Assembly (NCBI GenBank): GCA_016169945.1
Contig: JADLSH010000113.1
Location: 310,001 to 374,000, forward strand
Reading direction: 5' to 3'
Length of the DNA: 64,000 bases
Origin: Trachythela sp. YZ-2020
Lineage: Eukaryota; Cnidaria; Anthozoa; Malacalcyonacea; Clavulariidae
Shown piece by piece: positions 1 through 64,000 of this stretch (its first letter is position 1; every line of letters begins with the position of its first letter). Below the pieces are notes generated by a model. It was given only the letters and a program-made list of their open reading frames with translations, was not told where the DNA came from and did no database searches. Position numbers and translations under genes: made by a program.

Positions 1-627
1 AACGGCGTCCGTTTGACTTTCGGATTTTTCCTGTTCGGTTTTATTAAATGATGAGAAAATATTTTGTTCCGTATCGTAGATTTTCAGTGGGGAATTTAAT
101 GTAATTTGATCTTCGCTTCCTGTAGAATGTCTTGAAATATTTGTACTTGTAGAATTAAATGTATTTTGAATGATTTCACCAGGTTGACTGTATACACTGT
201 CTGTAGAGCTCTGACTTGACATATCTCTAATCCCATTGTCAGATTTTATATTAACGCACGCGCTATCGCTGAATTCGCTACAATGAAAGCAATTTTTTCG
301 ACAAAAACCAGCCAAAACGTTCGCCAATTTACTGAGCCATTCTTGTCTGGCCGATTCCGTCTCGCATTTAAACATAAACGTATCACCGTTGATAATTTTG
401 AACTGAAAATTTTGACTGTTTCTGTTCACGCTTTGACAAAAACTGTCCGCAGTAAGCTGGATTGATTTCGGCTCCTCTGAAGCGTTCAAAAATGATTCAT
501 AGTTTGTAAATAAACACAGCGAGTCTGTTCCAAGGACGGCCCAATGTTCTGCCCACGAATGCCGAGATTTTCCTCTCTCAAAAAGCTTTAGCGAACCAGA
601 ATGAATCGAGTCTTGTCCTGTGTTCAT
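1..627 (-). CDS. PH-domain protein, N-terminal part (runs off left edge)
   Basis: The minus-strand frame is open from an ATG at 627 to the first base of the window, 209 codons with no stop, so the gene continues beyond the left edge. Residues about 8-107 read as a pleckstrin-homology domain: a basic first strand (SLKLFERGK), a W-x3-W-x-VL strand, a central segment ending FKIINGDTFMFKCET, and the conserved C-terminal helix with the invariant tryptophan (ESARQEWLSKLANVL). The rest is Ser/Thr/Asn-rich and looks disordered. PH domains usually bind phosphoinositides or proteins at membranes; which applies here cannot be told. Its start faces away from SHMT across about 1 kb. No specific family could be assigned. 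Confidence 0.7.
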   Translation of the reverse strand, partial: MNTGQDSIHSGSLKLFERGKSRHSWAEHWAVLGTDSLCLFTNYESFLNASEEPKSIQLTADSFCQSVNRNSQNFQFKIINGDTFMFKCETESARQEWLSKLANVLAGFCRKNCFHCSEFSDSACVNIKSDNGIRDMSSQSSTDSVYSQPGEIIQNTFNSTSTNISRHSTGSEDQITLNSPLKIYDTEQNIFSSFNKTEQEKSESQTDAV

Positions 628-1045
628 TGCGGCGTTGAATTGGTAGGCTTTCTTATAGTACGCTCGCGCTTACAAAACCAGCCGAAGCGCAAGTGAATTA
701 TTTAATAGTAGTCGCCCTGACTTTCACTTCCGCCTTCAGGAATCTAGTTTATGTGGGTGGGTTGTTAGGTGCTCAAGTCCAGTGTTTACTACAGGAGGGA
801 GGGAGGTTCAGTAAGGATTATCACTTTTTGGTGAAATATTGCTAAACAGGGTGAAACCTAAACTGAGTAGTTCTATCCGTTCTGAACTGTTCTCCGTAGA
901 GGTCAGGTAAGGGCCCTCCCTAATAGTTGGCCGAGTACCCGGAAAAAGCCTGCAGTGTTTGGGTAGTGTCAAACTGAAGGCACTTGGCTGCTGCACTGCT
1001 GACGGGATAATATAATCGCGATTACGCAATACAATTAGCATATAC

Positions 1046-1137
1046 CACGTGGTCTGTGCCACGTTTGCCCACGTGCGTTTTAATTAATCTCGTCTCCAAC
1101 TCCCGCCAAAGTGCGCCAAATTTGCATTATATAAAAA
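1046..1137 (+). promoter_or_regulatory. Likely SHMT core promoter: two CACGTG E-boxes and a TATA-like box
   Basis: Two perfect CACGTG palindromes lie at 1046-1051 and 1070-1075, 24 bases apart. A TATA-like ATATAAAAAGGG follows at about 1126-1137, about 115 bases before a probable 5'-UTR splice donor (GTAAGTAAGT at 1246). CACGTG is the core site for bHLH-zip factors such as MYC/MAX, USF and MiT/TFE. SHMT being a MYC target in mammals makes this plausible, but regulation here is inference. Confidence 0.45.
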
Positions 1138-1636
1138 GGGAAAATTTTGTAATATACTCATCTAAGTCATCTTGTACTTTGTACTGGACCAATTATCTGT
1201 GATTTTCCGTGCCTTGTGATAAACATATCTATATATTCTACTTTGGTAAGTAAGTATGGTATGAACATTTACATCTTCCTATAATTGTGAGTTTTTATCG
1301 GAATTTTTTTGGAATAACCTTTTATTTATAGCACTACAACCTAGCCATTGTTCCAGTACTCGTATTTTTGGACATCGTTGCTCCACATAAATATTGGATG
1401 TAATTGTGGCTTTCAGTAATGATGGTTTCAGAACTGTCAACTCTTACAGGAGCAACATATATAAAGACCATAAACTGCCTGTTGATGACCATCTGTCCAT
1501 CAGCTGCACAATGGTGCTTTAATAGTGGAACCCATTACCCACCTATTTCATGTTAAATATTGACCCGTTAATAGCAAGGCATATTTACCATACTCAAAAC
1601 TATATTTTAGATATTTTCTCGCAAAAAAATTCCACA

Positions 1637-3615
1637 ATGGATCAAACTTATCTCCAAGAGCCATTAGCCACTAATGATCCAGAGGTTTACGAAATCATCA
1701 AGAAGGAAAAGACTCGTCAAGTCCGAGGCTTGGAGCTGATTGCTTCAGAAAACTTTACGAGCAAGGCTGTGCTTGAAGCCATGGGGTCTTGCATGCATAA
1801 TAAATATTCTGAGGGTGAACCGGGCAAGCGTTATTATGGAGGAAACCAGTTTATTGATGAGATGGAAATATTGTGTCAAAATAGAGCACTGCAGGTTTAT
1901 GGGTAAGTAACAGTGCACCGATTGACCCCAGATTTTCTCTTGGTACTTTGTCTTCCTAAGGGAGGACTCATATTGGACCTCTAGGGAGAACAGTTTAGAA
2001 CTGTTATATCTATCCAGTATAAATAAAGGTAGTTTAGTTTAATCCCAAACCCTTGTTTTCCATTACAGTCTAGATCCAGAAAAATGGGGTGTAAACGTCC
2101 AACCCTATTCAGGCTCACCGGCAAATTTCGAAGCCTACACAGCGTTGTTGAGCCCACACGACCGAATCATGGGGCTGGATCTTCCTGACGGCGGACATCT
2201 TACCCATGGCTTTATGACGGATAAGAAGAGGATTTCTGCCACGTCAATCTATTTTGAATCCATGCCGTACAAGCTGAACCCAGAAACTGGATATATTGAC
2301 TACGACAAACTGGCCGAGACTGCAAAGTAAGTTTTGGGTGATTGGCTGATTAAACAAAGACTTTGTTAAGTTTGAGAATTGATAGGTTTCAGTAAGCGTT
2401 CGAAGGCAGCAGATGGTGGTCAATGTCAGAAATGTTGACACTTATAGGAGCAAGAAAAGTGAACTGCATATTTGTTGACCACCATCTTCTGCACAACAGT
2501 GTTTTATACCACAGTCAGATTTGATGGATTATGCTTATATTTTTCAGACTTTTCCGTCCCAAGATCATTATCGCAGGCTACAGTGCTTACCCTCGGGACC
2601 TAGATTACAAGAGATTCCGTGAAATCTGTGATAGCGTCAACGCTGTCTTACTTGTCGACATGGCCCACTTTAGCGGCCTGGTTGCAGGCGGGGTCATCAC
2701 CAGTCCTTTCGAACTTGCCGATATTGTCACGACCACTACCCACAAGTCTTTGCGTGGCCCCCGAGCTGGCATGATATTCTACCGTAAAGGCGTAAAAGGT
2801 CATTCCAAAACTGGCGAACCAATTATGTACGATTATGGCCCACGGGTTAACAGTGCTGTATTCCCAGCCCTTCAAGGTGGTCCACATAACCATGCGATTG
2901 CAGCTCTATGTGTAGCCCTCAAGCAGGCACTCCGGCCTGATTTTAAGGAGTATGCACAACAGATTATCGATAATTGCAAAGCCATGGCAAAAGTCCTGGT
3001 GACTAAAGGGTATAATCTAGTCTCTGGAGGTACAGATAACCATCTTGTATTGTGGGACGTACGACCGCTTGGAACAGATGGAGCAAAAATGGAAAAAATA
3101 TTGGAAGCTGTTTCGATTACAGGTAGGTCAATTACATCTGTCTGACAGATCATCTGTCTCTGTGTAGACATAAGACAAACAATCTGGAAAACCTAGCTTG
3201 AATAATGCAATCTATACTGTCCATGGCTCTAAGATCAAATTATGCCAGATATTTCCCTGCTAATCCCTCTAATGCTGTTTTTATACACATAGTCCATCTA
3301 AAATCCTCATCTATTTTAGTGAACAAGAACTCATGCCCTGGCGACAAAAGTGCACTTCGCCCAGGCGGTCTTAGAGTTGGAACCCCTGCTCTGACCTCAA
3401 GAAATTTCAAAGTAAAAGAGTTTGAAAAAGTCGCAGAATACCTACACCAAGGCATTCAACTTGGGCTGGAAATTGTCAAAGCAAGTGGGCCTTCGCTTAA
3501 AGATTTTAATGCAAACATGGCGAAAGAGGAATTTGCTTCAAGAATCAAAGCTTTAAGGGAGGAAATAGAAGTATACAGTGCGAAATATCCAATGCCTGGA
3601 CATGAACTGATTTAA
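1637..3615 (+). CDS. SHMT1: Serine hydroxymethyltransferase
   Basis: PLP enzyme that converts serine plus tetrahydrofolate to glycine plus 5,10-methylene-THF, feeding one-carbon metabolism. Four exons (1637-1902, 2069-2326, 2548-3122, 3320-3615) join in phase to 464 residues, matching the family length. Visible signatures: [13 protein letters not shown] near the N terminus, GKRYYGGNQ, the PLP-lysine motif [14 protein letters not shown] (Lys at about 241) and [15 protein letters not shown]. The start at 1637 is chosen because a plausible acceptor ends at 1610, which puts the upstream in-frame ATG (1550) inside the 5' intron; if that ATG were used it would add 29 residues with no clear targeting signal. 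A 5'-UTR exon probably ends at 1245. Poly(A) signal AATAAA at 4018-4023. No mitochondrial presequence is evident, so I favour the cytosolic form. Confidence 0.95.
2385..2515. mobile_element. MITE family A copy in SHMT intron 2
   Basis: Ends resemble GCAGCAGATGGTGGTCAA and its inverse TTGACCACCATCTTCTGC, with internal sequence AAATGTTGACACTTATAGGAGCAAGAAAAGTGAACT shared piecewise with copies near 7.5, 8.0, 29.1 and 55.7 kb. It is short, inverted-ended and non-coding, so most likely a non-autonomous DNA transposon. A more decayed copy lies at about 1395-1515 in the 5' intron. Confidence 0.6.
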
Positions 3616-4017
3616 AAGATAATCTATAGACTATTATTGTGGACTATTCCCAATGCCTGTTTATTACAAAACGTAGTATTCCAGTTACTAGTGGACTTTT
3701 CCTAAGTTAAATTTAAGGTAAAAAGATTTCTCCAAAACGTGGACTTGTTTTGCTATTCTCGCTACCCACACTGGCACAGCACGTTCAGTATAGACTATAG
3801 TTCACTTTTCTTGCATGAAAAAAGATTAAATTGTCTAAAACATGGACTTATCTCCAACACAACAAAGACATATATGATATAGTGGACTCTCGTTTCATGA
3901 GTGTGTGGATAATCTAGACTTGTGGTTATAGTGGAAAAGTTAAAATAGATAAAAAATAGTTCGTGTGTTCTTAATTCGTAGTATTTTTATTTAGATGTTT
4001 AGCTTGGAACTTAAATT

Positions 4018-4023
4018 AATAAA
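4018..4023 (+). terminator. Poly(A) signal AATAAA for SHMT
   Basis: A canonical hexamer about 400 bases after the SHMT stop codon, in AT-rich sequence. The 3' UTR before it repeats the word GTGGACT several times; its meaning is unknown. Confidence 0.5.
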
Positions 4024-4593
4024 GATGTGTCAAAATTCTATAATTTATGCATGAATACTTTAATTTGCTGGTGAAGGTAAGCACTCTGAATGGCTTCTAG
4101 GGTTCTAGTTGAAGGTAAAACATTAAAACAGACCGTTTTTTACGTCTCATGAATTTCATTGGATTAAAATTCTCTATCTAGTATATACAATCTACGTACA
4201 TGAGAATATCTCAATATATATGTGACGTCATAGACAATTATTGTATGAACAGTTAAAATGTATATTGGATTAAGAACAATTCAAAACTGTCACAATTGCC
4301 TCGTGATGCATTGTGGTTTGAAGATGGTAACGGTTTGGGGGAAAAGATCTATAAACCACTTGGTGTATAAAATGTCACTTTTGCCTTTGTATATGATCAA
4401 TGCTTTTAGTACACGCACATAATTAATCCTTGTTTGGTCTGCGAACATTTGCGTCTTCAAAATGTTTAAAAAAATGTTATTCCTGCGCAAAGCATGACTG
4501 TACATTGTATAAAAGCCCAGGACCAGCCAGGATATTGAGCGATAGAAAACTAAGTCGTTTCTCTGACATTTTTTCGGGTAAAAAGGGCACGAA

Positions 4594-7500
4594 TTATTTT
4601 TCCAGTAATTCTGGATGGTATTCCATAATCATCATTAATATACTGTCAGTGTAGGCTCTTAGTCTGTGATTGAGTGTTTCCTGGTCGCGGAGAGCCTTCA
4701 GTACATCCTCCTTGTCAGCGGTTAACAGTTCGTCAGCTAGTGACGTATTCTAAATACAGGGAAGTTTCAGTAAGATACGAGTTGCGTATTTCACTCGGCA
4801 TATATCTAAGCTGCAAAGAAGCTGTACAGCAGACATACCTTTTCAAGAAGACATCTTCCTTGTTGAATGAGCTGAACTTTTAATTCGTCTCTGCTTTGAA
4901 CTAAGTGAGCATTTTCCTGAAGAGAGTTATTGTAATGTGAATTGATGATAGAATCCACGAACGAATGAATAAATTTCCACAGGATAGCTAGCTCTATAAA
5001 TTCTAAACTGTTGCCCCTAGTGTTCAGTAAGGTTCATCACTTATTCATCTGGTGTTACTACATGAGGACACCTAACTTGACCAATTATGAAACTAACTTC
5101 ATTTCTACAGAATAGCTCTTATAGTTCTAAATCTAAACTGTTCTCCCTGGAGGTCCAGTAATGGCACAACAAACCAAAATACCCGTAGAAAAGCTGCAGT
5201 GTTTGGTGGAGTCAGATTATAATCAGACAATTGCATATTGCAAGAATCAAAGCCCGCTCGCAGAGATGAAAGGTAATCTCATGAACCAACCTTTTGCAGA
5301 GCTCTGAGTTGATCTTCAAGGTCTCCTTTTTCCGCAGCGACATTGACGAAATCTGGCAACCTGGATTCTGCAGCTTTCTTGAAATTTCTTAATTCATCAA
5401 TCCGACCTTGGAACTCGACTATTTCCTGTGAAAGAATATCATGACAATTAGATAAAAAGATACAATCCCATTCCTTGATATGAATAAACGAGCTTTCAAC
5501 AAAACATAAAGCTGAAAGATATTACTACCTGAGTATGGTTAACTCTTTCTGCTTCAAACTTCGTCCTCTCAGCGCGAAGCTTCTGATCAAGTTCTTCAAT
5601 AGCGCGATCTTTGTCGCTCAATTTATATTCCAAGTTTTCGATCTTTTCTTCCAGTTTCCGTTTTTCCTACAAGCAGATATTTCGCGTTAGATGAGTTTCA
5701 TTTAGAAGGTGTTGAAGGCATGGTACATGTGTCTTTCACCTCTGTGACGGGTTCAATCCACACAAACCACGGCAGGCAATCATAAACAGTTAAGTCAGCT
5801 AACCTGCATACATATCTCCAGTTGATATCTTATCATTGGATCGACTTGTTTCAACTGGGTAATTTCTTCATCAGCTTCACTTAGCCTGGAAACGAAATGA
5901 AACAAGTTAGTAATAAATCTTCCTTCCTTCAAATAGAAAATCACAAATCATCAGTTAAATGGATCTTACTTGTTTTGGACTCGTTCTAGTGTCTCCTCGC
6001 TTTCTCGTTCTAGTCTTGTCTATACGAACGAAGGAATTGCTTTCTATTATAATTCAGTAATTTACCATTCAGTGTCAAACTGGAAGCACTCTCTTCATAT
6101 ACGTCTATAAGGTGAAATTACAATCAGACAACAGCATATTGCAGGGATTTCTATTGGCTTACCAAAGCTGCGTTGTATTTCCTGGACTCGTCTGCAACTT
6201 TTTCATCAGTTGAAATTTTCTGTTGTTCCAGTAACTCTTCGAGACCATTTATTCTAGAGAAAGATGATATGTGCAATTGCGCAAATCCCCACTATACGGC
6301 ACTATATATAAGGGTTTGAAATAGAGATACATTATAGTATAATATACCGCAGCTGAGGATATACCACAAGTTTATAGATTTTGGTCTGAAAATGCATAGA
6401 CCATTTGAAGAATTACTAGAGTGTAGCATTATTATACACGAATAGCCTCGACTTCATTCTATTGAGAACAGAGAGAAACTTCATACATTACGTAGGACGG
6501 CATAAAATCCCATAGAAATCAAAGAATAAAGTCGAAGAGAGGCTAGTATGCGTGTATAATGCTACGTTCCAGTAATTCTGAAAAAGGTCTATACGTGAGA
6601 TATTCTCGTGATTTATTAATTTAACCACATTCTTATATACGAGCTAGGACACCGTATTCGAGCTACATTTTCAGAGTCACTTATCGGCACACACAGCATA
6701 TTCAGGATAAATCTACAATATACGCAGTATTGGATGTAATAAATGGAATGGAAATATATAGTCGTCTGTAATTTTCTTAAAGACACACGCCATACACTCA
6801 CATAAATCAAGCAAGCATGCCAAATTATATTCTTGTCGACTTACACTAAAGTAAACTACGAGCTGCCTCGAGTCGAATGATAACAAAATAAGTACAGACT
6901 ACAGTATATAGCCTTTAAACAAAAGCCACAGTGTAAAGATGCATCTTTTGTAGCCGCGCATCCAATATAAATAATCACTATATATTGAAGCTTCCATCCA
7001 TACTCAAAACCTAAATTCATGTAAATTACCCTATATATTCACGAGAACGAATGCAAATCGGACATTTGAGCGAAAACATTTACGAAGAAAAAATTATCAA
7101 TGAATTAAATGTGGATTTTCTCACCTCGTATTTGAGACAAGTTCTCGATAGATTATACTTTCAAATCTGACATTTTCGTCTTTCGAGTTGTTTTGAAAAT
7201 TTTAGAAATCAGTAACTCTGTTTTTCAGTCTTCGGCCAGACAATACACAATAAATATATTTCAGCGTTGCTGTCAGAGGCGGGCAGGTGACGTGTTTGTC
7301 ATGCAAATTAGTTTAATGCCTTTAAATGCATCTCGAGGAAGCTTTAAAGTTTTTATTCGGAAACGATAATATCAACAGCACAGTTAGAAGGACAAATACG
7401 AACCCACTTAAAATCAATATATTGCGACACTTGACAACATTTGAGATAAGGTTGACCGCAATAGTATAGTGCTTCAAGCGAAGTTTTTGCCACATACTAT

Positions 7501-10500
7501 TCTCTATAGTTGCGTAGGGCTTTATTGGCGAGTTTCACTAATAGAGGACAGCAGATGGTGGTAGACTTCCGATATGTAATCATGACACTTATAGAAGTAA
7601 GCAAATTGAACGAAATCTCTCTCAAAATGTATTTGCCTCCAAATACAAGACTACTACACATAAATTATAATGAAAATAATTAACATTATTTTCTCACACT
7701 GATAACTGCAGGTTGACCACCATCTGCTGCAAGATAATACTTATATTATAAATAAATTGCCAGCTATGCCTATGTGATGCGGATAATTTTCAGATATTTT
7801 ATATACCCACTCGCAGTGTGCGCCGAAGCAACAAAACACTTAAGCGTTTTACAGTAAAGGAGAACTAATTATAGGGTTGAGTTGGCATGGATACGTGTTA
7901 ATATTGACTGACTTTTTGTTGTGTCACGCTATTTATAAATGATCCTAGCGTGTACTTAGGAAATAGGATTTATTATTTTATTGACTTTTAATTTGTTTTC
8001 TTGACAGAGGGAGTAATGTTGACCACATTGGCGAGTTTCAGTAAGCGCTACAGGGCAGCAGATGATTGTCACTTGTAGGAGCAAGAAAATTAAACTACAT
8101 CTCTCAAATCTATTTATTTGCCTCCAAATACAAGACTACTTCATATAATGAAAATAATTAACATTATTTTCTCACTCTGATAACTGCAGGTTGACCACCA
8201 TCTGCTGCACGATAGTGCTTAGTGAAACCTACTTATACAAGATTTTTTACCAACCTTTCTGTTAAGGTCTTATTTTCATATTTCATTTTATCATGTTTGC
8301 TAAGGTTGATAGAATGATCTTCTTGTAACGTTGTTACCTCAGACGTCAGGTAAAATATCTAAATATAATATACATATACTGTAGGTTAAACTACTGAATA
8401 GCTCTACCAGTTCTAAACTGTTCTCCCTAGAGATCCAGTAAGGATCATCTCTTATTGATCCAGTGTTACTACAGGAGGAAACCTAAACTAAACTAACTTT
8501 ATTTATACTGGATAGCTCTATCAGTTCTAAACTGTTCTCACTAGAGGTCCAGTAAGGGTCATCTCTTATTGATCCAGTGTTACTACAGGAGGAAACCTAA
8601 ACTAAACTAACTTTATATATACTGGATAGCTCTATCAGTTCTAAACTGTTCTTCCTAGAGGTCCAGTAAGAACCATCTCTTATTGCTCCAGTGTTACTAC
8701 AGGAGGAAACCAGAGTACCTGGAGAAAACCTGTGGTGTTTGGTAGAGTCAAACTGGAAGCATTCTTCTCACATGTGACTGAGGTGAAATTATAATCAGAC
8801 AACTGCATATTGCAGGAATCAAACCTCAGTCACAGAGGTGAAAGACACATACATGCATTATCCAATGAAAATTTTGTCACCATACCTTATCAGATAATGT
8901 ACTCAAATTTGTGTCATTGTCTGATATAGCTTTCTCAAGATCATCATAACTTCGGTGTGGACTTGTGTTTAGTGAATGTGACATGAAATTATTGTTCCTA
9001 TATGGTAATAGATAATGTTAAAGTTGTCTGAATATGCGATTACTATCACCATCATTAATACCACCATCACCAGCCTCACTACCACCACCACCATCACCAC
9101 CACCATCATCATCATCACCACCATCACCTTCATCATTACCATCATCATCACCATCATCCCTTACCTTTTCCTAAACCTTCCATGTTTCCTCTTGGTGGTC
9201 GGCGTACTTGACACAGGACCTATACTAACATCCTCAATGACTTCACTGACACCATTACATCCACCATTATCAGACTGGTATTCACTAGTCTCGCTCAAAC
9301 TTTCGTCCAGTGCATTATGCCCCATTAACCTTTGTGAAAGCGGCGGCTCTCTCTTTCTGAGGTTTCCTTTTGGTGGATACGTAGAATACATCCCGTTCCT
9401 TTGAAAACCTGACCCAGGGTTGATACATTCGTCTGCCAAACTATCCTCATCAAAGTCTCCATTGTAATCATTTGTTGATGCTGTACTGTGTGAACACAAA
9501 TCCGCCTGAAAAATCATGCAACGTTCAATCTCATTGGGTCTCCTCAAACTTTTAATTATCAAAAACTTAGAGTTAACAAGAGTGCACAAATGGTCCAATT
9601 TATGTTATAGACAGATCATTTGTTAAGACGTATCATCCGTCTCACAGATTACCCGTCTCAGTGTGAACACAAGACAAATTATCCAGACGAACTAGCTAGA
9701 TCGAATAGCGTGATCTATAATGGCCACCAGGGTGGTCCAGTAGATTTGTCCAGATGGATAATTTGTTTCTAGTATAGCTAATGACAGACATTTAATAAGA
9801 GTAAATGGGACTATCATAATGAAATCTGACAGAAGTTTACAATGGTCGACCACGTCCAATGTTGATCATCTTACCTCCACTTCATTGTCATGATCTTTTT
9901 CTGCGTGATTATTGTTTAGATTATTATTATCGTGGTGAAGATCTTCGTGGTTTCCATTAGCAACTGAAAGAAAAATATTCATAAAAACATTGCTATTAGA
10001 CCTTATACTAATACAAGAATTATAACCATATAACATGGTGGTGGTAATGATAATGATGATGGTGGGTGATAGTGGCAATGATGATGAATGGGGTAATAAT
10101 GGTGATAATGATGGTGACTAGTAATGGTGATGATGGTGGTTTTCTCTTGACCACATGGGACAACATTACCACTAGTTAACTCCCCCCCCCCCCTTAAGTT
10201 GATTAATATAAATTACCCATAAATTCTTTGACTCCATTGCAAAAATGATCAAATGATATTGAACCATTGTCAGTTGGGTCTAAAAATCCAATCATGCTTG
10301 CAATGTCCTAGAAAATGCAGAGAAACAGCCCTGTTAGGGTAGATTATGTTGACATGGTGACAAATAGGAAATAGATTGGTCATGTGACACAAAGTCTGTC
10401 CAAATTGCAACAGCGAGATGAAGAACATAGCAAATAATTTGTGAAATTCTAAATACAACACTTCTAAGCAGTGACAGTATCATACATTAGCCCTCAGCAG

Positions 10501-11704
10501 TAGCTGACCATCAAAACAACAGCCAACTTAATTATGATAACATTATTAACCCATTGAGAGCTGCAGGTATAAGCATGCAAAAATAAACTTGTCTGGCATC
10601 AGACAGAATAAAATGTTAAGTGCCCCCTTACTCTATTTATAACTTTGGGTTTAACTTAGTTTAAGCTATTGTTTCATTCCACTCAAGTATATAATTCAAG
10701 AAATTTCTAGTTGACGCTATTTATTGATTCATGCTATGCTAACAGCAGGTTAAACATATTTGCCATGAAACAGCTTCAACTTTTATATTCATACAAAGAC
10801 TCTTTCAAAGTGCGTAATCTTTGCTCAATTTTTACATAATTTGCTTATTTTTTGCCTTAGGATTTACCCATACTTAACAAATAATATCTCAAAACTTCCT
10901 AAAATCTAGCGCCTAAAAGTCGAAAGCCAAATATATTGTCTAAATAACCTCAAATATTTAATATAAAAGGGATTAAAACTCCTAGATTTGTCTTTTCGTG
11001 TCGGTGGCTAGACAATACACGGATGTAAATAATATAGCTTAGACTGAAACAGATCTTTATATTTTGCCCTATAAACTTAGACAGATCTGTAACCCAATTT
11101 AAGTTGACCCCAAATTGCATATATGTGGTCTTGGAAAATTAATCTAATAGAAAATTTTACCTGCCAAAATACAACAATATTCTCTCGAAATTTCGGAGCG
11201 CATACTCAATATTTACTTGTAAACTCTGCTATATTTCCCCCAAAACGATAAAGAAAATATACACAGCTTAAGAAGGTTCAAAGCCCTCTCAAATTTCTCG
11301 AAAATCCTATCACTTTCACACTCTTAAATCCATGAAATATTTTAATAGGCATCCATAAACCCCACCGTTCGAATGTATTAGAGCCCCACAGATAACAATC
11401 AGTACCACGAGTTAGGCATAGATTTGTGGCGGTTTTTGGGCATATTTAACAAATCTAACCCAATCCAATCAACAATAGATCATTTCTAAAGCCTCAAAAT
11501 TTATTTCATGCGATATAAAAGGCTAAACATTTAGTTTTCGCCTGGGGAATTAAAAATTTTTCTATTGTTTACCTCACTGGCAATGTCCGTGTGTTGTTGA
11601 ACGAGCCGAAGAAGGTCCTTGGTTTTAACAAATCCGTCCCCATTTTGATCACAAGCATCGAAAACGGGCTTAAGATGGCCCATCGTATCTCCGATTATTT
11701 CCAT
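4594..11704 (-). CDS. RAB11FIP3: Rab11 family-interacting protein, class II (FIP3/FIP4-like)
   Basis: Effector that binds Rab11 (and Arf GTPases in known members) on recycling endosomes and helps deliver membrane in cytokinesis. Thirteen exons join in phase to 525 residues: 11573-11704, 10217-10307, 9875-9963, 9165-9505, 8886-8997, 8255-8337, 6163-6253, 5970-6019, 5804-5885, 5529-5666, 5291-5425, 4839-4916, 4594-4749. A good EF-hand loop (DQNGDGFVKTKD, residues 19-30) precedes a degenerate second one (about 54-65, His at the last ligand place). An acidic/Ser-rich stretch follows, then continuous coiled coil from about 220, ending in the Rab11-binding motif YTDSILMMIMEYHPELLEK at the very C terminus. 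The start at 11704 has an in-frame TAA just upstream. FIP3 and FIP4 share this layout; a single invertebrate gene probably stands for both. Confidence 0.9.
5020..5270 (-). repeat. tRNA-derived SINE copy in Rab11-FIP intron
   Basis: Carries the body words found in many copies here: AGCTCTTATAGTTCTAAATC, TTCTCCCTGGAGGTCCAGTAA, GCAGTGTTTGGTGGAGTCA and AATCAGACAATTGCATATTGC. Read on the minus strand it has the family order (tRNA-like head, body, AT-rich tail). Confidence 0.6.
7530..7750. mobile_element. MITE family A copy
   Basis: Left end GCGAGTTTCACTAATAGAGG then CAGCAGATGGTGGT; right end GTTGACCACCATCTGCTGC. The interior (TGCCTCCAAATACAAGACTA, then TTATTTTCTCACACTGATAA) is nearly the same as the copy 500 bases on. 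No ORF; it lies within a Rab11-FIP intron. Confidence 0.7.
8033..8230. mobile_element. MITE family A copy, best-preserved ends
   Basis: Left end GAGTTTCAGTAAGCGCTACA then GGCAGCAGATG; right end CATCTGCTGCACGATAGTGC then TTAGTGAAAC, giving imperfect terminal inverted repeats of about 30 bases. The ends and size fit a non-autonomous DNA transposon. The superfamily is not certain without aligned target duplications. Confidence 0.7.
8380..8850 (-). repeat. SINE copy with tandemly triplicated tail segment
   Basis: The segment running from GCTCTATCAGTTCTAAACTG through GGTCCAGTAA to the word ACAGGAGGAAACC occurs three times in tandem (near 8396, 8513 and 8627, period about 115). It is followed by a single copy of the rest of the SINE body (AGTCAAACTGGAAGC, AATCAGACAACTGCATATTG, CAGAGGTGAAAG). 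Confidence 0.65.
9040..9155. repeat. ACC/ATC trinucleotide microsatellite
   Basis: An irregular run of ACC, ATC and CAT triplets inside a Rab11-FIP intron, adjacent to the exon ending at 9165. The long Thr/Ile and Met/Val reading frames over it are by-products of the repeat. A similar TGG/TGA tract lies at about 10030-10140 in another intron. Confidence 0.85.
9600..9785. repeat. GACGAACTA-type dispersed repeat
   Basis: Contains ACAAATTATCCAGACGAACT, AGCTAGATCGAATAGCG and CCGTCTCAGTGTGAACACAA. Related stretches occur at about 3140-3215, 20250-20660, 38180-38345 and 53960-54340. It is probably a decayed MITE family, because related words appear in both orientations, but I could not fix its ends. 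Confidence 0.45.
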
Positions 11705-12994
11705 GGCTTACTTTTTCGACGCATTTCACTTTTAAAAGACCAAAAACATCGTAATATTGACAAAATTTCACATGCAAATTAGAATTAGCAAGTAATAGCA
11801 ACAGTCACAAAAGTTCCGAGGGTACTAAATCCCCGTACGGGTGTGGGGGAAATGCGTGGGGTTGCTAAGCATCGGGACCTAAAGTTAAGTGTCTTGAGTG
11901 CCCTAAGTGGGGGGCAATAAAGAGACTGTCTTGTACCTTTATTTATTAACCTTTGTTTTTGATATTCAGTACATTCGGCGTCTTATATAATAATATGTTA
12001 ACAAAACTTATCTTAAATCGTAGCTAAGGGCGTTTTCCATTGGCCAGACCGGCCAGACAAGAATTTCTGACTATATCGATGGAAATATCTGATCCGTAAA
12101 CACATTGTTCTTTCAGCATAATGAAGGAAGCAGCCAATAAAATCCCTGCAGCTGAATATTAACATTTGTAAAACAAAGAAAACGTGCACTCTCAGTACAC
12201 CCTCAACATTAACCCACGGACATGGCTATAAACTTTCAAGTTTACCGCGTTTCCAGACACTGTATTATATAAAGGACTATGATCTGACCTTGTTAATGGA
12301 CAGCGCCCTAAGTTGTGCCATGAATCTCTGCCATTGACTCCTGGGCTACTTCTGGCCACGTTCACATTTCTGCTCTTTTCAACGTAATGGGGTGGAACGG
12401 ACCTTTTACTGTGGTCACTCTTCCTTGCGACGTTCTGAACACGTGATCCAACCAGGTCCAACCAAGTGAGCCTTCTTTTCCCTCAATGGTCCTTTGCATA
12501 ACAATAGTGCAATTCAGTCACGATTCAGTGATCAGAATGTTCCATTGTCTTTTCATTGTTTTGAAAATCCCACTGCTCTCCACGCCACCCAACCCCCTCA
12601 TTGTTTTTGACTTCACGATTTATTCGTCATCGCTTCTTCATTTACACTGAATTAAACGCTATATATTACTTTCACTAATTCTAAAATTGTGTAAAGTAAA
12701 AGAAAAAACAGATTGCTACTTTTATTTTTTGTTAACTATTTACAAACTCAGAAAGTTGTAAGCAAGCTGTCCAGGCTGGGCAGATACATGCTGGCGTACA
12801 ATTTGGTTGCGCAAATTTAAATGGTAAACATGGGTGTGCACATATCTTTCGCGCGGAATTTGTTTAGCGTGGGGGGATCATTTTTAGTGCGCATCCGCAC
12901 TAAAATGATTTAAAATGCTTATTGCTTTTAAATGCTTATTAACACCAATAAGAAAGGCATGCGCAAAAGTTTCACCACGACAACAAACAAATGT
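11705..12994. other. Intergenic region between DRC10 end and Rab11-FIP start
   Basis: About 1.3 kb. It should hold the Rab11-FIP promoter (near 11.7-12.0 kb on the minus strand) and the DRC10 3' end. TTTATT at 12721-12726 is a minus-strand AATAAA about 270 bases after the DRC10 stop. An 89-codon frame at 12192-12461 shows no recognisable domain. Nothing else supportable. Confidence 0.5.
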
Positions 12995-15325
12995 CTATCT
13001 CATTTTTCTCTTAGCGCCTTTCTTTCCTTTCTTGCCCTTCTTTTTCTTATTCTTGAGTTGTTTTCTTGCTTTAAACGCTCGCCAAAATGATTGTACTAAG
13101 GTGGCTGCCTTGATTTTCGCTTGCAACTCTCTGTTCGCTTGTTCTGCTTTCTCTCTTGCAATTCTCCTCTCTTCCATTATTTCACGATATTCTTTCTCCA
13201 TCGTCCGAAATCGTTCTTCCAATTCGTTGAGTTGTTTCTTTTCTTCTGTGTAAATCTCGTCCAACTGGTCAAACTCATCCTAATAGAACAGTTTTATAGA
13301 ACTGATTGAGCTATCTTGTACAAAATTTAGTTAGTTTAGGTAATTTCCTCCTGTAGTAAAACTGGATGGCCTCATTGCCCTTACTGGGGCTCTAGGGAGA
13401 ACAGTTTAGAACTGAGTAAAACTGGATGGCCTCATTGCCCTTACTGGGGCTCTAGGGAGAACAGTTTAGAACTGGTTGAGCTATCTTGTACAAAAATTAG
13501 TTAGTTTAGGTAATTTCCTCCTGTAGTGACACTGGATAACCTCATTGCCATTACTGGAGCTCTTGGGAGAACAGTTTAGAACTCATGGTTGAGATACCCC
13601 ATAAAAGTAAAGTCAGTTTTAGGATTGTTAGATTGTTATTTTAGGATAGATTAATTCAAGATTCTTTTACCTGTCGTTCGCCCATATCACCATCATACTT
13701 TTGTATCCAATTCTCTACTTCAGTTTCAACCTTATACTTTTTCTAAAAAACAAAACAAACTATTACTCCTCCACTATTTAAATGCCAGAATACATTTACA
13801 ATACTGACAAGTCCCTCACCTTCCGAAGAGAAAGTTCACTTCCTCGGTGTTTTGTAATTGAAGTTTCGATAAGTTTTTTTTGTTCAATTGTCTCTTGTTG
13901 CAATTTAGATCTCTTCCCCTCCGAGTTCTTTTCTTCAGCTAATTGCTCCTTTGATGCTTCGTTAACAAGTTGTTGATTGTTTTCTTTAGATGTTTGCTCA
14001 ACATGGAAGATATCGAACCTTAGTTTGCGTATGACATCGTTACGCTTTGATAACTAAAGAAAATCATAGCAAGTAATTAGTGTCTAATTATAACAAGGGA
14101 CTTATACACACATACCCCAAGCAGAGAGGGGGCTTATAAGAGGGTTTTGTAGATCTAAGGATTGTGGGGTATATTTGAAAGGGGGCTCATTAGAGAGATA
14201 GGGAGAGGGGTTTCATTTGAGAGGGGTTTCATTTGAGAGGGGTTTCATTTGAGAGGGGTTCATTTGAGAGGGGGTAGATTTGAGAGGTGGGCATGTTTAA
14301 ATGGCCTAATTTAAGAGAAGGGGCTTATTTGAGAGGGAGATTTATTTGAGAGGAGGGGGTTATTTAAGAGGGTGGCATATTGGAGGGGGGGGTTATCTAA
14401 GAGGGCAGCATATTAGAGGGGTTATCTAAGAGGGAGGACAACTAGAGTGGGGGTTATTTGAGGATTTACGGCATATACTTGCCTCGTTCTCCTTATCTTC
14501 CGTAGCAACACTCAACTGTTCTCGCAACTTCTTAGCATGTTTGCTCAACTTTTTCTCTCGTTCTGTTATAAACTTGAGATAACTATCTCTTTCCTTCAAC
14601 TCTGATGGGGTCCGCAACAAACGTTCAAATAAAGTTCCCTTTAAAGCATCGAGCTGCGTCAGCATCTCATTCGCCTCCTCAGACCGTTCCCTGCTCTCAT
14701 TTCTCAATGAATCCAAAGCTGTTGGGTTTCCAACAAAAAGCCGAAGCAGAGTTTTGAGTGACTGTTTAAGCTGGCCTCTAAGAAAATTGACCATTTTCAT
14801 TTCTTTTTTAAACTTTCCTTCTGCTAAAGTGATATCTAAAGCTGTTATACCTCCATCATCTCGGTCGATAGAGCTTTGCTGGTCATCATCTAAAAAGAAC
14901 TCGGCCTCTTTTTCCTTTTTCTGTTGTGCAAATTTCTCTTGTAAACTTGTAAGTCGCTTCTCGTCCAAGTGTAGTTGTGAAACAGCCTTTTGATAACGTC
15001 CCTGTAGGCTGTCATGCTCTCTTAACAAGTGTGCAAGTTCTGCCCCAAGTACGATAGAAAATCGACTTAAATTTTCCACAACAAAAGGCAGAATTGTGGA
15101 TATTTCAATACGACGTACCGTGTCTTCCAAAACGGCCATAACGCGTTGAGATTCAAGCGAAGTTAACCTCTTTCTTTCGGGCTCTAAAACTTTCAGCGGG
15201 TCTGCCATTTCTCTCGATTTAAAGTGATGAACTTTTTCATGCATTCTGCTTTGTGTTTCGCTCGAACTCGAAGCAGTCGAAGGCATTTTTGTCATTCTAA
15301 TTGGCTCTAGTATCGGAGCTGCCAT
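12995..15325 (-). CDS. IQCD: Dynein regulatory complex protein 10 (IQ-domain protein)
   Basis: Structural subunit of the nexin-dynein regulatory complex of motile cilia. Four exons (14483-15325, 13820-14053, 13671-13742, 12995-13279) join in phase to 477 residues, close to the family length. Diagnostic features: N-terminal conserved block ADPLKVLEPERKRLTSLES, helical middle, the segment KKYKVETEVENWIQKYDG which fills exon 3, and a C-terminal IQ motif (AATLVQSFWRAFKARKQL, about 443-460) followed by a Lys/Gly tail. Exon 1 only joins in frame if it ends at GAG before GCAAGT, so intron 1 is a GC-AG intron. I chose the start at 15325 (MAAPILEPIR) because the longer upstream frame begins with low-complexity residues; a start at 15511 cannot be excluded. 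DRC9 (IQCG) is the nearest alternative but fits less well. Confidence 0.9.
13320..13600 (+). repeat. SINE tail fragments, locally tandem, in DRC10 intron
   Basis: The block GTAAAACTGGATGGCCTCAT, then CTCTAGGGAGAACAGTTTAG, is duplicated back to back. A third diverged unit (ACTGGATAACCTCATTGCC) follows at about 13535. It matches the tail of the SINE family. Confidence 0.6.
14110..14460. repeat. TTTGAGAGGGG minisatellite in DRC10 intron 1
   Basis: An irregular array of 15-20 base units such as GGTTTCATTTGAGAGG, GGGCTTATTTGAGAGGG and TTATTTAAGAGGG. Read on the other strand the units become CCCTCTCAAATAAGCCCC, clearly related to the array at 19480-19930. It directly abuts the GC donor of DRC10 intron 1. 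Confidence 0.8.
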
Positions 15326-15791
15326 TTTGTCTTCTTGTTGTGGCGTCAAATTGCTATGACGACCGAAAAGGATTTGTACAATACTTCGAAAAACAGGGGG
15401 GGGAGTGAACCATCGGACTAATCTGAGATGATTTATATCATGATTATTATTATTAATTATTATTAAATTCCTCACAAATGTTAACAATGACACATTGGCA
15501 CTGATATACATAACATGTTACAAGACAATGTACGTGACTGGGATGAGGAACAGGACTTTCGTCCCATTAATTAATATTCTAATGATGGACCAGCAATGAC
15601 TGTGAAAAAATAATGTTAATTCAAGTACATATAATGAAAAGAATTAACAATATTTTCTCACTCTGATAACTGCAGGTTGACCACAATCCGCTGTGGAGTG
15701 TGGCAGCCCAAATGTGCAAGTATAAAATACAATAAAATCTTCTTGTAACACAATTAGAAGCAATAGAACACTTATAATTACAACTATAGCA

Positions 15792-17980
15792 CTATGACTT
15801 TGAACTGGAGGATTTTTCACGTTCTCTTGTAAGAAAACGTTGAAATGATTTCTGTTCTTGTGGATCTTCCTCCATCTCATCACCATTATCATCTTCCCCC
15901 ACCTCATCACTAGCCCCAAGGGAAATCTCTGGATTTGTGCTTGGCAGCGGGCGGTGATCCACTGTATTTGCTCCTATGGCAACAGATTCACCATGTCCAA
16001 GGTCCCTTTGTAGTTTTTCTAACTGTTCAAGTTTGGACTTTTCTATTTCTGCTTCTTTTTCTCGTTTTAATCTTTCATATTCTGTGAAATAATAAAATTA
16101 TAATTCAGTAGGTCCCAGAGAAAACATGTGTTGTTCATGCCACACCTACCAGGTTTATAATCTGTTTCATATTCTAAGGCTGCCTCTTCAACCATTTTGA
16201 AAAAATCCTCAATTCCTGCACCAGTCATTGAGGACACACCCACACTTCGCAAGCCTTCGTAAAACTCATCCAAGACCAAACTTAACGAGCTTGATAAACT
16301 AGAAATATATGTCGTCTCTTGTGACAATGCTTCTTGAAATGCTGTGAAGTCTGTCATCCACTCTCTTACAAAACTGTGATCAACAATATCTGTCTAAAAT
16401 TGTTGAAATTATTAGGAACGACAGAAAAAATAGTTCTATCTGATAGCTCTAAACTGTTCTCCCTAAATCAGGAGTCTTCAAAAAAAAGTGGCAAAAATGA
16501 CACTTGATAGAACTCTATTCTAACAGTTGAGTAATACTGTCGATGTTATATAGCTGTAATAAAAATAATAATGTTTCAGCACTCGACTATATTCTTGATT
16601 CAAATTTTGGCAGTGTTCCCTGCCCTAGATGTAAGTTAGTGTCAATTGGCTTATTGGTCAAGTGTTACTGCAAAAGAAAATGGCAGTATTGTTCTCAAAT
16701 GCAACTGAGGAAAAATCATAATACAATTAATATTATCACCTTATTTAAGACAACAATAAAAGGAAGTTTAGTCCTATACATAATGCTACAGGCATAAAGC
16801 ATGTTCGACATAAACGTCACAGGGTTCACACAACGTGCGGTATCCATAACATATGCAACAACAGTTGGAAATGATGACGCGAGAGATTCTGTAATAATTG
16901 CACCGGATGCTGACCATGTGAACACCTCGATCTGACCGGGTGTGTCAAATAATACATGTCTACAAAATACATACATGGTTCAAATTAGAGAAAAAATAAA
17001 TGTGCAAATTTCCTGCTAGGAAAGTCGATGGAAATCTCTATTTTGAAAAATGAAAACACTGTCTGCAACAACAACACAGGATTCCAATTAAGGAGGAAAA
17101 ATCTATTTGCAAATTTCCTTCATGGAAATTTGAAGAAAATTTCAATTTTGAAAAGTGGAAACACTGTGGAGGTCATTTTGTTGCAAATTTAAAATATGTC
17201 AAACAAATTTCAACCATAATCTTATTGCATTTAGTTCTTACTTGAATTCTGATGCCCTCTTCTCAATGTATTGAATAACTTGACCAAATCTAGTTGCAAA
17301 CATATTTAGCGATGTCATAATCCCTCCATTTGGTCCCATACTGTACTGTTTCATGACTTCTTTATATTTGATCGTGTCTCGAATGTCAATGTTTGTGGGA
17401 TAGGGAACTTCGTACACGGCTGGATCTAGGTTCACCACATAAGGCGGTGCTTTCTTTGCATGTAGGTAGGCATTGATTCGCTACAAATATAATTCAGATA
17501 TAATCATTTATGGCCTAGTTTTACCATTACTCTGATAGCACTTGCATTGGTTGCAGATCTATAAATAATGATCACAGATAAATACATTGTCCATTGTCAT
17601 ATGAAACTTCAATGTTTGTAAAGAGAATTTGAAGGTTTCAATTAGTTCAGTCAATCACCATGAGGTAAAATAAATGTACATTATTAATAAAATTAAAACC
17701 TGTCAAACGGTTTTGATAAACATGGAAGTTTCAATGCTTGTCGACTGTTAATCTTTGGATGCAAACGACAGTTAGACAGTATAAACACTGGCCATTTTCC
17801 ATTTTTGCAAAAATTCTATATGCCTAGGCTACATCACGGCTACATGCACAAATGTATAAATTATACATTTACCTGTACAAATGTAGTTTTTCCCGAGCCT
17901 GCCATGCCTAAAGTTATGATACAAACAGGTTTTGTACATTGTTTCTCTTCAGACTTTGAAATTCCTTCACTTTCAGCCAT
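15792..17980 (-). CDS. GPN1: GPN-loop GTPase 1
   Basis: Small GTPase needed with its partners for assembly and nuclear import of RNA polymerase II. Five exons (17873-17980, 17242-17480, 16740-16959, 16150-16393, 15792-16081) join in phase to 366 residues, about the family length. Visible motifs: G1 P-loop GMAGSGKTT (about 25-33), the family-defining Gly-Pro-Asn loop in [13 protein letters not shown], the G3 motif [15 protein letters not shown], the G4 motif NKTDI across the exon 3/4 junction, and a late coiled coil ([20 protein letters not shown]). The C terminus is acidic, ending in a Ser-rich tail. The start at 17980 sits 273 bases from the oppositely oriented ferredoxin reductase start. 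Confidence 0.95.
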
Positions 17981-18253
17981 ATTTAATATCACTCCAGCGT
18001 ATCCAGATTCCAGAAGAGGTCAGTCCCTAAATCCCAATCCTAATCCTAAAACTTATTTTAACCCTAATCCAAACCCTAAACCTAAGACATACTTGCAGTA
18101 TTTATTCTGCATAATTATTCTGCATATAATATTATGGTAGTAATATGGTACATTGGCAATATTTATAGTGTCAGGTGACTGTGGTCTATTACAGTCTAAA
18201 TCTGCATATCAAATTTTCATGAAAACTTATTTGAATTTGGCTTACGAGTATCA
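17981..18253. promoter_or_regulatory. Divergent promoter region GPN1 / ferredoxin reductase, with CCCTAA-like repeats
   Basis: 273 bases separate the two start codons, so both promoters must lie here or overlap the first exons. At about 18020-18090 there is a degenerate telomere-like run (AATCCTAATCCTAA, AACCCTAATCC, AAACCCTAAACC). Such C-rich repeats can bind telomere-repeat factors; a function here is conjecture. Confidence 0.5.
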
Positions 18254-21200
18254 ATGAAACAGTTACAATTTTTATGGGTTTCCAGACAACTTATGAGGCA
18301 TTGTGGGGTGCATCGAAGGAGTATAAATTATGCCAGAAATGTGTGTATAAAAAGGAGATTTGGAACGAACAGAAATGGGAAACCTGCGGTCTGCATTGTT
18401 GGTAGTGGTCCAGCAGGGTTTTACACTGCACAGTATTTATTGAAGGTAGTACTGTATTGTAGGTATATGTACATATTTTGCAGGCACTTTGCGAAATATT
18501 GGAAGTGTGAATTGGGTTCCCCTTCGACCCCCTTAGTGTTAGCCAGATTTGTGCATAAATCGTCAGGTTGGACAAATTTTTCAGAGTTAATCCAACAACT
18601 GATTGATGATTAATAGCGTTTGAATCTACTCTGATCCAAAAACATGACACACTTTATTTGCATGCAATTTATTTTATAGTGCAATTACTGCTACTCAATA
18701 GGATCTGATTATTACATATTAGATTTTCTAATGTGATCAGTTTGCCAAATACCTTTGGTGATCCAATGCAAAATATAATGAACAATCTGGTTACAAGGAA
18801 ACTGCACATCTTTCAAGCCCCACAATTCAAAACATGTCTAACACCTGCCCATTCAGACCCCATAACAACACACTGTGCAAAAGTAACAGTTGTGGTGTGA
18901 ACAAGCTTACCACACCTTACAAGTGTTAATTTTCAGTTTCATGAGAATCTATCCATCGACATTTATGACAAGTTGTCCATTCCATTTGGTCTGGTTAGGT
19001 TTGGTGTAGCTCCAGACCACCCTGAGACAAAGGTTAGTGTTGGTTATTCACTTGCATTTTTTATATTTTATCAGTCCTTTTCTTTCTTCTATTTTGCTAA
19101 CTTTGCTCCTAGCTACATTTCATCACTATTCATCTAACTTCTCTTCTATATTTCACCTATTGCTGTGCTATAGCTAATCTCTTCTATATGTTGTGTCCCT
19201 AGAACTGCATCAATCAATTTACAACAACAGCAAAGAATGATAGATGTAGATTTGTGGGCAATGTGCACATAGGCAAAGATGTATATTTGAAAGAATTAAA
19301 GTCTGTTTATGATGTTGTTATACTGGTAATTTTTACTGTTAATTTTGAAAATATTATTCTAATTGTGTTACAATGTGCCACATAGAATAATGATATTTAT
19401 ATGCATACTAGTGTCACATTTACACATATGAATGTTATTTTTTATGCTTTGGTATTAAATTTACACATACTGTAAATCCTCTATAAAGCCCCCCCCCTTC
19501 TCTAATAAGCCCCCTCTTGAATAACCCTCCCTCTAATATGCCCCCTCTCTAATAATCCCCTCTCTAATAAGTCCACTCTCTAATAAGCCTCCCTCTCTAA
19601 TTAGCCGCCTCTCTAGTTAGCCGCCTCTCTAGTTAGTCTGCCTCTCTAATAAGCCCCCCTCTCTAATATGCCCCCTCTCTAATATGCCCCCTCTCTAATA
19701 AGCCTCCCTCTCTAATGAGTCCCCCTCTCTAATAAGCCTCCCTCTCTAATAAGTCCCCCTCTCTAATAAGTCCCCCTCTCTAATAAGCCCCCTCTCTAAT
19801 TAGCCGCCTCTCTAATTAGTCCTCCTCTCTAATTAGTCCTCCTCTCTAATAAGCCCCCTATCTAATATATCCGCCTCTCTCACAAGCCCCCCTCTCTATT
19901 AAGCCCCCCTCTCTAATAAGCCCCCTCGCTCGCGTAATTGTTATAGACTTCTATCAGTAAAAAAATGTTGAATGAAATTGTTTTGTTTTAAGTGTTACGG
20001 TGCAGAAAAGGACAGAAAATTTGAAATTCCAGGCGAGGTATATAATCACTCAACCCAGGTTTTTGCATAAGACGCACCAGTCACTCAAAACTTTTTTCCT
20101 TTCTGAACAGGAAAATCATGGTGTTTACTCGGCCAGAAGTTTTGTTGAATGGTACAATGGTTTGCCAACCAGTAGCGAGGTGAGTCTTGGCTAGGGCTTG
20201 TGGATTTCAAGATTTTCTCGTTCCATAATTGCCCGATTTATATGTACTATTACATCCGTCAAGACGCATCATCGAGTGTAAACACAGGACGAACTATCCA
20301 GACGAACTAGCTAGAATATCGCGATCTATACTGGCAATGGTTCTGGGAACAAATCATGCCTAATGTTTTTCTGATAGTTCGCCTGTTTGCCGCGTTTATA
20401 CACAGACAAATGATAGATTTTTCCTTGCCCAAGTTCATCACGACAGAGCTCATCCCGCCAGGAAGAACTACGCACGTACGTTCGTCAGAGTAGACAGATG
20501 CTGAGATGATGTCGTATTTATACAAAGACGAATTATCAAAAACACCATCTTTTCTTTGCCCAAGTTCGTCTTGATGGTGATCTGTCTGTTTGCTGCATTT
20601 ATACATAAACGAATTATCAAACGAACTATCTTTCCTTTGCCTTCCATAGTTAAAACCAGATCTGAGTTCTGAGACAGCAGTCATATTGGGACAGGGCAAT
20701 GTGGCTTTGGATGTTGCCAGGATACTACTGAAACCTGTCAGCATGCTTGAGGTAAAAGGAAAAATAAGTTTTGGAAGAAAGTAGTAGAAGGGTTCTAAGA
20801 GTGAGAAAACTACTGGAATACTAGTTACGAAGAGTCGTATAATTACTACTAACCATATTCTATTTTCAGTAAATCTTATTTCAATTATTTTGCTGTAGAA
20901 AACAGATATATGTGAACACGCTTTGGATGTACTACGAGAAAGCAAAGTGAAGCAAGTTTATGTCATTGGGAGAAGAGGCCCTTTGCAGGTTTGACTCAAA
21001 CGTCTAGTGTAGGTAGAATTCCACAATAAGCTGTCATGGTTTTGTGTATGGACTACCTGAAAAAGAAGGTCAGTGATCGCTTAATCTTTTCAGGTAGTTC
21101 TGTCCAAAAATAACCACAAGTCATTAGAGAATTTCTTGCTTTTAGATATCATTCACAATCAAAGAGTTACGTGAAATGACGAAATTACCCGGATGTCGTC

Positions 21201-23359
21201 CTGTGTTCGAGCCAGAAGATTTTCAACCAGTACAAGAGAAAATTTCGGGTAAAAGCTGTTGGGACCTAATCAGCTAACGCGTGTTCATATTTCCGTTCCC
21301 ATCCAACTCTCTCGTATATATATTACCAAAACACATTTTACATTTTTTTCCGTAGAAATTCCACGACAAAAACGAAGATTGTTTGAGCTTCTTTGCAACA
21401 CTGCATTGTAAGTTGGTGTGGTTAGTTTTAGACCTTATATTTATACCAGATAACTTTACACTTATCTGTTTTTACTTTGTCAATGATTCTTTATTCGCAA
21501 CTCTGTTTTTGATTTAGAAACAGTCCTGAACAGGGCTCTGGAACGTCAGGGAGTACAAAAGAGTTCAATCTAAAGTTCTGTCGAAGTCCGGTTGAGATAT
21601 TGAGCACAGATTCAGGAAGAGTTTCTGGAATTAAATTTGAAATAAATAACCTGATAGAGGTATTACAGTCATAGGGGTATAGAATATGGCTCGGGTTTGT
21701 TAGGATATGGATTAGGTTAGATCAGGGTTGGTATTGGGATTAGGGATAGAGGTGGGATTAGGGTTGTATTTAAATCGAGGTTGTGATTATGGAAATTGAC
21801 CCAGTAGTATTTCTTATTTCATTCATAGATAGGTCTTAGTTGTTGCTCTCTTGACGAAGGACATTCGCTCGAAAGTCCGAAGGTAGTTCAGACACAAACC
21901 ACGGCAGCTTATTGTAGAATACTACTTACACTGGACCACCACGTTTGAGATATCTTTTTCAGGTAGTTCAGACACAAACCACGGCAGCTTATTGTAGAAT
22001 ACTACCTACACTGGACCACCACGTTTGAGATATCTTTTTCAGGTAGTTCAGACACAAACCACGGCAGCTTATTGTAGAATACTACTTACACTGGACCACC
22101 ACGTTTGAGATATCTTTTTCAGGTAGTTCAGACACAAACTACGGCAGCTTATTGTAGAATACTACTTACACTGGACCACCACGTTTGAGATATCTTTTTC
22201 AGGTAGTTCAGACACAAACCACGGCAGCTTATTGTAGAATACTACCTACACCGGACCACCACGTTTGAGATAAAGTCAATCTATTTTTTGGTAGACGCCT
22301 GATGGAGCAGTAAGGGCGGAAGGCAGCGGAGAGATGGAAACTTTGAATTGTGGTCTGGTGGGTGATTCTTCTTAAACTGACTTCAAGCAACTTTTTAAAA
22401 ACTCCAGGTACAATGGGGAAGCGCAGCTAGGTTACAGATAATTTAATCGCGCGTCTTTTGACATTTTCTTCAGATATTCCGCAGTATTGGTTACCGTAGT
22501 ATCGCTATTGATAATGAAATACCATTTGATGATAAACATGGAGTGGTGTCTTGTGAGTCCAATGATGGTCATGTCTCTGGATTACCAGGTATAAATACAG
22601 TTATGAATGAAATAAGAATACTACTTTCGTATTCCTTGCACTCTATAGCTTATACAACACGCGAATGCTGTATATAGCTTGTGATTCGTCTTGATGAAAA
22701 TGTTCGTATTCTTCAATAATCTTTAAAACATGCATGATATTTGGTGAGGAAAATGAACTTAAAGTTTATTGGTGTTTATTTCACAGGTGTTTATTGCTGT
22801 GGCTGGGTAAGGACAGGCCCTACTGGTGTCATTTTAAGCACATTAAACGAAGGAAGAGAAACAGCTAAAATCGTCGTGAGCGATTTGAAAGAAGGTATCA
22901 AGCTTTTTGTTAATTGGGTCTCAGAAATCTTGTGATTAAATGGTAATCTGTGTTGGTTATATATGCTCTTTTCTCATCATTTCACAGGAAAGCTTCCTGG
23001 AATTACTAAGGAAAATAAAGGATTCTCAGCAATCTTAACTCTTCTACATTCTCGAGGTATTTTGAAGTATTTCTGTCTTGATACCTTTATGTCATAAAAA
23101 ATAATAGGTGTGTTGGCGATACGGTGGTTAGTGCTCTTACTGGACCTATGGAAAGGAACAGTTTAGAACTGATAGAGCTATCTAATATAAATAGAGTTAG
23201 TGTTTATTCTTGTCTATTTTAGGGATAAAACCAGTGTCGTTCACTCAATGGGAGCGTATTGACGAACATGAGCAACAGTTGGGCAGCAAAAGAGGAAAAC
23301 CCAGAGAAAAAATTGTGGACACTGAAACACTACTAAATTTAGCACATGAAATTGATTAA
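18254..23359 (+). CDS. FDXR: NADPH:ferredoxin (adrenodoxin) oxidoreductase, mitochondrial
   Basis: FAD enzyme that passes electrons from NADPH to mitochondrial ferredoxin for Fe-S cluster and steroid/heme-type chemistry. Fifteen exons join in phase to 501 residues: 18254-18445, 18937-19032, 19203-19325, 19993-20037, 20111-20179, 20650-20751, 20899-20988, 21146-21248, 21356-21407, 21518-21659, 22295-22357, 22474-22588, 22787-22894, 22988-23056, 23223-23359. The N terminus is Arg/Gln-rich without acids, as expected for a mitochondrial presequence. FAD-binding [17 protein letters not shown] is at about 47-63; [16 protein letters not shown] and the NADP site [16 protein letters not shown] follow; [10 protein letters not shown] is near the end. 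The exon 11 donor is CTG before GTGGGT, which best preserves the family alignment. Poly(A) signal at 23378-23383. Confidence 0.95.
19480..19935. repeat. CTCTCTAATAAGCCCC minisatellite in FDXR intron 3
   Basis: About 450 bases made of roughly 25 units of 16-19 bases, consensus CCTCTCTAATAAGCCCC, with variants ATATGCCCC, TTAGCCGC and AAGTCCCC. The copies drift base by base, with two-unit higher-order repeats visible. Related to the inverse array at 14110-14460. Confidence 0.9.
20250..20645. repeat. GACGAACTA-type dispersed repeat in FDXR intron 5
   Basis: Contains ACGAACTATCCAGACGAACT and AGCTAGAATATCGCGATC, then several internal copies around TTATACA-GACGAATTATCA and GCCCAAGTTCGTC. The region lies between exons 20111-20179 and 20650-20751. 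The long minus-strand frame across it is a by-product of the repeat. Confidence 0.5.
21881..22272. repeat. 80-bp tandem repeat, five units, in FDXR intron 10
   Basis: Units begin with AGGTAGTTCAGACACAAACC at 21881, 21961, 22041, 22121 and 22201, exactly 80 bases apart, and end with ACCACGTTTGAGATATC. The units differ by only one or two bases each, so the array is young or homogenised. Single diverged relatives appear at about 5760, 21010-21060 (inverted), 43800-43900 and 45725-45780, so the unit is part of a dispersed element that amplified in place here. Confidence 0.9.
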
Positions 23360-23599
23360 CAGTAGATGCTTAGTTGTAATAAACACTTCCCAAATTTGCT
23401 TCCTGAAATGAGACACAGTACACTCAAGAAAATTCGGAAAGTGTCTATTATAGCCAAAATATTAGGTTATTTGAAATTCAACTATATAAAAGAATAATGA
23501 AAATTATATTGTCTTGCTAAAAATTACTATTCGTCTACGTAGAGGGGAAGCTATATGCTTTGTTTTCGCGCTTATGTTTGGTAACGAAGATCGCATGGT

Positions 23600-23775
23600 A
23601 TTGGTGGCACAGAATTTGTAAATAAATATTATCTGCCAATCCTAACACAGTATTTTCAACCAATAGCAGAACAGTATTCGTAAATATTTTCAACCAATGG
23701 TAACACAGTATATATAAATATTTTCAACCAATAGTAGCACAGTATTTTCAACCAATAGTACAGCACAGTAGGATT
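23600..23775. repeat. CAACCAATAG-type minisatellite upstream of SIRT7
   Basis: Repeats of a unit with words ATTTTCAACCAATAG and CACAGTA, at least four copies, each containing a CCAAT pentamer. CCAAT can bind NF-Y, but the array sits 350-500 bases from the SIRT7 start and may simply be a repeat. Confidence 0.6.
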
Positions 23776-23827
23776 AGGATACAGATTAGATTGGGATTAG
23801 GATTGCATAACCTTAAAAGTTGGTTTT

Positions 23828-24077
23828 CACTTGTTTCCATCTATCAAACTGACGTTACGCAATTTTCCCGATTTTCAAAAAATTTCATATTCGTTTTTCT
23901 CGATTATTCTTCACCAATTTGGTTAGGTTTAGGGTTAGGTTTTGGGTTAGGTTTTGGGTTAGGTTTTGGGTTAGGTTTTGGGTTAGGGTAGGTTTTAGGG
24001 TCAGTTACAAAGTTTTTAACTTTACTCCAAAGTTGAAAAAATGACGTAACGTCAGTTTGGTAGATGGAAACAAGTGG
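23828..24077. mobile_element. Inverted-ended MITE with telomere-like core, next to SIRT7 start
   Basis: Left end CACTTGTTTCCATCTATCAA then ACTGACGTTACG; right end CGTAACGTCAGTTTGGTAGA then TGGAAACAAGTG: terminal inverted repeats of about 30 bases. The interior holds a GGTTAGGTTTTGGGTTAG-type run at about 23921-23995. The right end lies about 40 bases before the SIRT7 ATG. Confidence 0.7.
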
Positions 24078-24115
24078 CGACCTGTTGTGTTTACTGCATA
24101 TGGTTTACTGTCAAG

Positions 24116-27100
24116 ATGGCGACCAGTCGAGAGCGTCTAGCAAGAAAATGTACTGCAAAACGTGGCCGTTCTCTGGTAAATGACGAGCTTCAGGCAAGAT
24201 TAAAACAAATAAAAACTATCTTACAGAAAGGGACTGACGATTGCAGCCAGGAAGAGCTAAATATCTTGCGAGAGTCGCCTGAAATGGTGGGAGAAATTGA
24301 ACGAAGAGCGGTGAAACAAGCGAACGTCAAGGCCCGAAAGATAGAGGTTGTTGTAATATCATTTTTAAGTATTTAGGGAAGGGATTGTATGTAATACTGG
24401 CCTTTTTACTTTTCTAGGTCTGTGATTCTCCAGAGGAACTTGTAGAAAAGGCCACACAGCTAGCAAATGCCATCAAAGGGGCGAATTTCGTAGTTGTTTA
24501 CACTGGTGCTGGTGTCAGCACGGTAAATAAATATTTCAAAATATTTTATAGTTTCTTATAAGCTAGCGCTGTATAGAAATGCCTTGTTCTACAATAAATC
24601 CACTATCCTGGGATAGTCCAAATAATGATATAATGTTGTCCTGGTTAAATAAAACTAGATTGATAAAACTTCAAGTCTTCAATACACCGTTTATTTATTG
24701 GGGTCGTATACAAATAATACAATTGATCCAATTCACCTACTACCAATATTAAACATAGGTTTATATTTTCGCATTTTATTTCTAGGCGGCTTCCATTCCT
24801 GATTATCGGTAAGAATTTTTTACATAAAAAAATTTGAAATATTTTAAATTGAATGTAGATATTAACTCTGGAATTTAAATTGGAAAACAATTATAAAACT
24901 AATATTTAACAAAGGAATTTGTTTGCAGGGGTCCAAATGGAATTTGGACAAAACTTTCAAAAGGAGAGTCAATAAAGTAAGGGAATTTGAACTGTCTTAT
25001 ATTTAAATTTGAAAAAAAATCAATTGTATGAACAACAAAGGAAAATTTGCCAAATGTTTTTAATAAGTTATGAGTACCTGGTACCAAACATAAGCTTTTG
25101 TCTTCATGAAAAAAGTCTTATTTTTGGATTTTTAAACTCACTGTATATATGCTGGATAACTCTGTCAGTTCTACACTGTTCTCTGTAGAGAGACAGTGTT
25201 ATTACAGGAGGAAACCAGAGCACCCAGCGAAAATATGCGGTGTTTTTTTAAAGTGAAAATGGAAGCATTCTTCTCACATGCAACTGAAAATATATTATAA
25301 TCAGACAACTGCATAATGCAGGAATCAACACTCTGGTGCTCTGGTCACAGAGGCAAAAGGCACATGTACTAACCACTGGGCCACAAACACCTGATAGTCA
25401 TATATGAAGTTTAGACTATTTTAATAGTAGAAGGTGTTAGTAGATGGAATAATCAAATGGAAATTTATATACTGCCAGGGGGCCTAAGTTGCATTTTTTG
25501 CAACTGTTGCAACTGCTCCTGACTAGGTCTAAAAAATGTATATAAATTTCCGTTAGAGTATTCCATCTACTGACACCTTCTACTATTAATCCCATCGCGA
25601 ACGAGGTGCAGAGAAAAATCTTGATATTTACCCATAGACTATTCTAAGCCATTCCTACATAAACTAGTCTCCTATAGATATGTTGAATTCTCTATATTTC
25701 ATTTTGTATAGGAACTGTACAAATCTTTCGGATGCTGAGCCGACCTTGACACACATGATTATTTCGAAACTCTATCAAGAACGACATGTACGGAGAGCAT
25801 ATTTCTTAGTTCAGAAAGCTTCAGCAGGAAACTCCTACTCAATTAGTTAAATTTCATTTATTTCGGGTCAGCAAAAGAATGGGTTTTGTTGGAGAGTAAT
25901 CTCTCCAGAAAAGTTAGCAGATAGAAAAATTTATATGATTTATGAAAATATTGATAGCACCTATAGTGTTAAAGTAATGATGTACCCCTAGAAATTCTCC
26001 CCTTTTCTATATCAATATTTCAAAGTCATGATGCTCCCCCCTTCCCACCCTGACAGATGATTTCATTGATTGTTGGATTAACGATGCCAAGAGGGGATAG
26101 GGGCCAAATCACCCCACACCCCAACATGGTGCCCTCGATAATCGTGGTATAACATTACCTGTGCCTCCCTCTCAGATTTGGGGTTCTGGACTGGCACAGG
26201 TCCTTCCTGTTGGAGCTTTGGACTTACACAATTGCTACAACCTAGTTTCCAGAAACTCTTCTTAAGGGCTAAACAGAAAAATTTCCTTGTTCACTGTGAA
26301 ATCCCTTGCCAGTCAATGTTAAGTTGCAAGGAGATATTATATATTTTTTATTATTTCCTAGGTAAAGCATGTTGTATCACAAAACTGCGATGGTCTACAT
26401 CTACGTAGTGGCTTACCAAGCGAGGCGTTGTCAGAAGTTCATGGTAACATGTATATGGAGGTTAGTCCAGTATGCTATATAGAGCAATGCTACATCCCAG
26501 AGAAGCCATGGTAGCCGTAGTGGATAAGCCTTGAATTCTATTTTTGCTAGGTGTGTACAGAATGTGAGCCTGAGCAAACCTATGTTCGAACATTTGATGT
26601 GACAGAAAGGACAGCATTACGTCGCCACAACACAGGTCGAATGTGTCATGTTTGTGGAGCAAAACTACGAGATACAATAGTACATTTTGGTGAGAAAGGT
26701 TGTCTGGAATGGCCACTCAATTGGCAGGGTGCCATTGATGCAGGGAAAGCTACTGATTGTATTGTTTGTCTTGGCTCAAGTCTCAAAGTAATTGAACACT
26801 TACCAGTCCAGTGATGTTTAATTAAACTATTGTTATTTACACTTGGATAGTTCTATCAGTTCTAAACTAACTTTATACTAGATTTCAAAGTCCTTTATAT
26901 AGAACTTAATAATTTGTTAAGGTTTTGAAAAGATATAATTCTCTATGGGGAATGACCAGGACGAAAGCAAAGAGACCACAGTTGTATATTATTAACTTAC
27001 AGGTATAGAAAATACAGTCAGATTTACAAGTTTTTTTTCTTGGCATCTCGTTCGATAGGACTAATAGTAGAAGGTGTTTGTAGATGGAATATTCAAACGA

Positions 27101-28182
27101 AAAATTAATATACATTTTTTTAGACCTAGCCATGAGCAGTTGGGAAAAATGGAACTTAGGCCCTCTGGCAGGAATTGAACCTGCGGCCCTGCACCGGAAT
27201 CACAGGGCCGCAGATTCAATTCCTGCCCAAAGGCCTAAGTTGCATTTTTCGCAACTGCTCCTGGCTAGGTCTAAAAAAATGTATAGTATTCCATCTACAA
27301 ACACCTTCTACTATTAGTCAGATTTACAACCCTATCGCTTATTTTGTCAAATGCATGAATAAATAATGAGCTTTGCAGCCAATCAACTTTCAAGATTAGG
27401 TCATGTGTATGCCCTTGTAAATGCTATGCTAAATAATCTGTATTACGTCATGCTAGATAATCCACCATTTTGGGTGGCAATATTGTGGATTTCATTGAAG
27501 TGCCGTTTTCTCAAGAATCAAGCCCATGATTTTCAGGGTGAAGGCACTTCGCACAAAAACTCGGCCACTTGTGTTCTAAACATTGCTAATTGTTTTATTC
27601 TAGTGGACTCCGAAAGATACGTCAGCAACTTTGAAAATTAACGGTCGGTGCGATGACGTCATGCAGCTCCTTATGGAAAAACTTGGGCTGGAAACTCCGG
27701 AATATAAAAGGTATATAACGATTATTGAGCTAACCCCAGGCTTAATTATACTGCAATGGTATTTCTTGTGGAAACAAATTTCTTTACCTTGAAGCAATAA
27801 TTCCAGATCTTCTATTTGTTGCCTGGTAATATTTTATGTTTTCTCTAATAAAAGAAAACATTAAATTTGATTACACATCTATCAGGTTATTTCACTCCAG
27901 AACAATTTTTGTTGCAGGAAATATGACCCATTATTTCGTCTGTGTATGCCACTACTAGAACATGAACTTAGCACGAAAACAACAAAGAATTTGGAGATTC
28001 TAGAGAGAACGAGGGACACTGAGCAATCAAATGGTGAAACAAACCCTTGTTTAATGCAAGATGTGAAACACGAGGAACAAGACACGGTAGAGTGGGACAA
28101 TGCGGAACATTTAGGAGCAGGGTGGTACGGCAAGGGTTATGCCAAGTTGAAGAAACCACGCAAACGACGGAAGCTTAAATAG
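24116..28182 (+). CDS. SIRT7: NAD-dependent protein deacylase, SIRT7-type sirtuin
   Basis: Class IV sirtuin; known members act in nucleus and nucleolus on histone H3 and RNA polymerase I factors. Ten exons join in phase to 423 residues: 24116-24346, 24418-24522, 24786-24808, 24929-24976, 25712-25787, 26362-26460, 26551-26787, 26922-27002, 27604-27710, 27918-28182. Motifs: NAD site [20 protein letters not shown], catalytic [12 protein letters not shown] and EVHGN (His), zinc pairs VCTEC and MCHVC, then [16 protein letters not shown] which is typical of SIRT6/7, and NLQWTPKD. The C terminus is basic ([10 protein letters not shown]), fitting a nucleolar signal. The start at 24116 has a good context (AAGATGG); an in-frame ATG 14 codons upstream adds hydrophobic residues and is less likely. 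Poly(A) signal at 28300-28305. Confidence 0.95.
25137..25391 (-). repeat. tRNA-derived SINE copy in SIRT7 intron 4
   Basis: On the minus strand it starts with a tRNA-like head GTTTGTGGCCCAGTGGTTAG (A box TGGCCCAGTGGT), then the family body (AATCAGACAACTGCAT inverted) and tail ending AGTGTAGAACTGACAGAG. The A box identifies the family as tRNA-derived. Confidence 0.7.
25421..25590. mobile_element. Fold-back MITE (TTAATAGTAGAAGGTGT ends) in SIRT7 intron 4
   Basis: Ends TTAATAGTAGAAGGTGTTAG and its inverse TGACACCTTCTACTATTAA. The interior repeats the same symmetry (GGGGGCCTAAGTTGC, AACTGCTCCTGACTAGGTC). Same family as the element at 27061-27317. Confidence 0.7.
27061..27317. mobile_element. Fold-back MITE with tRNA-like core in SIRT7 intron 8
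   Basis: Near-palindromic element of 257 bases with ends CTAATAGTAGAAGGTGTTTG / CAAACACCTTCTACTATTAG. The centre holds GGCAGGAATTGAACCTGCGG and the inverse CCGCAGATTCAATTCCTGCC, which look like tRNA T-arms (B-box-like) placed head to head. AGTCAGATTTACAA occurs both 45 bases left of the element and at its right edge. Confidence 0.75.
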
Positions 28183-28633
28183 ACCAGGATGTGATAATTG
28201 ATACTTATAGTACCTGGACACCACCACTGTGGTGTGATAGGGTTGGTGCCGAAAGGATAGAAACTCACATAATCTACGTATACAAGTATTTATATCATTA
28301 ATAAAAGATATGAACAAAGATTTTACCCTCCAGTAACACAGCAATACCAAAGAGAAAGGTTCATGGAAGAAATGACAATATGATAGACAGACCAACTCTA
28401 TCCTGCATATAATATATTTCATATGAAACTAAGGTTCAAATTATGTTACTCTATATTATTTGTATTCATTCAATGTGTGAATAAGTCATCAAATATTTAT
28501 GCATTCGAGTGTGGACTATTAAAGAAATTCTCAAACTTATTAATAATTCATGTGTGGAAACATAAAGTAAATCAGCTAGCGCGACGTAGTTTGGAAAAGT
28601 CGTAATAGGAAGAATAATATACATTACCTGTGC
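28183..28633. other. Intergenic region between convergent SIRT7 and the unnamed coiled-coil gene
   Basis: 450 bases, AT-rich, holding the 3' ends of both genes. AATAAA at 28300-28305 serves SIRT7. I see no further gene. Confidence 0.5.
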
Positions 28634-31600
28634 TTAATAATCTTGCATAAGTTCTTGTTCCAATCTTGCTAACTCCCTTACACATGCATCTCTCTTTTCT
28701 TTGATCGCAGCAATTATTTCATCATGACGTGCCAGAAATTCAAATAAATCACCCTTGATGTAAATTAACAATTCAGACAAAACAATTTCGTCAAATGCAA
28801 AAAGGGGGGCCACAGGCAACCAGATCGGCACCGTGACTGCTGTTGGTTGTATGAAAACTATTAAACACTTACATGAAAGATTGTTGATTGCAATTCCTGC
28901 TGTATATTTACGTCACTAGAAAGACATCAGAGAAATTCTAATTAAAAATTGCACAACCTAAAGGTACGTTCACACACAGATGCATGTTAATGATATTTGA
29001 AAAATACGTGGCAAACGTCATCTGGTGACATCAACTGAAATATTCGTCATTAACATTCAGCAAAACCTAAAATCGGCCCGACAAATCGCTGTGTGTGAAC
29101 GTACCTTAAAGCTTGAAAGCAGCAGATGGTGGTCAACCTGCAGTTATCAGAGTGGGAAAGTAATTATAATTCTTTTCATTATATGTAGTAGTCAAGATTG
29201 TATTTGGTGGCAAATAAGTAGAATTGAGAGATGTAGCTTAATTTTCTTGTCCCTATAAATGTCAACATTTCTGAAGTTGACCACCCTCTGCTGCTTTGTA
29301 ATGCTTGTAAACTGAAAACCACCTATAAACGTATTAGAGAGTCACCTACACTGTATAGTCGCGTAATGTCTCCACGACCATCTCTTTAAGGGTAGTAATT
29401 TCATATTGATATCGATTGACAATAGAAGAACTGTTTGGATTACCATATCCTAGAAAAGCATCCATAGAACATTAATGGCTGTTTTTGGTATACAATAGCA
29501 TATTCACAGTTTTATGATATAAACTGCAATGGTTTTTCTTTGTGGAAACAAATGTCTTTACCTTGGAGCAATCGTTCGAGATCCTCTATTTCTTTCTTGA
29601 TAATTTCACTGATTTGTAATCTTTTTATGTTTGTGCTAATAAAAGATGGCAAATTTGGATTACACAGTGTCACTTAAGAAGAAAACAGTAGAACTAATGA
29701 ACATGCAGTTAGAATTAATTAGGAATAGTTCTTCAATGTTTAATACCTTGGCTCAGATTTGCCACATTGCTTCCTGTCATGTTGACATTGAAAGGTATCT
29801 TCATTTTCCTACAGCAAAAATAGAATTATCATAATCTACTCGGCATGTTTATCATAGTACATCAAACCATACCACACCATTCATACAATACCAATCATAC
29901 CATACAATACCAATCATACCACACCATAACATACCACACCATCCAAACATACTTTTAAAATATATTAGTACTTACCAGATAGTTATAGTTGTGAAGAATC
30001 TTTGGTGGAATGTATTTCTGAAAAGAAAACATTTTCGTGAGTGTAAAGTGCTGTTGAGAGTCATTAGGCGATAACTTTCCCGAAGAAAAGGTAGAAAGTG
30101 CTAATTTCCTTCTAGTTGAGAGCTGAATCACAAAGGACGCAGCTCAAATGTGGCTAATCGAAGGCTTATCAGGGCACTTCTGGCTCCCAGAATACAACTC
30201 ATCTCTGATCAAAAAGCACAGCTAAGGTAGAAAGAACTGGAGAAAACCCCTCAAAGCACAGGAGAGAAGCAACCACAACTCTTGTCACATAAGTTTTCAA
30301 GCACATCAAGTCAGAGCATGGTTAATGATCCTCAGTAATAATACTTTACACTCGACCTACAATGGCGGTAATTAAAGCTAATATAATTCAGTGATAAGGA
30401 GCAATGCATTCACTCCAAGAATGAAATATAGAACCAGTCTGTTTACAATCAAACATACCTTAACCTCCTGAACAGGTCTCTCCAACAAAGTGTCTTCATG
30501 GCTCTGTAATGGTGGCAGACAATTGGCATCAGAGTGAAGTCCACTTGGTAATATTACAAAACAGTTTGGATCTGCAGGAATACCAATCCTAAAACATGAT
30601 GCATGGTAGGACAGTGGTTAGTCTAACACATGTCTTTCACATGAAGGTATACTCCACTAGCTCTCAAGATCTACCTACTGGGTAGAAACAACATACCATG
30701 CTCCACCATCCTCATCTGTTATCCAGGATTCCAGTGAATCAACACCACTTGGTAATCTATCAATTTTAAAAAACATTATTTATACAGGATAGCTCTATCA
30801 GTTCTAAACCTTTCTTCCTAGAGGTCCAAGCAAGGTCATCCCCTAATGGTTCGGTGTTAAACATAGAATTTAAACCTGCAGTGTTTGGTATGGTACAGTC
30901 AGACTGCATGTACTCTTACATGCAATTGAGGTGAAACAACTGCATAAAGCAGAAATCAAATCTCAGTCACAGAGATGAAAGGCTACACATGCACTAATCA
31001 AGTCAATATTCAATATATTTGATATTCCATAAACAGGTCTAAATTTTACGATTGCCTACCTTGGCGTCTTGTCAGAAATTCCATCATCTCCTTTGCTTAA
31101 ATTGTTAACAGTCTTGGTTTTAATCCCCTTGCCACGTTTTATCTCATGTCGAACCTGACTTAATGATTTATCCTGATTGAAAGGTCGCCAAACTGGATTG
31201 ACCAGTTGGTTCTCGGACTTATTTAATTTTACTTTCTTGGTTCCATGTGATGACTTTGGTACACTTCGAGACCTGCCAGTGCTGTAGGTTGCCCTTTGAG
31301 CGGTCGTAGGTGGTCTATTTACCAGTACTAAATAGAGAATTACCCAATTAATGCACATTGCTTTTGTCATTCCAGAAACTATCAACACTCCTCAATGGAG
31401 GGCAAAATGTACTAGGACATCCGAATGGAGGGGAGTTATTAGACTTCCCATTTCCTCCGTGGGGGCATTGTGGATATTTTCTATAATGACACAGTTTAAA
31501 ATAACGACGTACGATGCATCGAGACTCTAGGGAGAACAGTTTAGAACTGATAGAGCTACCCAGTATAAATATAGTTTAGTTGTCCTCCTGTAGTAATACG

Positions 31601-32191
31601 GTAACACTATTGCATCAGTCAATTCTTAAGCATTAGCCAAATTCATATTAGGGACGGGAAACTCGTCTTAGACGGGAAACTCAACTTAGACGGGAAACTT
31701 GTCTAATATGAATCCGGGGGCAGACAAGTTTCCCATCTAACTTTCCCATCCACGGGAAACTCGTCTTAAATCCGTCCCTAAATTAATATTCAGACGGGTT
31801 TTCACAGACGAATTTCCCGTCTAAGACGAGTTTCCTGTCCCTAATATGAATTCGACTAATGTCCATCCCCCCGGGCCACCCCTAGGCATTTGCACTTATT
31901 TTTTCTCTAAGTGTACAATTCCCTGGGGCTGGGCAGAAAAAGGGAAATTTTGCAAGTACTAATGCCGGGCCCCTGGGCAAAGAAAGTTTGCAAATGCCTG
32001 GGGGCTGGGGGTGGCCTGGCAATGCCAGAATTGACTGATGCATATAAACACTGGCCCAGAAAGGGATGGCTCAGTTAGTGGATCTAAAAAGCTTAAAACA
32101 TCATACCTTTGGACTCAAACAGCCCTTTCGCTAATCTTAACGCATCTTTCTTTTGCCCGTCTGTAAACGCTGTACTAGGCCGTGTTGTCAT
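28634..32191 (-). CDS. Unrecognised 327-residue protein with C-terminal coiled coil
   Basis: Ten exons join in phase: 32107-32191, 31060-31327, 30697-30756, 30459-30588, 29976-30017, 29747-29808, 29562-29635, 29350-29449, 28873-28915, 28634-28753. I recognise no family. The N terminus (MTTRPSTAFTDGQKK) is followed by a basic Ser/Thr-rich stretch (about 40-117), then a compact part with a notable Trp/Gly/Pro block (SWITDEDGGAWIGIPADPN) and QEVKKYIPPKILHNYNYL. The last third is helical and charged (ISEIIKKEIEDLERLLQ; HDEIIAAIKEKRDACVREL), likely coiled coil. No signal peptide or membrane segment. Consistent phases over ten introns and the protein-like composition make it a real gene. It could be a cilium or centrosome protein, but that is only a guess from composition. 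Confidence 0.75.
28960..29108. mobile_element. Fold-back MITE (AAGGTACGTTCACACACAG ends)
   Basis: Left end AAGGTACGTTCACACACAGA, right end CTGTGTGTGAACGTACCTT; the inner parts are also loosely inverted. Sits in an intron of the unnamed gene, just before a MITE family A copy. Confidence 0.7.
29110..29305. mobile_element. MITE family A copy
   Basis: Ends AGCAGCAGATGGTGGTCAAC and GTTGACCACCCTCTGCTGC around the usual interior (CTGCAGTTATCAGAGTG, TATATGTAGTAGTCAAGATT, TAGAATTGAGAGATGTAG). Confidence 0.7.
29855..29950. repeat. CATAC/CACAC pentanucleotide microsatellite
   Basis: About 95 bases of units such as CATACCACAC, CATACAATAC and CAATCATAC in an intron of the unnamed gene, between the exons ending at 29976 and starting at 29808. 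Confidence 0.8.
30780..31000 (-). repeat. SINE copy in intron of the unnamed gene
   Basis: Contains GGATAGCTCTATCAGTTCTA, TTCCTAGAGGTCCA, GCAGTGTTTGGTATGG and CAGTCACAGAGATGAAAGGC: the complete family body read on the minus strand. Confidence 0.65.
31611..32043. mobile_element. Nested fold-back elements
   Basis: Outer ends TGCATCAGTCAATTCT and AGAATTGACTGATGCA. Inside lies a second inverted pair: AATTCATATTAGGGACGGG at about 31640 and its inverse ending near 31857, rich in repeats of GACGGGAAACTCGTCTTA. One fold-back element has apparently inserted in another, within intron 1 of the unnamed gene. Confidence 0.65.
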
Positions 32192-33211
32192 GGACTGGCC
32201 TTTCAACAAACCATCATAGTTACTATACGTCTATAGTATACTGTTGAAGCAAAAATAAATCTTTTGTGCGGCTATTGAATAAAAGTACACAATCAAACCT
32301 CACTTTTTATGTTAGAAATATAGAAAATTGATCAAAAATCCAGCTCAAATTGAGTACAAAACACAGAATTCGCAAAACTGTTTTACTGTGCATAAGTTTT
32401 TTAAACAATACAACCCCCGGGAAAACAAAAATGTCTAATGACTTCTACGATAACTTTTCCATATCCAGGGGGGGGGCCCTAAATAATTAAAGTAGGTAAA
32501 TAGTAAATACTTACCTCCAAAAAGAAAAGTATCATCCATAAGGCCACTATTTGTTGAATATTAGTTTCTCATCAGAGGCTTTCTTCAAAGTTCATGCGGG
32601 CGGGCGGCCATTCCATTATCTCATATTCTCATTATTACCCTAGAACTTGTGATGACCACCATGACTCAATAAAATTACTTAAATTTTCGCTCTAAGTATT
32701 ATAAGTAAAACCATGTAAAAAATCCCTTAGACAAGAAATAGTATCAAATACAGATGGAAAATTATAATTTAGAAAGAAATTTGGTAGATTTTGGTTTGAT
32801 ATTTGACAAAACTGCGATAATGGCCATCGATGCGGCTTTGTAAAAGCCATGCGGGCGGAGGATGAGAAACTAATATTTAACAAATAGTGGCCTAAACGAA
32901 CTTTAACGAAGTGATCTCCAAATCTCAGCGCGACTATAGCACGCTACATATATGATTCTAAATGCAATTTTATAGCTATTTGCATACTTTAATTCATTTT
33001 AAAACATATTTCAAGTGTTTTACGGCTTTTATCTACTTTACCCCGCTTGTCTGGGCTCCTATGGTCAAAACAGGTCAAAAGGAAATGGGAGTACTTCCAA
33101 TGTTCCATTCAGTGACGTATAAAAGTGAAAACTGAAAAGTGTGGGTCTGTTTCGCTCATGAAACTTCCTGTTATTCTTACTGTATTACATCATGTCACAC
33201 ATCATGCATAT
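32192..33211. other. Intergenic, upstream of the unnamed gene
   Basis: About 1 kb. It must hold the promoter of the unnamed gene. It also contains a loosely inverted stretch around 32530-32890 (CTATTTGTTGAATATTAGTT and AACTAATATTTAACAAATAG), probably another fold-back element of about 360 bases. No gene seen. Confidence 0.4.
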
Positions 33212-33219
33212 ATGATCAA

Positions 33220-33907
33220 TAGTGATGGGCGATACCACCAGTATCGGATTCGATACGATACCGATTACTTTTTCGTAAAGGTATCGAGGTATCGATTACC
33301 CAAACGATTACTTCCTCCAATTTTCAACATAATAAATGTAAGTCACTTAATAAAGACCAGACTGTTAAAGAAGTATATTGTAGACTTTAATTCAGCGTCG
33401 GCTACGGACATATAGAACAAATTGAGGGTTGCTTCGCGTGTGCCTAAAGGATATAAACAAAATCTCGACGTTTCGAGCTAAAGCCCTTCGTCAGGAGAAA
33501 TTAGTAGGATTATTAGTAATTTCTACTGACAAACTCAATTTGTTTTCTACAGTAATAGTAACGCTTGTAGTTCAGAATTTTCCGCCATTTAATCCATGAA
33601 ATGATGAAAAAACAAAAATTTATTTCCCGCCTTTTTCATAATTTATTCTGTCGGGGAGGTCAGGAATATAATAAGGGAAGTGGATAGAATGTCAAACAAA
33701 GTAAAGGATGTTTGATTAAATTGATAAATGCAACAAAATACAAAAAAGTACGTAAATTTTATTGGAAATAAACATGAAAACTACAGGATTATAATAAATG
33801 TCTAATTTTAAAAGTAATCAAAACACTTTTTCGATACCGTGCAGTATCGACTACTTCCGGTTTGGGCCTGGTATCGATACCAAGTAATCGGTAATCGCCC
33901 ATCACTA
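33220..33907. mobile_element. hAT-type non-autonomous transposon, 688 bp, 8-bp target duplication
   Basis: Starts TAGTGATGGGCGATACC and ends with the inverse CGCCCATCACTA, followed by further inverted words (GTATCGATACC). It is flanked on both sides by ATGATCAA (33212-33219 and 33908-33915), a perfect 8-bp target duplication typical of hAT. No transposase frame inside. Confidence 0.85.
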
Positions 33908-33939
33908 ATGATCAAATTACAATTTCCATTCATTGGACA

Positions 33940-34566
33940 TTGGCGCCAATCTGTTTATGAAAAGTGAAGCACAGTTATTTCGACGAACTTCGAAGGAATC
34001 TTACAGTTTTAATACTGTTGAATATTTTCACTATAAAGTTTATACTAAGGTACTACTACATATTGCTACTTTATCGCTTCATTAAGCTATAATTTGTAAA
34101 CTGCTACATTTCATACAAAAGAATGTTGCGCTTGGTTGGTGCGGGATAAAATAGATCATGTTTAATATAGGTCACTATATTTCAATGTTTTGTCAAATCT
34201 GGTTGACTACCATTTGCTACACGATAGTGCTTAGTGAAATCCACCTACAAAAAGCCTAAATAGCTCGTATATACTTGTGTAGTAATGGAATTATAGTAGG
34301 CACGCGCGTTTATTTCGCTAATTTGCTTACATGGCAAAAAATTACACCCGTTACTTTTTTGTTATTAGAATAAATACAAGATTACATAATGCTTAATAAC
34401 TTAAATCAGTAAACGGTACTAAATACTCGGTTTTATGAAACTATTTTTGATTTTGTATGCAAAGCCTTCTTAGAAACTGAATTATTAATAAGTGGCATAA
34501 TTTCTTAGAAGTTTGTATTGTATATTTCTTAGAGATTTATCAGAAAAGCATCAGCGACTAGCCACA
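33940..34566 (+). promoter_or_regulatory. Upstream region of FHA-Death copy 1, part of the inverted duplication
   Basis: Clearly homologous, in inverted orientation, to about 40775-41650: shared words include ATTTCCATTCATT, CACAGTTATT, GGGATAAAATA, ATATTTCAATG, TTTGTCAAA and a partial MITE family A end (ACCATTTGCTACA). The promoter and 5' UTR of copy 1 must be here. Possible UTR splice acceptors (TTTCTTAG) occur near 34508 and 34532. Confidence 0.5.
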
Positions 34567-37381
34567 ATGGCTGAACGATTCGTAGATGGAGATGGGAGTT
34601 CGGATTTTGGTATCGATGTAGAGTCGTCTGTCGTTCAGAATGATCAGATAGTTACAGAAGACAACCAAGTTGCTAGCAGTCAAGAAAATATGGTACATGG
34701 ATGTGACACTATGAATACAAGACAACATTTGTTCGATCAGAAGGGAATTGCAGTTGAAAATTCTGTTAGCTTAACTCATGATGTAGTGGAGTATCCAAAA
34801 CCAGCTGTTGAAAACCAGCTGTTGAAAACCAGCATCGAAATGTCAGAGCAATGATTGGCCTAAGACAGGATGCAGTTGATGAATCTGGTGCACCAAGTAA
34901 CTATGCTGTTGGTCATCAAAATGTGGCATTTGGAGATTTTAAGCCATCAGCTTGTGACATGGTAGATCGGAATAAGGCTACAGTTGAAGACTCTATTGAT
35001 GCATCAAGTGATCATGTTGTTGATCGGGAAAAGGGAACAGTAGAGGACCATGAACCAGCTGGTGGTATGGTTGATCGTAGACAGTCTACAGTTGATTCTT
35101 CAGCTAGTAATGTAATGGACTTTGAGGTTGAACAAAAAAGTAGTGTGGTTGTAGATAGGAATAAAGCTACCGTTGAAGACTCAACTGGTGCATCAAACAA
35201 CCATATTGGTGAAACATCAACAGTTAAAGATCCAAATAAAAGTGGTAGGGTAATAGTAGACCGTAACAAGGCCACAGTCGAAGATACAGCTAGTACATCA
35301 GGTGACCACGTTGTTGATCGTGAAAAGGGAACAGTAGAGGACCACGAACCAGCTGGTGGTAATTTAACAGACTTTGTGGTGAAACAAAAAGGTAGTGAGA
35401 TTGTAGATCGAAATAAAAATACAGTTGAAGACACATCAAGTGACCATGGTGAAACGTCGACAGTTAAAGAGCCATGTCTAAGTGGTGGAGCAATAGTGGA
35501 TTGTAACAAGGCCACAGCCAAAGATGCAAGTGACTCTATTGGTAGGAAAGTGGTAGATGGTACATCAACTGATTTTGTAGATCGTGAAAGATTGGTAGCT
35601 GGTAACCTGGTAGATCGTGAGAAACAAACTGTTGAAGATACAGAACCATCGACTCAATCAAATTCATCATATGATCATGGTGTAGCTGTAGCAGGCACAA
35701 CACAGATTACTGGTACAAACCAACCTAATCATCTGGTGAACAGCAGTGGCACACAATCAGGGATAGGTAATAACATGGTAGATCGTGAGAAAAAGACATT
35801 AGAAGATGCTGTGCCATCCACTCAGGCGACAAGTGTAAATAATCCAGGTGTTCCAGATACTACACAGCCTAATCACCAGGTTGGTGGTGTTGAACTCCAA
35901 CGACAATTCAAGCAGGGTTGCAATATTGTTGATAGAAGACAAGTGGCAAATTCACATCCAGAAGGTGAGACTCTCTAGTCAACGTTTTTTCAAAAAGTGA
36001 CTGACTGGCCCAATGACTGAGCAACCCACTAACTCACTGACATACCAACTGACTGGCCAACTGACTGACTGTTGGACCTACTGAAAATGTGACTGACATT
36101 TAGCTTAGGTTATTAGGCTTATCTGCATAATATTTAAAGCTTTTCTTTTATACTTATTTCAGCAGAAAAATGGATAATTCAACTGCATGTGAACAATGCA
36201 AGTAACAAAAAAGTAAGTGACCACTTACCAACCTCTGGCCAATGCTTCGAATGGAACAAAGCAGTTGTCTTCGGCAGAGGGGTCGGTGTTGACATCTTCA
36301 TAAATGATGACGATGCTTCAAGACAACATGTAGAACTGATGGGACAAATTTTGCCAAATGGTCAAGTGTTATTTATGACCAGAAACATCAGTAGAAGTAA
36401 AGGCTATAATTTAAATGGACAAAATATCACTGACAATAATCTATGGACACCATTAAACAAAGGAGACCAAATTAAAATAGCTGGACTTGTTTTTGTTGTG
36501 GACATTATTCCTGCAAGAGCCATTATACAAAAGTTTGTTATAGAATTTCAGCTGCCCCAAGTTCACCATAGTCCAGTCGTGACCATACCACCCAATGGCA
36601 ATTATATTCAATCAAACTTACCATCACATAATTGTATGCCTATGCAGCCACGTTGGTTTCTGACCGGTAAGTATATAATGGTGTGTTTCTATCCAAACAT
36701 GGCAGGTTTAATCTCTCTCCTGTAGTGACACTGGAGTAATATAGGATGGTGCTTACTGGACCTCTAAGCAGTAGCGTAGCCAGCCTGCCGATTTAGTCCC
36801 GCTGTGCAAATTTGTTTGTGTTCATTGATGATTTGATGGTGAAAACAATCAATATCTAAAGAAATGAGCATAGCGGGACAAAATTGGCGGGCTGGCTACG
36901 CCACTGCCTCTAAGTAGAACAGTTAAATGATAGAGCTATCCAGTATGCAGTTTGTTTAGCTTAGGTCTAATTCCTCCTGAAGTAACACTGTACATACTTT
37001 CTGTCTTGAATTTTCAGGCTACCCCCAACAAACATTACTGGTGACATGGCCGAACATGTACTACAACCATACCAAGAGAGGGAGGGGTATGTCAAGTTCA
37101 CTAAGTTACGCTACCTTGCCTTGGAAGCTGTGGCTGTGTGGGAGGAACTGGGGCGTGCCTTAGGACTCAAAGATTGGCAACTGACAATGATTAACAGAGA
37201 CCACCCTAATAGAAGTGGTGAGAAAAGTTATCAAATGCTTAAAACATGGGTATGGTGTAATCCTGAACAGGCAACACTTGCAAATCTAAAGACGGCGCTC
37301 GAAGATATCACAGTTGGTAGGGCAGATTTAGCACTTAAATACTGTACTTTTGAAAATAATGGTACAGATCATTCATCATAG
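34567..37381 (+). CDS. TIFA-like FHA plus Death-domain adaptor, copy 1, with TVED repeats; frame broken
   Basis: Likely signalling adaptor. Exon 1 (34567-35964) starts in ideal context (GCCACAATGG) and encodes a long disordered region with about a dozen repeats like MVDRNKATVEDS and VVDREKGTVEDH. Exon 2 (36163-36666) encodes an FHA domain: VVFGRG, DASRQH (SRxH) and NISRSKGYNLNG, the phospho-threonine binding places, plus a TIFA-like FVIEFQLPQ tail. Exon 3 (37018-37381) encodes a Death domain (WEELGRALGLKDWQLTMIN). Two oddities: a 14-bp tandem duplication at 34797-34824 shifts the frame, so the reading ends at 34854 and the repeats continue in another frame from 34851; and exon 2 (ending in phase 1) does not join exon 3 in frame with the strong GT-AG sites seen. 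So it is either a recently damaged gene, an assembly error, or spliced in a way not visible here. FHA-Death is not a combination I know as a described family. Confidence 0.75.
34797..34824 (+). repeat. 14-bp tandem duplication causing a frameshift
   Basis: The unit AAAACCAGCTGTTG occurs twice back to back (34797-34810, 34811-34824), followed by a partial third copy. 14 is not a multiple of three. With one unit, the frame from the ATG at 34567 runs straight into the repeat frame that is open to the exon end at 35964. Confidence 0.9.
35990..36095. repeat. (CTGA)n-rich tract in intron 1 of copy 1
   Basis: Irregular run of ACTGACTGG, CCAACTGACTGACTG and similar. A matching tract lies in the corresponding intron of copy 2 (about 39940-40025) and a third in an intron of the alpha-kinase gene (about 45340-45540). 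Confidence 0.7.
36722..36990 (+). repeat. SINE tail in intron 2 of copy 1, split by a hAT MITE
   Basis: SINE words (TCCTGTAGTGACACTGG, GCTTACTGGACCTCTAAG, then AGAACAGTTAAATGATAGAG) are interrupted by the 138-bp hAT MITE. Copy 2 has a SINE at the matching intron position in the same orientation relative to the gene, so this insertion predates the duplication. Confidence 0.65.
36769..36906. mobile_element. hAT MITE, 138 bp, perfect 8-bp target duplication
   Basis: Starts CAGTAGCGTAGCCAGC and ends GCTGGCTACGCCACTG. It is flanked by CCTCTAAG at 36761-36768 and 36907-36914. A truncated relative is at 61660-61795. Confidence 0.9.
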
Positions 37382-37595
37382 AAAGAATGTAAGACAGACC
37401 TGAGAAAGCTCACTAGAACAGCACAACTTTTTAGTATAAGTAATCGTAGTTCTATGATAAAATTGTTACCACTAAAAAGGTTTTGATATATTGTACTCAA
37501 TGTTATTTAGATGTAATATTGTAACTGGGAGATAATGGAGCACACCACAATTACCTAAAGGTGGGACCGGAGTAAAACAAGGCAGGGCCATGACT

Positions 37596-37912
37596 CAGTG
37601 GCGTAACTCCTATGAGCTCTACCCGGTAAGAGCCGGGGCCACCCAGGTGATCGGGCTTCCAGGGGGCACCCTGAACTGAGTTGTCCGGGGACCAAACAAA
37701 TTGTAAATTTTGTTATGTTAAAATGTTGTTTTCTGACCATCAGAATTCTGTAAAATCTTCCCCCAAAGGGCCAGGAAATGGAATTTCAGAGACTCTAGAT
37801 TAAAAATTTTCCAGGGGAGCATGCCCCCGGAGCTCGTGCCTTCGGCATTCGTACTAGAAGGGCCTTTAAAAATTTTGAACCGGGGGCACCCTGATATAAC
37901 GTTACGCCACTG
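37596..37912. mobile_element. hAT MITE, 317 bp, perfect 8-bp target duplication
   Basis: Starts CAGTGGCGTAACTCC and ends GTTACGCCACTG. It is flanked by CCATGACT at 37588-37595 and 37913-37920. It has a GC-richer interior than its surroundings and no transposase frame. Confidence 0.9.
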
Positions 37913-38400
37913 CCATGACTTTTAACATACCTGAAAGACAGGGCAAGGACTTTTATACAAACTAATATAGCAGGCCATCTACTTTTATGATATCACAGAT
38001 AACGCGTACGTTGCTTGTCGCGCGCAGGAAAAGTGACCATAAATAATAGAAATGTCAATACTGTGCATTTCCCTGAACACGAACTAGTATTGCCAATCAC
38101 CCAGTTAATGCCGCCAGTTTATTATCAAATAATTGCCAAAACATAATATTACAGTATCACAGTATGTGCATAAAACAAATATAGATAACGTAAAACTATC
38201 TGCGTAGTTTTTGTCTACACAGACAAACTTGCGTGCTTAGTTCCGTAGTTCGTCTTGATGAATCTGTCCATGTGCATAAATCCCTTTGACGGATGATCCG
38301 TTAATTATGTATATGAGTACTAAGATGCTTCGTCTTGAGCTTATACTGTGATCCACCAGAAATGTGTTGACCAGAATCTTGATTGCCGAAATTTGGCAAT

Positions 38401-38485
38401 AGATTTTTGATGAATCAAACTTGGAACAGAGTTGATAAGATTAAATCTTATCAACTCTGTTCCAAGTTTGATTCATCAAAAATCT
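38401..38485. repeat. 85-bp near-perfect palindrome
   Basis: Arms of 42 bases: AGATTTTTGATGAATCAAAC, then TTGGAACAGAGTTGATAAGA, and their exact inverse, centred at 38443. Part of the arm recurs at 38504-38552 (ATTTTTGATGAATCAA, TATCAACTCTGTTCC). It would form a strong hairpin or cruciform in the spacer of the inverted duplication. Confidence 0.95.
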
Positions 38486-38596
38486 AATCAAAATGTCTTT
38501 GATTAGATTTTTGATGAATCAACGAATTTATCAACTCTGTTCCAAGTTTGATCACTTGTACTATTCGGCACTTCATATTCACTCCGTCATCATTTT

Positions 38597-40774
38597 TCAA
38601 TCAAAATATTTCACAGCTAGGTCTCCTCTGCCCACCGTCGAATCTTCAAGAGCCGTCTTTAGGTTCTCAACTGTTGCCCTTTTGGGGTCACACAACACCC
38701 AACTTTTAAGCATTTGGTAACTTTTCTCAACACATCTTCCATAGTCCTGGTTAATCACAGCGAGTTGCCAATCTTCGAGTCCTAAGGCTCTCCCCAGTTG
38801 CTCCCATACATCCACGACCTCCAAGGCAAGATAGCGTAATTTAATCAACTTGACATACCTCTCCATTCCTTGGTAAGGTTGAAGTGAGCGCTCTACCATG
38901 TCATTAGTAATATTTCGCCAGTCACCTGAAAATATAAGAGAAAGTACGTCCAGTGTTACCACAGGAGGAAATCTAAACTAATTTTATTTATACTGGATAG
39001 CTTTATCAGTTCTAAACTGTTCTTCCTAGAGGTCCAGTAAAGATCATCCATTATTGATCCAGTGTAGCTATAACTGTATATAAGAGGAAACCGAAGTACC
39101 CGGAGAAAGCTGCCATGTTTGGTAGAGTCAATCTGGAATCATTCATCTCACATGCGATTGAGATGACATTGTAGCCAGACTGCCAGAGACAAGTGCATAT
39201 TGCAAAAGTAACAACCCACCTGTTAGATGAGGTTGACTAGGTGGTATACTACCATATGCTGGCGACCAATGTGCCTGCATAGACGTACCAGTATTTGGTG
39301 GTAAATTAAAGTGAATACAATTTCCATGGACTGGTTGAGGGATTGCAAAATTGCTATGAGGGTTGGCATGAGGCTGAATACTAGTGTGTTGGTTATAAAG
39401 ACCTTGGTGACCATTGGGTGAATGTGGTACTGTGGGATACATTGCGCCAGGGTTGGTCACAACTGGACTATCGTGAACTTGTGGCAGCTTGAATTGTATA
39501 GCAAAATTATCCAAAATGGCTTTTGCAGGGATAATATCCACAACAAAAACAAGTCCAGCTATTTCAATTTGGTCTCCTTTGTTTAATGGTATCCACTGAT
39601 TATTATTAGTGTTATTTTGTCCGTTTAAATTATAGCCTTGACTTATACTGGCGTTTCTGGTCATAAATAATGCTTCACCATTTGTAAAGATTTGTCCCAT
39701 CAGCTCTACATGGTCTCGCGAAGCACTCTCATCATTTATGAAGATGTCGGCACCCTGGCGTCTGCCGAAAAGAACCGGTTTGTCCCATTTAAAGCATTCG
39801 GCTGAAATGGGTAAACAATTTATTATATCGTTGCCACACGCAATGTCGACATGGAGTTCAAGAGTCCATTTCTTACCTGTTGAGATAACTATAAAAGAAA
39901 ATAAGACTAAGATTTTTTATCACCCATTGCAGGTTTGGTTGATTGGTCAGTCGGTCCATCAGTCACCAGGACGTCAGCCAGTCAGTGAGTGAGCTAGTGA
40001 GCGAGTGAATTAGTCAGTCACAGAATGTTAATGATAAACAAGGCAGTAAGGGTGGAATGTGTGATCCCGCTTGCCTCGAAGAACATGAAGGATCGTGTGT
40101 ATAAAATTGTTTTAAAACACACGGAAGAATAGTGACATGTTTGAAATATCTGTACATGTTCTATTTTATTAAGTAAAACATCTCACCTGTTGTTTCTCGT
40201 CTTCTATCAACAATATTGCTACGCTCTTTGAATCGTTTTACCAGTTTGCCACCATGATCATGAACACCATGAGCATTGCTTCCGCCAACCAGATTCTTAG
40301 ATTTCCTACGAACCAGTGTATTTACACATGTGTCTTTAGCTGATGGTGCAGGATCTTCTGTATTTTTTTGACAATCTACCAGGTTATTATCTTTCCCTGA
40401 TTGGATCACAGGTTGGTTGTCTTGAAATACAACAGTGTCTTCAACGGTAGCGTTATTTCGAGTTATTTTCTTGCTACGATTAGCTAAAAGGCCCAATAAG
40501 TTACTACTTGAATTTGTCGACCGCCTACAATCTTGCATACCACATTGCTGATGGTCCTCTATGGGTCTCTTTTCGTGGTCAACAACACGGTCGCTTGCCA
40601 TACCACCAGCTGGTTAATGGTCTTCTATATTCTCTTTTCATGGTCAACTACATTGTCACCTGACAAATCTCTCGCGTCTTCCACTGTAGTTTTATTCCAA
40701 TCTACCACCTCGCGCCTCGATAGCTGAACATCCTCATGAAGATCATTGATTGCAGAATCTTAAGTCTTCTGCAT
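38597..40774 (-). CDS. TIFA-like FHA plus Death-domain adaptor, copy 2; 5' part decayed
   Basis: Paralogue of copy 1, inverted, tail to tail. Exons 40187-40601 (or upstream), 39220-39876 and 38597-38925 join in phase; from the ATG at 40601 they give 466 residues. FHA core: VLFGRRQGADIF (Gly176-Arg177), SASRDH (Ser191-Arg192-x-His194), NASISQGYNLNG; then a Pro/His/Asn-rich linker (about 255-355) longer than in copy 1; then the Death domain (about 370-455: VWEQLGRALGLEDWQLAVIN). The repeat region is eroded: one clear NNATVEDT, a PIED and a shortened NTED. The ATG aligned with the copy 1 start is at 40774 but meets TAA at codon 5, and a further stop with frameshift lies near 40622-40645 inside another repeat. 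Copy 2 may be translated from 40601, or be a pseudogene. Confidence 0.75.
38948..39215 (-). repeat. SINE copy in intron 2 of copy 2
   Basis: Family words ACTGGATAGCTTTATCAGTT, TTCCTAGAGGTCCAGTAAAG, GTTTGGTAGAGTCAATCTGG and ACAAGTGCATATTGCAAAAG. Its position and orientation relative to the gene match the SINE in copy 1. Confidence 0.65.
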
Positions 40775-41660
40775 TGTGGTTGGTATCGCTTTTAATGTAT
40801 TATAACCAAAATACAAATCTAAGAAACAAGTATGGCACTCATTAATAATTCATTCTTAAGAAGGCTTGTCATAAGAAACAAAAATACTTTCATATAAACA
40901 GAACAATTATTACATTTTAGTTAAGCATATGGTTTATATTAGTGACTAGAAAGTGATTACTATAATTTTATTTTGAGTAATTAATATCAAAATATACACA
41001 TAATGGCATAGAATAAAACAAATTCAGTAGCATTTAGAATTTCATTTTGAAAATCCAAGATATGGACGAAAATCAAGACAATATATATATATATATATAT
41101 ATAAATAGGTATATGGTGATTTTGCAGTTGGTCTGAAGAGGCTTAGTCATAATATTTTATGAAATAAAGTCGAAATATAACCAAATAAAATGTTGTCTAG
41201 ATTTTAGTCCATATCTTGGATTACTACACAAAATGAAACGAAGCGATTTAGGCTTGTAATATGTGGGTTTTACCAAGCACTCATCATGTAGCAAATGGTG
41301 CTCAACCGACAGTTATCAGAGCCAACCAAATAAAAAGCACTAGTTTGACAAATCATTGAAATATGGCAACACAACACAATATATTTTATCCCTGTGCCAA
41401 CCGAACGCATAAGAACGTTCATAAATATGTGTGGAATGTGCAGAAACATTGTTGCAAGTATCGCGGATATTATAAGATATAAATGTAGCAAAATGTAATA
41501 CCTTAGTAGACTTTTACAGTGAAAACATTCACCAAGGTTCCTTCAAAATTCTTCGGAATAACTGTGAATCACTCCTTCATAAAGGTATCTATGTCTTGAA
41601 TGAATGGAAATTTTATTTCGACACACGCTGTGATTAGAATTTAAAGGAATTCGAAGTTAT
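40775..41660 (-). promoter_or_regulatory. Upstream region of copy 2, mirrored by 33940-34566
   Basis: Inverted homologue of the copy 1 upstream region, including the partial MITE family A end (GTAGCAAATGGTGCTCAACC, about 41287). A (TA)n tract lies at about 41079-41103. TTTATT at 41612-41617 could serve as a minus-strand poly(A) signal for the alpha-kinase gene. Confidence 0.45.
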
Positions 41661-42102
41661 TTAATGATGAGCATTCAACTAGAGAGGACGGTTAGTCAGC
41701 AATATATTGGAGGACCAAACTTCATATCTTGTTAACGCATTGCCTAGTAATGCTAGGTTCTCATTTTAGTACCTTACAAAATACTAGATTGAAGTATTAT
41801 TTACACAAGGACATTGAACACATATTTTAATTGCAGTATTGCACATGACTTAATACCAGTTAATTGTATAAATGGTCAGTTAACAGGTGCAGTGCCATTT
41901 TGTGGATAGACTGTCTAGTCATCATTCTTCTTATAATTAAATACTATTATTTCTAATGAACTCATCAAATTTTACTCTGCGCTTTTACGTCACTGACGTT
42001 TCATTGAAGATGCGTCACTGAACGCGTGTATATATATATATATATATATATGTACGAGTTGGCCGAACGGCGAAGTTCCACTGTAGCATGGTGAAAACTG
42101 TA

Positions 42103-45100
42103 TTAAGGTCTGGTAAGACCAAGTTGTTGGCAAATTTCATTGCACTCCCCGTGCATATCCTGCCAAAATTTATTAATGCCACGCATGCCTAGGTTACCTG
42201 TACCATACAACTTTTTTTCAACACTGTGTATCTGTGGATCAGTAAGGAATGTTGTGGATAGATGATCTTCAGTGGTCCAGCCCTGGTGGTCTGTGATAAG
42301 TAGCGTATGGTTTGATCTCTCGTATGTGAAATGACTAAATAGATGGCAAATGATAGCTCTATCAGTTCCAAATTATTCTCCTTAGAGGTCCAGTAAGGAG
42401 CATCCCTTATTAAGGAACCAGAGTACCCAGAGAAAACCTATGGTGTCTGGTAAAACTGGAAACACTCTTCTCACATGTGACTGACGTGAAATTATAATCA
42501 AATAATTACAATTTATTGCAAGAATCAAACACCCCAATTCTTCTCTGTCTATAAGACCACATGAGTTTACTAGTTAATGCGATAACCAAACTAGATTAAG
42601 TTTGCCAAGACATTTACCTGAAAGCTAAGACCAGTTTACTTCCAGCCCCTTCTTTCTCAACAAAGCTCCAATTGTTCGTTAGTTTCTTGAAGTTTCCTTG
42701 CATGTACGGCTCTACATTGTATATAACTGAGCTTGTTTCACCACTGTGTGTGAGCAAAGTGATCATCACCACGGGTAAGAATTGAATTGGACTCGCTTCG
42801 ATACCTATATGGTAAATTAATTAATAAAACAAGATAAGCAAATCATGGTCACATGTATGCATCAAATCCTAGTCAGAGAGGTGGAACATATACGTGCAGC
42901 AGATGTTGGTCAACCTGTCGTAACGACTTTTAAAAGTTTGAAACACACCGTACCTTTATGATATAGCTCTTGGTTAAACAAGCTGACATAATAACGTGCA
43001 GTCATCTGGCATTTAACATCCTCCTTGTACTGTTGTGGTCCAAGAGGCCCCTTATATCTTTTACCCACATATTTTCCCATTGGTTCATCTTGACTGAGAT
43101 ATTCCACCATATATGGATCCCTTTGTGCCCCTTCATCGTCTTTGGAGAGGTGGAGCTGTTCCCCAATGTAAATAAGTGTCCTTCGTGTTTGCCACTTGGA
43201 GTGCACTGGATCATAGGATGAAACCTCACATTCTAAAATGAATGAATAACATTTTAGCTAGGGTTAAGTTTAAGGTAGCTTCTTTACTACAGGAGTACAC
43301 AAGAAAACCTGAGGTGTTTGGTAGAGTCAAACTGGTAGCACTCTTCTCACATGTGCTTACTTACTTACTAATCATAATCACACAACTGCATATTTCAGTA
43401 AGGATATACCACTTACCATGAACATTAGTATTAGTGAATGGGTTGTACATTGTATCTACATCCATATACTCATCACGTTGCTCACTGGTCATGTCACTGC
43501 TGTCGAAGTCATCTATTGTTAACAACGTTGTCTTACAGCGGTCCACAGTTGAGGAACAGGTTGAGGCCAGGGAACTAACATTTAGTTTTTGTAGGGTTTC
43601 AGCACATCTATCCACTATTGGAGCTTGGGCTAGGGTCATGAAAGACAACATTTGTGAGTTCTTGGTGTGATTCAGTATTCATTACTCCAGAAATGTTGAC
43701 ACTAGCTAATAAGAGACATGGCAGATGGCAGTCTGGTTAACCCATTAAGTGGTCAGGTTACTCAGGTCCTTATTACCTATCTTTTAAATTACAATATTGC
43801 GAGATATATTTTTCATGTAGTCCAGACACATTAACTACAAGAGATTATTGTAGAATACCACAGGTCTATAAGTACTGGACCCTACGTTTAAAATATACCT
43901 GATTCAACGTTATCTTCTCTGACAGATTCTGAAGCATTACCAGTTGTACCAGCCACATACATATCAATTTCAATATATGATGGTAATTCAAGAATTTTTA
44001 GTGCTGTGTTGATATACCCTTTACTGTTATCATCGTGGACAATCGACAATTGATTATGAGAATAATGATAAAACAGAGCCATCGAAATCAATTTCAAATC
44101 CAAGTGCTGTTCTTGTTCGCTATTCTTCAAAACACAACTTGTCAAATACAAGGCGCTGATAAATTCATAATACTGTTCACGACTTTTTAAAGAATCAAAA
44201 ACCTTGTGTGCAGCTAAGCTTTCTTTCAATTCCTTCAAGGCATCAGTGAGGTATTGGGTTTTAAGCTTGTCTTCAGACAGCTTTGAATATTCTAACAACA
44301 TTTGTCCAGCACCACACTAAAAATATATCATTTTATGGTCATGTGAACATGATAAAACAATATATCCAAGATAAAAGTTAGTTCATTTTTCACTTACTTT
44401 ATGACAGGCATAAAACAATGGTGTATATATTGCCAACTCTGCAGCTTCAATTGCAAATTCATATGCTTGAATATAGGGATGAGATGCTTCCAGAAAAAAC
44501 CTCTGTGCAATAAGTTTGAATTCCTCAACTGACATATGTTGTAGAGTGTTAACACACCGTCCTAGGCTATGAGACAAGCCTTTCTTGTCAACTTTTGGTA
44601 GCATTTTGAAGAGATGTACTGAATCAAGCAGCAACACAGCAGAGTTATACCACTGTCCAAGTGTGGCCTGGATTTCGCCTTTTATTTGCACACAGACAGC
44701 TTTAACCAGATCATGGTGGTGATCTTCCCTGTAATGCCACATACCAAGCTTCTGTGTTTCATTTAATAATTTGTCCAGAACTTTCTCAGCACCTTACAGT
44801 CAGATAAAAGTTAGGGTATGTGACACAATGGACCTCTAGAGTTGGAACAGTTTACAATTGATACAGCTATGCAGTATATAAATAGTGCTAGTTTAGTTTT
44901 TAATAGGTTTCCTTGTGTAGTAACACTAAACAAATAGGAGATGAGTCATACTGGATTAAGTGAACAAAACTTAAAATTAGTTTTATTAGTTTAGTTCAAT
45001 GTCTTTAATGAAATTGCAGTGACTCAGGGACATAAAATTAAAACAAAAATTTATCTTCCATACACACCTTGCAGATCACCTGAGGTTCGCAAAACACGAG

Positions 45101-46961
45101 CTTTTCTGATGACCAACTGTGGGGCAATTGGCAGTTCAGGTTTCTCCTTCATGATTGAGTCGACAATATCCAAAAGCGTTTTGGACCCGCCTTGCCAATA
45201 AATATATCTGTCAATGAGGAACAATATTGCTGCCATATTTTCATGGTCTTTTCTAAGAACTGCATGGTGTAGAGTTTCCTAAATTTGGAATACAAAATAC
45301 ACACACTAAAATAATGCATTGAGAAACCTAGTTTGATGTGTCGGTCTGTCAGTCAATTAGTCAGTGTGTCGGTCGGTCAGCTCCGGTCATTCAGGCAGCC
45401 AATAAATCAGTCAGGCTGTCCATCACAGTCAGTTGGTCGGTCCATCTGCCAGTCTGTCAGTGAATCAATCAATCAGTCAGTCGGCACATCAGTTGGTCAG
45501 TCAGCCAGCTAGCCTGTCAGTCAGTGATTTGATTGGTGAGTGGGTCAGTCAGCTCTGCAATTTCTATAATTACCTGTAAAACATCAAACTGTGTTAAATG
45601 AGGAAGATTCTCCACTTTCATGGTTATTAGATCTTTGATGCTATAATTTTCATCCTCACCAGCATTTTTGACATATTGCCTGTTGAACAGAAAGATTGAT
45701 AATCAAACATGGTCTAGTGTAGGATTAGTATTCAACAATAAGCTAGCTGCTGTGGTTCGTGTCTAAACTACCTGAAAAGTTAGCTCTATATATAGCCCCT
45801 TGGATGTGTACAATTATTTAGTAATTGTACCTACCATTTTTCTGGTACAAAGGGCCATGAATTATTTCTTGCTTCTTTGATGAGACCAACCAACTCTTCA
45901 TTAAGCAACGCCATCCAGCATTCAAATACATCAAACTTCAAATCTGTTTTTAGCATCTCACCTTTGTTTCCCCTGGTCAGCACAAACTCTCGGACACAGT
46001 CGCTCAGGGTAACTTGTCCGAACAAATTTCCATAATGCCCTGGAGGTTCATACTCAATCAAACCAATCTGAATAATTCTGGACAGAGTATCAGCATTCTT
46101 TAATGGTAGTGCTCTACGAAGCTCACTCAATTGTAAGAGCACCAATCTTTCATGATCACTTAAATGAAGCCAAATTAAGTTCAAAACATAAAGAACAGGA
46201 CTTTGGTTGCCGACTTCTTGATACTGAAGTGTGCCAAGCATCCGAGATGCACTAACAAGCATTTGAACAGCTTTTGGGTTAAAGTGAACGGTCTCACCAA
46301 CAGATTTGTAATTGGTGTCCAAATATTGGATGGTTTTTTTCCACTTTAAGTCGCTACCAATCACTGCAAGGTTAAGGCCATGGACTTGAACTAGGGTTTC
46401 ATAATTTTGGGGTAGTGTTTCTGTGTTTGATACACATATAACATTATTTTTCAATTTGTGTATTGTAGACATCAACAATGTATATAGCTGATGGTTTGTT
46501 TCAGAAATGGACAAGTTGTCAAAACAGACAACTGCACAACTGTCAAAAACGCTAACCATTGCATCTTGTTTTGCTTGTCGAGTGCTACTTTGTGAAGCCA
46601 ACACTGCTGCAATGCTACCCAAATTTTTCACCCTTGCCAATTGAATTCCACAGTTCCAAACACAATTAACATTGTCATGTTTGTCAATTTTAATGTAAAT
46701 AATTTTGGATTCCTCGACTGAACGATTTTGGATTAATTCCTTGAGTATTGCTTTGCAGAATGTCGTTCGGCCACTGCCAGTCTTTCCGGCTACATGAAAC
46801 AGATTTAGACCATTTTTTGCTTCGGCTTTTGAGTCTAGGTTCTTGCATATTGAATCGCACACATCTTGTATACTTCTGCTTGTTGAAAGTTGACTTGCTT
46901 GAGTTATTACTTCTTTCTCAAACTGGTTTACTTGGACAGTTTTTAGGGCCCAATTGTTCAT
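42103..46961 (-). CDS. STAND-like NTPase with helical repeats and C-terminal alpha-kinase
   Basis: Nine exons join in phase to 1055 residues: 45835-46961, 45574-45679, 45068-45278, 44398-44792, 43899-44316, 43417-43629, 42954-43232, 42618-42804, 42103-42334. N-terminal P-loop VAGKTGSGRTTF (59-66) with Arg where Walker A has Lys, Walker B-like AVVCFDNL (Asp148), then a winged-helix-like stretch (LSDHERLVLLQLSELRRALPL): a STAND/NB-ARC-like switch. Residues about 400-750 are helical and TPR-like. Residues about 824-1055 are an alpha-kinase: KYVGKRYKG (Lys881), VEPYMQGNFKKL, LAFSHFTYERS, LLITDHQG (Asp994, Gln996), FLTDPQIHS, GTGNLGMRGI and the zinc motif HGECNEIC. The kinase resembles the eEF2K/MHCK class most. 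An in-frame TGA lies upstream of the ATG, but an AG just before it allows an unseen upstream exon. This NTPase-alpha-kinase fusion beside FHA-Death genes suggests a sensor kinase. Confidence 0.85.
42345..42590 (-). repeat. SINE copy in alpha-kinase intron 8
   Basis: Words ATAGCTCTATCAGTTCCAAA, CCTTAGAGGTCCAGTAAGG, GTACCCAGAGAAAACC and CTTCTCACATGTGACTGA; same family, minus orientation. A fragment of the same family lies at about 43290-43400. Confidence 0.6.
45340..45545. repeat. (TCAG)n-rich tract in alpha-kinase intron
   Basis: About 200 bases of GTCAGTCAGTCGG-type units with drift, between the exons 45574-45679 and 45068-45278. The same tetranucleotide tract occurs in the introns of both FHA-Death copies. 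Confidence 0.8.
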
Positions 46962-47761
46962 ACTGTCAAGTCAACAAAACGTTATATAGAATGATATGTT
47001 GGTTGTTCTTATTTTACAGTCATTGTCATGCTGTCAACTCTGTCACTGTTGAGAAAATATATTGCAAAATTTATCACAAGTTCTGGAATTCTGAGAAGCA
47101 AGCATTCATTTCCCAGAAACAGCAATTATGCCAATTAATAATACATTACCAATAGATACAAGATAATTTACAGTAAAAGATCATCATATAAACTACCATA
47201 TACAGTCACCATCTTAAACTCTGGCAAAAGCACCATACTCTAATCTGTGACCATAAGCACCATACCTAATACACTAGTACCATCATATAACCTTGACTAT
47301 ACATATACTTAATACCCTGCATAACCTTAATGACCCCACAACATACCAACATATACCCGGTTTACATACAATATCCCTAAATCACATGAGCAAAGCACGT
47401 GATGAAACAAGATACTCAACTATCATCATGGGACTACATACCCAAATAACATTACATCATTTTGCTAAATTTAAACTCCAAAGTTAAAAATTAAAATAGA
47501 AACATATGTTTTGGTTTTGATCTTTTCAACTTTTATACATTATACGGCGGCAGATTTTGGAACGCTATATGTAGCAAATGAGGAATATTTCTAATCTCAT
47601 CGTGTTCAATCACGCTTGACTAAAAATTTAATTATTCGAGCAGGGATAAAATTTGAATCGCAAATTTGAAGAATAGCGTGTGAGGGGCGAGAGACCATAG
47701 TCCGACCGCCTCTAGTTACAGATCAGTGGTGGAATTTAGACGAAATTTTGGTGGTTTGAAA
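46962..47761. promoter_or_regulatory. Divergent intergenic region, alpha-kinase / synaptogyrin
   Basis: 800 bases between the two start codons, AT-rich, without inverted repeats I can support. It may hide an upstream exon of the alpha-kinase gene, since TTGACAG precedes its ATG. The small frames here look random. Confidence 0.4.
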
Positions 47762-49707
47762 ATGGCTGATCCTATAGAAGTGTTACGAAGGCCTGAAGTA
47801 ATCTGCCGACTTCTATCTTTAGTGAGTATTTGTGTATATTATTGGCGAAATTTCGAAGTTATAAAATATTTAGTCGATGCTCGTGGTGTAACCACTATTG
47901 AACACTGTCGTATTTGAATTGTTTAACAACTGAAATTGTTGCCTTGAGAAGTGCCCATTTTAGAAAGCCTAAGTATTGCAAGTTTCGTTTTTACAAACGG
48001 TAATATTAAGAAGATATTGTTGCTCTCACAAACGTGTAAAAAAGCCATTTTGCAAGTTTAATTTGAAGTGAATATCATGACGCAAGCAATTAGTAATTAG
48101 CAATCATGCTCATGTATATATAACTCAGCAATTTAGCTGTAAAATCGCTGTATTTTTAGCAATAAGTTTTAGTTTACACAACAAATTTAACACCCTAGAA
48201 CATATAGTAGAAAACCTAGCAAAGAATTGATCCCAAAGACGTTGTATAAAAGCGACATTCATAAGAAGCAAACCTGTTTCGTTATGCATGGTACACGTCA
48301 AAATTGAGGCTCTTTCTCGATATACGAGCAACCGAATAGGGATTATTAGGGATTATTAGGGTTAGGTTGGTTGGGGGTTAAGATTAGGATTAGTTGCTCA
48401 TATATCAAGAAAGCACCAAAATTGGTTTCCTATTTCAGTTTGTTCATGACCGTTTGTAGTAAATATTGTAGTATAAAGAAGTGACACACTTTTCCCTTGA
48501 CAAGGAAAACCGTCTGGCATTAGTCAGAGTAAAATATCAAAGTAGAGCCCATTGTGCCTTAACGGGTTAATTACTGGTAACCAATTATTGCCCAACACTT
48601 TCTCCTTGACAAATAAAATCATCTGGTGTTAAACAGAGTAATGTTTCAAACATTGGGGGCATTGCGGCTTAATGGGTAAATAACTTAGCCCCGTTTACAT
48701 GAGACCGAGATGAAGTCAGAGTGAGTTTTGTCAATAGGTTTACATGAGACCGGTACAAAAAGCATTACACACTCTATTGCTTATATCAAATGTGCAGTCC
48801 ACAATTGATGCTGTTAATTTTTCATCCCAGTCTCATGTAAACACCTATTATAAATAATACTATGACCGAAACAAAATCGTCCCGGTTTGACTTCGTCCCG
48901 GTCTCATGTAAACAGGGCCTTAGACTTGGACTAATATCTCCAGAGCATTGACTTTTTTTGTACTTGTGGCCATATTTTGAGCAGAATCTTTTTCCTCTAG
49001 TTGTTTTCAATCATCGTATTTGGTTGTATAGCAGATAAAGGCAAACCAACAATTCTTGGTGAGAAATATTGTGTTTACAACGGAGATGATGGTGCGTGCA
49101 ACTATGGAGTTGCTATTGGGGTGATTGCGTTCATTGCTTGTCTAGTATTCCTTGCCACAGACTTCTTCATGGATTCCGTATCGAACGTCGAAGCCAAGAA
49201 ATATATCTTTCTTTCTGATCTACTGTTTTCTGGTGTTTGGACGTTCCTGTGGTTTGTCGGTTTCTGTTATCTCTGCGACAAGTGGCGAAAGACAGACAAT
49301 AAGGATAAATTATTCTCTTCACAGGAAAAGAGTAATGCTGGAGGAGCAATTGCTTTCTGCTTTTTCTCCATTCTTTCTTGGGTAAGTGTTAATTGCCATG
49401 TTTTGTATCAGAACTAAATCTGAACATTTACCTCTGGAGGAAGGGAGCATTTACCTCACTGCATAATTCAAACCAATTTTTGTTTGCTTTTAAAATCTAG
49501 GGTGTTCAAACATTCCTTGCATTCCGAAAGGTCGGCGGAGGAGCAAGCAACTTCGAATTTGGTGGACATAGTCGACAACCCTATGAGAGCTCACCTTACT
49601 CCTCGTTCCCCGACCAACAACAGAATGAGGACCCGTACCAAGCGAAACCATTCGAACAATCTGGTCAGACTGATCAATCTGGGGAATATAAACCACCGAC
49701 ATACTAA
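47762..49707 (+). CDS. SYNGR: Synaptogyrin
   Basis: Four-pass MARVEL-domain protein of small secretory and synaptic vesicles. Three exons (47762-47821, 49001-49381, 49501-49707) join in phase to 215 residues, close to the family size. Exon 2 carries all four membrane segments: LFSIIVFGCIA, YGVAIGVIAFIACLVFLATD, DLLFSGVWTFLWFVGFCYL and AIAFCFFSILSWGVQTFLAF. The family motifs YCVYN and FLWFVGFCYL are kept. The cytosolic tail is Gln/Pro/Tyr-rich, ending EYKPPTY. The start is the first ATG (47762). Poly(A) signals AATAAA at 50029-50034 and 50305-50310. Confidence 0.93.
48689..48918. mobile_element. Fold-back MITE (GTTTACATGAGACCG ends) in synaptogyrin intron 1
   Basis: Left end CCCCGTTTACATGAGACCGA then GATGAAGTC; right end GACTTCGTCCCGGTCTCATG then TAAACAGGGC. 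Flanked on each side by CTTAG, a likely 5-bp target duplication. Further GTCTCATGTAAAC words lie inside. Confidence 0.75.
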
Positions 49708-50934
49708 ACTGAACTTTATTTGTATGAGAACTGATGCTTGTTTCTGGTTACTAATGTTTTAATGTTAAAATCTACTGGGTTGTTATAAACTATGTATGAA
49801 TTGAGTTACGCAGGCCATCAAGTTACTAAACTGAGATATATTCTGACGTCATTTTTAGTAAGATTTGTATGAAAACAGAAAAAATACTATTGTTATTTTC
49901 TAGTGGAGTGCTTATAAACTGTAGGAGATTCACTAAAGGAGACTCGCAGGGCCATTAAGTTGTGCCCAGTAACAACTAGGGAGGGATTTATCCATCTACA
50001 GCTTAGAATAATTCTCAGTCAATCTGAAAATAAAGGTCATTTTTGCTTTTGAACTTCATTTGTACAACACTATTGAATGTGTACTCTAGCAGTTCAATTT
50101 ACAACAACACACAACTTGTGATGTCAGAGTATTAAAAAAAGGGTCAAGTATATTTAAAGATTTTGCAGAGTCTATGGTAAGCATTATTTAGCATTTGTCA
50201 ATCTTATCTGTATGGGAACAGTACTGGGTCAAAGTTTAAGTCACTCTTCAATGGGGTAGTCAAGCTAGGTATGATATTTCAATATGTGTAATGTTACGGT
50301 TATTAATAAAAGCTGCATTTTTTTGCAAACAACAAAACAAAGTGGTTGTCAATTTGTTCTGCATGTAAAAAAGCAATGAGCCTTAAACTCATTAATAATT
50401 CATGATAAACACAAAGGACATCTGCACTGTATCACTGTCTTGATATCACGGTTATATCGTCCATAAATTTACTGAATTTCTCTTTAAATACTCGTTCTTT
50501 GAGAAGGTATATCCTGCATTTGAACTTGTTTATAATAAGAGATTTAAAACACCTTCAAAGTATATAGGCTAACGGCTTAACACTAATTGTAATGGCTAAC
50601 ACTTAACTTTCCTCTTGACAAGTAAAATGATCTGGACTTAGATATAGTAGGGCACATTGGGGTACATTGCAGCTCAATGGGTTAATATTGAAAATATATT
50701 GTTAATAGAGTAGATTTATTTGAAATTCATATAATAAATGCCTAAAGAAATTACAGTGTACATTAACTAGGGCCATCTACACTAAAAAGCAAGTCAAAAC
50801 TGCTTAAAACAACTTCTTTCATAGAAAGCATAGAGATGGCTGTACAAATAGGAATACTTTTTGTTCAATTTAAAAAATATCTAGGAGAATGCTTTAATAT
50901 ATACATTTATACAATATCTATAATTTGTCAATTA
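49708..50934. other. Intergenic between convergent synaptogyrin and cyclin F
   Basis: About 1.2 kb of 3' UTR and spacer. TTTATT at 50715-50720 is a minus-strand AATAAA about 215 bases after the cyclin F stop. No gene or clear repeat. Confidence 0.5.
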
Positions 50935-53900
50935 TTAATAGTTCATATCCATATTCTCTGAAGTGGGTGTATTATCAATTGGTCTAAATTTTGCATGCGC
51001 TTTGTGTGTATCGGAGTTCCCTGACGAATGTGGTCTGTTATTAACATCCATTAATGGTCGACGATGCACAGTTGCTGGAGTGCTGACAGAATTGTATGGT
51101 CTCCGGGTGGCACTCTTGCTCCTACTACCATTCCCGCTTAATGACACACTGCGACTATTGGATAGCCCTGATTGGTTAACAACTTCTTGAAACCAACTTG
51201 GTGAGAGAAAACTGGGTGTCGACCGCTCTATATGCTCCGAGTTTAACCCATCGGGGGTGTTCTTTGGGGTTTCCTTAGGATTTGACCCATTCTCTACCCC
51301 TTCCAATCCATCATCATACCAGGCCATCACTTCATCATCATCACTATCCATCATTTCTTCCAGGTCTTCCTCATCGCCATCGTAACCACTGGATGCAATA
51401 CTGGAGGCGCTTGTATTCAACACAGTCTCAGCCGGCATAGGGTCAGCAGTATCCTCAAGTATCCGAAAGCGAATAATCAAATCTCTTATCTCATCTTTGG
51501 AAGGCATCTGGAACAATGTTAACAACACCATGATTGTAAGAGAGCCACAATGTGCATGATGAGATACCATGCCCCCCCCCCCCTCTCGGACAATTTCAAG
51601 AAATAACGAATTTGAAAGTATAAAATAAACACAGCAAACAAACGATTCATGATCAAGATGAACCATCTGTGTCTAGGATTGATGTGCGTAGCATGTTTTG
51701 CGATCCGTCTATACTATAGGAATGCAGTATAGAACTGCTGTCAGAAAATATTTTAGTATACATATAAGCTTACCTTTAATTTGCTCACGTTTGAAAAATT
51801 AGGTGAATCATATCTAAAAATAATTCAATATTATACTGTATTCTAGACTTTCACTCCAGGATGACAAGTCTAAGAATGTCAAAGGAGGATTAATAAAATT
51901 GAAGACTGAATGTCCAGGCAAATTACAGACCTTTCTTTGACAGCTTTGAGCCGTTCATTTTGTTGATCCATTGGACAATCTTGTACCATGCTGAAAAATA
52001 AAGCCACAGAAATGTATTTTTCATAAACGCAAAGCCTTGTTATTATCAATGAATTGTAAATTTTATTTACACTGGATAGTTCTAGAAGTTTTAAACTGCT
52101 CTCCATAGAAGTCCAACAACGACCATTCGTTATTGATCCTGTGTTACTACAGGAAGAAACCTAAATCAGGGATGGATTTACTGGGGGGGGGGTGCACACC
52201 CCTCCTAGCCTTGGCCAAGGAGGGTGCAAGAGGGTTGTAATTCCCAGGGCAGGGCATTTATCAAACAAAAATATAATATTGGGCCTTTTTGACCGTCTAG
52301 GCAGTCTTATTTTTCAAACATTTTCTGACAAGATAAACCCCTTGACCCTGTAGGGGGTCCTCAGGGGTGATTCACCCTTCCTCGGTCACCGACCACACCC
52401 TGCTTCACGACCACCCCCTGCTTCAAGCCTGCTTAGCACCCCCCCTATCAAATCAAGCTGGATCCATCCCTGACCTAAACTAACAATTTATACTGGATAG
52501 TTCTATCAGATCTAAACTGTTCTCCTTAGAGATCCTGGCTGGTCAGAGGTGAATGGCATATGTGCTAATGTCACCAACACCCCTGGACAAATGGCAGAGA
52601 AACGATAAACAAATATCTGCAGATGATATCAGCCGGTAAGACGTGGTTATCTAGTCTTCCAGAGTGGGCACTGCAGTTTGATTTAGCACTGGTACTGCCA
52701 AGATAACATCATGGTAATACTGGATGTTCCTGGCTTGGTCAGTGCAATGAATTGGGCCACAAGACATTTACAGCCAGCGTTCTGAACTTTGTAAAACATC
52801 TATAACAAAAATCCTCTAAGACTGTAGTCACAATTTTGTGACAAATATCACACATGTTTTCCCCTTCTGGGCCATTGAGGGCTAAAGAAGAGTCCTATGT
52901 AGTGTTGACTGTTGTGTAACTCTTGTTCTCGTTTGTTTTTACCTAGCAATGAGAGTTGACGAAACTCTCATGTAAACTTACACCTGCCAACTCACATGCC
53001 ACTCTTATTCTCATTTCATTGGGCCATGCGAGTTAGCAAAAACCTGAGATTTAAGACAGTTTTGTCACACTTAGAGTCTTAGTTAACATCAGAAAGATTT
53101 ATTAAGCAACTCACCAATTCTCAAAAAGGTAAAGTATACAAGACAAAATGGTGTTTCTTTTAAATGGAAGATAGATTTCCAAACTTGGACACCACAAGGT
53201 TTCTGTAAAAATACGATGGATCATGAAGTTGATGTGGAGTAAAATTTGAAGAATATATTCTATTCCTTATTAGTTGGTTACAGCAAACATTACCGAGCAG
53301 TTGATAGGACAAACGTATTTATTCGCCTATTGATAATGATAAAGAATTATACTATATTGTAGGTTCTTTGTTTGCTTACCAGGGTAACATATTAACTGAG
53401 CCAGCAATGTACAAGAGAATCCCATGACTGCACAGGAATATCTAATTGGGAAGGCATGAAGCATGTATTAGTTTGTCATGTATTATCAACAATAACAAAA
53501 CACTACCATTACCAGAACCACCCTCATCATCAACATCATTACCACCATAATGACTACCATCACAACCGCCATCGCAATCAAACTGAGAACAACCTCAATA
53601 GAATTACTTACTTTCCAGCCGTTGCTCTCAACAATGACATCTCAGCAATGTAGGATGCTAAATTTTCTATCTTTCGTTCAACCTAGTGGCAAATAATGAA
53701 CTCGTCGTATACCAGCAAAATTTATTTAAAATCTCAACAAGACAAAGTAACTTATGCCCGTATATCATACGGGACTGTAGCGTATTGTAATTCAACTCAC
53801 TTTCATAAGTTCGCAGCTTAGCCTCACATAGTTAGGGATTGTTAAAACCTGTAAAAAATATGCACAACGTAGTCTGGTAATCGAGAAGAAGCTTACAAAA

Positions 53901-56900
53901 TAGTTTTATACTGCATGGACAGTGAACAAACTACTGGCAAATATATACTGGAGAGTGGAGACGGATGATGACGTCTACCTTCGGTTACCAGGCAAGATCC
54001 GTCTTGAACGCGGGCAAGAAAAAGATAGTTCGTCTGATATTTCAGCTATGCAGAAATGCAGCTATAACGGATGATACCCCTGGACGCATTTGGGCAAAAA
54101 TATTGTTCATTTGACAAGTTGTCGGTGTATATTTAAACGCAACAAACAGACGAATCATCTGTCAAGACGAACGATCGGCGTAGCTCGTCTACTCAGAAGA
54201 ATATAGGCAGCAGAACTTAACCACTATGAAGTCTATGTGTATAAATACGGTATTATACAAACTATCACGAAAATATCAGACATGATTTGTTCCCAGAACC
54301 ATTGTCAGTATAGATCGCGCTATGCTAGTAAAGGCTGATTTCCACTCAGTGCAAAATGTTGCGCGATCGACTTTTTGCAAGATTTTGTTTTCTTTTGACT
54401 TATGAGCCCTCGACTGGAACGGATCCGGTTGAGGGCTCATAATTCAAAAGAAGACGATCGTAAAAGTCGATCGCGCCACAGTTTGCACTGAATGGAAATC
54501 AGCCTTAAGTTCGTCTCAATAGTTTCTCTGGCCAATGGTAGAAATGATAAACAAATATCTGCAGATGATATCAGCCGGTAAGACGTGGTTATTCTAGTCT
54601 TCCAGAGTGGGCACTGCAGTTTGATTTAGCACTGGTACTGCCAAGATAACATCATGGTAATACTGGATGTTCCTGGCTTGGTCAGTGCAATCCAATGATT
54701 TAGTAAAGATCTACGGTATATATCAAGGATAAGGACAGTGCAGGAGTCTTTCACTTCTTCAACTGGGGTTCGATTCCAGCAATATGCAGTTGTCTGATTA
54801 TAATTTCGCTTCGGTTGCATGTCAGAAGAGTGCTTTCAATATGACTCTGCCAAACACCACAGATTTTCTTCAAGCACTCCAGGTTCTCTCCTGTAGTAAC
54901 GCTGGGCCAACAAGGAAGGGACGTTCCTTACTGGACCTCTATCTAGGAAGAACAGCTTAGAGATGATAGAACTATCCAAAAATACAACCAGGTTTATTGA
55001 TGGATATATACAATATATATATAAAAGATCCACTCCTTAATATTAATATATCTACCTAATTCTATCAACGTTCAACGTACCTGCGTTTCTCCTCTTAAAC
55101 AGCTCATGATTTCCCCTATCATTCTGAAAAGGCAAAAACGACTAGGTGATAACTAATATTCGGGGAAAATGGACCCCAAAGTTATTCTTTTTAATATAGG
55201 TTTCTTTTGTAAACATGGCTTATAAAAGCAAAGTAAATAATCTAAAATACCTTACGACTTGTTCGTAGGAATACGTGTTATCAGTCAACCAGGAAGACTC
55301 GCGAATGGTGACAATATTCTTCTCGTAAAATCTACAACACGAATAGCATTATGTTTTGGTATACGATACGTTTCCCGCGAAGGCCCTTCATTGCCTCCCA
55401 GTTTACAGAGCATCAAAGAGTAATGGCAAAGCTTGAACTGTACCTTGAAGCAATGAGCATACAACCAATGCCTAACAACTGCAGTTCACAGCGGTTACTA
55501 TTCCTTCGAAGTAGATACATATCAACATAGGACACAGCTGCATGTAATACGTGACTACTGAAACTCTATGAAAGACATTTTTTAGAACTATGAAAGACGT
55601 ATTTTATAACTTCAATATATTTCACAAAATAAGTTTTTGTATACACCATAGCAAAAGATCCAGACGTACACTGGTCACTATTGTGCAGCAGATGGTGATC
55701 AACCTGCAGTTATCAGAGTAAGGAAATAATGTTAATTATTTTCATTATATGTAGTAGTCTTGTATTTGATAGCAAGCCGAAAGAATGAGGAGATAGACTT
55801 TTTACCTCCTATACATTAGTGTTAATATTTCTGAAGATGACCACCTGATCTGCTGCAGCGTAACGGTCACTGAAACGCAACAATACCATTGGAAAACAAA
55901 CCTTCATTGTACAGACTTCAACTAGCCAATCCACTAGAATGTGTCTAAGGGTTAAAAAGAATAGTTTTATTTTGGCTTTCCGTCTCAATTACTTATATCT
56001 TACACATCAAAAGCCTTCATAAGAATTCTTTAAAGATTGAAATACCTCATAAAACGAGTAACCTCCGTTTGGAATTGAAATATTCCACGTATTCTGCACG
56101 GAGATGAAGCGGCCATGAACTATACAGAATGATTGACACTTCACATTAAAAACCTCCACAGTTCTTCCCAATAATTACAACCAAAATGAAGATAACTTAC
56201 TATCAAACACTCTACACTAGAAGCCATGTTTGAGAGATTTTCTCCTTACCTGTCTAATATACACAGCTGCACTCTCTTTATCCAAGTTCCCAATATTTCC
56301 TGAAGCATAATTCATAGCTAGTTCTAACTGCGCTTCCTTATTGTGCTGTAAACATTCCCTTAGGTCTCGCAGTTGTTGCAAGTTGAAAGCTGGCTCAGTA
56401 TTCGACTTATTGTTCATTTTCCAAAGTTCAAATTTTGCAGTAGTACAGCCTCTTAGCGCTGCTTTCTCCAGCCAGTATTTGGCTTTAGCTTCACAGTCCG
56501 ATTCCCCATCTGCATTCTGTAGAAATTGTGGGAAAACTTGTTAATTCATCAAACTGTAGAATGTGTTGAGAGGGGGTGGGTGTTTGTGGCTTAGTTGTCA
56601 GCACATATGCCTTTCACCTCTGTCACCTAGATAATTTCTACAATATGCAGTTGTCTGATTATAATTTCACCTCAGTCACATGTGAGAAGAGTGCTTCCAG
56701 TTTGATGCTACCAAACACTGCAGCTTTTCTCAGGGTACTCCACCTACCTCTATGAAGAACAGTTTAGAACAGATAAAGCTTTCCAGTATAAATAATATTA
56801 GCTTAATTTATAGAACAAAATTTACCTCTAGTAAACTTAATATTTTTCCCACTGAATACAGGAGAGATGGGGAAGCATCCTATAAACAGACAACAAAAAA

Positions 56901-59774
56901 ATCACAACGATGTTTGGTAAATATATATTTGCAAAGTTTTGCTTGCAAGCACACAATATATTAAGGTGGCTCTACCTCTCTCTCTTCACAATATTTCCTA
57001 ATGCCATCAAAGACATGTCGTTTACAGCACATCATCCCAGGTGCCCAGGGGGGTCGGATGAACGTCCAGATAAATGCAACAGTATGAGATGTAATATTCT
57101 CGGCTTGACAGAAATACTCGGTTGCCTTCTTTGCATTTTGTTCGTTGGCCGAAGACGTGATCTTCTTTGAGTAATTGGTTGACACTGCAGAAGAGCGAGT
57201 GTTGGGTTAATTATTTACAGAGATGTTTTGTAGTATTGATGTGTTTCACTGTAAGCACTACAAACAGATGGTGGTCAATGGGTAGTTACCAGAAAAATGA
57301 TGTTAATTCGTTTAATTATATGTAGCAGTCTTGTATTTCGTTGCAAATAAACAGAATTGAGAGACGTAGTTTAATTTTCTTGCTCCTTTAACTCCTTATC
57401 GTTTTTCGCCTTGCGCCGTAATTACGATCGGTTGTTTCAAAATGTAAATATCGCCAGACGTGTTTATTCTCTGGCAACAGGACACGCGTCATTCGATAGC
57501 TTATGACTTCCTCTTTAAAATTATATTTAGTTTGTCCCGGTTCATATTACATATGCAAATTAATTTGCATACATGTTCATAAATTATCTAAAAATTTTAC
57601 AATTATTGTTGAAATAACCCTGAATTGCCAGAACAGGGCTCAGAATTTTCGAGCAAATGTTAGCAAAAAAATTAGCAAAATTGTAGCTCATATAAAAAGG
57701 AATATTATTGGAAAGTTTCATTGCATTTGAAGAAGTAGAAGTATTTTATTTTATTTTTTGAAAGTCGCATGCAAAATGCCGAGATCGTTGAAATTTGATT
57801 CCCGCACGCGGAAATTAATTACGAAATGCCATATAAGGTCAGTGTTGATTGCTATAAACCAATGAAAATCCGCCATCTAGGCAATTAAATGACGCGGAAT
57901 CGATTGCCGGTACTTTCAATACGCTAGGATGCAAAGCCGCGGAGATTTAGCTTCCGAAGTTGCCCGAGCGTGCGCCGACAAAACCGGGATTTCGCAATTA
58001 GACGGGATTTTCACGGGAAAAGTCGAGAATTGTCATAAAATGGCTAGTTTATTTAGTATATTTATTTAAATACATCCTTTCGAACGGGATTTTCAAGAGC
58101 TATCCAATGGTCACACTTAGGAGTTTGTAGCGTGTAAACCAAAGGTAGGAAAGCGAACTGAATATATAATTAGTTTGTATTATTGTTAATTTGTAAACAA
58201 TACAAAGTTCAGAGGTGTTTGCAAGGGGCTAAATTGGCCGCGTAGCATTGTAAACAAACACAATTTACTTCTCTAAAAACGCTGTAAAACGCTGAATCGA
58301 ACGGTGGTATTGTCATCTACATAGCATGCACTGAACCGACGATATGAAAACTGCAAAAATAGGTCGATATCGACCTAAGTTAGTCAGCACAAAACAATAA
58401 GGAGTAAAAGTGTCAATATTTCTGAAGTTGATATGACCCTCTGCCGGCCTGAACCAAAACCTAGTGCCAGACAAATCATTACTTTGTACCTCCTTCATTG
58501 TAGAGATAGCTTATTCCCAACTTTATCACAGCTTCTATGTTCCCAACAGAAGTCGCTCTAGAATATATTATTTTGAAAAATATAAACTTCAAGCAGTTGC
58601 CCAAGTGGTCTCCATCCCATATTCTAAGCTATGCCCCTGCCCAAGGCAAGTCAGAGGGTTCTCAATATGCCTCAGCATTTGCTTCGGCAATTACAAAGCC
58701 TGCATACCCGAGTAATCACTAAATACATAATTATGCCACGATTGCCACCAAAAATATGCCATAAAATAGTAAATTACTGGCAATCAAAAGCATGGCAACA
58801 AATACTTGTACACATTACACAGGTGTGGTAAACTGCAGTGTACCAGGCAGCATGTCCAGCATGTGAATATATTTGCAGTGTTTTCAATAAAAGGCAGCCT
58901 AATAGGCCTTTCATGGCCGCCTATTTCTTCGATTTTTTGCAAAATGTATATTTGTCTTTCTTCTGGATATTTTGAGCACAGATGCCTATTTTTGAAATTC
59001 AGCCTGCTATTACAATAATTATTGAAAACACAGTATTTTACAAATAGGGCAGTTGACTGTTGTGTAAAACTACCTGAAAAATACAAATGTGGACTTCAAA
59101 TAGATTTCATCCTGGATTGCAGGCATGTTCTGCAAAGGGGAGGGTAGCTAAGAATCCTGAATTACACTGACTTATCTGTGCAAACTAGGACAACGCAATC
59201 ACAGGAAAATCCACCATACAGGAGGAATCTATTTATTGCCTATCCCTTATTGGGTGGGGTATCATCGTACATGGTCGCCTAAGGGCTAAGGCTATTAAAT
59301 TTCATTCAACCATACGGGCAGACGGCTTTACAGTTTACTATATATACTCACTTCAAAAATATTGGAAAATTATTTGGAGATGGCCAGATCCCAGCAAAAG
59401 ACGTATGAATAAATAAACTTGGTGTATTCACGATTAAACTATTAAAACGGCGGCAAACCTTGAACACAATTGAATAGAAAGACGTTATAAATTTCGAACC
59501 ATATCGAATTCCAAAGGTCGACTTCTCAAAATAAGCCACTTACCAATCGCATTTTATAAAGATCTTTCACAGATAAATACTGCAAAACAAGCAGTAACGT
59601 GTCATCTGGTAAATGTACAAAAGCTTTGCGATAACATCGACGAACACCGGCTAAAATAAAAAGGAATAGAACAGTATAAACAACAACGTTCGAATTGGTG
59701 TAAAAATTTGAAGCACAAATCGATCAACTTTAAACGCAAATATCAAACTTACGGAAGCGCTTTACATAGACCAT
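50935..59774 (-). CDS. CCNF: Cyclin F (F-box protein, SCF substrate receptor)
   Basis: Non-canonical cyclin whose F-box recruits SKP1-CUL1 to degrade cell-cycle proteins. Nineteen exons join in phase to 695 residues: 59753-59774, 59544-59650, 59074-59129, 58490-58557, 56976-57184, 56826-56879, 56250-56516, 56046-56119, 55902-55944, 55444-55565, 55251-55331, 55081-55123, 53801-53848, 53612-53682, 53380-53441, 53115-53202, 51931-51990, 51774-51813, 50935-51507. The F-box is near the N terminus (HLPDDTLLLVLQYLSVKDL, about 18-36). Then come Sel1-like helices with the hallmark AFIWTFIRPPWAPG, and the cyclin box with MRHILVDWLVEV (hydrophobic patch) and TIRESSWLTDNTYSYEQVV. The last exon is acidic and Ser/Pro-rich (EEDLEEMMDSDDDEVMAWYD), PEST-like. 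The tiny first exon (7 codons) is the least certain part. Confidence 0.92.
52167..52472. mobile_element. hAT-like MITE, 306 bp, in cyclin F intron
   Basis: Starts CAGGGATGGATTTACTGG and ends GCTGGATCCATCCCTG. Flanked by ACCTAAAT (52159-52166) and ACCTAAAC (52473-52480), a 7-of-8 match fitting an 8-bp target duplication. It is inserted in a SINE whose two halves flank it. Confidence 0.8.
53480..53580. repeat. CAT/CAC triplet tract in cyclin F intron
   Basis: Irregular run of CATCATCAACATCATTACC-type triplets between exons 53612-53682 and 53380-53441. Confidence 0.7.
53960..54320. repeat. GACGAACTA-type dispersed repeat
   Basis: Inverse relative of 20250-20645: GATAGTTCGTCTGATATTTC, GACGAATCATCTGTCAAGAC and ATTGTCAGTATAGATCGCG. 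It lies in the long cyclin F intron between exons starting 55123 and 53848. Confidence 0.45.
54331..54506. mobile_element. Fold-back MITE (AAGGCTGATTTCCA ends)
   Basis: Left end AAGGCTGATTTCCACTCAGT then GCAAA; right end TTTGCACTGAATGGAAATCA then GCCTT; inner GATCGACTTTTTGC and its inverse are also symmetric. Centre AACGGATCCGGTT is itself a palindrome. Confidence 0.8.
54735..54990 (+). repeat. tRNA-derived SINE copy with intact B box
   Basis: B box GGTTCGATTCC at 54767-54777 fits the RNA polymerase III consensus. Then comes the family body (CAATATGCAGTTGTCTGATT, AGAAGAGTGCTTTCA, GCCAAACACCACAG) and tail (TTACTGGACCTCTATCTAGG, AGAACTATCC). This is the clearest evidence for the tRNA origin of the family. 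Confidence 0.75.
55680..55875. mobile_element. MITE family A copy in cyclin F intron
   Basis: Ends GTGCAGCAGATGGTGATCAA and GACCACCTGATCTGCTGCAG around the standard interior. A partial copy (one end GCACTACAAACAGATGGTGG) lies at about 57250-57390. Confidence 0.65.
56580..56800 (+). repeat. SINE copy with A-box-like head in cyclin F intron
   Basis: Starts GTTTGTGGCTTAGTTGTCAG (A box TGGCTTAGTTGT), then ATGCAGTTGTCTGATTATAA, CACATGTGAGAAGAGTGCTT and CAGTTTAGAACAGATAAAGC. Same order as at 54735. Confidence 0.7.
57200..58480. other. Long cyclin F intron
   Basis: About 1.3 kb between exons 58490-58557 and 56976-57184. Apart from a partial MITE family A copy near 57250-57390 I see no repeat or exon. 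The small frames look random. Confidence 0.5.
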
Positions 59775-61010
59775 TTTGCTAGTTCATAAAAGATACAAGA
59801 CTCCTTGTTATAACTGGTAATATATAAATTTAAAAAATACTATTTAAATAGAAATCTAGCGCAAATTTCTAACGTTCACTCTTACAAACTGTACGTTTGT
59901 TCGACTGCTAACCGTTGAAAGTTGTTTTTACGTGCCATAATCCTGCAATCTGATTGGTTAATACGCTTGGCCCCCAAGGGAACAAAGTGAACTCTATATA
60001 ACTACTGGATTAAACTGGACTAATATTTCCTAATACCGTCGTTTGCATCCAACAATGAACACTCGCACATTGTCTATTCTGGGTGAATTTGCATGTTGGT
60101 CGAGAGCGTTTGAGAGGTTTTGATCTGATCATGTTTAACATGCCAACACAGTTACATAAGATACATTTTAGGTCTATGTTGTTGTTACTCTACCCCTTTA
60201 TTATGTTTAAAACTTAAATAATTATATTATCTATCCTCATTACAAATATCAAACTTCAAAATATGGCTCATTAAACAACAGGAAACTAACGTCGAGTTCT
60301 AATCTTAATAATGTAGTTCAGCTAGTTAGTTCAATCCTACAGGACCATTGGTCCAGTTTTATCTCAGGAATCTGTGAGTTAACTACACTAAATGCAATAG
60401 AAAGATCGATGCATGCAGTCATGCCTGTATTCGCCACTTAGCATAAGGTCAATTCTCTGAAATAGGTTGGTTTAGTAAGTGTTTTATATGGTGCTACACA
60501 ACACATGGTGGTCAACTTCTCTCGCGAGAGGGGAAGCTGGCCGCCTGGGGCTCAAGCACTGTCAGGTTATCCCAATAGAGATTTTTATTTTAGGAATTAA
60601 ATAAAAAAAAATATGAAAGTATATTGATACTTATGAGAGCGAGCAAATTATACTTAATGTTTCCATGCCTGTATTCGCCATCAATTCAGGGGTCTGAAAC
60701 TGCCTATTTTGCAATTAGAACTACCCATTTTGCAATTAGAACTACCCATTTTACAATTAGAACTACCCATTTTGGAAAATGGGAGGCCTTAGGATGACCC
60801 CTGGGTCAATACATATGGTGAACAATACAGGCACTCAGATAACTGTCTTTCCTTTTAGAGTTGACCTGACCATGTTCTGCACTGTCACACCAATATAATC
60901 GCTTATCCTATTCTCACCACGATTGTGTAGGAACATGGTGCTAGATACTATCTTTTGGCGTTCATACGGTGACTGATTTCTTCATGTAAGTATTTTATGT
61001 AAGCGTGATA
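59775..61010. other. Intergenic upstream of cyclin F
   Basis: Holds the cyclin F promoter. At about 60710-60775 the block AATTAGAACTACCCATTTT is repeated three times in tandem. A decayed MITE family A end occurs near 60490. No gene supportable. Confidence 0.5.
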
Positions 61011-61439
61011 TTATGTTCTTTTTACAATTTTATCTCTCACAAGTAAAAATTTGTTGTATAGGTCCTGTCTTTCTTTCACAAATTTCACCGCCGCCTCATC
61101 GCTTCTTGCTTTTAAAACTGTAAAAATAATTAAAATAATTCAATTTAAATATAGCAAAATATGACAGTTTACTGTTTACAACTGATAGAGTTATCCAACA
61201 GCCAAACTATTCTGTAATACTTACTATCAAAATGCGTGCCATCAGGTGTCGGATGGATTATGGGTAATACTACTTGTTCGATCCCAGAGAACGTGGCCGG
61301 GATTTCAGTATCGAGGCCTAGGACATAATTTAGCGAAGCAAATACTTGACCAGCCATGTCGTCTGTGAGGACGTCATAATCAAATACGGTCATTTGAAGG
61401 TGGGCACTGGGCTGCTTGCACGATTCCACAGGAACGGAA
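61011..61439 (-). CDS. C-terminal end of a BAIAP3/UNC13D-like protein (last two exons only)
   Basis: Two exons (61225-61439 and 61011-61117) join in phase and encode the second half of a C2 domain plus the protein C terminus. Residues FSVPVESCKQPSAHLQ, then MTVFDYDVLTDDMAGQVFAS, form the Ca2+-binding C2 strands with conserved acids. The end ILKARSDEAAVKFVKERQ matches the tail of Munc13-4/BAIAP3 proteins, which prime vesicles for exocytosis. The first exon needs a preceding exon (it enters in phase 2), but I find none before the plus-strand gene at 62547. Either the rest lies beyond, with that gene nested in an intron, or this is a remnant. Confidence 0.65.
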
Positions 61440-61659
61440 CTAAATGATAACAAAATCAATACTAGAGACAGCTCAGAGACTGCATGCCTGCAAAAGTCAA
61501 GTATTCATACATAATTATAGATTTATACACTCATTACGCATTCTGTTCTTTTTAATAGCTCGGGGAAAGTAAGATGAACTTTTGTAAATTTCTCATCATT
61601 GGCTGGACAAATTTTCGTATTGAACTGTTTGATAGTTGTTGAGTTATTCTGCTGAAAGA

Positions 61660-61795
61660 CAGTAGCGTAGCCAGCCCGCCGATTTAGTCCCGCTATGCAA
61701 ATTGTTCGTGTTCATTGACGGCGAAAACAATGAATTTCTAAAGAAATGAATAATGATGATTTTATATTTGCATAGCGGGACCAAATCGGCGGGCA
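61660..61795. mobile_element. Truncated hAT MITE, relative of 36769-36906
   Basis: Starts CAGTAGCGTAGCCAGCCCGC and keeps the symmetric inner part (ATTTAGTCCCGCTATGCAAA / GCATAGCGGGACCAAATCGG), but the right end breaks off into a CAAACACAAACA run. Confidence 0.75.
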
Positions 61796-62546
61796 CAAAC
61801 ACAAACACACGCAAACAAACAAACAAACCTCCTGGGCGAGGTGATTGCACTTTACAATAAAACGCATGAACGCCTTGGTATTCGCAAACTCGTTTATACT
61901 TTTGAAACGAATATACAGAAGGATTCAGACAAACGTCCACATACAAATACAACTTTAAAAGCAAATTTTCTATGAATTCTGTTTTTTAATAAAAGTAATC
62001 TTGTAGCTGTGCAGTATAGCATAGCATAGCCGAAAGTAGTTCAACATATTATACAGGTATATAACTTCAAATCATGTCATGAAACTCAGCTAAAAATATT
62101 TACTGGCCTAATTAAAACCTAAGTGTTTTAAGCACAGCTTGATATTTATACAGGGTTATTAAAAAATTCCTTGCCTGCATAACCTATTGTCTAGAGAGTA
62201 AATATAATCGTTATTATGCAAAGCAAATACTTGTCTGGACACAATTGCTTAACATACGTGGCATTAGCGGTCAACTGACAAAGGCGGAAGTGATAACAAT
62301 TTCTTTAGTTTTCGTTCTAAATCTCTGGTTCTAAATACATCCTTCCGCAAAAGATTTCAAGCGATACTACCACACAGACTGTCTTGCAGAAGTTATACTG
62401 CATTCATATGATTGTCTACATGTATATAGCGTGGTTAACTTCAAAGGAAAGCGTAAATTCATATAGCGTGGTGTTTACGATGTAACAGGCATGAGATGAA
62501 CAAAAGTCTATATATATCATTCCAAGAAGTGGACGGCGTATAAAAT
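61796..62546. promoter_or_regulatory. Upstream region of the RING-TRAF-Kelch gene
   Basis: About 750 bases, AT-rich. A TATA-like TCTATATATATC lies about 35-45 bases before the ATG, which would leave a very short 5' UTR. The word ATAGCGTGGT occurs twice (near 62428 and 62464). I see no C2 exon of the minus-strand gene here. Confidence 0.4.
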
Positions 62547-64000
62547 ATGGCATCATATGATCTAGGTTACGAGGAGGAAAGGTTTGCGACTAAAGTGAAC
62601 CGGAATTTCCATTGTCTCATATGTTTTAATGTTCTAAAAGACCCTGTAATGTGTCAGAGAAATCAACATTGCTTTTGTAGAGGCTGTATCACAGAACATC
62701 TTTGTGTAAATGCTCAAAGATGCCCTACTTGTGCAGAGGGACTGACTGTAGATACATTGACTGACGCACCGAGAATGGTCAAGGATTATTTATCAGAGTT
62801 ACCTATTTATTGTGATTATCAGGATAGAGGTTGCCAAGAAATTGTTCAGCTACAAAACCTTGGCAGCCATGTTGAAAAGTGTGGTTTTAAACCAGTCGTT
62901 TGTGCAAACCAAGGCTGTGGTATGACAATGAATCAGCGCGATCGAATCCACCACGAGAGTGAACTGTGCGAACACAGGAAGTTACAGTGTCATAACTGTG
63001 ACGAAATGAGCATACTGATGGCGGGTATGCAGAGGGATTTGGCAAAATTGCAGGCGAATGTGGCGAACGTCGAAACGAAAGTTGCAAAGGTTGACAGAAA
63101 TATGGAGAACATGCAGAACATGGAGAATAATATGGCGAATATGGAGATAGGGATGAATAACATGCAACTGAATATGGCCAGTCTAAATATGAATTTGGTA
63201 CCAAACATGCAAACCAATATCGGGAAGTTGCATAGGAGTAGCGAAAAAAATTTCGAAACAGTGAAAAGCGAAGTAAAGGAACTCAGAAGGACTGTAACTG
63301 ACGAACATGAAAGCTTGAAAGAAACATTACTCGCGAAAATAGAGGGCTTAGGAAAGAAGCAAGAAGAAATTACAAGTGATGTTAGACAACTATCAAGTGC
63401 AAAGGAAAACCAGGAAGGTATAATTGTTGCTGGTGGTATTGGCGAGAGCTCAGTGGAAATATACAACGCCAGCCAGAGATCTTGGTCACTTCTACAATCC
63501 ATGCCAGGCAAGCGTTTCCAAGCCTCCTCATTTGTTTACAAGAATCATGTGACTATAGCTGGGGGTTATTGCTCTGGTATGACTGTAGATGACATGATTG
63601 GAATGAATATTTATCCCTACCCTCATCCCTTAACAGAATGGGAAAATCTTTCCACCAAATTGCCGAACAGGCTAGCCGGCCATAGTAGTGCACTGTTCAA
63701 CGATAGTTTGTTCGTTACTGGAGGATGGAATGATGACGTAGATGAATACTCGGGCTGTATTCACGAAGTGCAACTTGAGCCTCCTTACTCTGTCAAGTTG
63801 GTAGCCGAAATGCCAGAACGAAGAGAAGGGCACTGCACAGAGCTATTCAACGACAATATCTATATCTTTGGGGGAAACCAAACAGGCTTAAATGAACACA
63901 AGCTTAGAAGTGTTGAACTCTTTGATACAATCAAGAAAGAATGTGAACAGCTGAAACCATTACCTTACCCCGTGGCAGACATGGCAACAGTCAAATGGGC
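62547..64000 (+). CDS. RING, TRAF-type zinc finger, coiled-coil, Kelch protein (runs off right edge)
   Basis: Open without a stop from the ATG at 62547 to the window end, 484 codons, with no intron. The order is RING finger (about 23-60: CLICFNVLKDPVMC, HCFCRGC, CPTC), TRAF-type zinc fingers (about 88-150: YCDYQDRGC, HVEKCGFKPVVC, CEHRKLQCHNC), a long coiled coil with Met/Asn-rich heptads (about 155-290), then Kelch repeats (IIVAGGIGESSVEIYN, NHVTIAGGYCSG, DSLFVTGGWND, DNIYIFGGNQ). It is probably a ubiquitin ligase with a Kelch propeller for substrate binding. RING and TRAF fingers resemble TRAF proteins, but the usual TRAF-C domain is replaced by Kelch. Target and pathway cannot be told. Confidence 0.85.
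   Translation, partial: MASYDLGYEEERFATKVNRNFHCLICFNVLKDPVMCQRNQHCFCRGCITEHLCVNAQRCPTCAEGLTVDTLTDAPRMVKDYLSELPIYCDYQDRGCQEIVQLQNLGSHVEKCGFKPVVCANQGCGMTMNQRDRIHHESELCEHRKLQCHNCDEMSILMAGMQRDLAKLQANVANVETKVAKVDRNMENMQNMENNMANMEIGMNNMQLNMASLNMNLVPNMQTNIGKLHRSSEKNFETVKSEVKELRRTVTDEHESLKETLLAKIEGLGKKQEEITSDVRQLSSAKENQEGIIVAGGIGESSVEIYNASQRSWSLLQSMPGKRFQASSFVYKNHVTIAGGYCSGMTVDDMIGMNIYPYPHPLTEWENLSTKLPNRLAGHSSALFNDSLFVTGGWNDDVDEYSGCIHEVQLEPPYSVKLVAEMPERREGHCTELFNDNIYIFGGNQTGLNEHKLRSVELFDTIKKECEQLKPLPYPVADMATVKW

Follow-up and report, generated by a model that had tools for sequence, protein, structure and literature searches.

A probable ALPK1-TIFA-type sensing module in an octocoral: an ALPK1-like gene with an added NTPase adjoins two FHA-Death genes

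In mammals, bacterial ADP-heptose is detected by the alpha-kinase ALPK1, and the signal is passed on to TIFA, an adaptor with an FHA domain. ALPK1 itself becomes phosphorylated upon ADP-heptose sensing (PMC10113258), and TIFA polymerises when ALPK1 phosphorylates its Thr9 (PMC12457700, PMC13283784). Two further papers (PMC10723048, PMC11614533) report that activation by ADP-heptose is abolished by mutating Arg150, Arg153 or Lys233 of ALPK1 and that catalysis requires Lys1067; the human enzyme is kept unresponsive to UDP-mannose and ADP-ribose by Thr237, and both become activators upon replacement of this residue by Ala or Met (PMC11614533). A 2025 paper (PMC12457700) states that neither TIFA nor ALPK1 is present in invertebrate lineages.

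Here we compare these systems with a locus in the genome (578 Mb, 396 contigs) of the octocoral Trachythela. The window, i.e. the whole stretch of 64,000 nucleotides that was analysed (contig C327, 310001-374000; animal DNA with introns), contains two convergent FHA-Death genes, namely gene A (copy 1; 34567-37381, plus strand) and gene B (copy 2; 38597..40601, minus strand), followed by gene K (42103..46961, minus strand), which encodes a STAND-like NTPase (a likely assignment, see below), an ALPK1-type ADP-heptose-sensing domain, a linker and an alpha-kinase in 1050 residues and nine exons. The spliced gene models bear out the claim of the initial annotation that an NTPase-alpha-kinase gene adjoins FHA-Death copy 2, on the same strand; the closeness of the two genes holds, but the gap is 1.4-1.5 kb instead of the claimed 1.3 kb or so (in B, DNA resembling the repeats of A starts near 40707, and the first usable Met lies at 40601). 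Measured from the stop codon of K, the first usable Met of B is 1.5 kb away and the stop of A 4.7 kb away. We argue below that this locus probably is an octocoral sensing module of the ALPK1-TIFA type. What is new here is an ALPK1 with an added NTPase beside TIFA-like Death adaptors; in the open-licence literature, as searched by titles and abstract openings, no description of an ALPK1-TIFA-like module of such kind was found.

Gene K and the ALPK1 family

The nine exons of K are separated by GT-AG introns, and the reading frame is open throughout, with the stop codon ending at 42103; two alternative acceptors of exon 6 also preserve the frame and would extend the protein to up to 1055 residues. 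The exons at 43899..45920 (minus strand) encode, from K 348 onwards, the helical sensor domain: in a phmmer search of the PDB sequences, residues 348-676 matched the sensor half of ALPK1 (5z2c) with E 1.7e-49 (K was queried without its first Met, so that residue numbers in that search are one lower). The kinase domain (42103..43232, minus strand) scored above the gathering threshold of PF02816 (Alpha_kinase; E 3.5e-42) and, among the PDB sequences, retrieved ALPK1 (8zd3_B) with E 6.9e-51, as compared to 1.3e-20 for eEF2K and 6e-20 for MHCK A. Hence, the initial impression that this kinase is nearer to eEF2K/MHCK than to ALPK1 has to be given up, the match amounting to 176 bits for ALPK1 versus 76 and 74 bits. 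The phylogeny of the alpha-kinase domain that the initial annotation had proposed agrees: in a tree of 15 rows, with eEF2K itself outside the tree, the ALPK1 side, including K, is split from four other alpha-kinases at 99/98, and the grouping of K with three coral-like rows is weak (80/80).

A search with K 340-1050 against 5.8 billion proteins (8000 candidates scored) listed 18 proteins, including eight mammalian ALPK1s, three other alpha-kinases and three unnamed coral-like proteins. Among the matches listed, those from Pocillopora verrucosa (44% identity, with 99% of K 340-1050 covered), Branchiostoma and Lineus carry the automatic name alpha-protein kinase 1-like, and the one from Rhopilema is called uncharacterized; invertebrate ALPK1-like genes have thus already been deposited. 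As regards ALPK1-like proteins, the published statement of absence from invertebrates is contradicted; as regards TIFA-like proteins, it becomes doubtful. The residues on which sensing depends were compared by aligning K with ten related sequences (11 rows; P0011-P0018 of the database matches were left out). Arg150, Arg153, Asp231, Lys233, Phe295 and the catalytic Lys1067 (human numbering) are found without exception in the 11 rows, as are Phe61 and Gln67 in the eight rows that cover them; Phe61, Gln67, Asp231 and Phe295 are residues of the ALPK1 pocket. Taken together, the sequence comparisons support the ALPK1-like nature of K in its ADP-heptose-sensing domain as well as in its kinase domain.

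The first exon of K (45835..46961, minus strand; residues 1-375) encodes a putative P-loop NTPase, in which a Walker A motif (GKTGSGRT) and a hydrophobic strand with Asp at its end (AVVCFDN) were recognised by eye. The Pfam matches of this region (NACHT, AAA_16 and nSTAND_NTPase5) all fall below the curated cut-offs, and its structural model has a pLDDT of 52, being fair only for approximately residues 71-180; the best Foldseek matches of this low-confidence model were CED-4 (top), ORC, TRIP13 and Apaf-1, with TM of about 0.3. It is likely, if not settled, that the NTPase is STAND-like. The region is common to K and its relatives from Pocillopora (26% identity) and Rhopilema (20% identity), for neither of which a description was found in titles and abstract openings of the open-licence literature; the ALPK1-type sequences of Branchiostoma, Lineus, platypus and Microtus start at the sensor domain.

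The FHA-Death genes and their state

Gene A (plus strand) consists of a repeat exon (34567-35964) with an array of VDRxKxTVED repeats within 34960..35964, a TIFA-like FHA exon (36163-36666) and a Death exon (37018-37381). The exons of B (40601-40187, 39876-39220 and 38925-38597, minus strand) make up an open frame of 466 codons from an internal Met. Both domains were recognised above the gathering scores of Pfam, the FHA domains with E 2e-5 and 9.2e-5 in the two adaptors and the Death domains (PF00531) with E 3.1e-10 in A and 1.1e-9 in B (40.5 and 38.7 bits versus the cut-off of 22.6); a Death profile built from five FHA-Death rows was nearest to RIPK1 and TNFR1. The GR, SRxH and N residues of the FHA domain, which have known roles in FHA domains, are invariant in seven aligned rows, with SLxH in the fragment P0025.

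The FHA domains show the TIFA-like flanks that had been noticed initially (KWIIQLHV and FVIEFQLPQ in A, KWTLELHV and FAIQFKLPQ in B). An AlphaFold2 model of the FHA exon of A (pLDDT 81 overall, with block means of at least 86 over residues 1-130) retrieved TIFA or TIFAB in all of the top eight Foldseek matches, above other FHA domains, and both flanking strands lie within the part of the predicted fold that aligns with TIFA/TIFAB. These predictions support the proximity of the adaptor FHA domain to TIFA/TIFAB. At the level of sequence profiles, hhalign of the adaptor FHA domain against one TIFA sequence gave a probability of 0.2% (Neff 1.8), and TIFA was not among the 11 matches of a PDB profile search. 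The link to TIFA rests on the predicted fold and the genomic context. The TRAF6-binding motif PxExx(acidic/aromatic) was found neither in A (taken as four pieces) or B, nor in the related proteins P0019, P0021 and P0022; P0020 and P0023 have one match each, in or beside the Death domain. Since the C-terminal TRAF6 motif is missing, we file A and B as TIFA-like and not as TIFA. As to the initial suggestion that a Death domain replaces the recruitment of TRAF6, the presence of the former and the lack of the motif in A and B are confirmed, and the replacement in function may be envisaged.

As assembled, neither A nor B encodes repeats, FHA and Death domains in one full-length frame; the frame breaks in A and the 5' loss in B had gone unmentioned in the initial annotation. 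Gene A has two breaks. The first is a 14-bp tandem duplication (copies from 34797, 34811 and 34825), with the frame shifting after about 81 codons. The second separates the FHA exon, which ends in phase 1, from the Death exon, the frame of which is displaced by two bases. This break lies at a CCCCC run which, judging from B and the relatives, may have caused it and which could be a sequencing error. If intron 2 is retained, A has an open repeats-FHA frame of 558 codons from the Met at 34851, devoid of the Death domain. Gene B has lost the start codon along with the surrounding DNA, about 340 bp as judged from BLAST blocks, and its first repeats contain one shift and one stop; from the Met at 40601, the FHA-Death frame of 466 codons, with one intact TVED, continues across two GT-AG introns.

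These defects, together with the failure to find any other FHA-Death copy in the genome, are what could be expected if A and B were pseudogenes, a decaying relic in this species, and only K still worked, perhaps with other partners. We consider this unlikely, although it is the most serious of the alternatives. The Ka/Ks values of A versus B, 0.42 for the FHA domain and 0.20 for the Death exon, imply constraint for most of the time since the duplication, so that the decay, if real, is recent; the long frames retained in both genes and the possible sequencing error at the CCCCC run also speak against a relic. The intactness of K, in turn, argues against generally poor sequence. A and B share 55-58% identity with three proteins, of which the two that carry names come from the octocorals Paramuricea clavata and Dendronephthya gigantea; full-length intact FHA-Death relatives exist in both of these. 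A scan of viral contigs and genome contigs with the FHA-Death alignment yielded nothing useful.

Linkage and a motif common to kinase and adaptors

A query with the FHA domain alone against the whole genome returned two loci, A and B (both candidates were scored; a diverged FHA domain could be missed), and no further copy was found within 90 kb on either side of the neighbourhood. As only these two loci were found, we reject the idea of FHA-Death genes so abundant that a kinase would be expected to lie next to one anyway. The alpha-kinases, in contrast to the sensor, are numerous: there are at least 150 matches, counted by exon (150 of 232 candidates scored), so that lying close to just any of them would mean little. 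The ALPK1 sensor, however, is present at two loci only, with eight exon matches in all, five of them on C327 (K) and three on C155 (a paralogue). Both FHA loci lie within 6 kb of one of these two ALPK1-type loci. Counting A and B as one event, we put the naive chance that a locus lies no more than 10 kb from one or the other ALPK1 at about 7e-5; the linkage of A and B with K is far beyond naive chance in this genome. Of the pocket residues, the C155 paralogue retains the two arginines, the Asp and the Lys, and it is diverged around Phe295; its gatekeeper position is occupied by Ser. No FHA-Death gene was seen in the 20 kb examined around it, and its linker region contains no [ST][VI]Dx4T motif.

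The repeats of the adaptors and the linker of K share the motif VDRxxxT. A matrix was built from 26 instances of VD[RC]xxxT[VL][ED], nine from the VDRxKxTVED array of A, four from Paramuricea, six from P0020 and seven from Dendronephthya, and applied to 15 ALPK1 sequences (K plus 14 of the database matches; P0002, a near-copy of P0001, was omitted) and three other alpha-kinases; the fractions given below are per row and uncorrected for multiple testing, the motif having been chosen after its sighting in some of these kinases. In K, the best match, 11.0 bits, lies in the linker (shuffled maxima, 2.4 +- 2.8; 0/300 as good). The linker also holds the best match in Pocillopora (13.3 bits, 0/300), P0004 (13.8 bits, 0/300), Branchiostoma (12.7 bits, fraction 0.003) and P0005 (8.0 bits, 0.037), and in Rhopilema it is the kinase core, not the linker (0.033). 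Two of the eight mammals, Arvicanthis and Apodemus, were below 0.05, Grammomys reached 0.053 and five were at chance, as were Lineus and all three control alpha-kinases. K contains two copies of the plain motif [ST][VI]Dx4T (expected, 0.06), namely TVDRCKTT (K 775) in the linker exon at 43417..43614 (minus strand) and SVDRCAET (K 752) across the junction of exons 5 and 6, the latter copy depending on the exon 6 acceptor, the choice of which sets its first residue. In the lancelet, there are five copies in the linker and one in the kinase (expected for the protein, 0.07); Lineus, platypus and the three control alpha-kinases have none. The repeat array itself was found, in a whole-genome search, in A and B only, single motifs like those of K being below the sensitivity of that listing. 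A phosphothreonine followed by Asp at the third position (pTxxD) is preferred by some FHA domains, e.g. FHA1 of Rad53, and TVED fits this preference.

Neighbouring genes in animal genomes often do not cooperate. One could, therefore, suppose that K is a genuine ALPK1-like sensor, that the FHA-Death genes belong to another pathway, with their repeats phosphorylated by a different threonine kinase, and that the neighbourhood is accidental; the ALPK1 locus on C155, with no FHA-Death gene in the 20 kb examined, and the failure to find TIFA by sequence would be in line with such a supposition. Given the linkage, the recurrence of the repeat motif in the linkers of K and of coral ALPK1-like proteins, and the predicted FHA fold being nearest to TIFA/TIFAB, we regard it as improbable.

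The proposed module and its relation to known systems

Of the ALPK1-TIFA-like module suggested initially, the part concerning homology stands, with the ALPK1 matches of sensor and kinase and the predicted FHA fold, and the part concerning function can be envisaged by analogy with ALPK1-TIFA. By this analogy, we infer that a bacterial nucleotide-sugar, ADP-heptose or a relative, would bind to the helical domain of K, and the NTPase would help the receptor to assemble, as in NLR/Apaf-1 proteins. The activated kinase would then phosphorylate threonines of its own linker (TVDR) and of the adaptor repeats (TVED); the FHA domains of the adaptors could read these phosphothreonines, both those of the kinase and those of adjacent adaptor molecules, and the contacts might yield a cross-linked, TIFAsome-like assembly, the clustered Death domains of which would recruit Death-domain proteins (RIPK-, TRADD- or FADD-like) in place of TRAF6. 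Against such a module count the negative TIFA profile searches, the broken state of A and B as assembled and the C155 paralogue with no FHA-Death gene in the 20 kb examined and no motif in its linker region, as well as the motif being missing in Lineus and platypus, placed in the kinase core in Rhopilema and at chance in most mammalian rows.

At the gatekeeper position, Thr237, K has His, the three mammalian rows have Thr and all seven remaining rows, from invertebrates, have Ser; this position bears on ligand specificity and is not family-defining, since the other invertebrate rows carry Ser. That the pocket of K was kept but retuned to a host or symbiont nucleotide-sugar instead of ADP-heptose, as the broadened response of human Thr237 mutants might suggest, is unlikely, with the seven other pocket positions checked being identical and His, presumably, also able to donate a hydrogen bond.

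The proposed octocoral module suggests that an alarm of the ALPK1-TIFA type may long predate the vertebrates and may differ in its wiring. A more far-reaching hypothesis, which we put forward tentatively, as possible rather than probable, is that this alarm predates the split of cnidarians and bilaterians and that the octocoral ALPK1 is an NLR-like receptor-kinase writing phosphothreonine arrays (VDRxxxTVED) on itself and on the adjoining FHA-Death adaptors, which would polymerise via FHA-phosphothreonine contacts and signal via their Death domains, an output that would have preceded or replaced the recruitment of TRAF6. If the proposed function holds, cytosolic sensing of bacterial heptose would be an ancestral animal trait, the ALPK1 receptor may once have been an NTPase of the NLR type, and the outlet of its partner, Death domain or TRAF6, would have changed in evolution. 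The octocoral module offers a direct test case in animals whose bacterial communities are dense, as well as a naturally occurring, multivalent form of the assembly of phosphothreonines and FHA domains that gives rise to TIFAsomes.

Among the known systems, the FHA-Death proteins P0019 of Paramuricea (named 'pats1') and P0021 of Dendronephthya (uncharacterized) share the order of repeats, FHA and Death domains with A and B (58% and 57% identity in the FHA-Death portion), but have intact frames and names that suggest no relation to ALPK1 or TIFA. TIFA and TIFAB resemble the adaptors in the predicted FHA fold with its flanking strands, whereas A and B add threonine repeats before the FHA domain and a Death domain after it and are without the TRAF6 motif; by eye, the TVED repeats are unlike the Thr9 site of TIFA. 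The STAND receptors (NLRs, Apaf-1, CED-4) also have a P-loop NTPase before a helical sensor, and the model of K matches CED-4 and Apaf-1 weakly, but the output of K is an alpha-kinase, and ORC and TRIP13 also match the low-confidence model. The NTPase-sensor-kinase layout of K recurs in the 'alpha-protein kinase 1-like' protein of Pocillopora verrucosa and in the 'uncharacterized' Rhopilema LOC135692242, i.e. in a hexacoral and a jellyfish, under names that come from automatic annotation. Finally, K has the helical sensor domain, linker and alpha-kinase in the same order as mammalian ALPK1, with the ligand-contact residues conserved, and differs in its additional N-terminal P-loop NTPase, in the His gatekeeper and in its linker, which, as delimited here, is of about 63 residues, as compared to 528-569 in five mammals, and carries the VDRxxxT motifs.

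Repeats in and around the sensor-kinase and FHA-Death genes

Between the convergent FHA-Death copies 1 and 2, an inverted repeat was discerned by eye at about 38400-38530, which perhaps marks the seam of their inverted duplication. Degenerate GACT/CTGA repeat runs, also recognized by eye, are found in introns of all three genes, namely, the NTPase-ALPK1-type sensor-alpha-kinase gene (45340-45560), FHA-Death copy 1 (35990-36090) and copy 2 (39930-40010).

Other genes in the window

An open frame on the forward strand, 62544-63998, some 16 kb from the sensor-kinase gene, contains Kelch repeats scoring above the cut-off, along with RING and Sina-type zinc fingers that score below it; it might encode a ubiquitin ligase. 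The window further includes a MARVEL-domain protein (49001-49417) and an ordinary neighbour, a serine hydroxymethyltransferase gene (1526-3615, forward strand; Pfam match on frame 2525-3142, adjoining frames assigned by eye).

ALPK1-like and other alpha-kinases in the genome

A second, diverged ALPK1-like gene, with Ser at the gatekeeper position, is located on another contig (L035-L036, C155:9876001-9896000), and no FHA-Death neighbours were found within that interval. Counted exon-wise, the assembly contains at least 150 alpha-kinase matches (150 scored among 232 candidates), many of them in long open frames, for example, in stretches L001 (1420-3204) and L002 (1-2142), where, by eye, a VWA domain seemingly lies N-terminal to the kinase. 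These alpha-kinases are a large expansion, separate from ALPK1.
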